From: Bryum argenteum
Taxonomy: Eukaryota > Streptophyta > Bryopsida > Bryales > Bryaceae
DNA length: 64,000 nucleotides
Assembly (NCBI GenBank): GCA_037043015.1
Contig: CM073322.1
Coordinates: forward strand, 11,853,601-11,917,600
Direction: 5' to 3'
Shown: positions 1-64,000 of the stretch, piece by piece
How the letters are laid out: every line of letters begins with the position of its first letter
How positions within the stretch are numbered: position 1 is the stretch's first letter
The notes under the pieces: generated by a model
Database searches by the model: none
Seen by the model: only the letters and a program-made list of their open reading frames with translations
Told to the model about the DNA's origin: nothing
Program-made: the position numbers and the translations under genes

Positions 1-318
1 CCACTGTCGCACCTCAACATGCGCTCTACAGACCCAGACCCAAATACGGTAACCTCACCATCATCCCATCATCCTATCATCCACTCTGTCATTGCATCAT
101 TGCATCATTATTTCGGTAACTTTACCAGCATTCTATTGGATCTTGCACCAAAAAGAAAACTAGGAATTGCAATCGGTAAACTGTACAACATGCATGAGAG
201 GAGTTACCGCTGATGCAAAATCTTGTACGTGCTCCGTGCTGCCAGGCTCCAGCCGCACTAATGAGGCTTGAATTGGAACAACTGGCGAGGATTGGTAACT
301 ATGTGCTTCAGACTCCAG

Positions 319-620
319 TGGCGTCCATCGCGCCGCCGTCGGAAGCAAAAGCGGTTGAAGCGGCGTCCATCGCGCCGTCATCAGATCGGAACCGCCAGAC
401 TACCCTAAAGCCACAAATCCTCTTCAGGCTCCTTCTTTCTATGCATTTCCTCCCCTCACTGAGAGAGAGAGGCGGGAGCACAGAGACGAGCTCTCCGGCC
501 GCAGACCTCCCTTCGAGAGAGAGGCGGGGAAGGGATACAAGAGCTCTCCGGCCGCAGACCTCCCTTCGAGGCGGGAAAAAGGAGAATAGAGGTCCCCGCC
601 CGCAGACCTCTGGGCGAGGA
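319..620. repeat. GC-rich tandem repeat block
   Basis: Two repeat types lie in a GC-rich island unlike the AT-rich DNA to its right. A 16-base segment, GGCGTCCATCGCGCCG, occurs at about 320 and again at about 361. A unit of about 53 bases with the core CCGGCCGCAGACCTCCC occurs near 494 and 549, with a third diverged copy near 597. Both strands are open across it because the repeats avoid stops. The GC content and the repeat could mark the edge of a gene whose body lies left of the window, but no protein family is recognised. Confidence 0.6.
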
Positions 621-849
621 CAAGGGAGAGACTGAGCCCCATATGGGCGGCGAACGAGGTGATTAGGGTTCGCTCCCCATCTGCCGGCGAATGGACGTCG
701 CTCATCCGTAGAACTTCCCATGCTCCGCTCTCCCTCGAACACCTGGATTGACACCGTCGTCGTCGTAAGTCGTGAACACCTGCACTGGCAAGTCGATCGT
801 AGAAGGCTGATTGGAGCACTTTGTTGAGAGGACGCTAGAAACAATAGGG

Positions 850-2276
850 AATGAAATTATCACTAGTCAGGTGCTGATTTATATGCAATTTTGCAGGAGG
901 TGGTGGCGATGACTTCGTCATTTTCGACAGAATTGAATAAAAATTCAACAAAGGTACTGACCTGCAACACGCTGTCCAGAGACATGGACGTCTGGGTCCC
1001 ACGGTAGAATAATGAGTATTCAGTCGGTTTTATTCTTCTTTACATGCAGATGATATGGGAAGACTAGTGTGGCCTATCACCGATTGTCAAAAGCAAGAAA
1101 TTAGTGTTCCTATGTCTCCATGGATTGTGGAACTAAAATTGCTCTTTCTACTTTTGATTCATTCAAACTTAATCTGCCGCCATATAACTTTCATGTTAAC
1201 TTTGAAATATTTTCAAAAACCAACGTATGAAAAATGAGGTAATTGATTTTACTTGTAGAAATTTCTTCAAATATTCCTGTTCATGGTTTACAAAGTTAGT
1301 ATATTCAAAGTTAACATGAACTAAACTGAACTATCTTTGAACTGAAATTATCTCATACTAGCGTGTGTACATCCGAGCTTTTAACTGGGCCTTAGCCCAT
1401 GACAAAACCTTCTTCATGAAAAACTTCTCCGAATGGGATTACCATTGTCTGAACAACTTTGTTAATAAAAAAGGGGGGTTGCACTATGTTTTGTCTATTA
1501 GATTTCATTAACATGGTAATTTATACATTGCATCAATTATATTTTACATGATAAGGCAAAATATGTTAGAAAAATAATAATGAAAATACCTTACAACAAA
1601 CAAAACAAAAATAAATAAATAGATTAATTATATAAACACTTAGAAAGGTGATTGCACAATGTAAAAAGACTCCTCTCTTTGTTAATTTGTACATGTATTT
1701 ATAGTTCCAATTGTATGGCTTGCAAATTTGATTGTTTGCAAAATAATTATAAAGTCACTGTTGGGGCACTACAAGAGTATCTGATCCTTGTGAAATAATG
1801 AATTGAAAACGTGAGAAATAACTTGTGGCTTCAGAGGATTGTTATTGAAAACTAGTTAGAGATATCTAGCTACAAAGGGTATCTCGTTATCTGCATAAAT
1901 TCATAGAGTTTTGTAAAATGCAAATGAGGTTTTTGCAGCTTTTGGACACCTACTTATAACACTTGAATTTGATTTTTTCCCCAAATTTTTACACTGTGTG
2001 TAAAGTATAGAGGAAATTTTTATGGCGATATTTTTAGAGCCAGTTTAATATTTAATCCATAACTAGTATGCCCTCGCGGCATTGCCATGACCACTTGAAT
2101 ACTTTGGCCATGTCCCTCTTGTTATTGTGCCAGATTTAAAACTGGGTCATTTTGTGGCATGCATTTTAGTGCAAGTGATATTTGTTTTAGGATTTTGAAA
2201 CATGGGGCATGTTATGTCATTTTAATTACTATCAATTTTTCATGGATTTGTTTTCCATAAGAGTGATCTTATGATG
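850..2276. other. Intergenic, no gene seen
   Basis: AT-rich DNA with only short chance ORFs on both strands. No splice-consistent coding series, terminal inverted repeats or target duplications were recognised. Confidence 0.6.
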
Positions 2277-2375
2277 GCGCTTTGGAGATACTATGTCAAG
2301 TATCTTCAAGGCACTAACTAGCTAGAAACTAGTGTAGTTTGTTTGTCCACTCTCGAAAGGGGGAAGTGAAATTGA
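2277..2375 (+). mobile_element. Fragment of the tRNA-derived SINE family
   Basis: This segment matches the internal part of the SINE at 53847-54212 read on the opposite strand. Shared landmarks are GATACTATGTCAAGTATCTT, then GCTAGAAACTAG, then a GTCCAC...GGGGGAAGT run, in the same order and spacing. The tRNA-like head and the TATC tail are not visible here, so this is a truncated or diverged copy. Confidence 0.7.
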
Positions 2376-4355
2376 TTGTGATTGTGATCTGATTGTACTT
2401 GTTGAGAAGGAGAAGGAAGAGAGAACACAGTGAGGCATGACAAAATTGGAGGTGAAACTTTTTTTTTTTTGGCAGCATGGAAATGGTGGTTACAATATCG
2501 ATAATGCAACGTTGACGACAAGATTCTCAAAAAGATGGTGAGGGCAAAGAAAAACAACAACTAGAGTTGGAACCGAGGGCAAGCAGCTGGTAAGTTTGGA
2601 TTTGCTTCCAGAGAAACGACTTATGCACATGGATGAATATTGTTTACTGTGGAAGAATATTGATTGCTTTGGGTGACTGTATGGTGTAGATGAAAATATG
2701 CAAATTAAAAAACTCCACATAGAACTTCAAACCCCTACTTGAGGAAAGTTTGTTTTACCTACCTTTGAATGTTTGATCCTTGGGACCGCGAGTCCCATAA
2801 GATTATTCAATTTTTGAAAATGCCATCCCTTTTGAGAGTTTTGAAAATAAAATTTGCTTTCAAAATCTCACCCTAATTAGAAAGCACAGTTATTTTTCCA
2901 TAGAGTTTATGAAGAGGTGTAATATAACTTTGAAGTTGCTATTGAATATCTTTTGTACTCCACGCCCGCCAATTGTTTGACATATGAAAGGCCTCAAAAC
3001 TACCAAATGCTTTTGAAATTGCATTTATCCAATGCAAGGTGAAACTTTTGAGTTTGTTACTTTTTTGAGTATGTACTTGTGAGATCAAGTATATAAATTT
3101 TACATAAACATTTACATTTAATACTTCTCCATATGAGTTTATAGTATTTAAAATCTAAAAAAATTCGAAACCTACGAGTTATGTAGTTAGGATTCTTCTT
3201 AATAGTACTCTCAAGTATTGGAAAATCTAAAATATTGGCCAGGCGTACAAGGCTTTAGTTCAATGTTTATTAATGTGCTATTATTCATACTTAATGTCAA
3301 TTTTGAGTGTTTTGTTCAATGAATTATCATTTATACCTCCTTGTATCTACTATTCCCATGGGACATTTAGAGGTTGAATGCTGCAAGCGCCATTTGTAAA
3401 CATAATTGAAAATGTTATACCAGATGTATTGAAGGTTCTCCTTCGTAAGTGTATTCTTTATTGAAAAATATTAGAGATAAATGACGAAACTAGCATAAAA
3501 TATTTTTAAGTAATAATGAGCTATTTTCAAGTCATCTAATGACCATATTTGATGATTTTTTCCCAAAATTAGAGAATCAAAAATTAATATTTAAAACGAC
3601 ATGAGCTTCGAGAATCGTAATTAAATTGTATGCTTCTAAGTTCTATAAAATATGTGGTCTACTATAAAGGTTGTACATATATCTTAAGGTGCTTTGTTGA
3701 TTCACTGCATTTTGTATTTGTAGCATTATGTATTTGTAGCATTTTGTATTTGTAGGGAGTAATATCAAAGTTCATGACGTGAAGTATTTGGAGGTAGCGC
3801 ATGTGTTGTACAACACATTTGCGGTTTAGTCAACAAAAAACTATACAAGCTTAAAACCACATATGTAATAGGTGTTTCTGACTAGACGGTTAATTTTCTT
3901 TTGACAAAATCTATTCCAAGTACACTTGAAGTTAACAAAATTTCATATTAATTTGCTCTTCTAATTAGATTTTCATATTAGTCTAGATGGAATGTTATGA
4001 AACGTTATACGTATGAAAGGTTTCTACAATCTATTTTTAAAATGAAAAATAAAAGATTTAAGATCCCTTTAGTATAATCTATTTACGTACTTTGAGTTAC
4101 AATTTAATTATCCGTTTAATTACTAAGCTCAATAGTCAAGAAATCTCCCAACTTAACCTTAATTAACTTAGTATCAACTTAAGAGTAACTTCAAAGATTA
4201 ACTAATTCAAAAACATGTAGTTAATGTGTCTTTGAATGGATTGACCCAGTATTTTTGAGTTGTTCACAAACAAAGCCGACTAGGATCGTGTGTATATAAA
4301 TGTTTTTATAACCTCTTAGTCCCAAAAATACAAATCTATTTGTACACATTAGGGA
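2376..4355. other. Intergenic, no gene seen
   Basis: AT-rich. The only structure noted is a short direct repeat near 3708-3756 (GCATTTTGTATTTGTA, three copies). The last few hundred bases precede the long ORF and could hold its promoter or an upstream exon, but no clear TATA box or splice acceptor could be fixed. Confidence 0.55.
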
Positions 4356-4406
4356 TTGCCAAAATATGTGAATGTATTGAGCAATGTATTTAATAAAATT
4401 TCATTC

Positions 4407-7400
4407 ATGGTGTCAAAGTGTAGGTTGGATATGGATCGGGGAGAATATATGAGCAATAAGGAGAATGTTCCTCCGTCCATCAATCACGTTACACCAACCC
4501 GAGAGCAAAGTCACGGAAGTCACGGACAATTATCATTGGGGAGACGAATTTTAGCATCTACATCAGGCCATAATCGACGCAATAGTTCTCCTTTGAATTC
4601 GGCACAAAGATTTTGTAAGAGTAAGGAACAGGTTGGTGTGCATCTAAAAGATAGAAATGGGACAGACATAGGAAGAGGAATTCTAGAGACAAAATTTCAA
4701 GTAGGCGACAGTGTTGGAGGTCTTATTTTGTTTCCCCATCAATGCGCTGTCCGTATTTTAGAAGTTCATGCAACAGGACTTGCGAATATAAATGAAGATG
4801 GCGAATCCATGGTAGACTGCATTGGACAGATTATTCGATGGTCGAAGGATTCAATCAAAGCGATTGAATATTACAATGGTAATAGTCCAAGTTTTAATGA
4901 TGTTTCCCGCCGTTTTGATTTTTCTGAAGAAGGGCCCTCTGGATCGAGCAACCATGTAGATCAAAATTCAAATTTTAGAAGTGAGGACCACGACAGAGGA
5001 TGCAACGATTCACCACATGAACAAAGTCCGTCAATGATACACCACATACGCAGTGTATCTGGGATTGATGGATTGCCACAAAGCTCTCAGAAGCGAAAGT
5101 ATGTGATGGTTCAACGTCAAACGCAAGAAGCAAGACCAAGAAAGATTGGGATAGCACGGTCTGAGAAAGTAACACTCAGAAATGTGCAGATTGACTTGCG
5201 ATCAAGAAATTGCTCAAAAGGATGCTTGGAGAAGTTGGACACAAGTGTTGTGTTGATGAAGCGATTCAAAGCATGGGGATCAGAGAAGTTTGAGGAGAGG
5301 GCATCTTGGATTCTTGAGAGCCTTACAGATGTTTACAACGCTGAAACGAATAAGTTTGAGACAAAACTTTGTGGGCAAGACATATGCAATGGTTGCTATG
5401 CAATTGCGCTTGGATATTCAAGAAGGCGGATTGAAGAACTGAAATCGGACATCAGAAGCAGGGGGATTGTTTCACAAGTGCATGATATCCAATGCAATGG
5501 CAGAATATCGGCAGTACACGGAAATACTATCCATGTATCACGTACATCACCCGGGGTACAATCAATGAGGACAATGTTTGAGAGATTTGTAAGAGAAGCC
5601 GGATGCACTCAACCTCATAGACAATGTCGGAGAAGGAGTGATAATGAAATGGTGCCACTAGTACTACTGCCCGTAAATACTACACGAAAGGATGTTTTTC
5701 TAGCAGTGTCAACAAACGTGGAGAAATTGACACTTGAAAAATCACCCGGGGAGTGTTCATTTTATCGTATGTGGCGCGAAGAGTATACTTACGTACAAAT
5801 ACCACCAAACTCTCGATTTTCCAAATGCCAGATTTGTTGGGAATATCGAACATGCTTGGAGTCAAGTACCACAAATCCAACACAGAAGCGTTTGATTGAG
5901 GAAAATTTGTTACTACATCAAGCATTACAGATTGAAGAGAGGAAGGATTACTGGGAGGCTAAAGATAATGCGAAATTGTTTCCAAACCAATCTCTTTGCT
6001 TGATCGTTGATGGGATGGACCAAAATACTACAATGGTACCAAAGTTACGGCAATCTGTGAAGGGATTGGAAGGACGCTATGTGAAGACACATTTGTGTGG
6101 TGTACTTGTACACGGAGAAGGATTGTATTCTGATGTTTGGATTGACTCCCATCACAAGCATGATAGCAATCAGGTGATTACATCGATAATGTATGCTATT
6201 GCCGATGTGAAAGCTCGACGTGGTGGCATTCTTCCTCCAACCTTACGCATCCAAGCGGACAACTGTGGCAGAGAAAACAAGAACCAATACATGTTTGGTA
6301 TGTGTGCTGCACTTGTGGGTTTGGGCTATTTTGCAGAGATACATTTAGCATTTCTTCTTGTTGGGCACACGCATGAGGACATAGATCAAAGGTTCAGTGT
6401 TATATCTGGAGTACTAAAGCGCCAAGACATTGATTCAATGCAACAATTGTTAGACTTAGTGAAAGGAGGCACATCTCTCACAGAATCATTCAGGAGTTCT
6501 CGTCACTTGGAATACATCTGGGATTGGAAGAAATTCATCACTCCATACATGTATACAGGTCCAGACGCATTCACGGGGATTTCCAAACCCCATCACTTTA
6601 GGTTTTATTTGAAAAACAATAAACCATTTGTTAAGAGCAAGGACTATGCTCGAGATTCATCTTGGGAGCCTGCAAACGGCTATCAATGCCTAAATGAAGT
6701 GCCGGGAGGAGGTTCAAAACCGGAGTTTGCCAAAGTGGAAGAGGCAACTGAACAAGAAATGAGAGCTTTGGAGGAATTTATCAAATGGAAAGAACGATGC
6801 ATCTTGAAGTTCATGCATGTTGAGCGTAATCTACAAGCCATTGACAATACAAAGTGGTTGTTACAATATCTCGACGAATTTCCCAAGAAGAGCAACTCAG
6901 AAGTGTGGGAACAATCGAACTTTTGGCCTGAACGTATAGAGTCGCAAAACCATGTTGAGAGGGAGGGGAATATGGATGGACCTGGAGGACTTCAAGTAGG
7001 CGAAGGCGGTTTGGACGCACCAACAATCTTGAATCATCTTCCAGAAGTACAAGAGAGGGGATATTTTGGGCCGAGGCGTGACAAACCACGAAAGAGAAGT
7101 TACAAACCCACAAGGAAGCAAGGACCTGCTTATACGGCACACGTTACATCTTTGGAGGAATCCACATTGGACCCTTATCCAGAATTTAATCCATTTAACG
7201 ATGTTAAAGTTGGGCATTTTGTTGCTATGAATAGCAGTATCGATGATATGAGGTTAGGCATACCTTTTTTTCTAGGAAAAGTGAAGGCTACAAGAAATGT
7301 TTCTGCAAGATCAGGAAGCATGAAGGTAATATGGTATTGGCCGAAACCAACAATTCTGCAAGATGATCCAGGCATGTGGACTCATAGATATGAAAAATGC

Positions 7401-7652
7401 CTAAAACGAAGATGGATTCCTTCTTATGAGCCGTCGAATTGGGTGGACTTAGATACAGCAATTACCTCATGGGCACCATCTTCAAAATTCGAGACTTGTA
7501 TGGTTGAAAAAACTAGTGTGGAGAAAGAAATATCTATTTCAAAAGCAATGACTTTTCATCTCTTGGAGCACATGGCAAATCAATCTCATACAACTAATGA
7601 CGAGCAAGTGGACAACAGTGGAGATGCAACAGAAGAAGATGACTTAGAGTAG
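4407..7652 (+). CDS. DUF7869-like, transposase-like long ORF (single exon)
   Basis: An uninterrupted frame runs to the TAG at 7650-7652. The first ATG in frame is at 4407 (1081 residues); the frame is open further upstream, so an upstream exon is possible. Residues numbered from the open-frame start at 4356 show: a polar, low-complexity N-terminus (about 1-110); a Cys-rich segment near 346 (CGQDICNGC); a CxxC near 490 (KCQIC); then the core, with LIVDGMDQ near 551, QADNCGRENKN near 632 and LVGHTHEDIDQRFS near 668. The last two motifs are those I associate with the DUF7869 family, which has a wide eukaryotic distribution and looks transposon-related. The acidic residues could form an RNase H-like D-D-E/D site; that is inference. 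The C-terminus is basic then polar. No flanking inverted repeats were found, so it may be a domesticated transposase or an element with decayed ends. Confidence 0.75.
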   Translation: MVSKCRLDMDRGEYMSNKENVPPSINHVTPTREQSHGSHGQLSLGRRILASTSGHNRRNSSPLNSAQRFCKSKEQVGVHLKDRNGTDIGRGILETKFQVGDSVGGLILFPHQCAVRILEVHATGLANINEDGESMVDCIGQIIRWSKDSIKAIEYYNGNSPSFNDVSRRFDFSEEGPSGSSNHVDQNSNFRSEDHDRGCNDSPHEQSPSMIHHIRSVSGIDGLPQSSQKRKYVMVQRQTQEARPRKIGIARSEKVTLRNVQIDLRSRNCSKGCLEKLDTSVVLMKRFKAWGSEKFEERASWILESLTDVYNAETNKFETKLCGQDICNGCYAIALGYSRRRIEELKSDIRSRGIVSQVHDIQCNGRISAVHGNTIHVSRTSPGVQSMRTMFERFVREAGCTQPHRQCRRRSDNEMVPLVLLPVNTTRKDVFLAVSTNVEKLTLEKSPGECSFYRMWREEYTYVQIPPNSRFSKCQICWEYRTCLESSTTNPTQKRLIEENLLLHQALQIEERKDYWEAKDNAKLFPNQSLCLIVDGMDQNTTMVPKLRQSVKGLEGRYVKTHLCGVLVHGEGLYSDVWIDSHHKHDSNQVITSIMYAIADVKARRGGILPPTLRIQADNCGRENKNQYMFGMCAALVGLGYFAEIHLAFLLVGHTHEDIDQRFSVISGVLKRQDIDSMQQLLDLVKGGTSLTESFRSSRHLEYIWDWKKFITPYMYTGPDAFTGISKPHHFRFYLKNNKPFVKSKDYARDSSWEPANGYQCLNEVPGGGSKPEFAKVEEATEQEMRALEEFIKWKERCILKFMHVERNLQAIDNTKWLLQYLDEFPKKSNSEVWEQSNFWPERIESQNHVEREGNMDGPGGLQVGEGGLDAPTILNHLPEVQERGYFGPRRDKPRKRSYKPTRKQGPAYTAHVTSLEESTLDPYPEFNPFNDVKVGHFVAMNSSIDDMRLGIPFFLGKVKATRNVSARSGSMKVIWYWPKPTILQDDPGMWTHRYEKCLKRRWIPSYEPSNWVDLDTAITSWAPSSKFETCMVEKTSVEKEISISKAMTFHLLEHMANQSHTTNDEQVDNSGDATEEDDLE

Positions 7653-7693
7653 TTGCAAATAGGTATAGAAGCTTTAGCATTAGAATATATATA

Positions 7694-7695
<2 letters not shown>

Positions 7696-7770
<75 letters not shown>
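7696..7770. repeat. (AT)n microsatellite
   Basis: About 75 bases of uninterrupted AT dinucleotide, 44 bases after the stop of the long ORF; shorter AT runs continue to about 7805. Length is likely variable between individuals and prone to assembly error. Confidence 0.95.
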
Positions 7771-7775
<5 letters not shown>

Positions 7776-8129
7776 GTTTGTGTATATATAATATATATAT
7801 ATAATACAAACTATTTTATCATATCTTCTTAATCTAAACATGTATAAAACCATGAGATGTTACGTACCTAAGGTTGGAATTTTGACATTTATACCGGGTT
7901 GCATTGGTAAAAAGTGCAATTTTTGCGGATTTGTGTTTTGGAATCTCTAAATCACCTAAACTCATGGGCGAGGGAGCAAGTGCGGTTTTCAAAGGCCATG
8001 AGCGGTTTTCCTCAATATTGTGTTTTATATATATATTATGAACTTATTGATTTATTGATAAAGTGATCTATACACTTCAATGAGTTTCGTAGAAGAAAAA
8101 TTCAAACTTACTCTTTACATGAAGAATTA

Positions 8130-9269
8130 ATGGATCCCCTAATTTGGGCCAATTTGCCTCCTACCATATTGAAGCTTGTTTTTGCTCACTTTTCGATTCG
8201 TGATCTTCGAAAGATAAGTTGCATCAACAAAGAATGGAGAGCTAATGTCACAAGTCATCCTTACTTCCATGAACTTTGTGAAGCAAACAGTGGAAAGACT
8301 TTAGCTTTCATTAAATCATATGATGAAAAGCGTAGAAGTTTTTGGGTTAGAATATTCAACATTCCGTCTAATACGTGGGATGTATTTGAACTCATTGTTA
8401 AACCGAGTGATCGTTTATTAGATTTACAAGCTAGAAAGACTATACTTGTGTGTGAGGATAAAGGGTGGTTGTGTTTTTGGACATTCAAAAGTAAAAAGTT
8501 GGGTTCAATTATGATTGTTCTCAATCCTTTAACAAAAGTATCACATGAACTCCCCGTTATATACAGGAATGATCATCATTATATGATATTTAAGCTTATT
8601 ATGGATAACAAGAACAAAGAGTTCAAAATTCTTCAATTATTGCACATTACTAACCAAGCATATGTATATGACTCCACAACAAAAAGGTGGGAAGAAGCTC
8701 AAGAAGAGTTCCAAACCGTTTTTGGAAATGAAACCATATATGGTGTGTATACTACAACAGGCATCTATGATGTTCCAAGAAGAGAATTTACTTCATTGAG
8801 TAAACTGAGTAAACTGGGAATGATATATCCAAACAACACATTGGATAGTGTGCAAATTGAAGATCATATTTTCGCCCTAAACGAAAAGAAACACGACACC
8901 AAGTTAACTGAATATTATATTGACGAGTTTGTTTACGATCTACAATCTCATAAAATTGCAAAATCAATAATCAAAACGTCACCAAAAACCAACACCCACA
9001 AATGTCCTCAATTTCGACCTCCTTCCAATATTAAAGATTTTCAATTCACTGTTCATGCATGTCGAGGCTTTTTAGTGGTAGTCATGCACATATCCTTCAA
9101 TCATTTGCTTTACACTGATCTAGAAGGTTGTGAGGCTTGTGACTCACACTTTACATGGTTGTATGACTTATCGTCATGCCAATGGCAACCCTTGAATCTT
9201 CCAGAATTACCATATTCACATAAGACGCCACATGTTGGATCTATGTTCATCCCTCATTGGAGTGCTTAA
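8130..9269 (+). CDS. F-box protein
   Basis: A single-exon frame of 379 residues from an ATG at 8130 to TAA. Residues 3-50 form an F-box: a Leu-Pro start (LPPTILKLVFAHF), then a hydrophobic series ending in a conserved Trp (INKEWRAN). F-box domains bind SKP1 and place a substrate on an SCF ubiquitin ligase. The remaining 330 residues look like the C-terminal beta-propeller/kelch-type substrate domain of plant F-box families, with repeated Trp/Tyr positions such as TKRWEEAQ and YDLSSCQWQPL, but no clear repeat count could be made. The MDPLIWANLP start resembles seed-free plant F-box proteins. Intact, with no frameshift. The substrate is unknown. Confidence 0.85.
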   Translation: MDPLIWANLPPTILKLVFAHFSIRDLRKISCINKEWRANVTSHPYFHELCEANSGKTLAFIKSYDEKRRSFWVRIFNIPSNTWDVFELIVKPSDRLLDLQARKTILVCEDKGWLCFWTFKSKKLGSIMIVLNPLTKVSHELPVIYRNDHHYMIFKLIMDNKNKEFKILQLLHITNQAYVYDSTTKRWEEAQEEFQTVFGNETIYGVYTTTGIYDVPRREFTSLSKLSKLGMIYPNNTLDSVQIEDHIFALNEKKHDTKLTEYYIDEFVYDLQSHKIAKSIIKTSPKTNTHKCPQFRPPSNIKDFQFTVHACRGFLVVVMHISFNHLLYTDLEGCEACDSHFTWLYDLSSCQWQPLNLPELPYSHKTPHVGSMFIPHWSA

Positions 9270-11540
9270 AAGACTTCGTGTTTATAAACACGGGCATGCT
9301 TATACTTATAGTCAACAACCAAAGATCCAAGAACAAGCTTGTCTTATGCGACGCTATCGAACGTCATAGACATTCACGTAGACATTCACCCTAAAAGAGG
9401 TAGACGGTATCGAGGAGGCAAATGTTTGTTTTTTTACTATGTATTTTCTAGTATGGTCGGACACTCTCGTCCACTGGACGTGAGATGGACATATCGGACA
9501 TTACGGAAAGTGTAAGACAACATCTCCAAGAAAAGCCAAAACAACTTTATTCTATTTAGTGAAGCCTAGATGAGGGGTTAAATTTAGAATCTTGGGCTAT
9601 TATTTGGCGTGGAGTTACCTATGGTACAAGGTATCTCTAGAAAATATCCGTCATAGATCAAATTTTTAATTACATCTTTTGGTGTCAGCCACACGTATAT
9701 TTAAATTTAAATTTAAAATTAAATTTTTTTGTAAGACATGTTCTTTTATACATTGAGTCTCAATTCCAAGTGACCCATGTTCATTATAATAGCACTTTTA
9801 AAAGGGCAGTCTCGAAAATAAACAAGAGCCAGCTTCAGGCAATGTTCTAAAAGCTTTTTCACATTTTTAAAATGTTCTGACCTTGAAGATGAAAAATATT
9901 GAAAGGGTAATTTCTTGCTTAGTATCTACAAGAAGACTTAGGTAAAAGATCTTACAGTTGAAAGTCTAAAAAAATTACAAATAATCTGCTCACACCTATG
10001 AGAGTGCATAGAAATAGAAATTTGCAATTTTGAAGTTCAAGTTTCCAAAAACACAAGAAAATATAGAGGTTAAGAGGTTTGTTCATCTATACTAAAAAGA
10101 TAAGCAAAACAAGGAACCTTCTCGAACTCAAGTCATGAACATTCGAAGCATCTCGATCTTTCCATTGTTTAGGTGTGTCAAAGATTCATTTCTAATTAGT
10201 CAAGTTTAGATTCAAAATTCCTCGTTAGAAGTGTTTCATAGTTTACTTGAAATTAGCTACCTATAAGGAGGCTCCTCCCATAAGTGGTTAGTATACCTTT
10301 TCGTTGTTTTCTAGATTTTGGTCTCACAAATTATCTCGACCAAGACTTAAGGGAGAGTGCTCAAAAATGGCTCAAATTTCATGCAATTTTCATGCATAGG
10401 GAAAGTAAGTGGAAGGATAGTATGAGTGGATTTATATATTCTAGATTTTTCTATAATTTATAATGAAATTTTAAAGATAGACTTACAAGTGTTTCTAAAA
10501 TGGTCTCCTAATTTGACACATACGTATGGGATGAGTTCATGGTACTGTTGAATTGTGAAGCCAATTGCTCCATTCTTGGTACATGTTTTAAGAATGTCAT
10601 CGCAAAAAGAAAAAAAGAGAAAAAAGGAAAAAATGAAAAAATGAAAAAAAGAAAAAAAGAAAAAAAACACAATCTTTGAGAGGTTGTCAAAGTTGGCAGC
10701 AGTGAAAAGTTTCAATAGTTGGTAGAATTTAAATAACTTTTTGTCTATGAATTTTTTGGCCTTGAAATTTGGCATGAACGTAAGTAACTCAAAGACAACA
10801 TTTGTTAAAAATTTGTGGTAAAATACCAAAATTTGAGCTATCACGAGGCTTTCATAGTTGGCAATAATGAAAATTTTTTCTCACTACAAATTCAAAAACG
10901 TCATTTTGTCTTGGATCCTACTGTACATATTTTCTTTGATCATTCTTTTTTAATTATTTTTTTGCGTGTAGCCATGTCTCAACATGTTGCAAATAGAGCA
11001 TGTAATTGTGGGAAACTTCCTATCTCTTCCAAAGAATAGTTGTTTTCTTGCATTACCCATGTATCAACCAGTAAGGAGTTTCAAAATATTTATTTTTTGT
11101 TTGTCTATGATTGAATGGCAAACAATCTTCTGAGATGGGTGCTTGTAAGGTAGCAGCACCCATAACCACGAAAATAAGGGTTTTGGGGTACTAAAAGTGA
11201 CTTTTGAAGTCTGAAAATAATATTCTTGGATTAGCAAGAGGAAATGAAAAAGATTGATCTAAGTTTGGAAGCTTGAATGAGGAGCATGTAATTACAACAA
11301 ATTTTTAAAGTGTGATTCGAATCTAAATCCATAGTTGTTTGTAGCAGCCTCTAAAAAAGAGTCGACTTGAAGCGTTTAGTGCAATTTAAGTATCACTATG
11401 CCAATCTCGGTAGTCCCGAAAAAAGTTAGATATAGAACTAGAAAACGTACTGGAGTGCTTTAAAATTCCAAGTTGTACCGGCTCTAAAGCCGCATCAAAA
11501 AAGAGGTAAAATAGCAGTCTACCACATGCATTGACAACAA
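9270..11540. other. Intergenic, no gene seen
   Basis: AT-rich, without a supported gene. A purine-rich low-complexity run of GAAAAA-type units lies at about 10605-10672 and creates spurious Phe-rich frames on the minus strand. Confidence 0.6.
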
Positions 11541-11854
11541 CATGTGCACCTAAAACCGTCAACAACTCTTCAGAAAGTGGAAAGGGCTGGACGCATGATG
11601 CGAGTGGCAGAGCCTAGAAAAGCAAGCCTCGCTGGCACCCGCGAAGACCGCCTTCGAGAGACCGTTGCGAGCCCTCCCCTGTGACCCTTACGCTACCAAC
11701 GAGGGAGCTTCCCGCTATTGTCCGCGCCGCGCTCCAACGAGCAGGCTTCCCGCTCCACTTTGAGCAGATTCAAGAAGGCATCCCCCGCTGCAGTTTATAA
11801 ACTTCGAAATTTCAATGAGCGGTCTCAGAGCGATTGTGCCGTTCCACCACCTTC

Positions 11855-13711
11855 CTATTTGGAGCGCCTTCGCGCCTCTGCTTCTTCACGCTTCCGGGCT
11901 TGCTCAGCCTGACGCCTCGCCTTCTCGCGCTCCTTTTCAGCCTTCTTTCGCTCCGCTTGAATCCGCCGTAAGACCCTCTCCGCTTCTTTTCTTGCTTTCT
12001 CGGCTTCTTTCCGTGCCTTTGCCTCTTCACGTTCAGTTTTTCTAAGCTCCGCTTGTTTCTTGCGTGCCTCTCGCTCTTTCGCTACAGCTTCTCGCTTTGC
12101 GACCTTCTCTTTCATTGCTGCGATATACTCTTCAGAAGTCATAAGAATGGATTTTGAATAGTCAATGACTGGTTCAGCTTGTGAGCGGATTCTTGTAGGT
12201 CGTTGCAGGTGCGGCAATGGGAAGAGATTGCGCGGCTCGAGACTTGGCGGAGCATCTCCTTCGGAGTCCGTGTCTTCGTCACCTTCTGTAAAGTTTGCAC
12301 TGTCTGATTGTACGAAGTACTGTTGCGTTTCACGAATGCAGGGCTCACCCTCCTCCATAGTCCATACCGACCGGGTCTTCGTTCATGTCGGCACTCATAG
12401 CGCCGTAGCCGGAAAAGTAACTGTCCCCTGTCGCAGACACTCCTTGCAGATTGACGGCGCCCAGCGGAGCCAGCTCCGACGCGGCCTGCTCCTCGGACTC
12501 GGAGTGCTGGTGTGAGTCGGCCCTCTGTAGATGTCGACCATCGTCTCCGTTGTCGCAGTGCCGCAGGTCGTCCATCTGGTCATCTTGATCTGAATCAAGT
12601 CCTTCAACATCGTCGCCTCCTTCCATAGTTTCAACGAAGCATGAGCTAGGCGTCATGTGAGACTCCATTGCTGTAGGACGTAGGGGCCATATCCCTGTGG
12701 CTGCAAATCCCTTGACAATTTTTTGAGGTGTGAGTGCCTTTTGTAGCCCTAGTGATACCCATTCTGCCAGTTCCTCTTTTTGTGCTCCACGACCTTTGTT
12801 TTGTATAGTCCATTTATCCCTGTATTGCCGATTAGTCCATTTATCCCTGTATTGCCGATTAGTCCATTTATCCCTGTATAGTCCATTTATCCCTGTACTG
12901 CTTGTGCTCCCGATTCATCTGCATTCCAAATGTAGGTGGCAGGATACTTGTAGCGGTCGTATGCTTCTTCAAGGTTTTTGTAGAAAGAAGCTACATTACT
13001 TGGATTCAGAGCTCTTGCGCGTCCCTCTTCCAAACCTTGTGCGGATCTTAGCGTCAACTCTGGATGGCGATATCTAAACCACCGAAGCCATCCACGTCCA
13101 GGTATTCCGTCTGTAAAGGGTGTCCAACGCTCTTGCGTAATTTCTGTAACTTTGCTTTTAAGTTCCATCACTGAAATGGGATGAGCGTGGTCTTGCATAT
13201 CTAGAATCCAACGTACCAGATTTGTTTCCTCTTCGACAGTTAAGACTCCTTGCCTCCCTTTTTTCCGCTGCAAAGTTCTCCCGTAGACATGATCCCTCAG
13301 CGACGACGTTGGAATTCCAAAATCCTTTGCTACAGTTGCAATTTTGTTACCGGCATCTACTGCTGCAATCGCTGCTTGGAGTTGAGAGTCTGTCCAAGTA
13401 CCTGTGCATTTCTTACGGTGAGATCCACTTCCGCTTGGACCTGCCAGTGATGATCGACGAGTCTTTGGCTGCACTGCAGGTACTTTGGCCGTGACCCTCG
13501 CTTGCCCACATCGACCGCCCCTAGCTCCGACGTCGGCCAGGGACTCTTCAACGAAGGCAGGGACGCTGCTGTAAACCTCGGCCACGTTCCCTTCAAGGAC
13601 TGGAGCGCGGCTCTGTACATGAACTCCGGCTATGTTGTCGCCATCCCGTCGCAGTGCAGCAACCGCGCCGCCTAAACCTGCAGTGTGTCCATCCAATTCC
13701 TTGCATGTCAT
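11855..13711 (-). pseudogene. pogo/Tigger-like DDE transposase relic, catalytic core lost
   Basis: Reading the minus strand from 13711, a frame carries a Ser/Gly-rich lead and then a Pipsqueak-type helix-turn-helix near 13300 (WTDSQLQAAIAAV, then VAKDFGIPTSSLRDHVYG). A CENP-B-like second DNA-binding region follows (about 13240-13060; LVRWILDMQ, GWLRWFRYRHPEL), and then the first catalytic Asp segment, YIWNADESG, near 12915. The rest of the DDE domain is missing. In its place is a 27-bp tandem repeat (12807-12898). Two further frames (12668-12345 and 12358-11855) encode an acidic linker and a Lys/Glu/Arg coiled-coil tail that starts ILMTSEEYIAAM, the usual C-terminal end of this family. The copy cannot be active. 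No terminal inverted repeats or TA duplication could be assigned. Confidence 0.8.
12807..12898. repeat. 27-bp tandem repeat inside the transposase relic
   Basis: Unit AGTCCATTTATCCCTGTATT plus GCCGATT: two complete copies (12807-12833, 12834-12860) and two 19-base partial copies up to 12898. It occupies the place where the missing DDE core should be. Confidence 0.9.
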
Positions 13712-14129
13712 TGCATGTGATTACTAAGTTTTTCATGACTTCAGTTCATGCAAGTCATTCCACGCGATCTGTAACTTCTTGTTGCGTACCTGGCCGATGC
13801 GCCATCACCGAAGACACACCTCGCCCGCTCCCTCCCCATTCAGTCTGTCTTGTGCCGACAGCAATGGCGCTCCTTCGCCTAGCCTCTACAGTGCCGCATG
13901 ATGCGATTCTTGTCCATGCACCTGCGTGCAACGGAAGAGGGCGTGCAACCCTCTCACGCTGATTTTCTTGACTTTCTTGTGATCGAGTATAGCATTCCTC
14001 CGATGGAGACCAACCACCTTCCTGTAGGAGTCCATACGTTTGTAGTTCTGGTGTCCACGCCTCTAGATGCGGAAAAGTCCTTTCAGAGTAAGACTGTCTC
14101 TCTACTCCACCACACTCCATGCCTCTAAG

Positions 14130-14869
14130 TTTGCAAATATTTCACTCAATCTAAACGAAAGTGCTAGCCCAACACATCAGCCTTCAAGGGGCACATCAAC
14201 TTTGCTTCACTCATACAAGTATCGTGGTTCTTACGCCGTTCTTCTTGACTGCTCATAATAATAAGCAAAAAGTTTCTCATAACCGTCGTATTGGCCCCAA
14301 ATATGTTCCCACCAATTAGAAATCACAAGATGACTGCACCTTTAATTGCTGTCATTACCCCCAAAACTGCTCGGTAAGCTTCTATTAACCAACTTCTGCA
14401 ACACTTAAATATTTACTGACATGAAAATGCCTTGTCATATATTCCCTCGTTGTCGGCATTTATTTCCAAACGCATGTTCACCTTATATCATTACACTGTC
14501 CACCTACTACCGTCATTTTTATCAAGATGCCGGTCATGGGACTCAAAGCCACGCTGAACAATACTAATATAGGTCACGCCCATGGGAACAGTCACGGTTA
14601 TGCATGCTGCTACCTTAAGTAGAGTAACAATAATGAGCAACACATTTTTTTGATGAATGAGCAACTGTCACATTGACCATGTAAGAGCGAGCTTGAAGTA
14701 GAGTATGTGCAATAGATGACATTGACGATTAGAGCTTAGCAAAGGAAAGAGAAATTTCACAATGTCACCTCCAACATCTGTTTAAGGGAAGTCAAAAGTC
14801 GAAGTCAAAAAAGTTCAAGCACTGGATAGGGAAGGCATTGTAATGCTAATACTAGAGATCTATGATTAA
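14130..14869. other. Intergenic, no gene seen
   Basis: No coding signal, repeat array or element ends were recognised between the transposase relic and the TTAA-flanked element that starts at 14870. Confidence 0.5.
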
Positions 14870-15128
14870 CCCCTAACCCTCTTTGTTGCAAAACGGTCTA
14901 GTCACAAAATTTGACCTTCCTTTAGATTAAGCTCAAAAAATCTCAATCCAAGCATTATTTAAAAGATTCAACCGTAAGATCTCAAAGTTCACTTGACATT
15001 CTTCTCACATACCAAATTTGAACCGTTCATTCTTTCTCATTTGTGAGATTATAATGGTCAAAGTTGGCTGAGTTTTTCTCTTGCAGGACCCTCCAAAATC
15101 CGTTTTGGGTTTTAAGGAGAGTTAGAGG
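14870..15128. mobile_element. TTAA-flanked MITE, family X (copy X1, 259 bp)
   Basis: Flanked by TTAA at 14866-14869 and 15129-15132. Ends are CCCCTAACCCTC on the left and GAGAGTTAGAGG on the right, which are inverted repeats with a few mismatches. A second copy (X2, 49983-50607) is in the opposite orientation and has the same 259-bp length once its nested insert is removed. No coding capacity. TTAA plus CCC ends point to piggyBac or Sola3 rather than to other plant DNA transposons. Confidence 0.85.
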
Positions 15129-15142
15129 TTAAGACCCCATTT

Positions 15143-16229
15143 CACTACAAGGAGAATAGTATCCTAATTGACGAAATTTTGACAGAAACCTGCCAATTGT
15201 TCCGTCAATTAGGAGACCCTGATTCGGTCACTCAATTGACAGAATTCTATCATTCATTTGTCAATTTGGACGAAGTTCCAGAATGCAAAAAAATTAAAAA
15301 TTCGGAAATTTTGAGGAAACATTTCTCTGCCCGGGCACGCCGGGCAGCAGCGTTGGCACAACGAAAAATAGCGCGGGCCCCATCAAGGGGGTAGCGAGGG
15401 CCCTACCACGGGCAATGCGAGCCCTACCGGTGGAGGCTCACAAGTGGTATGTTAGGGGATTCGATCCCTTGACCTCACGGGTATAATCCAAGTGACTAGC
15501 CAACTCACCTACTATCCAATTTCATGTCCGACGATGTGTTTTTTTTTATATATATATGCTTTAAGTACAAGTACAGTAGACTTTGAATATTTTTCACGAT
15601 GTAAAAAAAAAAAATTTCTCAAATTTTTTTTTTGCTCTATTCCATGCAGGTCTTTTTCTATATGTATAAAAAATTTCAATTTATTTATTTTTTTTTTTTT
15701 TTTTTTGAGGCTGGGGCCATTTTTTACTACCGAGCAGACTTTGAATATTTTTCACGATGTAAAAAAACTTTTTTTTTTCAAAATTTTTTTTGCACTATTT
15801 CATGCAGGTATTTTTCTATATGAAAACCAACCCAAGTGATTTTGTCCAAAACGGAGTCCGGATGAAGAAGTTATAGTTCTTCAAAGTTTCTGCCCTTCAT
15901 GCAAAATGTCGTATTTTGACATTTTGCATCAACTTTGAACGTTATGATCTCACAAATGGAGAAGATCCAACGGTTGAAAATTTCAGCGGTAGCTCAAAAA
16001 CAAGTAAATTACAAGATCCTACGGTTAAAGTCTACAAAAAGTTTTAGCAATTCCATGCTTGTCGTAAATAAAAAAAATTGACAAGAAGTTGACTAGAATT
16101 TGACAAGAAGTTGACAAAAACATTAATAATGTCCAAAGTGACAGAGTTGGGCTGCGAGATGCTGACTTCGTCATTTCGGACATTTTTTTGTCAACTATTT
16201 GTCATCTCGGGCCCCATTTCCTTGTAGTG
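15143..16229. mobile_element. Non-autonomous CACTA element (1,087 bp)
   Basis: Ends are CACTACAAGGAGAATAG on the left and the inverse of CACTACAAGGAAATGGGG on the right, with a 3-bp TTT target duplication (15140-15142 and 16230-16232). This is the CACTA/En-Spm signature. Inside are GACAA-rich subterminal stretches, two direct repeats of about 85 bp (15578-15665 and 15737-15822, each containing TTTGAATATTTTTCACGATG and a long T run), and a tRNA-like stretch (see 15440-15520). It encodes no transposase. Confidence 0.88.
15440..15520 (-). other. tRNA-like A-box/B-box stretch inside the CACTA element
   Basis: On the minus strand the sequence reads GAGTTGGCTAGTCACTTGG (A-box-like), then, about 30 bases later, AAGGGATCGAATCCCC (B-box-like, close to GGTTCGAATCC). 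The spacing fits a tRNA-derived promoter, but no complete cloverleaf or CCA-proximal stem could be folded by eye. It may be a SINE head or a captured tRNA relic. Confidence 0.4.
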
Positions 16230-16232
16230 TTT

Positions 16233-17421
16233 CTTGGTAAATACTCTCGAGGAATTCACATCTCTGACGTGCAATATGATTTCACACCAAAACTAAGGCA
16301 TGAAAAGCAATCTTTACTCACATCCGTTTACAAATAGCATAAGTCCTACGCCGTTCAAGCACAAATGAGAGGTAAGAATGAAAATATCACGTCCATGACG
16401 GCATTGTGTGGAGTAAATTGAACAACAGAAACACTTCTACCTACAAATGCATAAAACAACAGTCACCGTTAGATTGCAGTGAGCTTCATGCAGGATTCTT
16501 CGGAGCGGGTGCATGCATGCGTGCAGACGGTTTCAGCAGCGATTGATCTTTCTTCTTAATTTTGTAAGCTATAAGCTTTGTAAGTAATTCTTCATTCGAG
16601 AATTTTTAGAGGACATTTTTATCGATTGAGATACACAAAAAGTTCAATATAATCATTGTGTGATTTTAGAATATCTCTTAGCCCCTAAATGCCTTGGTCT
16701 AGTTCAGGTTAAAAATGTCTAAAGTGTCAAAATATAAATTATAGTTAGTTGTCAACTCTCAACGATTGCAATTCATGTCAATAAAATTTGGATTTGTAAG
16801 ACTCCAAAAATTGAAAGTTTATAACATATTAATACCAATAATGTGCTTATTGCTAACATCAAACCTGCAGCTAGAAAGTTGTTCAACGTCATCTCAAAAA
16901 CACCCTTATACAAAAAAAATCATGAAGATGATATGGCTTATATGAAGGCCTTGGAATAGTGAAAATTACACCAAATTCCACAAAAGAAAAAAACTTAGAT
17001 ATGAAAACATTTGCACTAGAATGCATGCCATGTCTCATATGTTGGATTGAAGTGTAATTTTGTAACACAAAAACTAGACGTAGGTCTAATTTACATAAGG
17101 GGCAAGCCATTGATGGGGCCAAGTCAAGGACAAATCCTCTCAACCTCATTTCTATTAAAAACTTAAATTGGCACTTTTTCGCTAAAATGGTGTCTTTTAG
17201 GTTCTTTGTTAGATGTTGACTCCAAAAGAGAATATTTCTATATATTTTTAAATAGCTATTCAAATTATTGTCGTACTTGAACGGCCGTTGAGGAATATTT
17301 GCCTTTTGATGAAATATTCTCAATGTCCGTTCAAAGATATTGCCCTTTGACTAGTTTTAAAAGTCAATGGCCATCAAAGTGTGTGCTATTAGGGATTTTT
17401 TGGTGCTAATATAGAAATCAA
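16233..17421. other. Intergenic, no gene seen
   Basis: AT-rich; the open frame on the minus strand at 16889-17323 has no recognisable domain or splice support. Confidence 0.5.
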
Positions 17422-17943
17422 TTGATATTATGGAGGACGCATTGCCAGCAGTTTTCTTTTCCCTCTACGCACGAGCACATCTTCCAGAGAGCCATCCACG
17501 ACGAGCTGCTGAAGCTCGCTACCGTAAGGATGTTATGTAATCATCTTCTCCGAGCTCGTCATTCAAATTATGTTTCTCCCATGATGCAACACAAACATAA
17601 TTATCGTTGCGGACAAGGCTTTTTCAGGATTATGTAGTAGAAACAATTCTATTGATTGAGAAATAAGAATATGATAGAGCTGACAAGAAGTTGTACCGTT
17701 GGAAGATCTTTTTGCCCCAAAACTTGAGAAAGTGATGAACAGATACCTCTATCGTGACAATGAAGTCTCCAATACTTGTACTTGGGAAGTGATACTCATG
17801 ATAGAAACTGTCATGTCCTACTTGTACACAAAATCTTACTCTTGGAGGTGGTCTCCTATCCACAGAGACATGGCAATTATCTTGCATAGTTTCCTACCGC
17901 AACCCTCAACACGAAATAGAAATCCACACCAAAACATTTAACA
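17422..17943 (+). other. Possible unidentified gene fragment
   Basis: Two short plus-strand frames (about 17422-17637 and 17699-17941) have a higher GC content and a more coding-like composition than their surroundings. Examples are HEHIFQRAIHDELLKLATVR and EDLFAPKLEKVMNRYLYRD. I do not recognise the family, and no clean splice junction joins them. It may be a decayed gene piece or chance. Confidence 0.2.
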
Positions 17944-17949
17944 CAATAG

Positions 17950-18775
17950 AGACAAGCCTTCGATAAAGACCAAAAGCTTGGTGAGTCCCAATTTATATGC
18001 ATTTGATAGAGGTGTGAGCATGTACACCCCAAACAATCGCGTTACACGCGTGTAACTGCATGGTTCCCAACTCATTATTTACTTAACTTTCTCACTCTTG
18101 CGTACAAAAGTAAGGTGTGTAGTTAAGCCACATTATTCTAGGCACCTTCAGTTTTTATTTAGATCCTACCACTGCATATAAATCTTATTATATACAGAAA
18201 CTTCACGTCTTCTAATTTTTAATCACATGATAATAGCATATCACATCTTTTATCACTTGAAGTATAAATAATACCTCAAGCTAGTGTTCTATAAAATAAT
18301 TTACTTTCTCTTGCATTATTCTTAGATTTTTAGAATTTAGTTAGTAACATACTTTATTGAAAACAATTACTTTGACTTTTGGGATGATATTAATGGTGTC
18401 ATCTAATTTCTAAATTTTCTTGGTTCACTCAAAGTCATTGAAAAACCTAATTTTACAAATTTGATTAGAATGGTATATGATTCTTATGCTAGGGTTAAAG
18501 GACACTAGGGTGGCATCCTTTAGGAAAAGTTCTTTGTACCAAAACGTACTAAAATTTGATGTCCTTACCTTATACCAAAAAGTACCAAAAATCAACGTTC
18601 TTAACATGTCTGATTTTGCTATGTACTTCATGTATAGGAATGTAAATAAGTAAATTCACATGGAATGCGAGAAGCAATGAGTCCGAAAAGCATGGGAATT
18701 GAGGAGAATTAAGGTTGTCAAAAGGGGATAAAAGTCATAATACTTTCTACAATTGATACTAAGTGTATAGCCAAA
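17950..18775. other. Intergenic, no gene seen
   Basis: AT-rich and featureless to my eye. Confidence 0.5.
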
Positions 18776-19119
18776 CACTAATAGGAAATGGCACTAAAAG
18801 TGACTCCCGTTATGACTTGACCGTAATGACACAGATTGCTAGTTATAATTGGGCTTCCAATAACATCAAAATAATATATGATATATATCTCTTAAATCTT
18901 TTAAATTTTTTAAAATTTTTTTTCTTTTAAAATTTTCTTTTTGTTGTCTTGTAGATACAAGTGTACAACCTCATAATAATTTTAGTAATAAATGTAAGAA
19001 GAAGTGACAAATTTAATGATTTATTTTGGTGTCATTAGAAGCAAGATTAATACACGCACTATGTGTTATTACCGACAAGTCATTACAGCCGTCATCTTTA
19101 CTATCATTTTCTACTATTC
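18776..19119. mobile_element. CACTA-type MITE, copy 1 (344 bp)
   Basis: It begins CACTAATAGGAAATGGCACT and ends with the inverse of a decayed GAATAGTAGAAAATG end. It is flanked by AAA on both sides (18773-18775 and 19120-19122). The subterminal parts are long inverted repeats containing the diagnostic TGACTTGACCGTAATGACAC (right arm diverged). A second copy lies at 23679-23987. The centre is AT-rich and non-coding. Confidence 0.8.
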
Positions 19120-19122
19120 AAA

Positions 19123-20201
19123 GTAGTAGATCTTACAGCTCCCCAACTTTCTAATGTTAGCGTTTCACATAAAAAAATAAAAATAAAATTGGTTCAATTT
19201 CACACATATGGATTGTATTACTATGATAGAATGTACAAAATCCATTAAAAGTTACTTACATATGACTAAATTACATCATGTCATAGATTTGACACTTAGA
19301 CGAGCAAAGGTTGTAATGGGAAAAATGAATTTTTGGGAAGTAATGATGCAATGTGTTCTACCTTCGAAGGTGCTCTCTCTAACCATATGACATTTTTTTT
19401 ACTTTGTTCTCTAATTTTACCAATATTTTGAACTTTGTATGTTCTTTTTGACATAGTAACGTACTTTTTTGAAAAATAAGAAGTGCAAATTAAGTATGGC
19501 TAAAAGGCAGCCTTCGAACTTGTATAATCAGAAGAATTTGAACCTATAAAATATATTTTGATCCACTCTAGTATGCCTCCACCAGCTAATGAAATCTTGT
19601 CACCTTTGATAGCCAACATCTATCGTTGGCAAGTACTATCGTATTTTACTCACTGTTGGCCGTTAGAACCTCCTCCATGACCTCATCCCTAATAGGTTGT
19701 ACCACAAGTATTTGGTGACATTTAAGCCATTATTTATTGGTAGTAGTCAAACGGAGATGAATAGGATGTGGCTCTAGGGATCGGTATATAAGCAAATGCT
19801 TCCTAAATATAAACAAACTAGGGTGGCACACTTACCGTCATCAAAAAATATTCAATTGCAAAAAGTATCAACCATCAAGTATGGTGATAACTAATGAAAA
19901 AATTCCAGTCCATATAAACTTCAAATGCATTTTGAGCATTTGGCCCTTCTAAGTTGGTCCTTAACCCTTTATTGACACCGGGGACCAAATTGGTATTCGA
20001 ATCTGAACAAGAACTTCCATACTCTCAACGGTGGCAAATTTCGAGATTTTACCCGATGTGGTCATTTATTTTTTTTAATATTTACAGAATCAAGTTAGCT
20101 CGACACTCACTATTTCGGATTTTCAAATTTATTTAATTATCTATGCTAAAATATGGTCAAAGGACAGTGAGGTTACATTTTTCTCAAAACAGTGATGTCA
20201 A
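19123..20201. other. Intergenic, no gene seen
   Basis: No gene or repeat structure recognised. Confidence 0.5.
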
Positions 20202-20205
20202 TTAA

Positions 20206-20567
20206 CCCTTAAACGCCCAAGCAAGCCCGAGGGGCTTGATTCCAATATAATCTTCTCTGTAGCTCTCACTGTAATCAACTTTTCACTTATATTTTGATGT
20301 CAAACTGGTCATCGTCTTATGATGCATTCAAAAAGTGAAATTTTACAATTCAAATCACAATTTGTATGTATGATTTTATGGTTTAAAAGGATTGTGGTAG
20401 GTAGGTTGGGGTTGTACATAACCTTGTAGGTGGTTGCAAGCTCATCATTGATTGGATCATTCATGGTGCCCAAGTTCAAAAAGTGCACTATTCATGATGC
20501 CCAAGTCCAAAAGATGTTGTGATCCAATTTTGGGCTGCCCGTTTTAGAACCCATGGGCGTTTAAGGG
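20206..20567. mobile_element. TTAA-flanked MITE, family Y (copy Y1, 362 bp)
   Basis: TTAA at 20202-20205 and 20568-20571. Terminal inverted repeat CCCTTAAACGCCCA. Other copies of the family are at 27290, 28837, 50000 and 57062; three of the five copies are exactly 362 bp. A shared internal landmark is TTTTGATGTCAAACTGGTCA. No coding capacity. Confidence 0.9.
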
Positions 20568-20716
20568 TTAAGGGTTAATGTACTAGAATCAGCAAATGAA
20601 GTTGAATGAAAACATTTGTTAAACCAACTTAGGGTATGTCAAAGTTTTAGGACTTAGACAACAAAAATCATATAAAAATTTGTCATTCTTGCAATATGTA
20701 ATTAAGAGGCATTCAA

Positions 20717-21234
20717 CCCCTAAAGGCCTAAGCCTTTTCTTAGCCTTCAAAACCAAAGACTATGATGTTTTGACCACTTTGTGCAAGTTGACGTAAGATT
20801 CAATATTTTTCACTTTTTTTATATTTCCAACGTCAAAACTTCACAATGATTACTTGCACTAATACCATGTCAAATTTCAACCATTGGATTTTTACCATTT
20901 GTGAGATCACAACGTTCAAGTTGATGTGTCAAGTTTTTTTGAAAAAACCTTGAAGCTTGTTCTTGTAAAGTTTGGAGGTGGTCGTTGTAAATTTGGTAAG
21001 AGCTTGAAACTGTTTCTAATAAAACTTGAGTAGGATTATTACAATAAACCTATCTTCAAAAAATAAAAATAAAAATAAAAAGCATTAATTTAAAGCTACC
21101 CCAACTATCTCAGTTTGGGATTTGATGTTGCAAATTCTCACACAGTTATCTTGTAGTATAGAAAACATCTAGTAAAAATCTTAGGTTACCCCAAACAGCA
21201 AAAGCCCATTTCAGGTTGCTTAGGCCTTTAGGGG
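20717..21234. mobile_element. TTAA-type MITE, family Z (518 bp)
   Basis: The ends are inverted repeats of CCCCTAAAGGCCTAAGC. The right side is flanked by TTAA (21235-21238); the left flank is TCAA, one change from TTAA. The interior has the motif order of families W and U (a Phe/Leu-like T-rich core, then CCCCAAACAGCAAAAGCCCA near the right end), so these are related. Confidence 0.8.
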
Positions 21235-21611
21235 TTAAGATGCCTTCCTCCACTCAGAAATTTGGACTTAAGTGACCACTGAAAGAGGACTTGGCGTAAG
21301 GTACTTTCAAAGTGTAAAAGAGAAACTTTTGCATGTGGTTTCTTATAGTTGGAACAAAAGAAAAATTGGTTATCAAAGTTTACCACGTCCCTCACCATAA
21401 ACTTAAAATAATTAGTACTTTATCATTAAATCCTCCTAAACCGGCCATTGAAAAGATTACTTGTCACAAAATCAAATTGTAATGTGCTATGTGGTCCACT
21501 CTAGTGTGATTTCACAACTTCTTATATAAGAAAACACATTAGCGTTGCAGATACATATTTAGGAATATTTTTATGTTGCATGCGTTGTTAGACTTGCTTT
21601 AATTTCAACTT

Positions 21612-22298
21612 CTTGCGTTCGCCCGCTTTTCTTTTCTGCTCGCGCTCAACCGCCTTTCTTCCCTTGCTCGCTTTTCTTCCTCGCTCGCTTTTCTTCCCTT
21701 GCCCCCCTTTCTTCTCTTGCTCCTTGAGCTCCTCGCGCTCCTCGGGCTCCTTTCCCTCCTCCCTCTCCTTACTTGCTAGATTTACACTCCTCAGCTCTCC
21801 TTGGGCTCCTTGCCCTCCTTTCTCTCGTCGCCCCCCTTTCTCTCGTCGCCCTCTTCGCTCTACTCACGCTCCTTGCTTTCTTCACACTCCTCTCTCTCAT
21901 TGCTCTCCTTTCTCTCGTTGCCCTCCTCGCTCTCTCCACCCTCATTGCCCTCCTTGCGCTCTTTGCTCTCCTCACCCTCCTTGCGCTCTCCGCTCCTCGT
22001 GCTCCTAGCTTCTCGCGCTCTTCCTCACTCTTGCCGCTCCTAGCTTCTCGCGCTCCTCCTTGCTCTTGTCGCTCCTAGCTTCTCGCGCTCCTCTTCGCTA
22101 TTGCCGCTCCTCCGCTCCTCCTCCCTCATCGCGCTCCTCCTTGCTCCTTGCGCTCCTATTCGCTCTTGCCGCTCCTCCTTGTTCCTCCTCGCTCTTGCCG
22201 CTCCTCCTTGCTCCTGGCTCCTCCTGGCTCCTGGCTCCTCCTGGCTCCTGGCTCCTCCTCGCTCCTGCCTCCTCCTCGCTCTTGGCTCCTCCTCGCAT
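21612..22298. repeat. CT-rich satellite array 1 (GCTCCT-type units)
   Basis: Nearly 700 bases built from short CTC-, CTT- and GCTCCT-containing units with strong strand asymmetry (pyrimidines on plus). The unit changes gradually from TCTTCCCTTGCTCG-like to GGCTCCTGGCTCCT-like. All overlapping frames here are artefacts of the repeat. Confidence 0.9.
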
Positions 22299-22515
22299 GA
22301 TAATCAGAATGAGGACGGAGATGGGGGGTTTGAGTATGTATATGTGGGTGTGACCGTGCCGAGTGCATATAAAAGTTGCTTATTAGGTCTTTGGTTGTTC
22401 ATTTCTTTGTCCTCGCATTTTTATATTGCATGCGTTGTCAGACTTGCATTATTTTCAACTTCTTGTGTTCACTCGTTAGGGTTTGTTGTGAACTTGCGTA
22501 GAACATCTTGTCAAA

Positions 22516-23223
22516 TTGTTTTGTGTAAGACAGATATGGAGAATAAAGAATAAAGGGAGCACACCATCGGAGTTGGGTACAAAAGCATTTACCATTCAAA
22601 TTGGCGAATTTGCCTTTGTTGATGAGTGCCGTCTAAGCGATACTTTGGGCAGCCTAATTGCGTGTTTTGAGGTACGTACTTTTCGATATTCTACTATGTT
22701 GCGTGTGTTGAGGTACGTACTTTGCAATATTCTACTATGTTGCGTGTGTAAGTGGGTTGAGGTATGTACTTTTCGATATTCTAGTATGAAACGTAGTTTT
22801 CCATATAGAATTGCATATTACTAACAATATTTAAGATGCAAAGTAGCAAACATCAATGCGTTAATCTATTACATAGAGAGCGATTGTTCCTCAGAAATAA
22901 CAAGGATAAGCTTAAACGTGAACTTTATGAATCAAAATAAAACGTTGATATCTTGTTATGTAGTTAACCCAAAATTGCAAATCTTCTCACTCAATAAAAA
23001 AATCGTCATTTAAAGGTTCCGATGCCCAATTGTTGATACTTGAGAATGATGGTATGCATGTGTGTAATTGCAGACGGACGCGAGACTACAAGGAATTCTA
23101 GCCAATGATGATACTATACACAATGTGAAGGTGACTTCCAAAAATGGCAGCACCCTAGCGTCTCTCAACTTCAAACTCCCACTGAAGACCGTGCTCGAGT
23201 ATGTGGGTGACAAGAAACTTTAA
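22516..23223 (+). CDS. Paralogue A: 3' exons of an unidentified gene
   Basis: Exon 22516-22671 ends in GAG followed by a GTACGT donor. The acceptor CAG at 23071-23073 opens an exon 23074-23223 that joins in phase and stops at TAA. The joined product includes FTIQIGEFAFVDECRLSDTL and then VKVTSKNGSTLASLNFKLPL. Paralogue B at 25.7-26.6 kb has the same order (FSVQVGLVDLIE, SDTLSDLVASIE, then VELRTKDGSAK and SFNMVLEDVATLLEW). The left limit is only where the frame opens; no ATG is in frame, so the start lies in an upstream exon not found. The family is not recognised. Conservation of the reading frame between the copies supports past coding function. Confidence 0.45.
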
Positions 23224-23675
23224 GCAGCGGTGAAATCCATGCAATGTGATCTGGGTCGCATCTCTAGCTGCTAGCACTGACGTTGGATTCAGTTCGGGGC
23301 CAACGAACGAGACCCAAGGCATGCAAGGGACTTTGGCTTCACAGCTAGCCTTACAAAACCGTAAAAATAAGTTACCTCTAGCAAGCTGATTGAGTTCAAC
23401 CTCATTTTGTTGTTTTACTTGTTCACGTGGTTAGCCAATTACAATTGAAAGAGCTAGGCAACACTATTAGAAAAGAGAGGGGTTCGCAAAGTTTTAAACG
23501 TTGCTTTTGTTGCTTTTGTGTAAACGTTGCTTAAGTCTAAGTCTAGCAATGTATTGGAAGCTGGGTAACATTACCAGAAAAGAGAGGGGTTTGCAATGTT
23601 ATGAACGTTGCTTTTCTATAAACTTTGCTCATGTCTATCAATGTATTTGAACTTGCTTGAGCAACGTTATGAAGA
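23224..23675. repeat. Gene-free stretch with a degenerate tandem duplication
   Basis: Two similar blocks start near 23461 and 23568, each with AGAAAAGAGAGGGGTT(C/T)GCAA and AACGTTGCTTTT. The first is preceded by CACTATT, reminiscent of a CACTA end. No gene seen. Confidence 0.5.
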
Positions 23676-23678
23676 AAA

Positions 23679-23987
23679 CACTAAAATAACACTAAAATGG
23701 CACTAAAAGTGACGACCGTAATGACTTGACCGTAATGACACAAAGTGTCAGTTTTACTTGTGCTTCTAATAACATCAAAATAAATCATGATATTTGTCAC
23801 ATTTTCTTACATTTCTTTTGGTTGTATTAAGCATACTACACTTTAATAGATTAGTAAAAATTTATGAAAAAGTGACAAATATAATAATTTATTGTGATGT
23901 TATTAGAAGCACAATTAAAATATGCACTATGTGTCATTACGGTCAAGTCATTACGGCCGTCACTTTAAATGCCATTTTCTACTAGTG
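23679..23987. mobile_element. CACTA-type MITE, copy 2 (309 bp)
   Basis: Left end CACTAAAATAACACTAAAATGG; the right end is the inverse of CACTAGTAGAAAATGGC. AAA is duplicated on both sides (23676-23678 and 23988-23990). Long inverted arms carry TGACTTGACCGTAATGACAC on the left and its complement on the right. This copy is better preserved at the right end than the copy at 18776. Confidence 0.85.
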
Positions 23988-24182
23988 AAATAAGCCACGT
24001 AGCAAATATCATTGACTTAAGGTATTACATAGAAAGTGTCTGATTATTCTGCAGAAATAGCAGCGATAAGCTTAGTAAATAATGTGATGAATATTCATTT
24101 CAAAAAGAAATCTTGGTTGGCTTGAATTTCAATCATCTTCTTGGCTTGAATTTTAATCATCTTCTTGCTAATGGAATCTTTC

Positions 24183-25245
24183 CTAACTTGCGCTCGCCCA
24201 CCTTCCTTGCCTTGCTTGTGCTCGCCCGCCTTTCTTCCCTCGCTTGCCTTTCTTCCTCACCTTTCTTCCCTCGCTCTCCTTTCTTCCTCGCTCCTTGCGC
24301 TCCTCGTGCTCCTTGCGCTCATCGTGCTCTTTGCTCCTCTCGCTTCTCTCTCTCTTCGCTCTCCTCCTCGCTCTCCACGGCGCTCCTTGCTTTCCTCACC
24401 TTCCTTGTACTCCTCGCCCTTCTGACGCTCCTTGCTCTCCTCGCGCTCTCCGTTCCACGCGCTCTTAGGTCTTAGCGCTCCTGACCCTCCTCGCCCTTCT
24501 TACGCTCCACACGATCTTAGCTCCTAACGCTCCTTGCCCTAGTCGCGCTCCTTCCCCTAGTCGCGCTCCTTGCCCTAGCCGAGCTCCTCGCCCTAGTCGC
24601 GCTCCTTGCCCTCCTCGCTCTCCTTGCTATCCTCGCCCTCCTTACTATCCTCGCTCTCCTTGCTCTCCTCTCTCTCCTCTCTCTTCTCTCTCCTCTCTCT
24701 TCTCTCTCCTCTCTCTCCAAGCGCTCCACGCTCCACGGTCCACGGTCCACGCGCTCTTAGCTCCTCGCTCTCTCCGCTACACGCGCTTCTAGCTCCTCGC
24801 ACTCCTCCTTGCTTTTGACTCCTCCTCCCTCTTGCTTCCTCGCTCTTGTCACTCCTAGCTCCTCCTCCCTCCTCCTCCCTCCTACTCCTTCTCTTAGTCC
24901 CTCCTCACTCTTGTCGCTCCTAGCTCCTCCTCCCTCCTACTCCCCCTCGCTCCTACTCCTACTGCCGCTCCTCACTCCTTGCTCTCCTGCCACTCTTTGC
25001 GCTCTTTGCGCTCCTCGCTCCTCCTTGCTCCTGCTCCTCTCGGCGCTCCTTGCTCCTCACTCCTTGCTCCTTGCTCCTTGCTCCTCGCGCTTTGCTCCTT
25101 GCTCCTCGCGCTCCTTGCGCTCCTTGCTCCTCACGCTCCTTACTTCTTGCTCCTCGTGTTGTTTGCTCCTTACTCATCGCCCTCCTAGCTCCTCGCTCCT
25201 TACGCTCCTTGCTCCTCGCGCTCCTTGCTCCTCACGCTCCTCAAA
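24183..25245. repeat. CT-rich satellite array 2
   Basis: About 1 kb of the same type as array 1: CTCGCCC, then CTCTCTTCTCTCT, then GCTCCTTGCTCCTCGC units. All ORFs in it on either strand are Ser/Leu/Pro or Arg/Glu artefacts. Like array 1 it lies just upstream of a copy of the unidentified paralogous gene. Confidence 0.9.
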
Positions 25246-25670
25246 CTGTTTGTTGCCATCTTCAAATCCTTGCGCTAGTCGCAAATCGCGCCTTCTTAGC
25301 GCAACATTCCTTGCTCTTGCACGCCTATCCTTGTGCTTTTAACACATTAGATTGAGTCAGTGAGTTTTACCCTATCTTAGTTTGTGCTTTACGTCACTTT
25401 TGTTTGCGTTTCACCAAAAATTAGGCACTCCACGTCTCTAGTGGGGTCCACTCACCGTACCGAGTTCCACCGGGTCAAGCTTGCCTTCACTTTGCGTTAG
25501 CACCCTAGCTTGCCTAGCTTGCGCACCCTAAGTACATTAGTTCCTTTGCTCTACTACTTTAAAGGCCCTTGGACAACTAGATTTCAATGGTAGTAACATA
25601 GTTTAAAGGCAAAGGCTTTCTCTTTGATGCTTATTGCAATTTCCTCTTGATTAGGTTCTTGCTCGAGTAT

Positions 25671-25880
25671 TACAATGTTCAAGAAGGAGGGTTTGGTTCC
25701 TACAATGTTCAAGAAGGAGGGTTTGGTTCCTACAATGTTCAAGAAGAAGGGTTTGGTTCCTACAATGTTCAAGAAGGAGGGTTTGGTTCCTACAATGTTC
25801 AAGAAGGAGGGTTTGGTTCCTACAATGTTCAAGAAGGAGGGTTTGGTTCCTACAATGTTCAAGAAGGAGGGGTTGGTTCT
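25671..25880 (+). repeat. 30-bp minisatellite, seven units
   Basis: Seven head-to-tail copies of a unit that starts TACAATGTTCAAGAAGGAGG and continues GTTTGGTTCC, nearly identical except for single changes in units 3 and 7. As 30 is divisible by three, all frames stay open. The frame joined to paralogue B reads MFKKEGLVPT per unit. Confidence 0.97.
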
Positions 25881-26622
25881 AAAGAAGAGATTTAGTGTTC
25901 AAGTTGGCCTTGTGGATTTGATTGAGGTTTGATGCGTAAGTGATACTTTAAGCGACCTTGTTGCAAGCATTGAGGTATGCATTTCAAGTTTTCATTTATG
26001 TTGCATAATTTCATTGTAATGAATTGGACATTGTGATATTGAGAACATTATCATCTTCAAACAATGGGAGATATCATGTCTACATACTTCTATATGCTTT
26101 TCAATTTTCATCATGACATAACCGTTCCATAATGGACCTCAGTCAATTCAATTGAATGGTGACTTGTTGAAAGACATGACACTTTTGTGTGGGGGGTTGT
26201 AGAAAAACAGCCATGAGCAAGGCCTTCTTGTTGAACATTACAATATAAAGCACGTGGAGCTCCGTACCAAAGATGGCAGTGCGAAGCTCGGTACGCAAGA
26301 TGGTAGTGCGAAAGATGGCACGAAAGTTGACACTCCCACCAACCAGAGCCGCCCCCAGTATTTGAGTTTCAACATGGTGCTGGAAGATGTGGCGACATTG
26401 CTAGAGTGGAATGACAACAAGCATTTGGTAGCTATTCGTAGCAAGAAGGATGGGATTTCATTAGCGGTGGTGGAGGAGCCCGTAAGAAACAAGCAAGCGG
26501 AAGTTGTGGGAGTCGGGACTGGAGTGATGGTGGTGGGCATAGTGCCTACGGCAACCGAGGTTCAAATGCGCAAGCCAGATTCTACTTCCACTGACAAATC
26601 CCCACAAAAGCGCCTGAAATAA
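25675..26622 (+). pseudogene. Paralogue B: unidentified gene copy with in-frame stop
   Basis: The MFKKEGLVPT repeat frame runs directly into KKRFSVQVGLVDLIEV, which aligns with the TKAFTIQIG exon of paralogue A. It then meets a TGA (25930-25932) before CVSDTLSDLVASIE and a GTATGC donor at the position homologous to A's donor (exon end 25971). A downstream open segment, about 26212-26622, holds the second half (VELRTKDGSAK, SFNMVLEDVATLLEW) and extends about 60 residues past the point where A stops. The in-frame stop and a phase mismatch at the likely acceptor suggest a pseudogene; an alternative start after the repeat cannot be excluded. Confidence 0.45.
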
Positions 26623-27285
26623 AGGAGATGAAAGGAGAAAGAAGAAAATTGATGCTTCGCTGCCGGAGATGCCACACATGCCACACATTAGACTTGAGAG
26701 TGGGAAACACTCGTACTAAACCATGGTAGTATCGTTGGTTGTAACACTATATAGACTTTTGAAAGTAGTGGAGACAATGGTTTGGTCATTATTTTGCACT
26801 AGTTAAAACAAAAGGGATACTTCGACACCTCAATTTCACTCTCAATTTTTGCAACATGATCGACAATGGACGTATTTTAGAGGAAGGTGTGGTCCACCTC
26901 CTCAAACTCTCGAAGTGCACACTTTCAATACATCTCAAGAATTGACCAACGATGAGAACCTCCGACGGGTTGCTGCACCCAAGTTTCAGTTAATGCACGC
27001 TCTGAACACAAACTTGAGAACCAATGCGCACTACTAACTCAAGTCTCGATAGAAGAACTTATACCTAAACCCGAGTTTCACACTATATCGCGCTCTCTTC
27101 ACTCACATTTCAGACTTCGAAGAGATACACTTTTTTGCCATACTCCACTAATTCTACACGGCCTTTGGAATCATTGCACACTCTCAAGCTTCAGACTTGT
27201 TCCACAGAGCTCCGTTCTTGCTCTAAGCGCAAATTTTGGTTTAGAGATATGACACTAAGTCTTTGGAATCATTACCCACGATCGC
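26623..27285. other. Intergenic, no gene seen
   Basis: No supported coding region or repeat. Confidence 0.5.
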
Positions 27286-27289
27286 TTAA

Positions 27290-27660
27290 TCCTTAAACGC
27301 CCATGGGGTCTAAAACGGGCAGCCCAAAATTGGATCACAACATCTTTTGGACTTGGGCATCATGAATAGTGCACTTTTTGAACTTAGGCATCATGGGCAT
27401 CATGAGTGCACCAATCAATGATGAGCTTGCAACCTCCTACGAGGTTATGTACAACCCCAACCTACCTACCACAATCCTTTCAAAGCACAAAATCATTCAT
27501 ACAAATTGTGATTTGAATTGTGAAATTTCACTTTATGAATGCATCAGGAGAAGGTGACCAGTTTGACATCAAAATATAAGTGAAATGTTGAGTAGAGTGA
27601 GAGCTACAGGGAAGATTCTGCTGGAATCATGCCCCTCAGGCTTGCTTGGGCGTTTAAGGG
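27290..27660. mobile_element. TTAA-flanked MITE, family Y (copy Y2, 371 bp)
   Basis: TTAA at 27286-27289 and 27661-27664. Opposite orientation to Y1. Left end TCCTTAAACGCCCATGG (first C changed to T), right end the inverse of CCCTTAAACGCCCAAGC. It carries a short internal duplication (GGGCATCATGAGTGCACC region) that explains the extra 9 bases. Confidence 0.9.
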
Positions 27661-27664
27661 TTAA

Positions 27665-28832
27665 AGTCAATATACCGAGTCTGCTACATACAGGGTGCAA
27701 TTGGGTACATACCGGTCCTCAAGTTCGAGGTCCTCCCAAACTTGCACGTATCTCCATGAAGTGCCCAATGAGCTCGAGTATAATTTTTCTTTCTTTCCAT
27801 TTTCTCTTTACGAACTTCTTACAACTTCTTTTGAGCCGCATTTAGTCTTTTCCAAGCTTCTAAATCATTCCAGTCATACTTGAGCAACGCCTCAACATCC
27901 TGAACATCAATCAACTAAGCCTTGTACGTATCACTCCCAGCCTTGTTAGGTTGCCGAGTGATTCTGGTGTTCTCTTTCGTATAAGCCTCTAAAGCTTTAA
28001 TTACCTTTTCAGATATCGACTCAAACTCATGATACAAAACCGTTGTATTCCATGCCTAGGGTTTAGCCAATATGCATAAGATAGTTTGTTGTCAATATCT
28101 AGATTTGTCGTCCATTTGCTTGTGTTGGGGAAGTGGACTGCTAGTATTTCCACGTTATTTGCTTGGTCGTAATCGTATAAGTATATTTGAAGACATTTAA
28201 CTAGGCCTTCGTCTCGTCGTTTATAACTACTACTTTAGTCGGAACAATCGCAGATTGTTGGATATGGTGAGGAACTGTAATTGAAGTCGACTCGCTTTGT
28301 TTGTCAATGTCAATTTTCACTTGTATCCTCAATTTGGTTAAATTGGTCATATTTTGCAAATATGACACTTTTAGGGGGTTAGAATTCAGTAAAAAAGAAG
28401 GGGTTAGAATTTAGTAAAAAGAGGGGTTAGAATCTAGTAAAAAGAGGGGTTAGAATTTAGTAAAAAAAAGGGGTTAGAATTCAGTAAAAAGAGAGGGTGC
28501 TACAACATGGGTATGACATCTTAGGTTCAAATTCCTCACCTATTGTGAGATCATAATGTTCAAAGTTGGAAAACAAGTTTCTTTCCCTAGTTGTAATATG
28601 GGTTTGAAGTGTTACATTAGCCAACATAACCATATTTCAAGGATAAATTTGAATTGAGTTCAGAATTTTTGTTCAGAAGCGAGTTAGGAATACCTCTATA
28701 TAATTTTTACCCTTATCAGACCCTACGCCACCTTGTAGGAGAAGCTTCTAGGTCCCGCATAGTGAGGCATCATGGATGAGGAAGTGTTTAAGAATGCCAT
28801 TGTTAAACTTCCATTTGCGACAATCCACTGGA
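27665..28832. other. Intergenic with a short tandem array
   Basis: No gene recognised. Holds the tandem repeat at 28373-28496. Confidence 0.5.
28373..28496. repeat. Tandem repeat of about 24 bp, five units
   Basis: Units of the form GGGGTTAGAATTTAGTAAAA plus AGA, five copies with single-base differences and variable A-run length. Confidence 0.9.
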
Positions 28833-28836
28833 TTAA

Positions 28837-29188
28837 CCCTTAAACGCCCAAGCAAGCCCGAGGGGCATGATTCCAACAGAATCTTCCCTGTAGCTCTCAC
28901 TGTACTCAACATTTCACTCATATTTTGATGTCAAACTGGTCACCTTCTTCTGATGCATTCAAAAAGTGAAATTTCACAATTCAAATCACAATTTGTATGA
29001 ATGATTTTGTGCTTTGAAAGGATTGTGGTAGGTAGGTTGGGGTGGTACATAACCTTGTAGGAGGTTGCAAGCTCATCATTGATTGGTGCATTCATGATGC
29101 CCTTGTTCAAAAAGTGCACTATTCATGATGCCCAAGTCCAAAAGATGCTGTGATCCAACTTTGGGCTGCCCGTTTCAGACCCCATGGC
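28837..29188. mobile_element. TTAA-type MITE, family Y (copy Y3, right end lost)
   Basis: TTAA at 28833-28836 and a good left end CCCTTAAACGCCCAAGC. The body follows Y1 to CAGACCCCATGG, but the final GCGTTTAAGGG and right TTAA are absent; the sequence continues CCACTGGCTAACTGG. Terminal deletion or replacement. Confidence 0.85.
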
Positions 29189-29189
29189 C

Positions 29190-30708
29190 ACTGGCTAACT
29201 GGAAAGAGTATGGTATACACCTATCCCCTTCAAGAAGGAACACAATATTGCTTCCGTGCTTGCCCAAAAACGTTTTGTGACCCGTTGTCCTAAAGGCCAC
29301 GGAACAATCCTCCACAAAGGTCGGTTTTCGTTGCAATGGGAATACTGCTGAGAACGCAAGAACGCAACGATGTTGTTTCATTTAGGAGTCCCAATGTCAT
29401 ACATTTCGAGGGTGGCCATGGTCTCCGGCATTGTTCTAAGAAGTGGGGCAATCATCATTATATTTGATTTTTGACCAATTAATATGTTTACTGATTGTGG
29501 AATCACCACATCCAAGGAGTGGAGGAATATTATCATTGGCAAAGAGCGATTTTTTCAAGTGAGGATTCAATCATGTGGCGCAATTTCAGTATGTCCGGTT
29601 TACATCGTCCATTGGTTTCAGGGCCTTGTAAATAGCGCTGTGGGCGGTGAAGATGGCTTGGTGTGTATTGCAACAATCACATGAGTAGCAGATTAAGGTA
29701 ACCAGCACAACACATGGCTGTGTTTTGACAGGAGAATTTTGACAATCACAATATGGGGCAATCCGGAACTACATAAGGTCCTGTACCTCGATATCAAATT
29801 TATGAAGTGTAAAAATTTGTAAAGAAACTGTTTTACCCTAAGATTCCAAACTCTGTTCGAACAGACACTGGAATTCGTATTTACAAACGTACGATATATT
29901 GTTAAATAGGGCGCATCATGAAACGTATAAGCTTGAATGGTGTAGATTAGATATGTATTCTCAACAATTATTTATTCTACAGAACTCTTCAGGTGCTTCG
30001 AAGTTTTCCAACAGTCTGCGGTTTCCGAGTACTCATTTTACTCTCGTGATAATCATTTCTCTCCTCATACTCAGAGGTCTGACCTCACCTGCTTGGATGG
30101 TTAGATACACTTCCGCTACTTCGGATTTCATACTACAGTTTTCGGAACGATATATTGTAGACAAAGTGTACTTATTAGCGATGCTTCTGATAAATACTTC
30201 TACACACTCCATATGGTCAATCCGGTAGTTCCATTCTCTTCCACCCTTCCTGATACGGAAGGTATTGTTATTAAGAAATGCCTGCTTTATCAATAGGAGT
30301 TTAATTGACAGCTGATCATTCCAGTGCAGACGACACGTCACATGACTATGAAAGCAGATACAGTATTCCATTTGTATGAGTCTACAAACGATATTAAACG
30401 TCGTTGTCGTTGTTAGCACAATACAAGATCATGCCAGATGCAGAATCCTCTTGGTTGCGTCTCATGTCAAGTATGCTTCAACCTGCTATCGACAGGAAAA
30501 CCTCTACGTCTGCAGATTGACGTCTACCTATGCCTAACAAAAAATCTCGTACCTGTATATGTACCGTAATTATGTACCTTCATGGAACCTACAGCTTCTT
30601 CAAAATCTAACGCTGATCGCATACATCCGTCCAGCCTTCCTCCAGGTATAAACACGGATTACACGAACAGGACCATCGTGGTGCTTGTGCGACAAGCTAC
30701 CGACGAAT
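29190..30708. other. No supported gene
   Basis: Several short frames (for example 29484-29684 plus, 30033-30419 minus) show no recognisable domain, codon pattern or splice support. The part next to the ferritin stop should contain its 3' untranslated region. Confidence 0.5.
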
Positions 30709-32254
30709 TTACTTCTGCAGTTCCAAATCGAAATGGTACACACCTGCATTTTCAAAGACGATGACAAAGATCAGAGAAATTTGTCGAACAATGTAAGGGC
30801 GTTTACATAAGAACATATTCACGCTGTATTCTTACCGTGACCCTTGCCAACTCTCCTCAGCTGCGCTACGTATCCTGAAATCTTCTTGATGGCTTCCACC
30901 TGCTCTGCCAGAAATTCTCGCTCGATGAAATCGCTCATTTCAGGGTCATTGTTGTCGCAAGCAATCTATAAAAGTGAGCACACGAACGTCAGAGAAGATC
31001 GGCATCGACAAAGCACAAACATCACAAAATAAGGTCTCATCAACATTCATATCAGACAGTGAAGATCGATTCAATGTCGAAGGAGTTGCAGATTGCCGTC
31101 TCACCTGATGAAGTGTCAGCAGCTTCTCATTGACAAGTTTCTCAAGGCTAAGAGCAAGTTCCATGGCTGAGAGAAGACAGAGAACCCAACTATGAGTGGC
31201 CACGCACGAGGATAATCCCAACCCATATCAGATATTGGATGCAGAAAAATGTGGAAAAATCTCCAAATTTCAGGAGGAACTTACAATAGAGAGCGTCGCC
31301 CTTCTCAGCATGCTCGTAGTCCATGAGTGGCGAAGTGATGGTCATCAGCTTCACTTTTCCACCACGTGAGTTCTGGTCCAACATCAACGATAGTCAGGAG
31401 CAGGCAGCTGACCACAACTCAGCCAGTATCGTACAAACTGGATGCAAGCGATGAATAGTCTACAATCGGTCAAATAGCGAGACTCTCAAAGCGATCACCA
31501 TTGCAGTAGTACCTGATACTTCATAAGTTTCTCGGCATGTTCACGTTCTTCCTCACTGTTTTCCTTGAAGAATCTGTGATCAGGCCCACATCACATAAAT
31601 CACGTGCGTCACAAAGAGGAAACTCGGAATGATGTATCACATGTGAAATGTCATGTGGTATCCGTCTTGTGAAGAGTTGCTACTCACTTGGCAAATCCTG
31701 GAAGTGCGACATTGTCACGATCGAAATAGGCGAATAAAGAGTGGTAGAGGTATGACACGTTGTACTCCACACTGCATGCATGAAACGTGATAAGTCAGTA
31801 AAGACCTCGACGAGCTAAAAGTAAGTCAAGAGAAAGATTTACTCAAGAGAGACGGACACCAACAGATGCCAGAAAATGATGATAGCCCTACACAATCCAT
31901 CAAGAGACTGACAAAAGGTTGCGGACATCCGTACTTGATTTGGTCATTGATCGCAGCCTCGCAAGATGGAGAAAATCGTTGACGAGCCAGAGACTCCGAG
32001 TACGAAGTCGGGACTTGGACAAGCTGGCTCTGAACTTCAGTAAACGGCTCGAACACGATACCTGTCTCCGTACGATTCGCGAATCCAACATTAGCGTTCT
32101 CACTTTCTCCGGCAGCTCGCACGGCCAAGGACCGCTTCGGCTGCGACTTCCATGAAGACACACTCACACATGGCGTCTTGAAGGTGCTCCCGCCGATGGG
32201 AGATGACAATGCATGCAAAGCTCCTGGAGCTGCGGCTGTCGCTGCTTGCGCCAT
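30709..32254 (-). CDS. FER: Ferritin, plastid-type (7 coding exons, 259 aa)
   Basis: Exons: 31935-32254, 31688-31771, 31513-31573, 31285-31372, 31105-31166, 30836-30965, 30709-30743. All introns are GT-AG and the phases join to a 259-residue protein, the usual length for plant ferritin. Residues 1-45 are Ala/Ser-rich and basic ([14 protein letters not shown]), as expected of a plastid transit peptide; an extension peptide follows. The ferritin four-helix domain has every H-type ferroxidase ligand: Glu109, Tyr116, Glu143, Glu144, His147, Glu193, Gln227. It oxidises Fe(II) and stores it in a 24-subunit shell. A non-coding first exon is likely: a good acceptor (CTGCAG at 32267) and donor (AAG|GTATGC at 32765) would make a 499-bp 5' UTR intron. 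No classical iron-dependent regulatory box was found. The giant MULE begins 1.1 kb upstream of the start codon. Confidence 0.96.
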
Positions 32255-33377
32255 TACGAAAAGCTTCTGCAGTCAAGATATCCTACACAAACCAAACCAG
32301 TCATCGACAAATGTCAATTCCAAAACTGAAACATAAAACTCAAAGCAAGAACATGACTCCAATCTCGCGTCACACCGCCTACACACAACCGAGCTACAAT
32401 AATCTAACAACGACAAAGCACCAAATCCGACTTCCAAACCTCGCACGAGCAAAAAAAATTCACCTCCAGATGCACACAACAGCAACTGCTACACCAGCCA
32501 ATATGATCTCCCTAAATCATCGCTTACTTGATTATTTATATTCAAACATCCTGATTCATCAATGATTTCTACTCTTTCTAAGCGTCCACACACTTTCTTG
32601 TTACTAAACGCTGCCAAGAACGCGCAACTATCATTTCTATTACCTCCAAAGAGAAGTCTACCGCTCGCACAATAGACCTCACCTCGAAGACAAATACTGA
32701 GAATCAATCACGAATTTCGAGTGAAAAGGAGTGGAGCAGCAGAGACGGTTAGAGAATGCGCATACCTTTGCTGGAATGAGCACCACCAGAAATTTGCGAG
32801 CGATATAAATGGCCTTCGCGAGCCAAATTTCGTATCAAAAAGCAGAGGCGCGAGGAGCAGCACTAGGGCACGTGCTCGACACAAGCAATCGAGAGGATGT
32901 GGCAGCAAAGGGAGGTGAAACGGATGGAGCTCGATGCACAACTGCGAGCTATGGTGGAACAGAGAGATGGGGGAAGAGAAGCTCAAGGTCCTCTCATATA
33001 CCCTTAAAGCTCTATAAATACGTATTCGTATTTTCGAGTAGTATACGGTCATACGGAAGTATGCGGGTTGATTTTACTGCTTAATGTTTTTCATTCGTTG
33101 GTGGGGGCTTTTCATCCATGAGTAGGATCGGCGAGGATTGTACATTCAGCCCTAGCCGCCGCCTTGGCTGCCCTAATTTGTACATGTGCATGATGGTGGT
33201 GGGGTTTTTGTAATAATGTTGGCGCCCCTCTAGATGCTGATGGTATTTTTTTTTCAATTTTTTCCAATTTCATTTATTTTTCCATGAAAACACGTGAGTG
33301 AAAATGATTGTATTGTTGTAAAAATGGCCAATCCTTTGTTTTCGTGTTTGTCTTCCTAATCTAGCCATTCTTGCCCC
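32255..33377 (-). promoter_or_regulatory. Ferritin 5' UTR and promoter region
   Basis: Holds the probable 5' UTR intron (32267-32765). A G-box core, CACGTG, lies at 32869-32874. A TATA-like TATTTATA on the minus strand lies at about 33011-33020, but the same bases read TATAAATA on the plus strand, so direction is ambiguous. Upstream of this only about 370 bases remain before the MULE insertion. The assignment of transcription start is inference. Confidence 0.35.
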
Positions 33378-33386
33378 TTTAGTGAG
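33378..33386. repeat. 9-bp target site duplication, left
   Basis: TTTAGTGAG, identical to 48372-48380 on the other side of the giant MULE. Confidence 0.95.
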
Positions 33387-33697
33387 GGAGAAGGCTAAAT
33401 CCCCTGAGTGGGGGCAATTTATCGGTCTCTCCGCCCGGCCAGCGTTTCGCGGTTTAGTTACCGCCGCCACTTTCCGATTACCTCTCGGTAATCGGGACAC
33501 CCCCGCCCGAGACATCTGCGCCCGCAAAAAACGCCGCCCGCATGCCACGATGCGCCACCACGCCCCCCATGCCATCCACATCCCCATGCCATCCACGTGC
33601 TTATGTCACGATTGGAGGGGCTAGGTTTTAGATTCTCGTGTCACAATAATTCCTAAACCAATAAGATATTGGCGGTTTTAGGTTTAGATATATCACG
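33387..33697 (+). repeat. Left terminal inverted repeat of the giant MULE
   Basis: Pairs with 48060-48371. Shared blocks include GGAGAAGGCTAAATCCCC, CGCGGTTTAGTTACCGCCGC, ATGCCACGATGCGCCACCAC and AATAATTCCTAAACCAATAA. Differences cluster in the segment just inside the outer 45 bases. It contains TGTCACA-type motifs. Confidence 0.93.
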
Positions 33698-35440
33698 ATG
33701 CGATGTTTGTGACACACAATGCGCAGAATCCGGTTTTGGGCTCAATCGACTATTTCGAAATCGGGAATTGAGACAGAGATTCAAATTTGCTTCTCCCCAT
33801 CGCCGGTTACTAAAGAAGCCATAACTAATGACGTGACCTCGATTATGCGAAATCTAAATCACACGTAATTGAATCGAGTTTTGAGTGGTTTTGTGTGAAT
33901 CCAAGATTTTGATTATATTTTACGCCCATTGAAATGATGTGATTTGACAACTTGATTGCGATACTCTAATTTGACGTGGTGGGAGTAAGGATGTCACAAA
34001 CGGCCTTATTTTGTACCTTAATGGCATTGGAGGTGCATTTTAAATGCTTAGACGTGAGACGCAGACCTCGCGCGGTTAGACTCGCAGAGTGATTACGAAC
34101 GGAAGGAGGTTCGATTCGATAGTTTCTCAGTACCAGCTCCACCCATCACCGCATGTTCGAACTCGCTTGAACGACCTTGTCGCCGAGGTAACCTCCTCAC
34201 CTTCTCTCCTCCACGTTTTTGTAGTGGTTCTCAATAGCGAGGATTACACAATGTTCTCTTTCGTCTTTCAAAATGTATCTTCAACTTGTTTTTGGCCGTT
34301 AGCAAGAGTGTAGGATTGTAAGGCGACCGGAAGCCGGTGGTGGCGGTGGTGATAGACAAAATGACGAAATTAATGGCGTTTCAACATTCCGATATTCTCG
34401 CTTTCGAATGTGGATTTTGGTGAAGGAGGCGCGCATGGGGCGATAGACCCACGAGTATCAATTTTTTCCCGCCATTAATTTCGCAGTGTGATCGCTCGTG
34501 CATTCGTCCACAACGTCGGAGGGGCGGTTTAAGGTGCTGGCTCTCCATAGGGTTGCAGAAATCTCTCGTTTAGGGTTTAAACTCTCGTGAGGTTCGTACA
34601 TCTGCCATTTAGCCTCTCGAATAGTTGACAGAGCGTTGTTCTTACCGTATTTTTCATCTCATTACGTCTTCGCTATCAAGATTAGAATGTCACAGTGCTC
34701 CGGTAGTTTTGTACATATCTTGTAAGGAATAAGTGAGCGTGTCACGATATTCTTAGGTACATGGTTTGTATATATGATTGAGTGAGCGTCATGGCGGAGT
34801 TGTTAGTGAGTTCATCACCTGTTAGAGAAGTGATCAAATGTATGATACTTCATTAATCTTTGCCTTCTCGTATGATAAATAAAAATTCCAAGCTTCATGC
34901 AATCATTGTTGCGGTTCGTAGTTTGCCTTCGAATTTACGTCCCACGAAGAGCATCTGAGAAAGTCTTTGAGTTCTTGGTTTGATTCCTCTTCCGGATGCG
35001 CTAGGCGTTGATGCAACAAAGAAAGGTATGCGTGGTGGTGACAACTCAACAATTGACAAGCAAGGTGCCTTGCCTGCTGGTCTTGAATTTTGGTACTGCA
35101 TACCTTATTGCACAATCCTGGCAACCATTCTTTGTGTTCATCATTTCTGATGATATTCTAACGTTTCTGAGATTAAGTTGAATTTGCATTCAACCCTTTT
35201 CACCCATTACTAGAGTTGGTATGCTCTCTGTTGTTGTAGGCTTCGGAAGGTGGATGTGAAGACATTTGCGAAACTTGCGGACCGAACTCTCCAACCTGCT
35301 ACTGGATCACTTAGGTAGTGGGTGACAATTATCGTTTGTGCCACTTGTATGATTTTGTTTCAGTACCACTAATACCATCACAATGTTGTTTCATCCCCTT
35401 CTTAGTCCGTATTTCATGCTTAGCTACTGATTTGTGAAAA
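33698..35440. other. Non-coding subterminal part of the MULE
   Basis: No domain-bearing frame. Contains several TGTGACA/TGTCACA motifs (about 33708, 33992, 34687) and presumably the promoter of the plus-strand gene. Confidence 0.5.
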
Positions 35441-38400
35441 ATGCCACAGGCGGTCCGCACAGAATCCCAAATAACCGCCCCCATGGATGGGAAGCAAGAA
35501 ATGGTCGACGCTCCTGTCAAAATATATGACAGAGCGTATACTGTGACATACCCGAAGGAGTTATATGAGGATTTGTGCGTGGAGTTCGCACAGTACTCAA
35601 AGGCGGACCTCAAGCCCGGGAGTAGACGTCGATGTTTCTACTGCGTATAATGCGGTAGGAACAACTTCTCCAACAAGATGATGTTGAACGCGCACAGGTT
35701 TGAGAGCGGATGCCCGGTTGTGAAGTCCGCGGATGGAGAGCTCGCCACGCTCTACCCATATCCTGACTTCGAGCAAGGGCATGGGAAAATTGTGGAGGGA
35801 TTTGCCAAGCATGGCAAGTCTAAGCGTGACACAGTTGGGGCAGTTGTGCAAGAAAAGGAGGAGGTTCTCCTGCGCGATGACGTACGAAGAAGAGCAAGAA
35901 AGCCGTGGTACAGGGTTTTCGGGGGCAGCACGGTGAGGGTTTGCCTATCACCCCGGCATTTATTATTGGGCCTGCACCGACGAAGAAGACAAAGAAAAAT
36001 AAAGGGAAGGAAAAATTTGCAGATATGGATGAAGGTGCTTCTGCTGAATCCGAGGAGATGGAGGAGCCAAAATCTAAGAAGAAGAGACAGACTGCGGCGG
36101 TCCCGGAAGGAGGAGGTGATGTCCACGAGCTGGGGGGGAAGACTAGGACTTCGATGAGGAGGTCTTTAAAGAAGCCGACGGGAAGAGGCACTGACGTGGA
36201 GGAGACCCCCTTGGTGAATCGTAAACAACCGGGTGGTACTGGGCGCAGTTTACTGAACGTGAAGCGTGCATCAACGCCCGATTCCCTTCGTGGCACTGAA
36301 GCTGTGACACAGAGTAAGGAGGATCCTTCCTCTCCGCGTCCGAGCAAAAAAACGAAGAGAAAACGCATTAAATTTCTTTGTCAGTAGACGATGCTCGTAG
36401 AAGACTTGGGTGCACCTTCGCAGAGCATACCGCCCATCGCTGGTAAGCTCCGAATATTATGTATGTTTTTGAATCCCATGTCTACACCACCCTCTAAGTT
36501 ACTTGTTCCTCGCAGTTGTGACACTCGAGAGAGAACTCCACTCGGCGGGGCCCTCTCCGCACTCCCCTCCCGCGCGCCTGCCAGCCCCATCCACCCTCCC
36601 ACCACTCTCCTCCACCCTCCCGCACGATCCTCCACCCTCTCAACAACACTCCTCCTCTTTGCAAAGACGAACCTCCGGCCTTGATCAATCCCATCCACCA
36701 CAAGAAGAGCACCCTCAGTCGGCGATCCAGATGAGCTAGCCAACGCGAGTGAGGTGAATGAAGAGACTCATGTTCGTGAAGAAGTCCCGTCAGCCGAGCC
36801 ACGAGGATTGTCACATGAGGAAGATCTCCCACCTAGAGGCACGCGCTTTCTCTTCTCACCTTGGCGTTCCAGGAAATCCAACGTGGTAAGATACACTCCT
36901 TACTCGCCGCCTCCTCGAGTGCCATATCGGACAACTAATCCGGCTCACCTGTTTCTTCAACCTAAATCCTTGAGCTCAAGAGGACGTCAGCTGGATTTCA
37001 CGGGATGCCCGCAGTCATCACTGCCCCAAGAGCATGCATCGTCGGTGGCACAAGAGGCGGAACTACCCTCCATGCAAGAGGCACCACCGTTAGCCGTCGA
37101 CATTTCAAAGATCTGCAGTGAAGTGGTGGAGGAGAAATTGAAATCTGCGCACAAGAGAAGGGACAATGTGCGCTTTTGGATAATGCAGAGGGGGCGTCGT
37201 CTGTGGAGGATGCCGTGACACAGATGGTCGTGATTTGGAGGTTCATGGGAATACGGTGTGGAGGAGTCGGCGCCGGCGAGTCCTTCCCATTCAAGTACCG
37301 GCATCGGCTCCGGTTGATGATGAATTTGCCACGTGTCGCGAAGATGATGAATCACTCGGAACCGCTTTGTAGTGGGTACAACTAAGCTTAAAGCGAAAGT
37401 GCTAATGTGGAGCTTAGCGACGGCTTCTACCCCCGACATGGTGAAGTTCTGGATTACGGGGAAGGGTGAAGCCACCCTCCCATTCGATTTCAACCCACAC
37501 TGCGTGACATACTGCGAGAAGAGGCGCCGGCATATGGAACAGGCTGAAGAACAGTGGGTCGCAGCTTGTAAGTGTAAATTTGAGGCAAAAGTAAACAAAT
37601 TGCCTTCTCGTGTTCCGCCACGACAACCTCCCATGCCAGACTTGTGGTGCTTGCGAAGCATCGAAGCAGACGTGGCACTGCCGTGGAAGTGGGATTACCC
37701 ATCTGTCGAAGAGTTTCGACGCGCTTGGGAGGAGTCATACAACACGGATGTGTTCCGACAGCAGCTCCAGGAGTGCGTGTTCTGGTGGACATTCAAGAAG
37801 GTGGGTGATCCTCACTTACTTCATGTCTTACATAATCTGATTACATAATTGGTTCCAAATGGGTTCTTGTCCTAACATACCGGATGTTTTGTATGTGGTG
37901 TCACAGAATGACAAGAATCTGAGAGAGGAGCTTAAGTCACAGCGAGATTCCATTACCAACGCATTGGAATCCCTCGTCTCTGAGCAGTGTTCCGGAGAAT
38001 CGTATCCCGAGCTTGATGCCGTCTGCGCATATCCGAAGTGGAACATGGACTACTCACGCTTGAAGAAGATAAGACTAGGGATCGTGACACAATGCAAGCA
38101 GAGAAAGACTCCGCCTTGGCACTCGCAAGGCTGCAGTTTCGGCAGAAGAATGGCCGCCTCCTCGAGCGGATCGTGTGGGAGTGGTGTCCTCTGTACAGGG
38201 TGTTGGTCGCAGCGTGTATCCTCAACGCCTTGCCACCCATGCCTTGGGTACATAATAGTGAGTGACGCCAATCCAGTTTGCATTGTGGCTTTGGGATGTA
38301 GTCTCATTTATACGTGGCCTTTTGTTGTACTGTGATAGGGGGATTCATTAATATATTGTGCAATGGCGTGTGTGCGATTCGAGAATCGAGAGAGATTGAT

Positions 38401-40866
38401 TGCGGATCATACACACGAGAGCGAAACGATTGACCCCACCACCTCTTCTATTGGTGTTCAAAATTGATTGGTATAATAGTTACGGGGCGCACCGACGTGT
38501 CACGTGCCCGGATTATGGGTTGACAGCCAAAGTTATTAGTTATGAGGTAGAAAGGCGTTCCTGGTCCCTGTGGAAGGCCCTCCACGATCTTCTGCAACGA
38601 GGAGACGACTTGTTGACTTCTTCTCTGTGACGACCGTGACACCCTAGCGTAAATCGTGCAAGCCCAAATTGATAGAATCAAGGAGGGGAACGGCTCCGAC
38701 ATCATACGGTCACTGATGGACTGGGTTCATCGGGTGCAGTTCCGGGGACTCCAAGATTTTGCGGCTAGATACCAACACCGTTTCCAAGAGGCTTGGACCA
38801 CCACATGCATTGATGATTGGCGAAAACATCATCATATCTGGTCAGATGTTATGCGGGTTCGCGAAGATCGGGACCTCATGTTCACGACGACCGGCCGGAC
38901 TCGGCGTGGAGCACTCGGGTGGTGAACCTCTTTACCGACGTCTCGAAATTGTATCAAGGGCTCCCGGTGCCATCGTGGCGATGATGAGAATTGGTGGACA
39001 ACGGTAGTTCAAACGACATCGGTAGTGTCGACAACATCCTTGGAGATGCGATTTCGCACCCCTTGCTCTTACATCGGCGGTGAGGGCGATCCGCCGTGTG
39101 TCACGATCGATCTTGGAATCGGACGCGCAACGGTTACCATCGTGACCAAGTCACCTAGAGCCGAGGAATCGTGTACCTTTTAAGTCTGATGCCCCATGCG
39201 CGGCTAAATCTGAAGAAATACGTTGAATTTCATAGGTATGACATATTGTAATTGTTTTGCGGTGCTTTCTATGTGACTCAAGACTGGAGTCTTCTGGAGC
39301 GCCCAAAACAGGGGATGTCGTGGGCTGTGCCGTTTCTGGGGGTGATCCTCACGAAGATGTGGGTCCTCCTCCGAATCAGGGAGGGGGGGGGCATTATCTG
39401 CACTGATGTACGCCAGGCACTGCAGGATAAGTTTCCGACGCAAGAGGAGAAGAGATCGTCACACGTGACACGGTCTCTTGAGAGGGTGCAGGATGTGCCG
39501 GCCGTGTCTACAAAGTTGGGTGACGTCAGCTTATCTCAGTGGTTGGATCCCACACAGGAGACTCCCATTAAGAACACGCCAAGTACGGTGGAACATGTGC
39601 TACGGTTGGATGAAGACTTCGATTCCTGCCGGAAGAAGTTAGAGGAGCAATTTCAAGACGAGCAAGAGTCTGATGCACTTCCTCCTCAGGTCGCCCGAAA
39701 CGACTCGTTAGTCCCGGTCGTAGTTCCCACTGCCACTGAAGATTGTTATATTGCCGATGCATCATATTTCGTGGACTACGACATTCCTGGGGTTTACAAG
39801 GAGCTGGGAATTGATGAAGTCTTGAAGGCTGTTCCGAAGGGGACAGGTGGAAACCACCGTACCGCGCAGACAGTTATTTTCAACCACTTCGGGAAGGAAT
39901 TAATCATCACCAACAAGATGATTCGTAAGTTGAAGGATGAACGGGGCGACTCGGAATCGACATTGTCGACTTCAGATCTTTGTCACGCTTGTACATGCAA
40001 GCGGAGGAGGAACGTCGGCGGAGTGTTCTTTTGGTTAGCTCGTGGGCTTGTGAGTCCTTCCAAAATGGCAAGAATGAGGAACGATTGGGACAAACTCTCA
40101 CTCACTCCTCCGATTGGGAGTGGGAATCGAGGAGGTTAAGGAATTAATACTTCCGTGGATATTTGAAGATCATTGGTCGGTGCTTGTATTTCGAGAGCGG
40201 TGTGCATATGGACTCCTCGCAACGGAACGTTCCACCGTCTGCCAGATCGGCACAATCGATTCTTCTTGCTTGGGTGTACATGGCTTGGCGGCGTCTCGGA
40301 GGAATGCCGTCGTCTCGATGCCGAGGTGATCGGTGTTGGCGTCGGCAACATGATGCGGTGGTTCTGAATGTGACCATCTCGCTATCCGTAACATTGTTCG
40401 CACCCTTAAGGTAAGTTCATAAGTACTCAATGATTTATGGTGGTATGTTTATGTATCTTGAATATGTAAATCAATGTCGCCCAAATTTGACGTGGTGTTG
40501 TGTCGCGTCTTTGTCCCGAGTTTAACATTGTGTCACGTCTTTGTCACGTGTTGTCTATACTCTGTCCGGGAGTTTAATATGTACCACCGTGTGCCTTGGG
40601 CGATTTGGAGTGGGAATAGCTTGAACCCGGGTGCGGCTTGTCCCGATATCTGCGCTCCTTTGATCCGTCCGATGATGAACAAACAGATCCTCCTGCTGAT
40701 TCGCAATGAATTGGACTCGGTGAAGAGAGACAGACGGTTCAAGGCACCGTTTTGCATAATGCGCTCGTCGAAAACAAAGGAAACTGATGCTGACGAGGAA
40801 GACCACTGCGTGATTCTAGAGTCTGCTCCTGCCGAAGAAGAAGAATTGGATGGATTCGATTCGTGA
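35441..40866 (+). pseudogene. MULE cargo gene ending in a Ulp1/SENP-like cysteine protease (broken)
   Basis: A series of plus-strand coding segments with intron-like gaps. Near 35630 a Cys/His cluster (CFYC, then C, H and C) is interrupted by an in-frame TAA at 35648-35650. Lys-rich nuclear-localisation-like tracts follow (36000-36380), then coiled-coil segments (37372-38130, 38656-38925). A long segment at 39390-39960 leads to the protease. The C48 landmarks are split over frames: LPWIFEDHWSVLVF (His motif, about 40150-40192), ESGVHMDSSQ (Asp motif, about 40193-40222, next frame) and CGGSECDHL (possible Cys motif, about 40353). A final segment, 40560-40866, ends with an acidic tail. Ulp1/SENP proteases remove SUMO; here at least two frameshifts and one stop argue that this copy is dead. 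Whether it is one gene or two is unclear. Confidence 0.6.
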
Positions 40867-43515
40867 ACCAATATACTAGTACAGATGGTCCGGCGATGTA
40901 GCTTTAGATGTTGTGTCACAACTGTGACAACTTATATATTCATTTTACATCTTTGCTTCTTCTTGAAACAAACTCAAGGTGTGTGTGGCACTCAGTTAAT
41001 GAGATATTCCTCCTTGATTACATGCTGAGATTTGAAAACTTCACATAATTAACACTTAAGACGGCTGTGGTGTGAATGAATATGAATACTAATGAATATG
41101 AATATGAATATGAATATTGCCGCTTCTGTGGATAATCAAGGAGTTATCCTTTTGTGGGATGTGTCTGCGTGGTCTAGTCCCCAGGTCAAAGTTATGAGCT
41201 CACAAACTTTGGGTTGGAAATTGGTAGTAAAATCTCGGTGTCGAGAACTCCACGACTTCATCTTACCATCATATTGCGTGGGCGCCTTCATCATTGCCTG
41301 AAGGCAAAGCTATATTACTTGTCACGGTGACATCCTTAAAATCGATTGCTTCTTAGTTGGCGGGAGCGATTCACAACGGAAGGGTGTGACGTCTATAGTC
41401 TCCAACCACATGTACTCTTTACATTGTCTTGTTTTCAGCGATGGAAACCACCTAAATGATCTAAATGCAATTCCAAATGCATTAAATGGTCAACGGCAAA
41501 GTTCTTTGAAGGAAGAAACTTCATTGTTTTAGGAATCGACAAGGGAGGTGGGGTATTAGCATCCCTGGGCGGTGCGGTTCAAGTGGCGGCTCGTTCAAAA
41601 ACTAGCGAGGACGAGTAAAGCGCTGCGAAATTAATAAAGACGGTTCGGAGCCGGAGAGTGAGGGAGGCCGTCTGGAAAAATCGGAATATACACTTTATGC
41701 AGGTTCTCTTGTCTCTCAACAGAGAATTTACATCAAAGACAGCCTTATAGGGTTTGTCAACTTCGATGGTGGACAGGTTGTGACGAGCACCGCTGTCGTT
41801 ACAGGATCAACCATGAATATTATCTCAAAGTAGGATAGGTTTGAATTATGACTAAATCATAAGTTAGGGATTCATCCAATTTTTTAAATGTTTAGGGGTA
41901 CTTTCATCAAGAATGGCAACTATGAACTTTACCTAATAACTTGCATTAATAACATTCACCCTTGAATGCCCAACGGGGGTCCCAAGCATAGAAAGTAGAA
42001 ACAAAATGTTTAAAAGAAAATTCATAAATGAAAATGAAGGCAAGCTACTTAAATCTCAGCCATACAATCTTGTAGTTAACTTATTATAGGTCATGTGGAC
42101 CAAAATTTGGATCATGAGGCCTCATGGTTTTTTGAGAATGGAACATATTAGTACTCAACAAACTACTACAAAATAACAACATTTTTACTTTAGAGTGGAA
42201 ATATTACCAACAAAGCTACTACAATGAAAATACCCCCAACTAGAAAGTTAATCACCTTAATCTCAGTATGGCTCTAAAATCCAGAAACCTCATCAAAACA
42301 ATTTCTTTACTCAAATAATAGCCTTGCAATGGTGAATCACATCAAATATCTACGTATGAAAAAAAGTCCTAATTAAAAACCTTACCCCAAAAAAATAAAA
42401 TAAAAAATAAAATAAAAATCCTACATTAAATTTGTGAAGTCCCTCAAAACTAGAGTTTTTGACTGCAAATGGTCAAATTGCATAAAAAGTTCACATTGGA
42501 TTGATTAATTACCACGTAATTCACTATAACGGTATTATCTACTAATTTTGAGAAATGTGGGTTTAGGTGGAGTGGAGCAAAATGTACCCACACAGTACAT
42601 TTGGCTAAACTAAATCTCAATTTGACAATCTGAATATTCCCATTACAACGAATTACGTGTTAATTGTCAATTAATTGTCTAAAACTTTGGTGTTATGTAA
42701 TATTTTAGTACTTTTTCTTAGCCGAAAGTGCACTCACCCTAGTGTGCTTTCGCCCTAGAAATAATTGTATATTAACATGGATTGTATAAGGTTGTCTTAC
42801 GTGACACACTTTTTGAATCTAAACTTCTGTTGTATATAACCTAACACATCATGCTATGTTTGAAGCTGTTAAGCACGCAGCCGTTTGTCCCCACAATTAA
42901 GTATCATTGTTTTTGAGCTACGGTTCAAAAATATATCCGTAAGAGGTAAATATTTCTAAACAGTAGTTAAAAAACATTGTGTCACGTACAAAGCGATGAA
43001 AACCAACGTTATTTTTTTGATTTTAAGCACCCCAAATGCATATGTAACGTTTATTCGAGAACTTCTATTTTTTGTAGTGATCATGATTTTTTACTGAGTT
43101 ATACCTTGAAACCATTCCTCCGATCAACCCTTTCACGAAGAATGCATCTTTCTGTAATCCCATTCTACCTACCGAGCGTCATGCATTCCATCTCTCGAGG
43201 TAACGTTCATCTCTCCTTGAATTCAAACCCATCTTTGATTATAATCTGATGACTTTTCAAATAATGGACACCGAAAATCGAACCAACATATGGTTCAACA
43301 GTATTGCCGATCATAGACTTACTATTGGACGTTCACTCAAACACGCTGACTTAGCAAATATTGTACAGTTTCAGTAGTGTGCATGATAAATTTTTTTTTA
43401 TATCATCATTACATCTCACTTTGTATAATTGCACCAATCAAAAATTGGACCGTCTTGGTATTACGGAGAACAACAATGTCACAGTTACGGTCAAAAAACC
43501 GGCAATCACAAACTC
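40867..43515. other. Gene-free spacer between the convergent MULE genes
   Basis: AT-rich. Contains paired TGTGTCACAACTGTGACA motifs near 40912 and A-rich runs near 42390-42415. A diverged TTAA-element-like end (CACCCTTGAATGCCCAACGG) lies near 41957, but no matching right end was found. Confidence 0.5.
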
Positions 43516-46500
43516 CTAACTACAGACTTTCGTCTCCGTTCCAGGAAATCCTTGCCTCGAAGAAAGAGAGAAGTTACGGCCGTCTTCCACAACGCGTAGT
43601 ACTGGAGAGGCAACCATAGGATGTACTGTGCCATGCCGAATCTCCACCTTGAGTGCGCGTATGCGACCAACAACCTGGTTTAGGTCGGCCACCAGATGCT
43701 CCATCAACACGGGGTTCCCAGTGACCTCATCGTGCAATGAAACAATCAGCTGCCGGAGTGATTCGGCTACATCGGGGACAGCATGATTCCTCCTCACTGG
43801 AGTCTGCTTCGGAGTGGAAACCGGGGATGGAACAGGGCATGCTGTATCGTCATCTGTCACGGTGAGTAACACACGACCCATACCTCCTTGGGCATTACCT
43901 GCCTGGCGACCGCAAAATCTGGCAATTGTTCCTTCCGCAACATCGGGGCGTATCATCAACAAAACCTTTACCACATGCTTGCAAATGTTACCTCGTTGAG
44001 CCCACATGCAATTGCAACCAGCCCACTCTTCTCCGAGATTATGAACCACATACCGAGTGTCACGATTGCTCTGTGATGTTACAAGTGCATAGTTCCCAGG
44101 GAATTGATCCAGAGAGACATCGGAGTCGGGAATGTTGCGTGCCCTCAGAAGCGCAGATACGACAACATCCTGCATTTTCTTGTTGTCCACGAAACCCATC
44201 TCTTTTCGCAATCGCTTATACCAGAAATGGTCGTGGACATCCTCCGTGAGAGTGGTGATACTCCAATCGACGCGGCGACCAACCATCCGAGTTCTTTCGG
44301 ACTTAAGCGCGATTTTTAAATCGTGATACCCTTCTATAGCCGCATTAGTGTCTTGGCCGGCATAAGGTAAGTTTCTGTACCCTACCACCCACATGTGGAC
44401 CTTCTTCAACCACTGGACCTTCATGTACTCCCAGAAATCGACCTCCATGGGATACTTGCAACTAAGGTCGTCAATCCTTGTAGCTGCCCAGGTTTGGGAG
44501 TCGGGTCCTGATGGCGAGGTAGGGTCATACATCATTTGACCAATGTCACGTAAAACTGCAGCACGTATGTGCGCATCCTTGATTTTGTAACACGAATGTT
44601 TTTGCCAAGCACGCCGGACATGCCAAAGGCATAGGAATATTGGGACCATGGGCCGATCATCATCATCGTACAACAACACATATCACTCGGTGTCGATGGC
44701 AAATACGATATGTGACTCTAATCAGCAATAAAAAGATGACAAATTCAGAACCACCTCATGTGGTCAACTAACTTTAAAGCGTTGATCTCGCCCTGAGCGC
44801 AGTCTACGATGAATGCAGAAGGCTCCCAAGTGGGATTAGCCGTCCTCATCCGGACATTCACGGCACGCATCCATGGAGTAAGGTCCGTCTCAGCACACCT
44901 AGACGTGAGTATCCAAGCCACCGGAATCCCTTGCTGCCACTCGTCAAAAACCATGATTGTGTACAAGGGGAACTACGAGGAAACAAGGATATGCATTAGC
45001 AAAGTGTAACACTCACACAATCTAACACCGATACATGAAAGGTAAGTAAGATAAACCTATTTCTATAACGATAACTTTGGAGTAAAGCTACCTACAAATG
45101 GGCGCAAGATCGAGTTATCAAGTCAAAAGCAGAATGCAACCACATCCTAGTCACAACAGATGACACTAAGGAATGATAGCATCCAAGGCACGATGACTAC
45201 GTACCTTTTTCTCATTTGTCCCGAATGTGGCGTCTATGGACACACCACCTCCGTGACCATACTTAACCATCATCTCTTTCTGCCACGGAGTTTGTATACC
45301 AATGGTAAACGGAATGTTGACTCCCGTCAAGCTGCCCTGCACAGCCTCTGGATTAGACAAATCCGTCTCATCAGTAATGGAAGACCTTGTCCATGTTTTT
45401 TGGACCCACATGCGTACACTCTGAGCGTCATTTGAATGCAACATCCACGTCTCCTTGGCATGCTTCCGTGCAATGTTTCGAATGTCCTTCGGGCTAATAA
45501 GAATGTCACGAGTGATAACCTTCCCATCTGCTTCCCAAGAGCTTAAGAACTTAAGATGTTTCTTCATTATCTGGTGAACAGTGTAGTTCTCACGCAAGCA
45601 ATGATCTATGAAATCGATTATCATCGGCGATAAGCGAGCCGATAACGCTCCACGGTCACCAACCTTCATTCCACCGTGAACCACCAAACCATGATTGTTC
45701 ACATGCCGATCTTGAAGGACACACCTCAGCAATGTGCGGTGCATGTAAAAGGATCTTAACCGTGAACCGAGCCTGACATCCCCGCTTTATAGACATGCCC
45801 CACTTCTTCCTCGAGTCCCTTGTCTTGACCCCAAAGAGCCCATAGGTACAGTACCTTCGCAGCGGTGACAATGGGAGATTCGGATGTAGTATCCGGAATC
45901 GATTTAGGAACCAATCAGCACTCTGTATCCACTTTGTAACACCAACACACGCGCGATGCAACACTCCATAGAACGATATAACGAGAGGTTGTGACATTCG
46001 GTGAGATGAAAATACCGTTTGACTCATTGTTAGACGAGGTGGCGTGGGGAGCGAAGTGACACCGAGCATTTGAGGAACGCCGAATGTGGCACCTACATAT
46101 AACCGGGCACTCATAATGTGAGAGTGACAATGTTACGATGACACTCAGTATTATCGAATCCGAAATGTCTTGGTTATGATGTAATAACACGTAACCAACT
46201 CCAAATTTGTATGTGAAGATGAGAAAAATTGTAGGCATTCTTACCATTACCAAACTCCGCGGAATTAGAGAACGCAGCTCCTCGTTAAGATCGGGAATAG
46301 GCTCGATGATGTCTAAACCCATCTCATCAAGATGAATGACACATTCCCCATTCTCTACCGATCCTCTTTGACAATGATCCACATCGGGCTTCACCCAAGG
46401 AGAGAACGCAGAGACAGTGAGGTATGCGTGATACGGGGAATCATTAAGAACCCACCCAGGTTTCTTGCGAATTAATTTTTTTGGTCACAAGAGGTCCATC

Positions 46501-47558
46501 AACAACACTCCCATTCGCAGATTTTTTCAAAACTCTCCTACGCGATGGTTTCGGAGGATGTACATGAGTCACACACGCGTGGATCGCGTTGCAATCGATG
46601 TTGTTCGGTGGCCGTGGTTTAGGCATGAATTTCCGCGGGGCTTTTCGTCCAATTAAACTTCGCGCTTGGCATGAGACGTCTCGTGAGGTGTCCCCTATGA
46701 TACGTAACTCACCTTCGCAATGATCAATTTCTTTCTAGCCCTGGGAGGAGATCCGGTGTGATGGTTTTAACAAGACGGAGTAGTCTTGTGGACCATATTC
46801 GCAATGCCACTGCGCGACATAATAACATTTCGTATTAGTAAACCATGACGATGAACAATGTTCAAAGCATTTTAGTTCTTATCATTTTCATCAGTAAACA
46901 ACGCATGAACAAGGACAGTGTAAGGAATTCCTGAAATTACTTCGAAAAACTAATACTGTCCGGCCAAATCAGAGGTAATCCTAAAGAGGGTGACTTGTGT
47001 CATCCTTACCTTATAATTGTCACGCATTATTGATCACAAAGAAATCTTTGTTGTGTTGTAAGACATAGACCCATTTTTCTGATACAACGACTCTACTTAT
47101 AAAATATCAAAGCGATCCATGAACCGAAGTTTCCTGACCTTGAAAAATACAACGATGTGCGAGCGCCCTCCCTTGCATCCTCAGGGCGCTTGTGGTTCTC
47201 CTTGGTCTCATGCAGAAAACGCATTGTGTCCCCCCTCGCTACCGTTTTGAACTCCAACGATGAAATCTTCTATCCTCTTTGCAGGCACATAACAATATCG
47301 AACTTCGTGATCCTTACCATGTTTCCCACGACGTGCCCGATGCTCCTTGTTCCATTGGAGATTAGTCACCCCAAATGGACCCTCTTTGGGATGTTGGACC
47401 ATCGATTGGATGTGAGCCAGAATCTTAGCCTCAGCACTACTTGAGCTTGCCGACAGACTCTCAAGTGAGTGCACCACTGGAGCAGAATGGGGGGTTTGAG
47501 AAACCATTGCATCGACTACGTCGAACAGGACGGAAAAAACGACTGCATCACCCAACAC
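43516..47558 (-). CDS. MULE transposase with SWIM zinc finger (one in-frame stop)
   Basis: Segments in minus order: 47558-47208 (N-terminal, RYCYVPAKRIEDF), 46626-46444 and 46394-46250 (short linker exons), 46114-45700 (KRGCQARFTVK, a FAR1-like DNA-binding region), 45744-45166, 44966-44770 and 44745-43516. The catalytic triad is visible: Asp in SIDATFGTN (about 45230), Asp in FIVDCAQGE (about 44800) and Glu in AIEGYHD (about 44330). The CLWHVRRAW motif lies between the second Asp and the Glu. A SWIM finger (CNC, then CKH) lies near 43970-44020. It would cut and rejoin the terminal repeats of the element. A TGA at 44683-44685 in the frame before YVLLYDDD looks like a Trp-to-stop change, so this copy may be non-functional. 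Exact splice sites are uncertain. Not FHY3/FAR1, as it sits inside an element with TIRs and a target duplication. Confidence 0.85.
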
Positions 47559-48059
47559 AGATCCTCAATCTATTGAAACATGTGTCACTCACGTGAATGC
47601 AACGAGTAAGAATTTCAGCTCATTATGACTCTGAAGTGAGTGCATCGAGTAAGAATTTCAGCTCACCAGGCCGCAGCGGGGGAGTATATCGAGAATCGGG
47701 CGTCGTATTCGAAGAGAGTAGATTCGACGACCACTGATTTCGTCTGTAAGTGCGTAGGAGAGGATCTCCACAAACAATGCGAATAGTTATTGGTTCTGAA
47801 TGCAATTGAAAGCGATTTCCGGTTCGATGCAAGAGTACATAGTCCACGGCCGATATCATTGGAGATACTCTGGAAGGATGGAGCAGTCTCCGGTTTGGTG
47901 CAATAGCTTTAGAGCAAAACCTTAAACCGAGATGTAGCGGTGGAATTGAATATAATTGTGCCCTCTAGTCGCCCGAAATCGTTGGCAATACCCAAAAACA
48001 CTACGAGACTGTGTACTTCTGTGACATTGGATTTAGATCTAAAGCCGGCTCGAAAGTTG
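47559..48059. other. Right subterminal non-coding part of the MULE
   Basis: Contains a direct repeat (GAGTAAGAATTTCAGCTCA at about 47607 and 47649) and TGTGACA motifs at about 48018 and 48057. Probably holds the transposase promoter. Confidence 0.5.
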
Positions 48060-48371
48060 TGACACAGAATATAAACCTAGCGCCGCCAATATCTTATTGG
48101 TTTAGGAATTATTGTGACACAGAATCTAAACCTAGCCCCTCCAATCTGTGACATAAGCGCGTGGATGGCATGGGGGATGTGGATGGCATGGGGGCGTGGT
48201 GGCGCATCGTGGCATGCGGGGCGAGCGTTTTTCGCGGGCGCAGTGTCTCGGGCGGGCAGGTCCAGTTACCGAGGGGTAACTGGAAAGTGGCGGCGGTAAC
48301 TAAACCGCGCAACCGCGCTGGCGCGGGAGACCGCGCGGGGCTGCCCCACTACAGGGGATTTAGCCTTCTCC
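48060..48371 (-). repeat. Right terminal inverted repeat of the giant MULE
   Basis: Inverse of 33387-33697. It contains three TGTGACA copies (one starts at the inner border) and ends CCTTCTCC directly before the TTTAGTGAG duplication at 48372-48380. Confidence 0.93.
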
Positions 48372-48380
48372 TTTAGTGAG
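48372..48380. repeat. 9-bp target site duplication, right
   Basis: TTTAGTGAG, identical to 33378-33386. Confidence 0.95.
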
Positions 48381-48419
48381 TCGTTTGGAATGCCCTAAAC
48401 TATCGTCATGTGCCCAACT

Positions 48420-48635
48420 GGGTAAGCGTTCGTAGCAGCTACCAAGGAGGATGGAGGAGGGGTAATGAGCCCCCTAATTTTTTGATGTATAGACATTAAA
48501 TGCCAAGGAGTAGGCTTCCAAGGGTAACTTGGGGTCGCAAATCTCAAATTTGAATCCAAAATTATCAAAAACGGCCTTGGGAGGTCCCCACGGATTCTAG
48601 GGTGCCTCCTTGGTAGCTGCCACGAACCATTGCCC
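48420..48635. mobile_element. MULE-type MITE (216 bp)
   Basis: Inverted ends GGGTAAGCGTTCGTAGCAGC (left) and GGGCAATGGTTCGTGGCAGC (right, complement), continuing as TACCAAGGAGG on both sides. Perfect 9-bp target duplication TGCCCAACT at 48411-48419 and 48636-48644. No coding capacity. The ends differ from those of the 15-kb element, so it belongs to another MULE family. Confidence 0.9.
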
Positions 48636-48644
48636 TGCCCAACT

Positions 48645-49444
48645 CCACCACACCATGATAACTGCTCACATCTTTGCAAAAGAAAATTCACTTTTTTATG
48701 AAAAATTATTTTTTTTACTTCTTCTAAATCATAGAAAAAGCTCATAAAAAGTAACCGAAAAATCATACAGTACATGTTGCATTACATTTCATTAGAACAC
48801 AAACCATCTAAAAATTTCGCTAAATTACTTACCCAATGTTTCAAAAAGCTCTTACCAAGGCTTGCAATCATTGACGCTGTAATCAGCAATCAAGACAGAG
48901 CATTCCAAAGGAGCCACTCACTTTAATACTTAGCTTATCTCGAACTCCTCAAATTCAAGATTCACATACAAGTAGTGAAACACCTTCTAAATTCCATCAA
49001 TTTGAATTAGAATTCGTACAAGAAGTACCAAAGAGTGTGAATGGCATGTGGTGCATGACAGGGCTGCACCCAAAAACCATGGTGACATAAGCAAGAGTCT
49101 GTTGTTTGGTCGAATCAGTGTCTCAAGCAATATGGACAAAACACTATAGATCGGATTGAGAGACGTGCATGCATGAACATGTTCAGAAGTAGCAAAGAAC
49201 CATTCTCACTTACACTTGGATTGAACACAGCAACTCACACCTACTCCCCCGTAGTATAATTACATCGAGCAACGTGTTGGAGATCACCATCACGTGTTGG
49301 TACAAGTAATATGAAACAAAATTTATATCATGTCCTCCCTCAACCATCGAATTGAAAACAAAATAGAATGTAAGTATATTGATGAGACGTTCATATAGCA
49401 AGAGCCTTCGTTGAGCGCCTTACCAAGAGGCGTGTAAATAGCAC
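48645..49444. other. Intergenic, no gene seen
   Basis: AT-rich; nothing recognised. Confidence 0.5.
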
Positions 49445-49792
49445 ATGCAGGGAGCACTTAGGGAGCACCTAAGTTTTCTTGTCCGAACGCGACTGCTAAG
49501 ACTCATTGTCCTGTCTCACACCAAGGAGCTCTCGGTCTCGACAAATTCACCTCACTTGCCGGGAATTCTCGGTCTCCTTGTATCAACAAAACGACAAGTC
49601 CTTGTTTGTCTTGTTGTTCGTGAATTCATCGCTTTCTTGGACAGTTCTCTCGTTAGTGGAATTGAAGCTGTCGCTTGCAACCGGGCCTCTCTTGTGTGCA
49701 TTGGGAAGATCTCCCCCAAATCCACCTGCTATTTCAAGGGCCTCAAGAACGTCCTCGCCAACTAGGCTTCGTAGGATGGTTTTGGGATGCAA
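49445..49792. other. Unidentified GC-richer open segment
   Basis: Frames are open on both strands: plus 49445-49765 (KRQVLVCLVVREFIAFLDSS) and minus 49792-49583 (LVGEDVLEALEIAGGFGGDL). The base composition differs from its surroundings. The minus-strand reading looks slightly more protein-like, but I recognise neither, and no exon junction was found. Possibly a captured or decayed gene piece. Confidence 0.2.
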
Positions 49793-49982
49793 TAAGAGAT
49801 GCTCTAAGGTGACTCACAGTATGAAAAGGTTTGTATCATTGTGTAGTCAATATTCATGAGAGGATGATTCATGTCAATTATTACATTGAGTTCAATAATT
49901 TACAGGGCTCACTGTTGACTTGTTCAATTGAATTGATTACAGAGAATCTGCACTCCTGTTAAAGTATATCGTAAAAGCTTAA

Positions 49983-50607
49983 CCCCTAACTCTCCTTAAC
50001 CCTTAAACGCCCAAGGTGACCCGAGGGGTCACCTTCCAACAGAATCTTCTCTGTGGCTCACATTGTACTCAACTTTTCACTTATATTTTGATGTCAAACT
50101 GGTCACCTTCTTGTGATGCATTCAAAAAGTGAAATTTTACAATTCAAATCACAATTTGTATGAGTGATTTTGTGCTTTGAAAGGATTGTGGTAGCGAGGT
50201 TGGGGTTGTACATAACCTTGTAGGAGGTTGCGAGCTCATCATTGATTGGTGCATTCATGATGCCCTTGTTCAAAAAGTGCACTATTCATGATGCCCAAGT
50301 CCAAAAGATGTTGTGATCCAATTTTGGGCTGCCCGTTTCACACCCCATGGGCGTTTAAGGGTTAAAACCCGAATCGGGTTTGGAGGTTCCCGCAGGAGAA
50401 AAACTCAGCCAACTTTGACCATTATAATCTTACAAATGAGGAAGAATGAACGGTTCAGATTTGGTATGTGAGAAGAATGTCAAGTGAACTTTGAGATCTT
50501 ACGGTTGAATCTTTTAATTAATGCTTGGATTAAGAATGTTTGAGCTAACTCCAAAGGAAGGTCACATTTTGTGACTAAGACAGTTTTGCAACAAGGAGAG
50601 TTAGGGG
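49983..50607. mobile_element. TTAA-flanked MITE, family X (copy X2) with Y4 nested inside
   Basis: TTAA at 49979-49982 and 50608-50611. Left end CCCCTAACTCTCC, right end the inverse of CCCCTAACTCTCCTTG. Total 625 bp; removing Y4 (362 bp) and one TTAA leaves exactly 259 bp, the length of X1. Oriented opposite to X1. Confidence 0.93.
50000..50361. mobile_element. TTAA-flanked MITE, family Y (copy Y4, 362 bp), inserted in X2
   Basis: TTAA at 49996-49999 and 50362-50365. The uninterrupted homologous site in X1 (complement) reads CTCTCCTTAAAACCC with a single TTAA, so this is a filled/empty site pair that proves TTAA target duplication. Confidence 0.95.
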
Positions 50608-50611
50608 TTAA

Positions 50612-51416
50612 TACGGGATTGAACCACACATCGTACACAAGGTTTTAATTCCTATACATCCCAATAGTCTCTTTGTAGTCTACAAAATAAAACAATTTTT
50701 TTATTTTTTATTTTTTTTAGAAATAGGGTCTGTAGACTCAAAATTTTTGGAGCTGACAACAAACTCCTGAAAGAAGAAAATCAGAATGTGATCCCCGCTC
50801 CTGGCAAGAACAACATTCAAGTGTAATGAGCAGGGTACGGTAAACGGTAAAACACATGCCACCATACCGTAAAAGGTAATGTATCTTCGCATAGATACCC
50901 TAATTTGTCCTTTTTCCAGCTTTTTCCATTATGGTCTGCATGCCATGCCATTTTGCATGATCATCAGTAAATATTTCACGTAGAATTCCTTATCCATGCA
51001 GCCTTTAATTCAAAAAGCCATCATATATGTTACCCCTTCGCATTTGATATGTGCACAGAGAGGGACCATCAATGAATATGATCAATCGTCCAATGAAATC
51101 GTAAGTTTAACCTGCTCAAACTTCAGCATGGAGAATCCGCAGCGAAGTTAATAGTGTAAGACATTCTTGGGGTTTTTTGTAATACGTGTTTCTAAAGTGG
51201 TGTCCTACAATGGCACCTTATAAATGTTTGTTGTCAGTACATGGAAAAATTTGGTTGTATTATGCCCCTTTGGTATTATTGTTCCAGTTTCAAGCACTCT
51301 ACGAGTAATAATATCAACCTACATAACATAGCCACACATAAATATTACATTTTTAATTGCGTTGGTCCTTGAATCTCATGTAGGTTGATTTTAGTATGAG
51401 CATTTCGTAAGCAAAG
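50612..51416. other. Intergenic, no gene seen
   Basis: AT-rich. The frame at 50701-50892 minus has no recognisable content. Confidence 0.5.
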
Positions 51417-51418
51417 TA

Positions 51419-51635
51419 CACTGAATAGGTAGATTAGTGTTAGATTTTTATAAGATTTGAAAATGCTATAAGTTTTTACTTTACCAATAGAAAATTTACA
51501 AAGAGTATTGAATCCAATACTCTCAAAGGATCCACATCTTGCCGGATGTAGAGGGTAAAAATATTGACCAACAGTAAAAACTTATAACATGTTTATATAA
51601 ATTAGTGTATTTAACACTAATCTACCTATTTAGTG
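51419..51635. mobile_element. TA-flanked MITE (217 bp)
   Basis: The ends are inverted repeats of CACT(G/A)AATAGGTAGATTAG, extending as AGTGTTA; a second inverted block is TATAAGTTTTTACT. TA lies on both sides (51417-51418 and 51636-51637). The TA duplication suggests Tc1/mariner type; a CACTA relation through the CACT start cannot be excluded. Confidence 0.75.
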
Positions 51636-51637
51636 TA

Positions 51638-52666
51638 GTGGTGGTGGGTAAGCAGTGTAAGTATGAAACAAGGAGTTTTGTTTGAACAATGAATAATTTT
51701 ATTACATTCTATCGCTTGAATTATAAAATACAAGAAAATAATGCAAACATTGCCTTTCTTTATAACAAGGTTAACCATCTATTTACAAAGAACCACAAGA
51801 CACTCATTTATATTCATTAAAGTCATAAAACTCTTTCTATAAGCCATGATCAACACTAAAAGCTCTACCATCAAAACCCACGCACTTACTTCAAACCAAC
51901 ACCACAATCTCACTAACTAATAAACCAAATTCTGAAGATCCTACAATACTTTCCCAAAATTCCAAAAGGCAATATAAATGAACATAATAAAATTAGGGGT
52001 CTAGAATTAAAGTGATGCAACTACCTTCATTCCCCACGAAGTCCGCCTCAGAAAAAAACAAATAGACGGAGGAGAACAATCCAGAAAAAGGGGATGAATG
52101 AGAAAGAGAAATAGATGGATGAAAATAGAAGTGGATGAACAGAGCTCCAAAAGGACATACGTATAAGAGGATCGTATGGGTGAAAGGGTGAAAGCCAGGG
52201 GGAAGGGACGAGGAAAGAGCGGCACACGCTGAGCGCACGCCATGGTCCAATCACAGCCCACGGTCAGAAGATAAGGCGCGTGGCCACCACACGACGGTGG
52301 GGTCGAATATCTAGCCAGCCTGCCCAGCCACCAGTTTGTTTTTTCCCCTCCTGCCCGCTGCCCGTCGAGGTGTGTCTCTATCACTGCCAGCCTGACACCG
52401 CCCTTTTTCCTGCTGTGGTTCCGAGTAGCGTTGCTTTGGCCGTTCGTGAATGGTCCCCCTTTCCTTTGGACCACGGCTCTTCCTTCTCCTTAAATGAATG
52501 AATGTTTTGGGCATGGGGTTCTATGCTTCTTGGAATTTGCTTGTGTGGCTCCATTTGTTGGTGAGTGTGTTTTGACATTCTATTCCGATATTCCTCACGT
52601 TGAAATTCCCTTAGAGAGTCTTTGAGAATTTGTTGAGAAAGAAAGAAGAATGGAGATTTATTGTGT
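51638..52666. other. No supported gene; GC-rich patch at 52170-52470
   Basis: Mostly AT-rich. The patch at 52170-52470 is GC-rich with overlapping frames on both strands, none with a recognisable domain or splice support. It may be a promoter/5' leader relic. Confidence 0.4.
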
Positions 52667-52670
52667 TTAA

Positions 52671-52895
52671 CCCTTAAAAGTCCCTTGGGGATAGTATGTA
52701 CGCCGTCGTATAATTAGGAGTTGCTACCAACAAGAAACTCTAAACTGGAATCGTAATAGCTCACTAGAACCACATTAATTCAAATGTCAACTTCTTCTTT
52801 GAACTCAAACCCGTTAAAGGTGTGCATTCACTCCAAATACAACCAATTTACACCGTATTCTATTGGTCGCCACGGCACGCTCAGACCTTTAGGGG
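52671..52895. mobile_element. TTAA-flanked MITE, family T (copy T1, 225 bp)
   Basis: TTAA at 52667-52670 and 52896-52899. Ends CCCTTAAAAGTCCC and the inverse of CCCCTAAAGGTCTGAG. The interior (GCTACCAACAAGAA, then AAAGGTGTG) is shared with T2 at 56272. Confidence 0.85.
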
Positions 52896-53242
52896 TTAAA
52901 AGAGAGTGCTAAAAAATGGAGCATTACTAATAATGGAGCGCTAGGCTTCTTAACCCCTTAAAGCTTCCTAGTGTTTTTCGGGAGCTTAAGACCTCAAAAT
53001 TGCGAGTTTCTACTTGCGAGGAATGTTTTTTGAACATTCAATTGTAGGGTCTTGTACCTAACCCTATTTTTAGTTGTTGTTCCATAGATCAACAGTTAGA
53101 TGTTTACCATTTGTGAGATGATTACATCCAAATTTTGTCTTCCTAGTTTTTTTGCGTATTGTAGAGATCGGTTTTGAATTTTTTTGGAGGGTGCCATTGG
53201 AGATTTGGTAATTTTTTTGACTTGGGTCACTTTGGAACTTAA

Positions 53243-53820
53243 CCCCTAAAGATCCTTGGGTGTTTTTGGGAGCTTAAAACCTCAAAACTCCAATTCTCTA
53301 CCTCTATGCACTTCAAGGGGTGCGAAACAATTTTTTTATTCTTTTCTTAACTTCCAACCGTAAGATCTTGTACCTAAGCCAATTTTCAGTATCTGATATA
53401 AAAATTGACCGTTGGATGTTTACCATTTGAGAGATTATAACATCCAAAGTTTGTCCACGAAGTTTTTTTGGGCATTGTTGAGATTATTTTTGACACTTTT
53501 GGAGGCTGCCCTTGTAAAATTGGTACACTTTTTGACTTGGGGCCCTTTGGAACTTAAGTAGTGATTTGGTCATGAACATATTTCCAAAAAAAAATCTCAA
53601 AAAAATACTAAATTTAAACTGCCCCAGTTCGGCTCGCAAACCAAGAATTGTTGTAGAAGACTCAAAAATTGGAATTTGGCTTTGTAAATTTTACCACATA
53701 CACTTTGCAGTATAGGGAGCACCCATTAAAAAATTTAGGCAAAAATATTACTTTTAACCTATTCATCTAAGCTGCCCAAAATAGCAAAAGCCCGATTTGG
53801 TCCTCTTGGATCTTTAGGGG
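53243..53820. mobile_element. TTAA-flanked MITE, family W (copy W1, 578 bp), inserted in W2
   Basis: TTAA at 53239-53242 and 53821-53824; inverted ends CCCCTAAAGATCC. W1's own interior keeps the uninterrupted form of the site it landed in: TTTGGAACTTAAGTAGTGAT near 53547. So W1 inserted into the equivalent TTAA of a sibling element. Confidence 0.93.
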
Positions 53821-53846
53821 TTAAGTAGTGATTTAGTAATCAAGAA

Positions 53847-54212
53847 GATAGATAGAAAGATAGATAGATAGAAACTCCGGTCCCTTTCTAAGGGGCCGGC
53901 GTGAATGAAGTGTCCGTTTGTAATGCTAATATCCCGATGGCCACCGGACAAGGGGAAATTGGAACAATACTACTTCCCCCTCTCAAGGGTGGACACTATA
54001 ACTACGCTAGTTTCTAGCCTAGTCACTAATGCCTTGAAGATACTTGACATAGTATCCCCCCAAAGGGCTTTGAGGTACCCATACAACAAGGTCCAAAGAC
54101 CCCCCACAATAGTTGGGTGGACTATAGTGGTGAGCACCACGCCGGCATGGGGAATAGAACCCACGACCTCCTCATTGGGGGCCTAAGCCCTAATCACCAA
54201 GTCAAGGCTTGC
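53847..54212 (-). mobile_element. tRNA-derived SINE (full length, 366 bp), inserted in W2
   Basis: Read on the minus strand: a tRNA-like head with an A-box-like stretch (TTGGTGATTAGGGC) and a B-box (GTGGGTTCTATTCCCC) about 25 bases later, an unrelated body, and a tail of CTAT/TATC repeats at the plus-strand left end. Flanked by a perfect 12-bp duplication AGTAATCAAGAA (53835-53846 and 54213-54224). Variable-length duplications and a simple-sequence tail indicate LINE-mediated retroposition. Second copy at 58982; fragment at 2277. Confidence 0.92.
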
Positions 54213-54968
54213 AGTAATCAAGAACTAGTAACCCATTTTGTCTCGCAACCCAAGGAATGTCCTAGAAGACTCAAAAATTGGAATTTGACTTTTGCAAATT
54301 TTACCACATATACTTTGCATTGTCAATAGCACACAATAAAACTCTTAGGCAAAAATATTCTTCCTAACCCTTTCATCGAAGGTGCATGAAATTGCAAACA
54401 CTCATTTAGGTTTTGAAGGAGTTTTAGGGGTAAACTCATAGTTTCTTCACATTTCAACAATGCCATGTATTCATTCCAAACATTATAGGGTGTCAGATTA
54501 GGGCACCATTTTAAGAACACCTAGAAGTCCATCTTCAAAAATGTATAGTCAATTGTAACCAATATTGGTTGACTTTTTACAATGTATGCGTGGAGATGCT
54601 CCGGTGATGTTGCACATCACCCCCTTTCAAAAGGCACTGAATATATCCCTACAATAAAATCCATCAACCTCATCTTAATTGGGTTTATTATGTTGGCATT
54701 AGACCGGCAAAGGTTGCAAATGTACTAAGATTTGACCACTTAAAGACATGAATTTTATATTCATTTATAAAGTCTAGAAATGAAAGTGGTAGATACACGA
54801 GAAACTACACACTCTAAAATGTACACCACAAGTACAATAAAATTTGAAGTGAAAAAGTATTTTGTACTCATGTAAGGATGCCACAAGTATGTTGTTTTTG
54901 GTGTTGTAAGGTTTTTAAGCATCCTACCTTAGAAATACATCCCTTCCCCTCAATATTATTGAACCTTG

Positions 54969-54973
<5 letters not shown>

Positions 54974-55007
<34 letters not shown>
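54974..55007. repeat. (AT)n microsatellite
   Basis: About 34 bases of AT dinucleotide. Confidence 0.93.
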
Positions 55008-55012
<5 letters not shown>

Positions 55013-55190
55013 ATGGGGCCTAGTTTGAGAAGATCTTAATCATAGTTGGAAGGGATGTCTTTCTTTTGCACTCGAGTTCTTATCAATTATGTGCAGATGA
55101 GAATGATGAAAACATGAAATTTTAATGCTCATCTACAATTCAAGATCACTAGAAGTTGAGCGTACAAGGTCCCAATGAAATGATTTTTGA

Positions 55191-55286
55191 GATTGAATTA
55201 TAGATTGAATTATAGATTGAATTATAAATTGAATTATAGATTGAATTATAGATTGAATTATAGATTGAATTATAGATTGAATTAAA
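55191..55286. repeat. 12-bp tandem repeat, eight units
   Basis: Unit GATTGAATTATA repeated eight times with one G-to-A change in the fourth unit. Confidence 0.95.
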
Positions 55287-56271
55287 TTATAGAAATTTAT
55301 AAAAGCTTTGTATTAAAAACATCTCTAAGGTTTATTGGTGCTTCAGGGTAAGTAAAAACTTGACATTGGTCGATCATCTACAGAACACTAAATAAATGGA
55401 AGTCATGGGTATGGCATAGGAGTGTCATTTTTCCTGTGCGGACTTGCCACCATACGCACAACTTTACTATCATCTTTTTTGTCATGTCGGAACTACAACA
55501 TCTATTAATCAATGTAACTTAGGAGTCTAGAACGTTGATGAGCAGATGTAATCAACTAAGGACATAGCCAACCAGGTCACTACAAGGTTTGTAACACTAT
55601 ATACAATCTTGTGTGACAATGAGGATCAACTTTGCCCAATATTAGTCACAATATCTTGAGCAATTGGCGAAGTTGTTGTTATACATCACCTGAGATGCAC
55701 TTGAATCGTGATCTTGGATCATATTATAGCTAAATATTTGGGTGTCTACTGCCCGGAAGAGAGGACTTTCATCATTATACTAAAAAGCTTCCTGAAGATG
55801 ATTGCTTGCGACATTAAATCTATATTTCATTCTACACTTACATGTATCATCTTTGAAGAAGGTGATATTTTTATGCATACAACAAAGAGTGCGGTCTATC
55901 TTGACAATCATTCATTGTCCTGAAATGACATGTTTTCTAGTTGAAACTCATTTGCTACAAATAGATATGACCTATTAATGAAGATGTTTCTATAAATCTT
56001 ATTGTATTGCATGCATGGATCTCCATGTTAAAACTGGAACGTTGATGGTTCTAGTAATTTTCGCGGTTTTGCTTTTTGGTTCTGTGTGATTGAACAAATC
56101 TTAGCTTCTACAATTCTTGTCTATAATTCTTATTTCCTTAAACATGGTCATATTATCTTATTCACTATGCTTTTCAAATTTTACACCATTGTGTATTTCT
56201 ATCATAAATTCTCCGCCTTGTGATTCATGTGTTATAACCATGCCCATGTTCATAAACGCAAACCACTTTTA

Positions 56272-56650
56272 CCCCTAAATATCTCTTGGAGATAATAGAT
56301 ACATGATGAATAAGTGGCATTTGCTACCAACAAGAAGCTTCAAAATGAAATAAATTTACACAGTTCTAGTTAGAATTTAAATTTACGCAGTTCAAATGTG
56401 CTGTAAAACTATAAATTCCAACTAGAACTGCGTAAGTTCAAATTCCAACTTCTCTGTTGAAATCAAACCCAATAAAGGTGTGAATCCATTTCATATACTC
56501 CCTGTGTCCCATTATAATTGTCTTCTAGGTTCTCTCAAATCTACCTCTCGAGGTAGATTTGAGAGAACCTAGAGGATGATTATAATGGGACAGAGAGAGT
56601 ACAAGAAATATACATTGTATTCTATTGTACCAGAGAGACGAAGCATTGAA
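56272..56650. mobile_element. TTAA-type MITE, family T (copy T2, diverged) with Stowaway inside
   Basis: Left end CCCCTAAATATCTCTTGG after TTTA (decayed TTAA). The body matches T1 at GCTACCAACAAGAA, AAACCCAATAAAGGTGTG and TGTATTCTATTG. It contains an internal expansion with inverted TTACGCAGTTC/GAACTGCGTAA blocks. The right end has decayed, so the right limit is approximate. Confidence 0.65.
56498..56599. mobile_element. Stowaway MITE (102 bp), near-perfect palindrome
   Basis: TA at 56496-56497 and 56600-56601; starts CTCCCTGTGTCCCATTATAA, close to the plant Stowaway consensus CTCCCTCCGT. The two arms pair almost completely around CTCGAG. The homologous site in T1 (CCAAATACAACC) is uninterrupted, supporting TA duplication. 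Confidence 0.95.
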
Positions 56651-57057
56651 GTGTGTGTGCATAACTATCATCTAAAAAGCCTCTAATTCCTTGAATGGCG
56701 AGTATGATTTTTTGAGTATTGGAAGGAGGTTGAAATTGAGGACATTTGTGGGTGTGGATATATGCAACATAATGAAATTGTATGTCAAAAACAATCTTAT
56801 AAATATGATATTCAGTTATCTGGGTTTCATGTTTCTTTCTGCATTTCGCAATAAACGGTCTTCAATTTGCGTTGTATAGTGGTAAATTGATATGATAATG
56901 ACCCACCTCCTCTAGGAGAAGTGACAATAGAGGAATACAATAGAAGGAATAATTTATTTATTATTATTATTTTTATTTTTTTAATCCACAATAAGATCAA
57001 ACATCATACAGTGAGAATGTTCTTTGTATAAAGCTTGCAACTCATGTGATACCAGTG
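56651..57057. other. Intergenic, no gene seen
   Basis: AT-rich, with TTATT repeats near 56958-56980. Confidence 0.5.
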
Positions 57058-57061
57058 TTAA

Positions 57062-57423
57062 CCCTTAAACGCCCAAGCAAGCCCAAGGGGCATGATTCCA
57101 ACAGAATCTTCCCTGTAGCTCTCATTGTACTCAACATTTCACTTATATTTTGATGTCAAACTGGTCACCTTCTTCTGATGCATTCAAAAAGTGAAATTTC
57201 ACAATTCAAATCACAATTTATATGAATGATTTTGTGCTTTGAAAGGATTGAGGTAGGTAGGTTGGGGTTGTACATAACCTTGTAGGAGGTTGCAAGCTCA
57301 TCATTGATTGGTCCATTCATAATGCCCAAGTTCAAAAAGTGCACTATTTATGATGCCCAAGTCCAAAAGATGATGTGATCCAATTTTGGGCTGCTAGTTT
57401 CAGACCCCATGGCCATTTAAGGG
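57062..57423. mobile_element. TTAA-type MITE, family Y (copy Y5, 362 bp)
   Basis: TTAA on the left (57058-57061); CTAA on the right (57424-57427), one change from TTAA. Ends CCCTTAAACGCCCAAGC and the inverse of CCCTTAAATGGCCATGG. Confidence 0.9.
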
Positions 57424-57469
57424 CTAAAGGATTGACAATAGTCATAATTGAGCTTCATGTATCACTTAA

Positions 57470-58396
57470 CCCCTAAAAATCCAGGAAAGCCGATTCGGTT
57501 TTCTGAGATTTCGGGCAGCTCATTTTAAGCATTTAAACTGATATTTTTGCCTAAGATTTTTATTGGGTGCTCCACATACAGTAATGTGTATGTGGTAAAA
57601 TTTTCAAAGTCAAATTTTAATTTTATAACCTTCATCTAGAAATTTTAGGTTTCAAGTCCAAATCGGGCAGTTTAAAATATTTTTTTTTATTTTTTTATTT
57701 TTAGAAATATGTTCATTACCAAATTACTATTCAAATTCCAATGTGTCCGAAGTCAAAAAGTTTACCAATTTTACAAGGGCAGCCTCCAAAACTTTCAAAA
57801 ACAATCTTCACAATTTCTAGTAATTTTACAATTTTTTCTTTCAAAAATTGCCAAAATTCGAGATTTTGGATTTTTTCCAAGATTTTTTTTTTCAAAATTC
57901 ACATTATCATAAATGCACCTTCTCACCGTCGAGATTTTTCTCAAACTAAATATATCATACGTGGTGCTTGTTTTACTATATGGTTGTTTTTAGACCTTCT
58001 TTCATAAAATATTTTACATTAAGGTCAAAAAGTGGAATTGGTCTCTAAAATTTTGCATGAGCATAACCAACTTGATTACCTACATGAAAAAAAATGAGGG
58101 AAAAATATTTGGAATAACAATCATCAAGTTGCCCTTGGCACCATTTAGACAATGCCTCTCACGCAGTGGCAAAAAAAAAGTGTTGGTCAAACTTTGATTG
58201 TTATGATCTCACAAATGAAAAACATCCAACGGTTGAAATTTTGACCAGTCCTTTGTATACAAGTTAGGTACAAGATCTTACGGTTCAAAGTCTAAAACCA
58301 GAAAAAAAAGTTTCTCCATTTCCCCATCTCCCAACGAAGGTGAAAAATGGCAGTTTTTGGTTCTGGAGGTCGAGGAAACCCCTGGATTTTTAGGGG
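57470..58396. mobile_element. TTAA-flanked element, family U (927 bp)
   Basis: TTAA at 57466-57469 and 58397-58400; perfect inverted ends CCCCTAAAAATCCAGG. The interior resembles W1/Z1 in inverse orientation (GCCTAAGATTTTTATTGGGT, then TTTTAGAAATATGTTCAT). Longest TTAA element in the window; no coding frame that looks real. Confidence 0.9.
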
Positions 58397-58400
58397 TTAA

Positions 58401-58968
58401 GGATGTCTGAAAACATAACTACCCTTTATCCTCAAAGGTATACTCTTAGAATATTGAAAATTAAATGAATTGTGAGTAGGTTCAACAATGAGTTCAAATA
58501 TAACCCACCTATTGAAACAAATTTTAAATTTAGTAACACAAAAGAATCCACGCTTTTCATCATATGAATTGATAAACGCTAAAGTTGTTTCATTAAATGC
58601 TCACAAGGTTCATGGATGTAAGGATGACTTGAGACATTAGCTATCCATTCTTTGTTGATTCAACTGATTTTTCAAAGATCATGAATGAAAAGCCAAGAGA
58701 AAATAAGCTTCAATACAAAACAAGGCAAATTGGCTCAAATTAAAGATCCATGTATTTAAATGTAAAGAATATGATTTTGTGCTTTTAATAATTTGGCCTT
58801 CTTTGAAATCCATGAAGGTTTATATATCCATCACTTGATCAATATATAAATAAGTTTATAATATATTAAAACTATTATTTAAGGCAGGATGTTTGTTTTG
58901 TTTTGTTTTGATTTGCGAGTGGCACTATGATCTTGGGAACCAAACCATGTAAGAATCACGTAATCACA
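58401..58968. other. Intergenic, no gene seen
   Basis: AT-rich; a TTTTG repeat lies near 58891-58910. Confidence 0.5.
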
Positions 58969-58981
58969 TAATTTGGAGCTA

Positions 58982-59163
58982 GATAGATAGAAACTCCGGT
59001 CCCCAGCGTGAGTGTCCGTTCGTAATGCTAATATCCCGATGGCCACCGGACGATGGCCATCGGACAAGGGGAAATTGGCACCACGCCGGTATGGGGAATA
59101 GAACCCACGACCTCCTCATTGGGGGCCGAAGCCCTAACCACCAAGCCAAGGCTTGTGGTGCCT
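58982..59163 (-). mobile_element. tRNA-derived SINE, internally deleted copy (182 bp)
   Basis: Same head (A-box-like TTGGTGGTTAGGGC, B-box GTGGGTTCTATTCCCC) and same TATC tail as the 366-bp copy, but the body between the GATGGCC region and the head is missing. A 13-bp duplication TAATTTGGAGCTA flanks it (58969-58981 and 59164-59176). A short internal repeat of GATGGCCA(C/T)CGGAC lies at the junction. Confidence 0.93.
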
Positions 59164-59176
59164 TAATTTGGAGCTA

Positions 59177-60152
59177 CATATTCTATTCTTTGAGGCACAT
59201 TGTTTTGTTTTGTTTATGCAACAGTACAACTTGCAAAAGATTTTAATTTCATATGGTTTAAATATAGTAAATTAGGGGCTCCAGACATCTCGTTTGAGGC
59301 TCTTCTTGACATTAGGGGTTTAGACTATCAAAGATGTAGTGTGAAATTTTACTACCTTCTTTTCATTAGAAAGATTGTGTTGCCACCTATCTTACGATTA
59401 GACAATTTTTAATTTTTTAAGCACATAGTTATTATGACATGAGCATTCAGCATTCAAATGTTGAATTGATTCCTTTAAATGGTAAATATTACTTTAGAGA
59501 GAATATTGTTCTTTCAAAAGCTTCACTCCACCAGTTGTCTTTTGCAGCTTCTACCCACGATTTCTGAGATAATTTCACGATCGACAACGTTAATTTCCTC
59601 ATTATTCAAAATATTACTGCATCTATTACAACTCATATGAAAGACGAGTCAATAGAGAAATTATTGAGACATTTACCATCGTTAAAAGTCTGTCCATATT
59701 GCAGACGGATTCATGAACCAAGATGCAGCACTGTCAACAATCCTCCTTCAATTAATTCGTCCTGGACGCCCGCGATCCAAAAGTAAAGATAACCCCGTGC
59801 AAAACCAGTATATTTCTTTCGTAATACTAACCCCACAAAATTCTTCACAGCTGCATCAGGCTTCACCATGAACTGAATTGAATAGCACTTTCAGGTGCAA
59901 CCGAACATCTCATGGAGTAATTTAAATAGCACACTCAGATGCGGCAACATTTACAGATTATTTATGTATAACTTCAAATGCAGATGCAAATTTCATTTCA
60001 AGATCATAAACATGATACACGCAGCTACCAGTTTCTCTATCATACAACAAAAAAAGATCTGCATACGCCAAATGCGACGATCGTAATTATGGACATCTAC
60101 TATACACACGATGCTGAAACTGTCCAATTTACAGCAAACGAATAAATGTTAC
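59177..60152. other. Intergenic and 3' region of the coiled-coil gene
   Basis: No gene recognised. The part near 60100-60152 is probably the 3' UTR of the minus-strand gene. Confidence 0.5.
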
Positions 60153-61565
60153 CTATGTTCCGCCGTGGTGGCAAGCTAAGGCATGCTTCACTTTCGTGCC
60201 CATTCCCTTCTTCTCCTTCTCGTAGAAAGGCAGTTCACCAGTCATAATCATCTGCTCCGCTTTGTCTTTCAATTCAGCAATTTCGCGTTTCTTCAGTTCT
60301 TCCTGCTCCGCCTTTGACTGCGCATGAAAGCACAATCAGGACCAGACTACAACTCAAAGTAAAAACTTATATTCAAATAACTCGTCGTAGCAAAATGAAG
60401 TGCGTAAAGTTTAGATGAATCTCGACATTTCTCACTAAGAATGTTTTTAAGGTAGGAAGTCACAAATCGTATGTAAGGTCAAGCATTGCAATTAATGCGT
60501 GAAACAAAGCAACGAAGAAGGAATAGAAGTGGTAAAATTACCCGTTCGGCAAGAGCTTGAGCATCAGCAATCCCTTTCTCACATTGCTCTGCAGCATAGG
60601 CCCTCATTTTTACAGCTTCTTCCTTGGCATTTGAGATGATCTTATCCGCTTTTACCTGCAATACAACAAAAATTCACGACTTGAATTAAATCACGCATTC
60701 CGATCAAGACGAACTTCGATGTACTTAAGGCGCACAAAATGATTTTGCTAATTTCACATGTGTTATGAAGACAAACTCGGATTTACCTCGGCAGCGCGGA
60801 CAGACTGCTCCGCCTTGGCCTCCTCACGCTTCCGATGCTCAATAGCACGAGCCTCCTCCTTCATCCTCTTCTGCTCAATCATTGACTGCAACCACATCCA
60901 AACAGCTGGATCAGTCAAAAATCTAAACAACGTAAGAATTCAAATGCGGCACAAGTGATATCTAGACACGGATTAAGAGCGAAAACCTCTACACCTCTGT
61001 TGTTGCGATCCGGGCCTTAATCTGTAAGCACGGCACAAATGATGTCTAGACACGCATTAAATGCGAAGACTCATATACCTCTGATGTTGCAATCCGAGCC
61101 TCAATTTTGCGTGTTTCCGCAAGCACGTAAGAGTTCACTTCCGATTCCACTCTCTGCTTGTGCGCTTCGGCCATCGCCTCAGCCTTCATGTTCCGCGGAG
61201 TCATAGGAGATCGAGGACCTGACAATCATCGATCTCAACTCAGATCTCCATACTAAATCCTCAGACAAAAGTTTCCGTATTCCTATTTCCGCAACTTGCA
61301 ATCTAACAAGTTCCTTACTGTCCGGATTAAAGCATCTCTAGTCAGATCTCTGTACTAAATCATTACACAGAGGTTTTCATATCTTAAAATCCAGCAAGCT
61401 CCTTACTGTCCTAATTAACGCATCTCAAATCGGATTGTCATGATAATATCGTTGCGAATCTAGAAATGTAGCAAGTTTCTTACTGTCCGAATTGAAGCTC
61501 CGGTCGGTTTGTGTCATCGAAGCGCGCTCTGTGTCCACCACGGGCGGACGCTCCATAGTTGCCAT
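60153..61565 (-). CDS. Small Ala/Glu/Lys-rich coiled-coil protein (6 exons, 208 aa), family uncertain
   Basis: Exons: 61484-61565, 61079-61218, 60995-61021, 60787-60885, 60542-60655, 60153-60317. All introns are GT-AG, and every junction after exon 2 is in phase 0. The start is the first ATG (MATMERPPVV). Residues 1-40 are Ser/Thr/Pro-rich and probably disordered. Residues about 42-190 form a long charged helix (HKQRVESEVNSYVLAETRK, KREEAKAEQSVRAAE, KDKAEQMIMTGELPF) with no strong hydrophobic segment. The tail is basic and His-rich (HALACHHGG). Length, disordered start, coiled coil and a TG-x-x-P near the C-terminus recall remorins, but the family's Trp positions are absent; composition also fits LEA-like proteins. 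Function not assigned. Confidence 0.8.
60945..61110. repeat. Tandem duplication of about 80 bp covering an exon end
   Basis: Copy 1 (about 60945-61028) and copy 2 (about 61029-61110) align throughout: GGCACAAGTGATATCTAGAC against GGCACAAATGATGTCTAGAC, then the exon part. Copy 2 contains the end of exon 2 (IEARIATSE); copy 1 forms the 27-nt exon 3 (IKARIATTE). Confidence 0.92.
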
Positions 61566-64000
61566 TATCGCTTCAATTCAAACTCTAAAAATTGCAAATC
61601 TGAGCAAGTTCTTCAAGGATCCGCAGGTTTCCTTAACAATCTGGTCGATAATTCGATAGGCACTGAAGTCAATGGCAAGCTAATAGTTGTAATACGATCT
61701 TTGTACCCCACCAGATGCCAGCTTATATATGATGCTGTAGTAAAGGGACGGACGGAGCAGATCCGTTCCCGCTCTTGATCCGACGGCCTCTGCTTGCTCA
61801 CGGTGTCGTCTAGTACCAGGTGTCGCCAAGTGATGGCAAGGGAGTGGTCCATGTGGCAGATATTTGACATGTCATGATGCTTGGTCTTTTGCAGCTCTGT
61901 TGGAGGCCTACGTGGCATCCTTTGAATCTGGAAGTCTAATATGGTAGGTAGGTGAAAATATCCACTAGCCTTCAATGTTGTCGTTCTAAGAAAGGACATC
62001 TCATGTGATTGGCATTTCATCTTCTAGAAGAATATGATTGACATGAATATAAAAAATTGAAGAATAAGGTAAACGAAGTAAGAGTAGGTATGTAAAAAGT
62101 AACTTTTAATCCTTGAATGTCCACGTCCTTTATGTTTTTAAGAATCTTGTTGCACAAAATTGAAGAAATTGGCAAGAAATTTGAAGATTTCAAATCCCCA
62201 ATAGTAGTTGGTATATTTATTGATTTAATGTACTTGTTGATTCTCGAACAATGAGCATGTTTACCAAGATCAAATGTTTTTACCGCTTAGTTTTGGGCAT
62301 TAATCGTAGCACGCAATTTCTAATTTTCAATTTCTTTAATGAAAACTTGGACTCCGCTGACAGTAAGAAATGGCCAATTGAGGATTGGATCATGATCTAC
62401 TTGTAGAGAGATGGTTGTAAGCTTGCCATTCATTTTGGAAGAGCTTTACCGCTGAAATTTGACCAATTTTATTAAGCCACTGCTTTGAGGGAGTCTCTCA
62501 AGTAAAGGTGTCGAAACAAACTTTGTGGATGAATTGAATTTGAGTTTCATTATTATCAAGAGGTTCTCTATATTACATTCGTGTAACCACAATAATATTT
62601 TATTTGTCCACTTGGCATGGTTGTAGATTGTTATTGCGACGTTAGTTGATATTTGGTGCTATTTTTAGCTACTATTGGCAGTTGTGCACTTGAAGAATCA
62701 CTAGTACTTGATAATACAAATCTCTAATGAGATAATTGGCTTTTACCGAATTATTTTTAATGAAACTCGTAAAATTATAGCTAGTTAATCTTATAATTAC
62801 AAATAGATTATTGGCCTCGAACAATCTTATCCATTCGATTGACATACGTCAAACCTCTAGTAGAAATAGCATCAAAAAGAGCAATTCGGAGTGATTTGTT
62901 TTTAATGACGCAAGACTATTGTTTAAATTGTGTTTTATTGTCGTCGAATTGAATTATTATATTTGTCACTTTTCCAATTACAAGATTGCATTTTCTAAAC
63001 AAAATCCAACTTAGGCTTAACCTTTAATTGACTTTGTCGTATTGTTCATATTGCAAGAAACTTTGATGGTCAATGACATGTTGTCCTGCTAGCCTTTTTG
63101 ACTCGAAAATTTGTCTCATACCCCTCCCACACTGGACATTAGTGCTTCATTGGAGCTGGCAGTTCGGGAGAACACCATGAGTCACTTTGTTTCAATCTTG
63201 TACAGTTTCGAAAGGCGGTTTCCTACAACTTGAAATCACTAGTGAGGCTTAATCGATGCATTATGATGGTCTTTTTATTTTATATATTGAGGTAACTACT
63301 ATTGTCAGTCCGCATATTAAATTACTATATGGAGTAAATAAACTACAATGTGTTAAATTGTTGTGAGAAGAGAACAGTTTTTCCTTATGTGGCCGACGCA
63401 TAAGGAACCACAAGTTTTTTTTGCCATTCTTCAGGCGTGATTAACATCTCTACTTGCCTTTTTTGTCAGGTGTCGCCGCGACATCAATCATTTTATTAGT
63501 TCCAATTTACTATGCCAAAAGGGATCACTTTTCTCTTTTCCCTCCGCAAAATGCGGAAGTCTCATGGGTTGGATCAGGTGTTGTGAGGTTGGTGATAATG
63601 AAAGGGGTCTGGTGATACGACTATAAAATATCCCACATTGTTTGAGGATGCGAAGGAGGTGAGGGAGAACATATGCAACATAATTGTTTTGCGTGTTTAA
63701 GTTGCGATCAACTTAGTCTCCTATGTGAAAGAAGAAGCTTCTTGAGGCTCCAGAACACATGTTTAGCATGTTTAGCTGGTGATTGATTCCAACGTTTAGC
63801 ATGTTTAGCATGTTTAGCTGGTGATTGATTCCAACGTTTAGCATGTTTAGTTGGTGATTGATTCCAACATTCGTAGTCGCTTGGTCCTATCCACCATCAT
63901 TGTTTCTCAAGTCCCAAATTTCAGAAGCTGGATGATACGATATAAGGGTGGACATGTACGCACATGGTCACGGAAATAGCTGCCACACCTTAATACGGAG
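61566..64000. other. Promoter side of the coiled-coil gene, then intergenic
   Basis: No second gene recognised up to the window end. AT-rich after about 62000, with a 33-bp tandem repeat at 63761-63868. Confidence 0.5.
63761..63868. repeat. 33-bp tandem repeat, three units
   Basis: Unit GTTTAGCATGTTTAGCTGGT plus GATTGATTCCAAC; the middle unit has an extra GTTTAGCAT. Confidence 0.95.

Follow-up and report, generated by a model that had tools for sequence, protein, structure and literature searches.

PiggyBac is one of the main gene-transfer tools and has been studied mostly in animals. The element from Trichoplusia ni (T. ni; structures 6x67/6x68), the tip of which we take to be CCC as in the two families described here, resembles the moss elements in its TTAA target and in a DDE_Tnp_1_7 core with three Asp residues. 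TTAA elements are also found in land plants, e.g. the MITE Wuneng, whose host is presumably rice. The C-terminal domain of T. ni piggyBac binds, as a dimer, a palindromic repeat located in the left end of the element at bp 17-33, the other end being differently built (PMC7351741); the moss elements likewise have a palindrome in this interval at one end, with the other end arranged differently.

The coral elements CMITE and CMITE-IN are similar in being short TTAA elements tied to piggyBac and in having a MITE at a TTAA within another TTAA element, but they belong to an animal host, are about 100 bp long, and CMITE-IN has direct repeats and no inverted repeats of its own (PMC2872659). The angiosperm piggyBac-class MITEs (PMC10004981) and Wuneng (PMC2872659) can be likened by description as TTAA- or piggyBac-class MITEs of land plants; they differ in that a transposase with matching ends is not described in the available text of these sources. 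The Kolobok/T2-MITE elements of Xenopus also target TTAA but have ends starting with AG instead of CCC and a different transposase (PMC6004289). PiggyBac has been named among the plant superfamilies, in plants, or as a class of angiosperm MITEs (PMC10794571, PMC10140906, PMC10004981), and the word is absent from the available text of a 2022 review that gives six TIR superfamilies for land plants (PMC9033089). No paper on piggyBac elements in mosses was found by title or beginning of the abstract among the open-access matches listed; a moss genome paper that matched the search uses "piggybacking" in another sense.

Nested TTAA elements and target duplication

The 64,000-nucleotide stretch of the Bryum argenteum genome analyzed here, hereafter the window, contains a pair of nested elements, X2 of the X family and Y4 of the Y family inserted into it (Table 1). 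The DNA between the outer TTAAs (49983-50607) is 625 bp long, with CCCC and GGGG at its ends, and Y4 occupies 362 bp (50000-50361) without its TTAAs or 370 bp with both. Without Y4 and one TTAA, X2 measures 267 bp with its own TTAAs and 259 bp between them. X1 (14870-15128, minus strand) has the same length of 259 bp and a single TTAA at the insertion place of Y4, as the initial annotation of this DNA had stated, and the two X copies are identical in 237 of 260 aligned columns. The inverted ends match over 19 of 19 bp in X2 and 20 of 21 bp in Y4. The target of Y4 is the TTAA at bp 14-17 of X2, with the first C taken as bp 1, and it is duplicated exactly.

Table 1 Positions of the TTAA elements and of their parts in the window
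Feature	Position	Strand	Remarks
X2, X-family MITE holding Y4	49979..50611	+	19-bp perfect TIR TTAACCCCTAACTCTCCTT
TTAAs of X2	left 49979..49982, right 50608..50611		
Y4, Y-family MITE in the TTAA at bp 14-17 of X2	49996..50365	+	TIR TTAACCCTTAAACGCC; ends as in L029/L033
TTAA target duplication of Y4	left 49996..49999, right 50362..50365		single TTAA at this place in X1
Y4 left-end palindrome, bp 17-33 (GTGACCCGAGGGGTCAC)	50016..50032		7/7 mirror pairs about bp 25; arms covary between families
X2 left-end palindrome, bp 18-33	50366..50381		7/7 mirror pairs once Y4 is left out
X1, X copy without Y	14866..15132	-	
Y copy, other palindrome subfamily	20202..20571	+	CAAGCCC/GGGCTTG
Y copy	27286..27664	-	
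Y copy, right end lost	28833..29187	+	
Y copy	57058..57427	+	right TTAA changed to CTAA
935-bp TTAA element	57466..58400	+	6/7 mirror pairs at bp 25
586-bp TTAA element	53239..53824	.	same end class; only 4/7 mirror pairs
233-bp TTAA element	52667..52899	.	palindrome absent at bp 25 (4/7)
526-bp TTAA element	20713..21238	.	one end TCAA; palindrome absent at bp 25 (3/7)

Besides the nested pair and X1, the window includes four further Y copies and elements of 935, 586, 526 and 233 bp with the same class of ends. An extra 7-bp TTAACCC is present at the outer end of a Y element (window 20565-20578) and of a transposase element (L035 5037-5050), which a simple nested insertion fails to explain. 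Other frames were noticed in the window as well. The 1098-codon open frame at 4356-7652 contains DUF7869 (PF25273, E=6.2e-53) and is repeated, because a 91% copy of its 3′ part is found in L066:1-1080, so it possibly belongs to another mobile element. The frame at 43516-46394 has a weak match to the SWIM zinc finger, below the Pfam cut-off, and looks MULE-like by eye, and the frame at 12887-13711 has a Tc5 transposase DNA-binding domain. For an F-box ORF in the window no named relative was found.

TTAA is present on both sides of 36 of the 38 full-length X copies and 27 of the 28 full-length Y copies, counting distinct copies from the window and the fetched loci whose BLAST alignments stop no more than 5 bases short of either end and excluding 13 X and 22 Y partial stretches; the expectation of TTAA flanks in other copies is thus borne out. 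The next base outward shows no excess of matches (4 and 6 out of 37 for X, 7 and 5 out of 28 for Y, with one copy per family listed twice). Nine nested loci were read at their junctions, namely L001, which is the window copy, L002-L008 and L014. In L001, L006 and L007, Y is located inside X at one and the same TTAA with both X ends present, and L005 possesses the same junction with the left tip of X missing. The converse insertions, X in Y, likewise duplicate TTAA: in L002, L003 and L004, which are clean, X sits in the TTAA of the right inverted repeat of Y and is followed by the Y tip GGGTTAA. L008 has the same arrangement with an eroded Y tip, and L014 carries an X-like family in that TTAA, with one base of the Y tip changed. 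In these reciprocal insertions leaving out the insert restores one TTAA. Both families thus carry TTAA in their own ends and insert into one another there.

The TTAA target is duplicated in both the X and the Y family. X1 and X2 are paralogous copies at two separate loci and not the filled and empty states of one locus, so the earlier wording that the nested insertion proves the duplication was too strong for these two copies alone, but the duplication stands for both families on the nested loci and the flanks. As TTAA is self-complementary, lone copies are uninformative, and it could be argued that the motif is merely a part of the inverted repeats with no target duplication; this reading is contradicted by the nested loci, where removal of the insert costs exactly one TTAA, and was rejected as highly improbable. 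An unlikely alternative, albeit one to be taken more seriously, is that the X-with-Y composite was formed once and moved as a 633-bp unit, in which case the three complete Y-in-X loci would represent one insertion. The site is indeed identical in L001, L006 and L007, their flanks differ, and their X parts (87-90% identical) and Y parts (89-92%) show similar levels of identity. Against a single event, the Y parts of the three loci are subfamilies with different palindrome arms, and X-in-Y insertions likewise share a single TTAA across different Y subfamilies, which suggests that the same site can be hit more than once.

A piggyBac transposase gene between Y ends and the position of X

Candidates for a coding element were taken from the first 100 listed of the 3775 exact Y ends, from which two inverted pairs 5-6 kb apart and two shorter ones were fetched. 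One of the long pairs delimits a 5,199-bp element (L029, the same as L033; C1:23339974-23345172) with Y ends (TTAACCCTTAAACGCC) on both sides and an 897-codon open frame. The second long candidate, L030, was rejected as a Y copy split by an insert with frames that are retrotransposon-like by eye. The sole Pfam match of the 897-codon frame up to E=0.1 is DDE_Tnp_1_7 (PF13843, E=1.4e-82, profile positions 1-349 of 349), and the frame also matches T. ni piggyBac (6x67, E=2e-29) and piggyBat (9c0f, E=7.7e-24), the alignment with the latter reaching residue 895 of 897. Residues D572, D651 and D764 align with three Asp of 6x67, presumably the catalytic ones. The C-terminal part contains C866, C869, C877, C880, C885 and C889, and this Cys-rich part has no Pfam match. 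A structure model of the relative P0001 (64% identity over residues 400-897), with a mean pLDDT of 69, has 6x67_C as its best Foldseek match (E=3.8e-29, TM 0.76 by target length) and also matches piggyBat.

The differences from T. ni piggyBac are the low identity (23% when P0001 is aligned by Foldseek), the start of the core at about residue 417 versus 121 in 6x67, which leaves about 300 more N-terminal residues, the element length of 5.2 kb and an extra exon-like frame upstream. The latter (L029:4942-5343, minus) lies on the same strand as the 897-codon frame and is matched in 11 fetched loci besides L029/L033 (E up to 0.01), with no Pfam match. Among the nine copies extending as far as its end (L029 and eight others), 7 show a splice-donor-like GTGAG there and 2 show GTGAT or GTGAC. 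Because of this conserved exon-like frame with a splice-donor-like end, the 897-codon frame probably covers only a part of the protein, and its sequence context suggests a longer, spliced transposase with a further N-terminal part. A repeat with a 63-bp period is located at L029:883-1118, outside the alignments with L034 and L035.

In the search for related loci 40 of 156 candidates were scored, at least 49 matching stretches were found, and 20 loci were fetched. Three of them, L033, L034 and L035, are full-length with both Y ends; L034 and L035 are 97-98% DNA copies of L029/L033 and have no full-length open frame. A Y-type end is present at 15 of the 20 loci, and 14, L033 included, align with the right end of the element from its first base over at least 42 bp. 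The dN/dS values of L029 are 0.14-0.40 against the 16 more distant fetched copies (L037-L052) and 0.49-0.61 against the near copies L034-L036. The MKAKPTQYG motif, searched as a degenerate pattern with up to three mismatches, occurs at 58 + 65 = 123 sites of the genome versus 0 + 1 in the control, and the sites span several codon haplotypes. The seven moss rows of a 40-row tree, which include partial frames, are placed together (branch 100/100), adjoining unnamed proteins and apart from the named animal proteins.

The CCCTTAAACGCC tip is present at both ends of Y and of the transposase element. The left ends of Y4 and the Y copy at 20202 are 43% and 49% identical to that of L033 over bp 14-130 (ungapped, 0 of 2000 shuffles as good), a homology extending beyond the shared 16-bp end, and all three have GTCAAACTGGTCA at bp 94. 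Over the same interval the right ends show no clear likeness (121 and 42 of 2000 shuffles as good). Both X and Y ends start with CCC, as had been noted from the window, with single copies varying to CCT, TCC or CTG, and the Y ends start with CC(C/T)T as in the piggyBac motif (PMC2872659). It can thus be considered settled that the Y family is piggyBac, with a piggyBac transposase gene located between Y ends. The initial annotation, which had named TTAA with CCC ends as characteristic of piggyBac beside Sola3 as another superfamily duplicating TTAA, and advised looking for a transposase gene with the same ends, is accordingly right on piggyBac for Y through L029/L033, while for X the probable assignment rests on the end architecture.

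The X family is probably piggyBac too, judging by its TTAA, CCC tip and palindrome at bp 17-33. It is possible to suppose that only Y is piggyBac and that X was moved by another TTAA-targeting superfamily, Sola3 or Kolobok. No transposase gene with exact X ends was found among the first 100 listed of the 906 such ends, nor did X ends or TTAACCCCTAA sites bracket transposase motif sites on C1 and C2, by eye, among the first 100 listed, so no transposase is tied to X ends. The subterminal 130 bp of X show no similarity to those of the transposase element (left ends: 1303 of 2000 shuffles as good). X nevertheless has a CCCYTAA tip and a palindrome placed as in Y and in animal piggyBac (PMC7351741), and Kolobok ends start with purines such as AG (PMC6004289). 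Kolobok was rejected for both families since their CCC ends contradict this purine (RR) rule (PMC6004289), and a foreign superfamily for X is on the whole improbable.

The palindrome at bp 17-33 of one end

Of 49 end clusters, drawn from the window and the fetched loci as a non-random sample of the genome with L001, L053 and L029 dropped as duplicates, 8 have 6 or all 7 of the mirror pairs centred on bp 25. The next best centres reach 2 clusters, and shuffling gave a mean of 0.08 clusters at bp 25 and a maximum of 3 at any centre in 1000 shuffles. In the cluster of X left ends the palindrome score is highest at bp 25; X2 reaches 7/7, and X1 5/7, which is no better than elsewhere in the X1 end. 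The window families of 586, 233 and 526 bp are without the palindrome (3-4/7).

A comparison of nine left ends, chosen for showing the palindrome so that the unbiased test is that of the 49 clusters, reveals arms that vary and are complementary at most positions. The pair at bp 17/33 is represented by G-C, C-G, A-T and one mismatch, and that at bp 20/30 by A-T, G-C, C-G and one mismatch, with CC at 21-22 and GG at 28-29 being invariant. The eight elements scoring 6 or 7 at one end score 0-2 at the other, left and right having been assigned in this per-element comparison by the higher palindrome score. Right ends gave nothing consistent when searched for a palindrome (scores of 5-6/7 at bp 87-94), and no counterpart of the T. 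ni right-end internal repeat came to light.

On sequence grounds, the palindrome is consistent with recognition by a protein dimer, and that of Y4 is proposed as a candidate site at which the C-terminal domain of the transposase would bind as a dimer. Y4 separates the tip of X2 (bp 1-13) from the X2 palindrome, and because of this X2 is probably immobile at that end. Tentatively, and with somewhat more doubt than confidence, it may be suggested that several coexisting piggyBac lineages of the moss keep the end layout and differ in the bp 17-33 palindrome, with each C-terminal domain reading its own palindrome. Such a specificity code would separate the lineages with their MITE swarms, the layout itself being retained between the piggyBac elements of animals and of the moss.

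Genome distribution and the proposed mechanism

The whole genome (258.8 Mb, 25 contigs) was searched for the ends. Exact Y ends number 1887 forward and 1888 reverse and exact X ends 455 and 451, and because the reversed-pattern controls gave 0 for both families these ends are beyond chance. TTAACCCCTAA sites number 8758 + 8938 versus 160 + 157 in the control. Taken over these patterns, about 21,000 ends genome-wide stand above the control, from which we infer some ten thousand elements.

Contig C1 (44.1 Mb, the largest whose length was seen) is strongly depleted of MITE ends, with 67 of the 3775 Y ends (1.5 per Mb versus 17.3 elsewhere) and 13 of the 906 X ends (0.29 per Mb versus 4.16 elsewhere). 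It nonetheless carries L033, the sole copy found in which the 897-codon frame is open throughout. C1 is possibly a moss sex chromosome. Interstitial TTTAGGG arrays (997 and 224 exact 28-mers) were also observed, on C1 among the matches listed.

Coding piggyBac elements of land plants are absent from the available text of the cited plant literature, which might point to animal or protist DNA in the plant assembly or to an assembly artefact. The element ends, however, number in the thousands, copies are present on each of the contigs C1 to C11 among the matches listed, the seven moss transposases in the tree group together, and the X copy L057 shares its locus with a moss TMEM208 gene. The ORF beside this copy (L057:172-693) codes for the TMEM208 protein; among named proteins its best match is that of the moss Ceratodon purpureus (85% identity, 100% coverage), outscored by four unnamed proteins, and the gene also agrees with the land-plant host presumed from the window. 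Contamination was rejected on copy number and moss flanks and is extremely improbable.

Taken as a whole, the data are best explained by X2 and Y4 being non-autonomous piggyBac-type transposons in a moss, a reading we hold with high confidence. In the proposed mechanism, elements of about 5 kb with Y ends would encode a piggyBac transposase that recognizes the CCCTTAAACGCC tip together with the bp 17-33 palindrome of one end, excises the element and inserts it into TTAA, which would thereby become duplicated. By this route Y4 would have entered an X element, at the latter's TTAA (bp 14-17). The L029/L033 transposase would move Y, its C-terminal Cys-rich domain may bind the palindrome, and X would be moved by a sister piggyBac lineage of the same genome. 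By parting the tip from the palindrome, Y4 would have disabled X2.

It had been suggested that such elements would be unusual as an abundant MITE source in a land plant, which holds for their abundance and host, but piggyBac and piggyBac MITEs have already been named for plants or angiosperms in the available text of several sources (PMC10794571, PMC10140906, PMC10004981). Membership in piggyBac is ordinary, and what is interesting is the abundance, the transposase lineage and the conserved end layout in a land plant. With more than 100 transposase motif sites, one full-length element whose frame is open and some ten thousand short derivatives, this moss would offer a plant-adapted transposase to test, and the covarying palindromes may serve as a natural data set on DNA recognition by the C-terminal domain.
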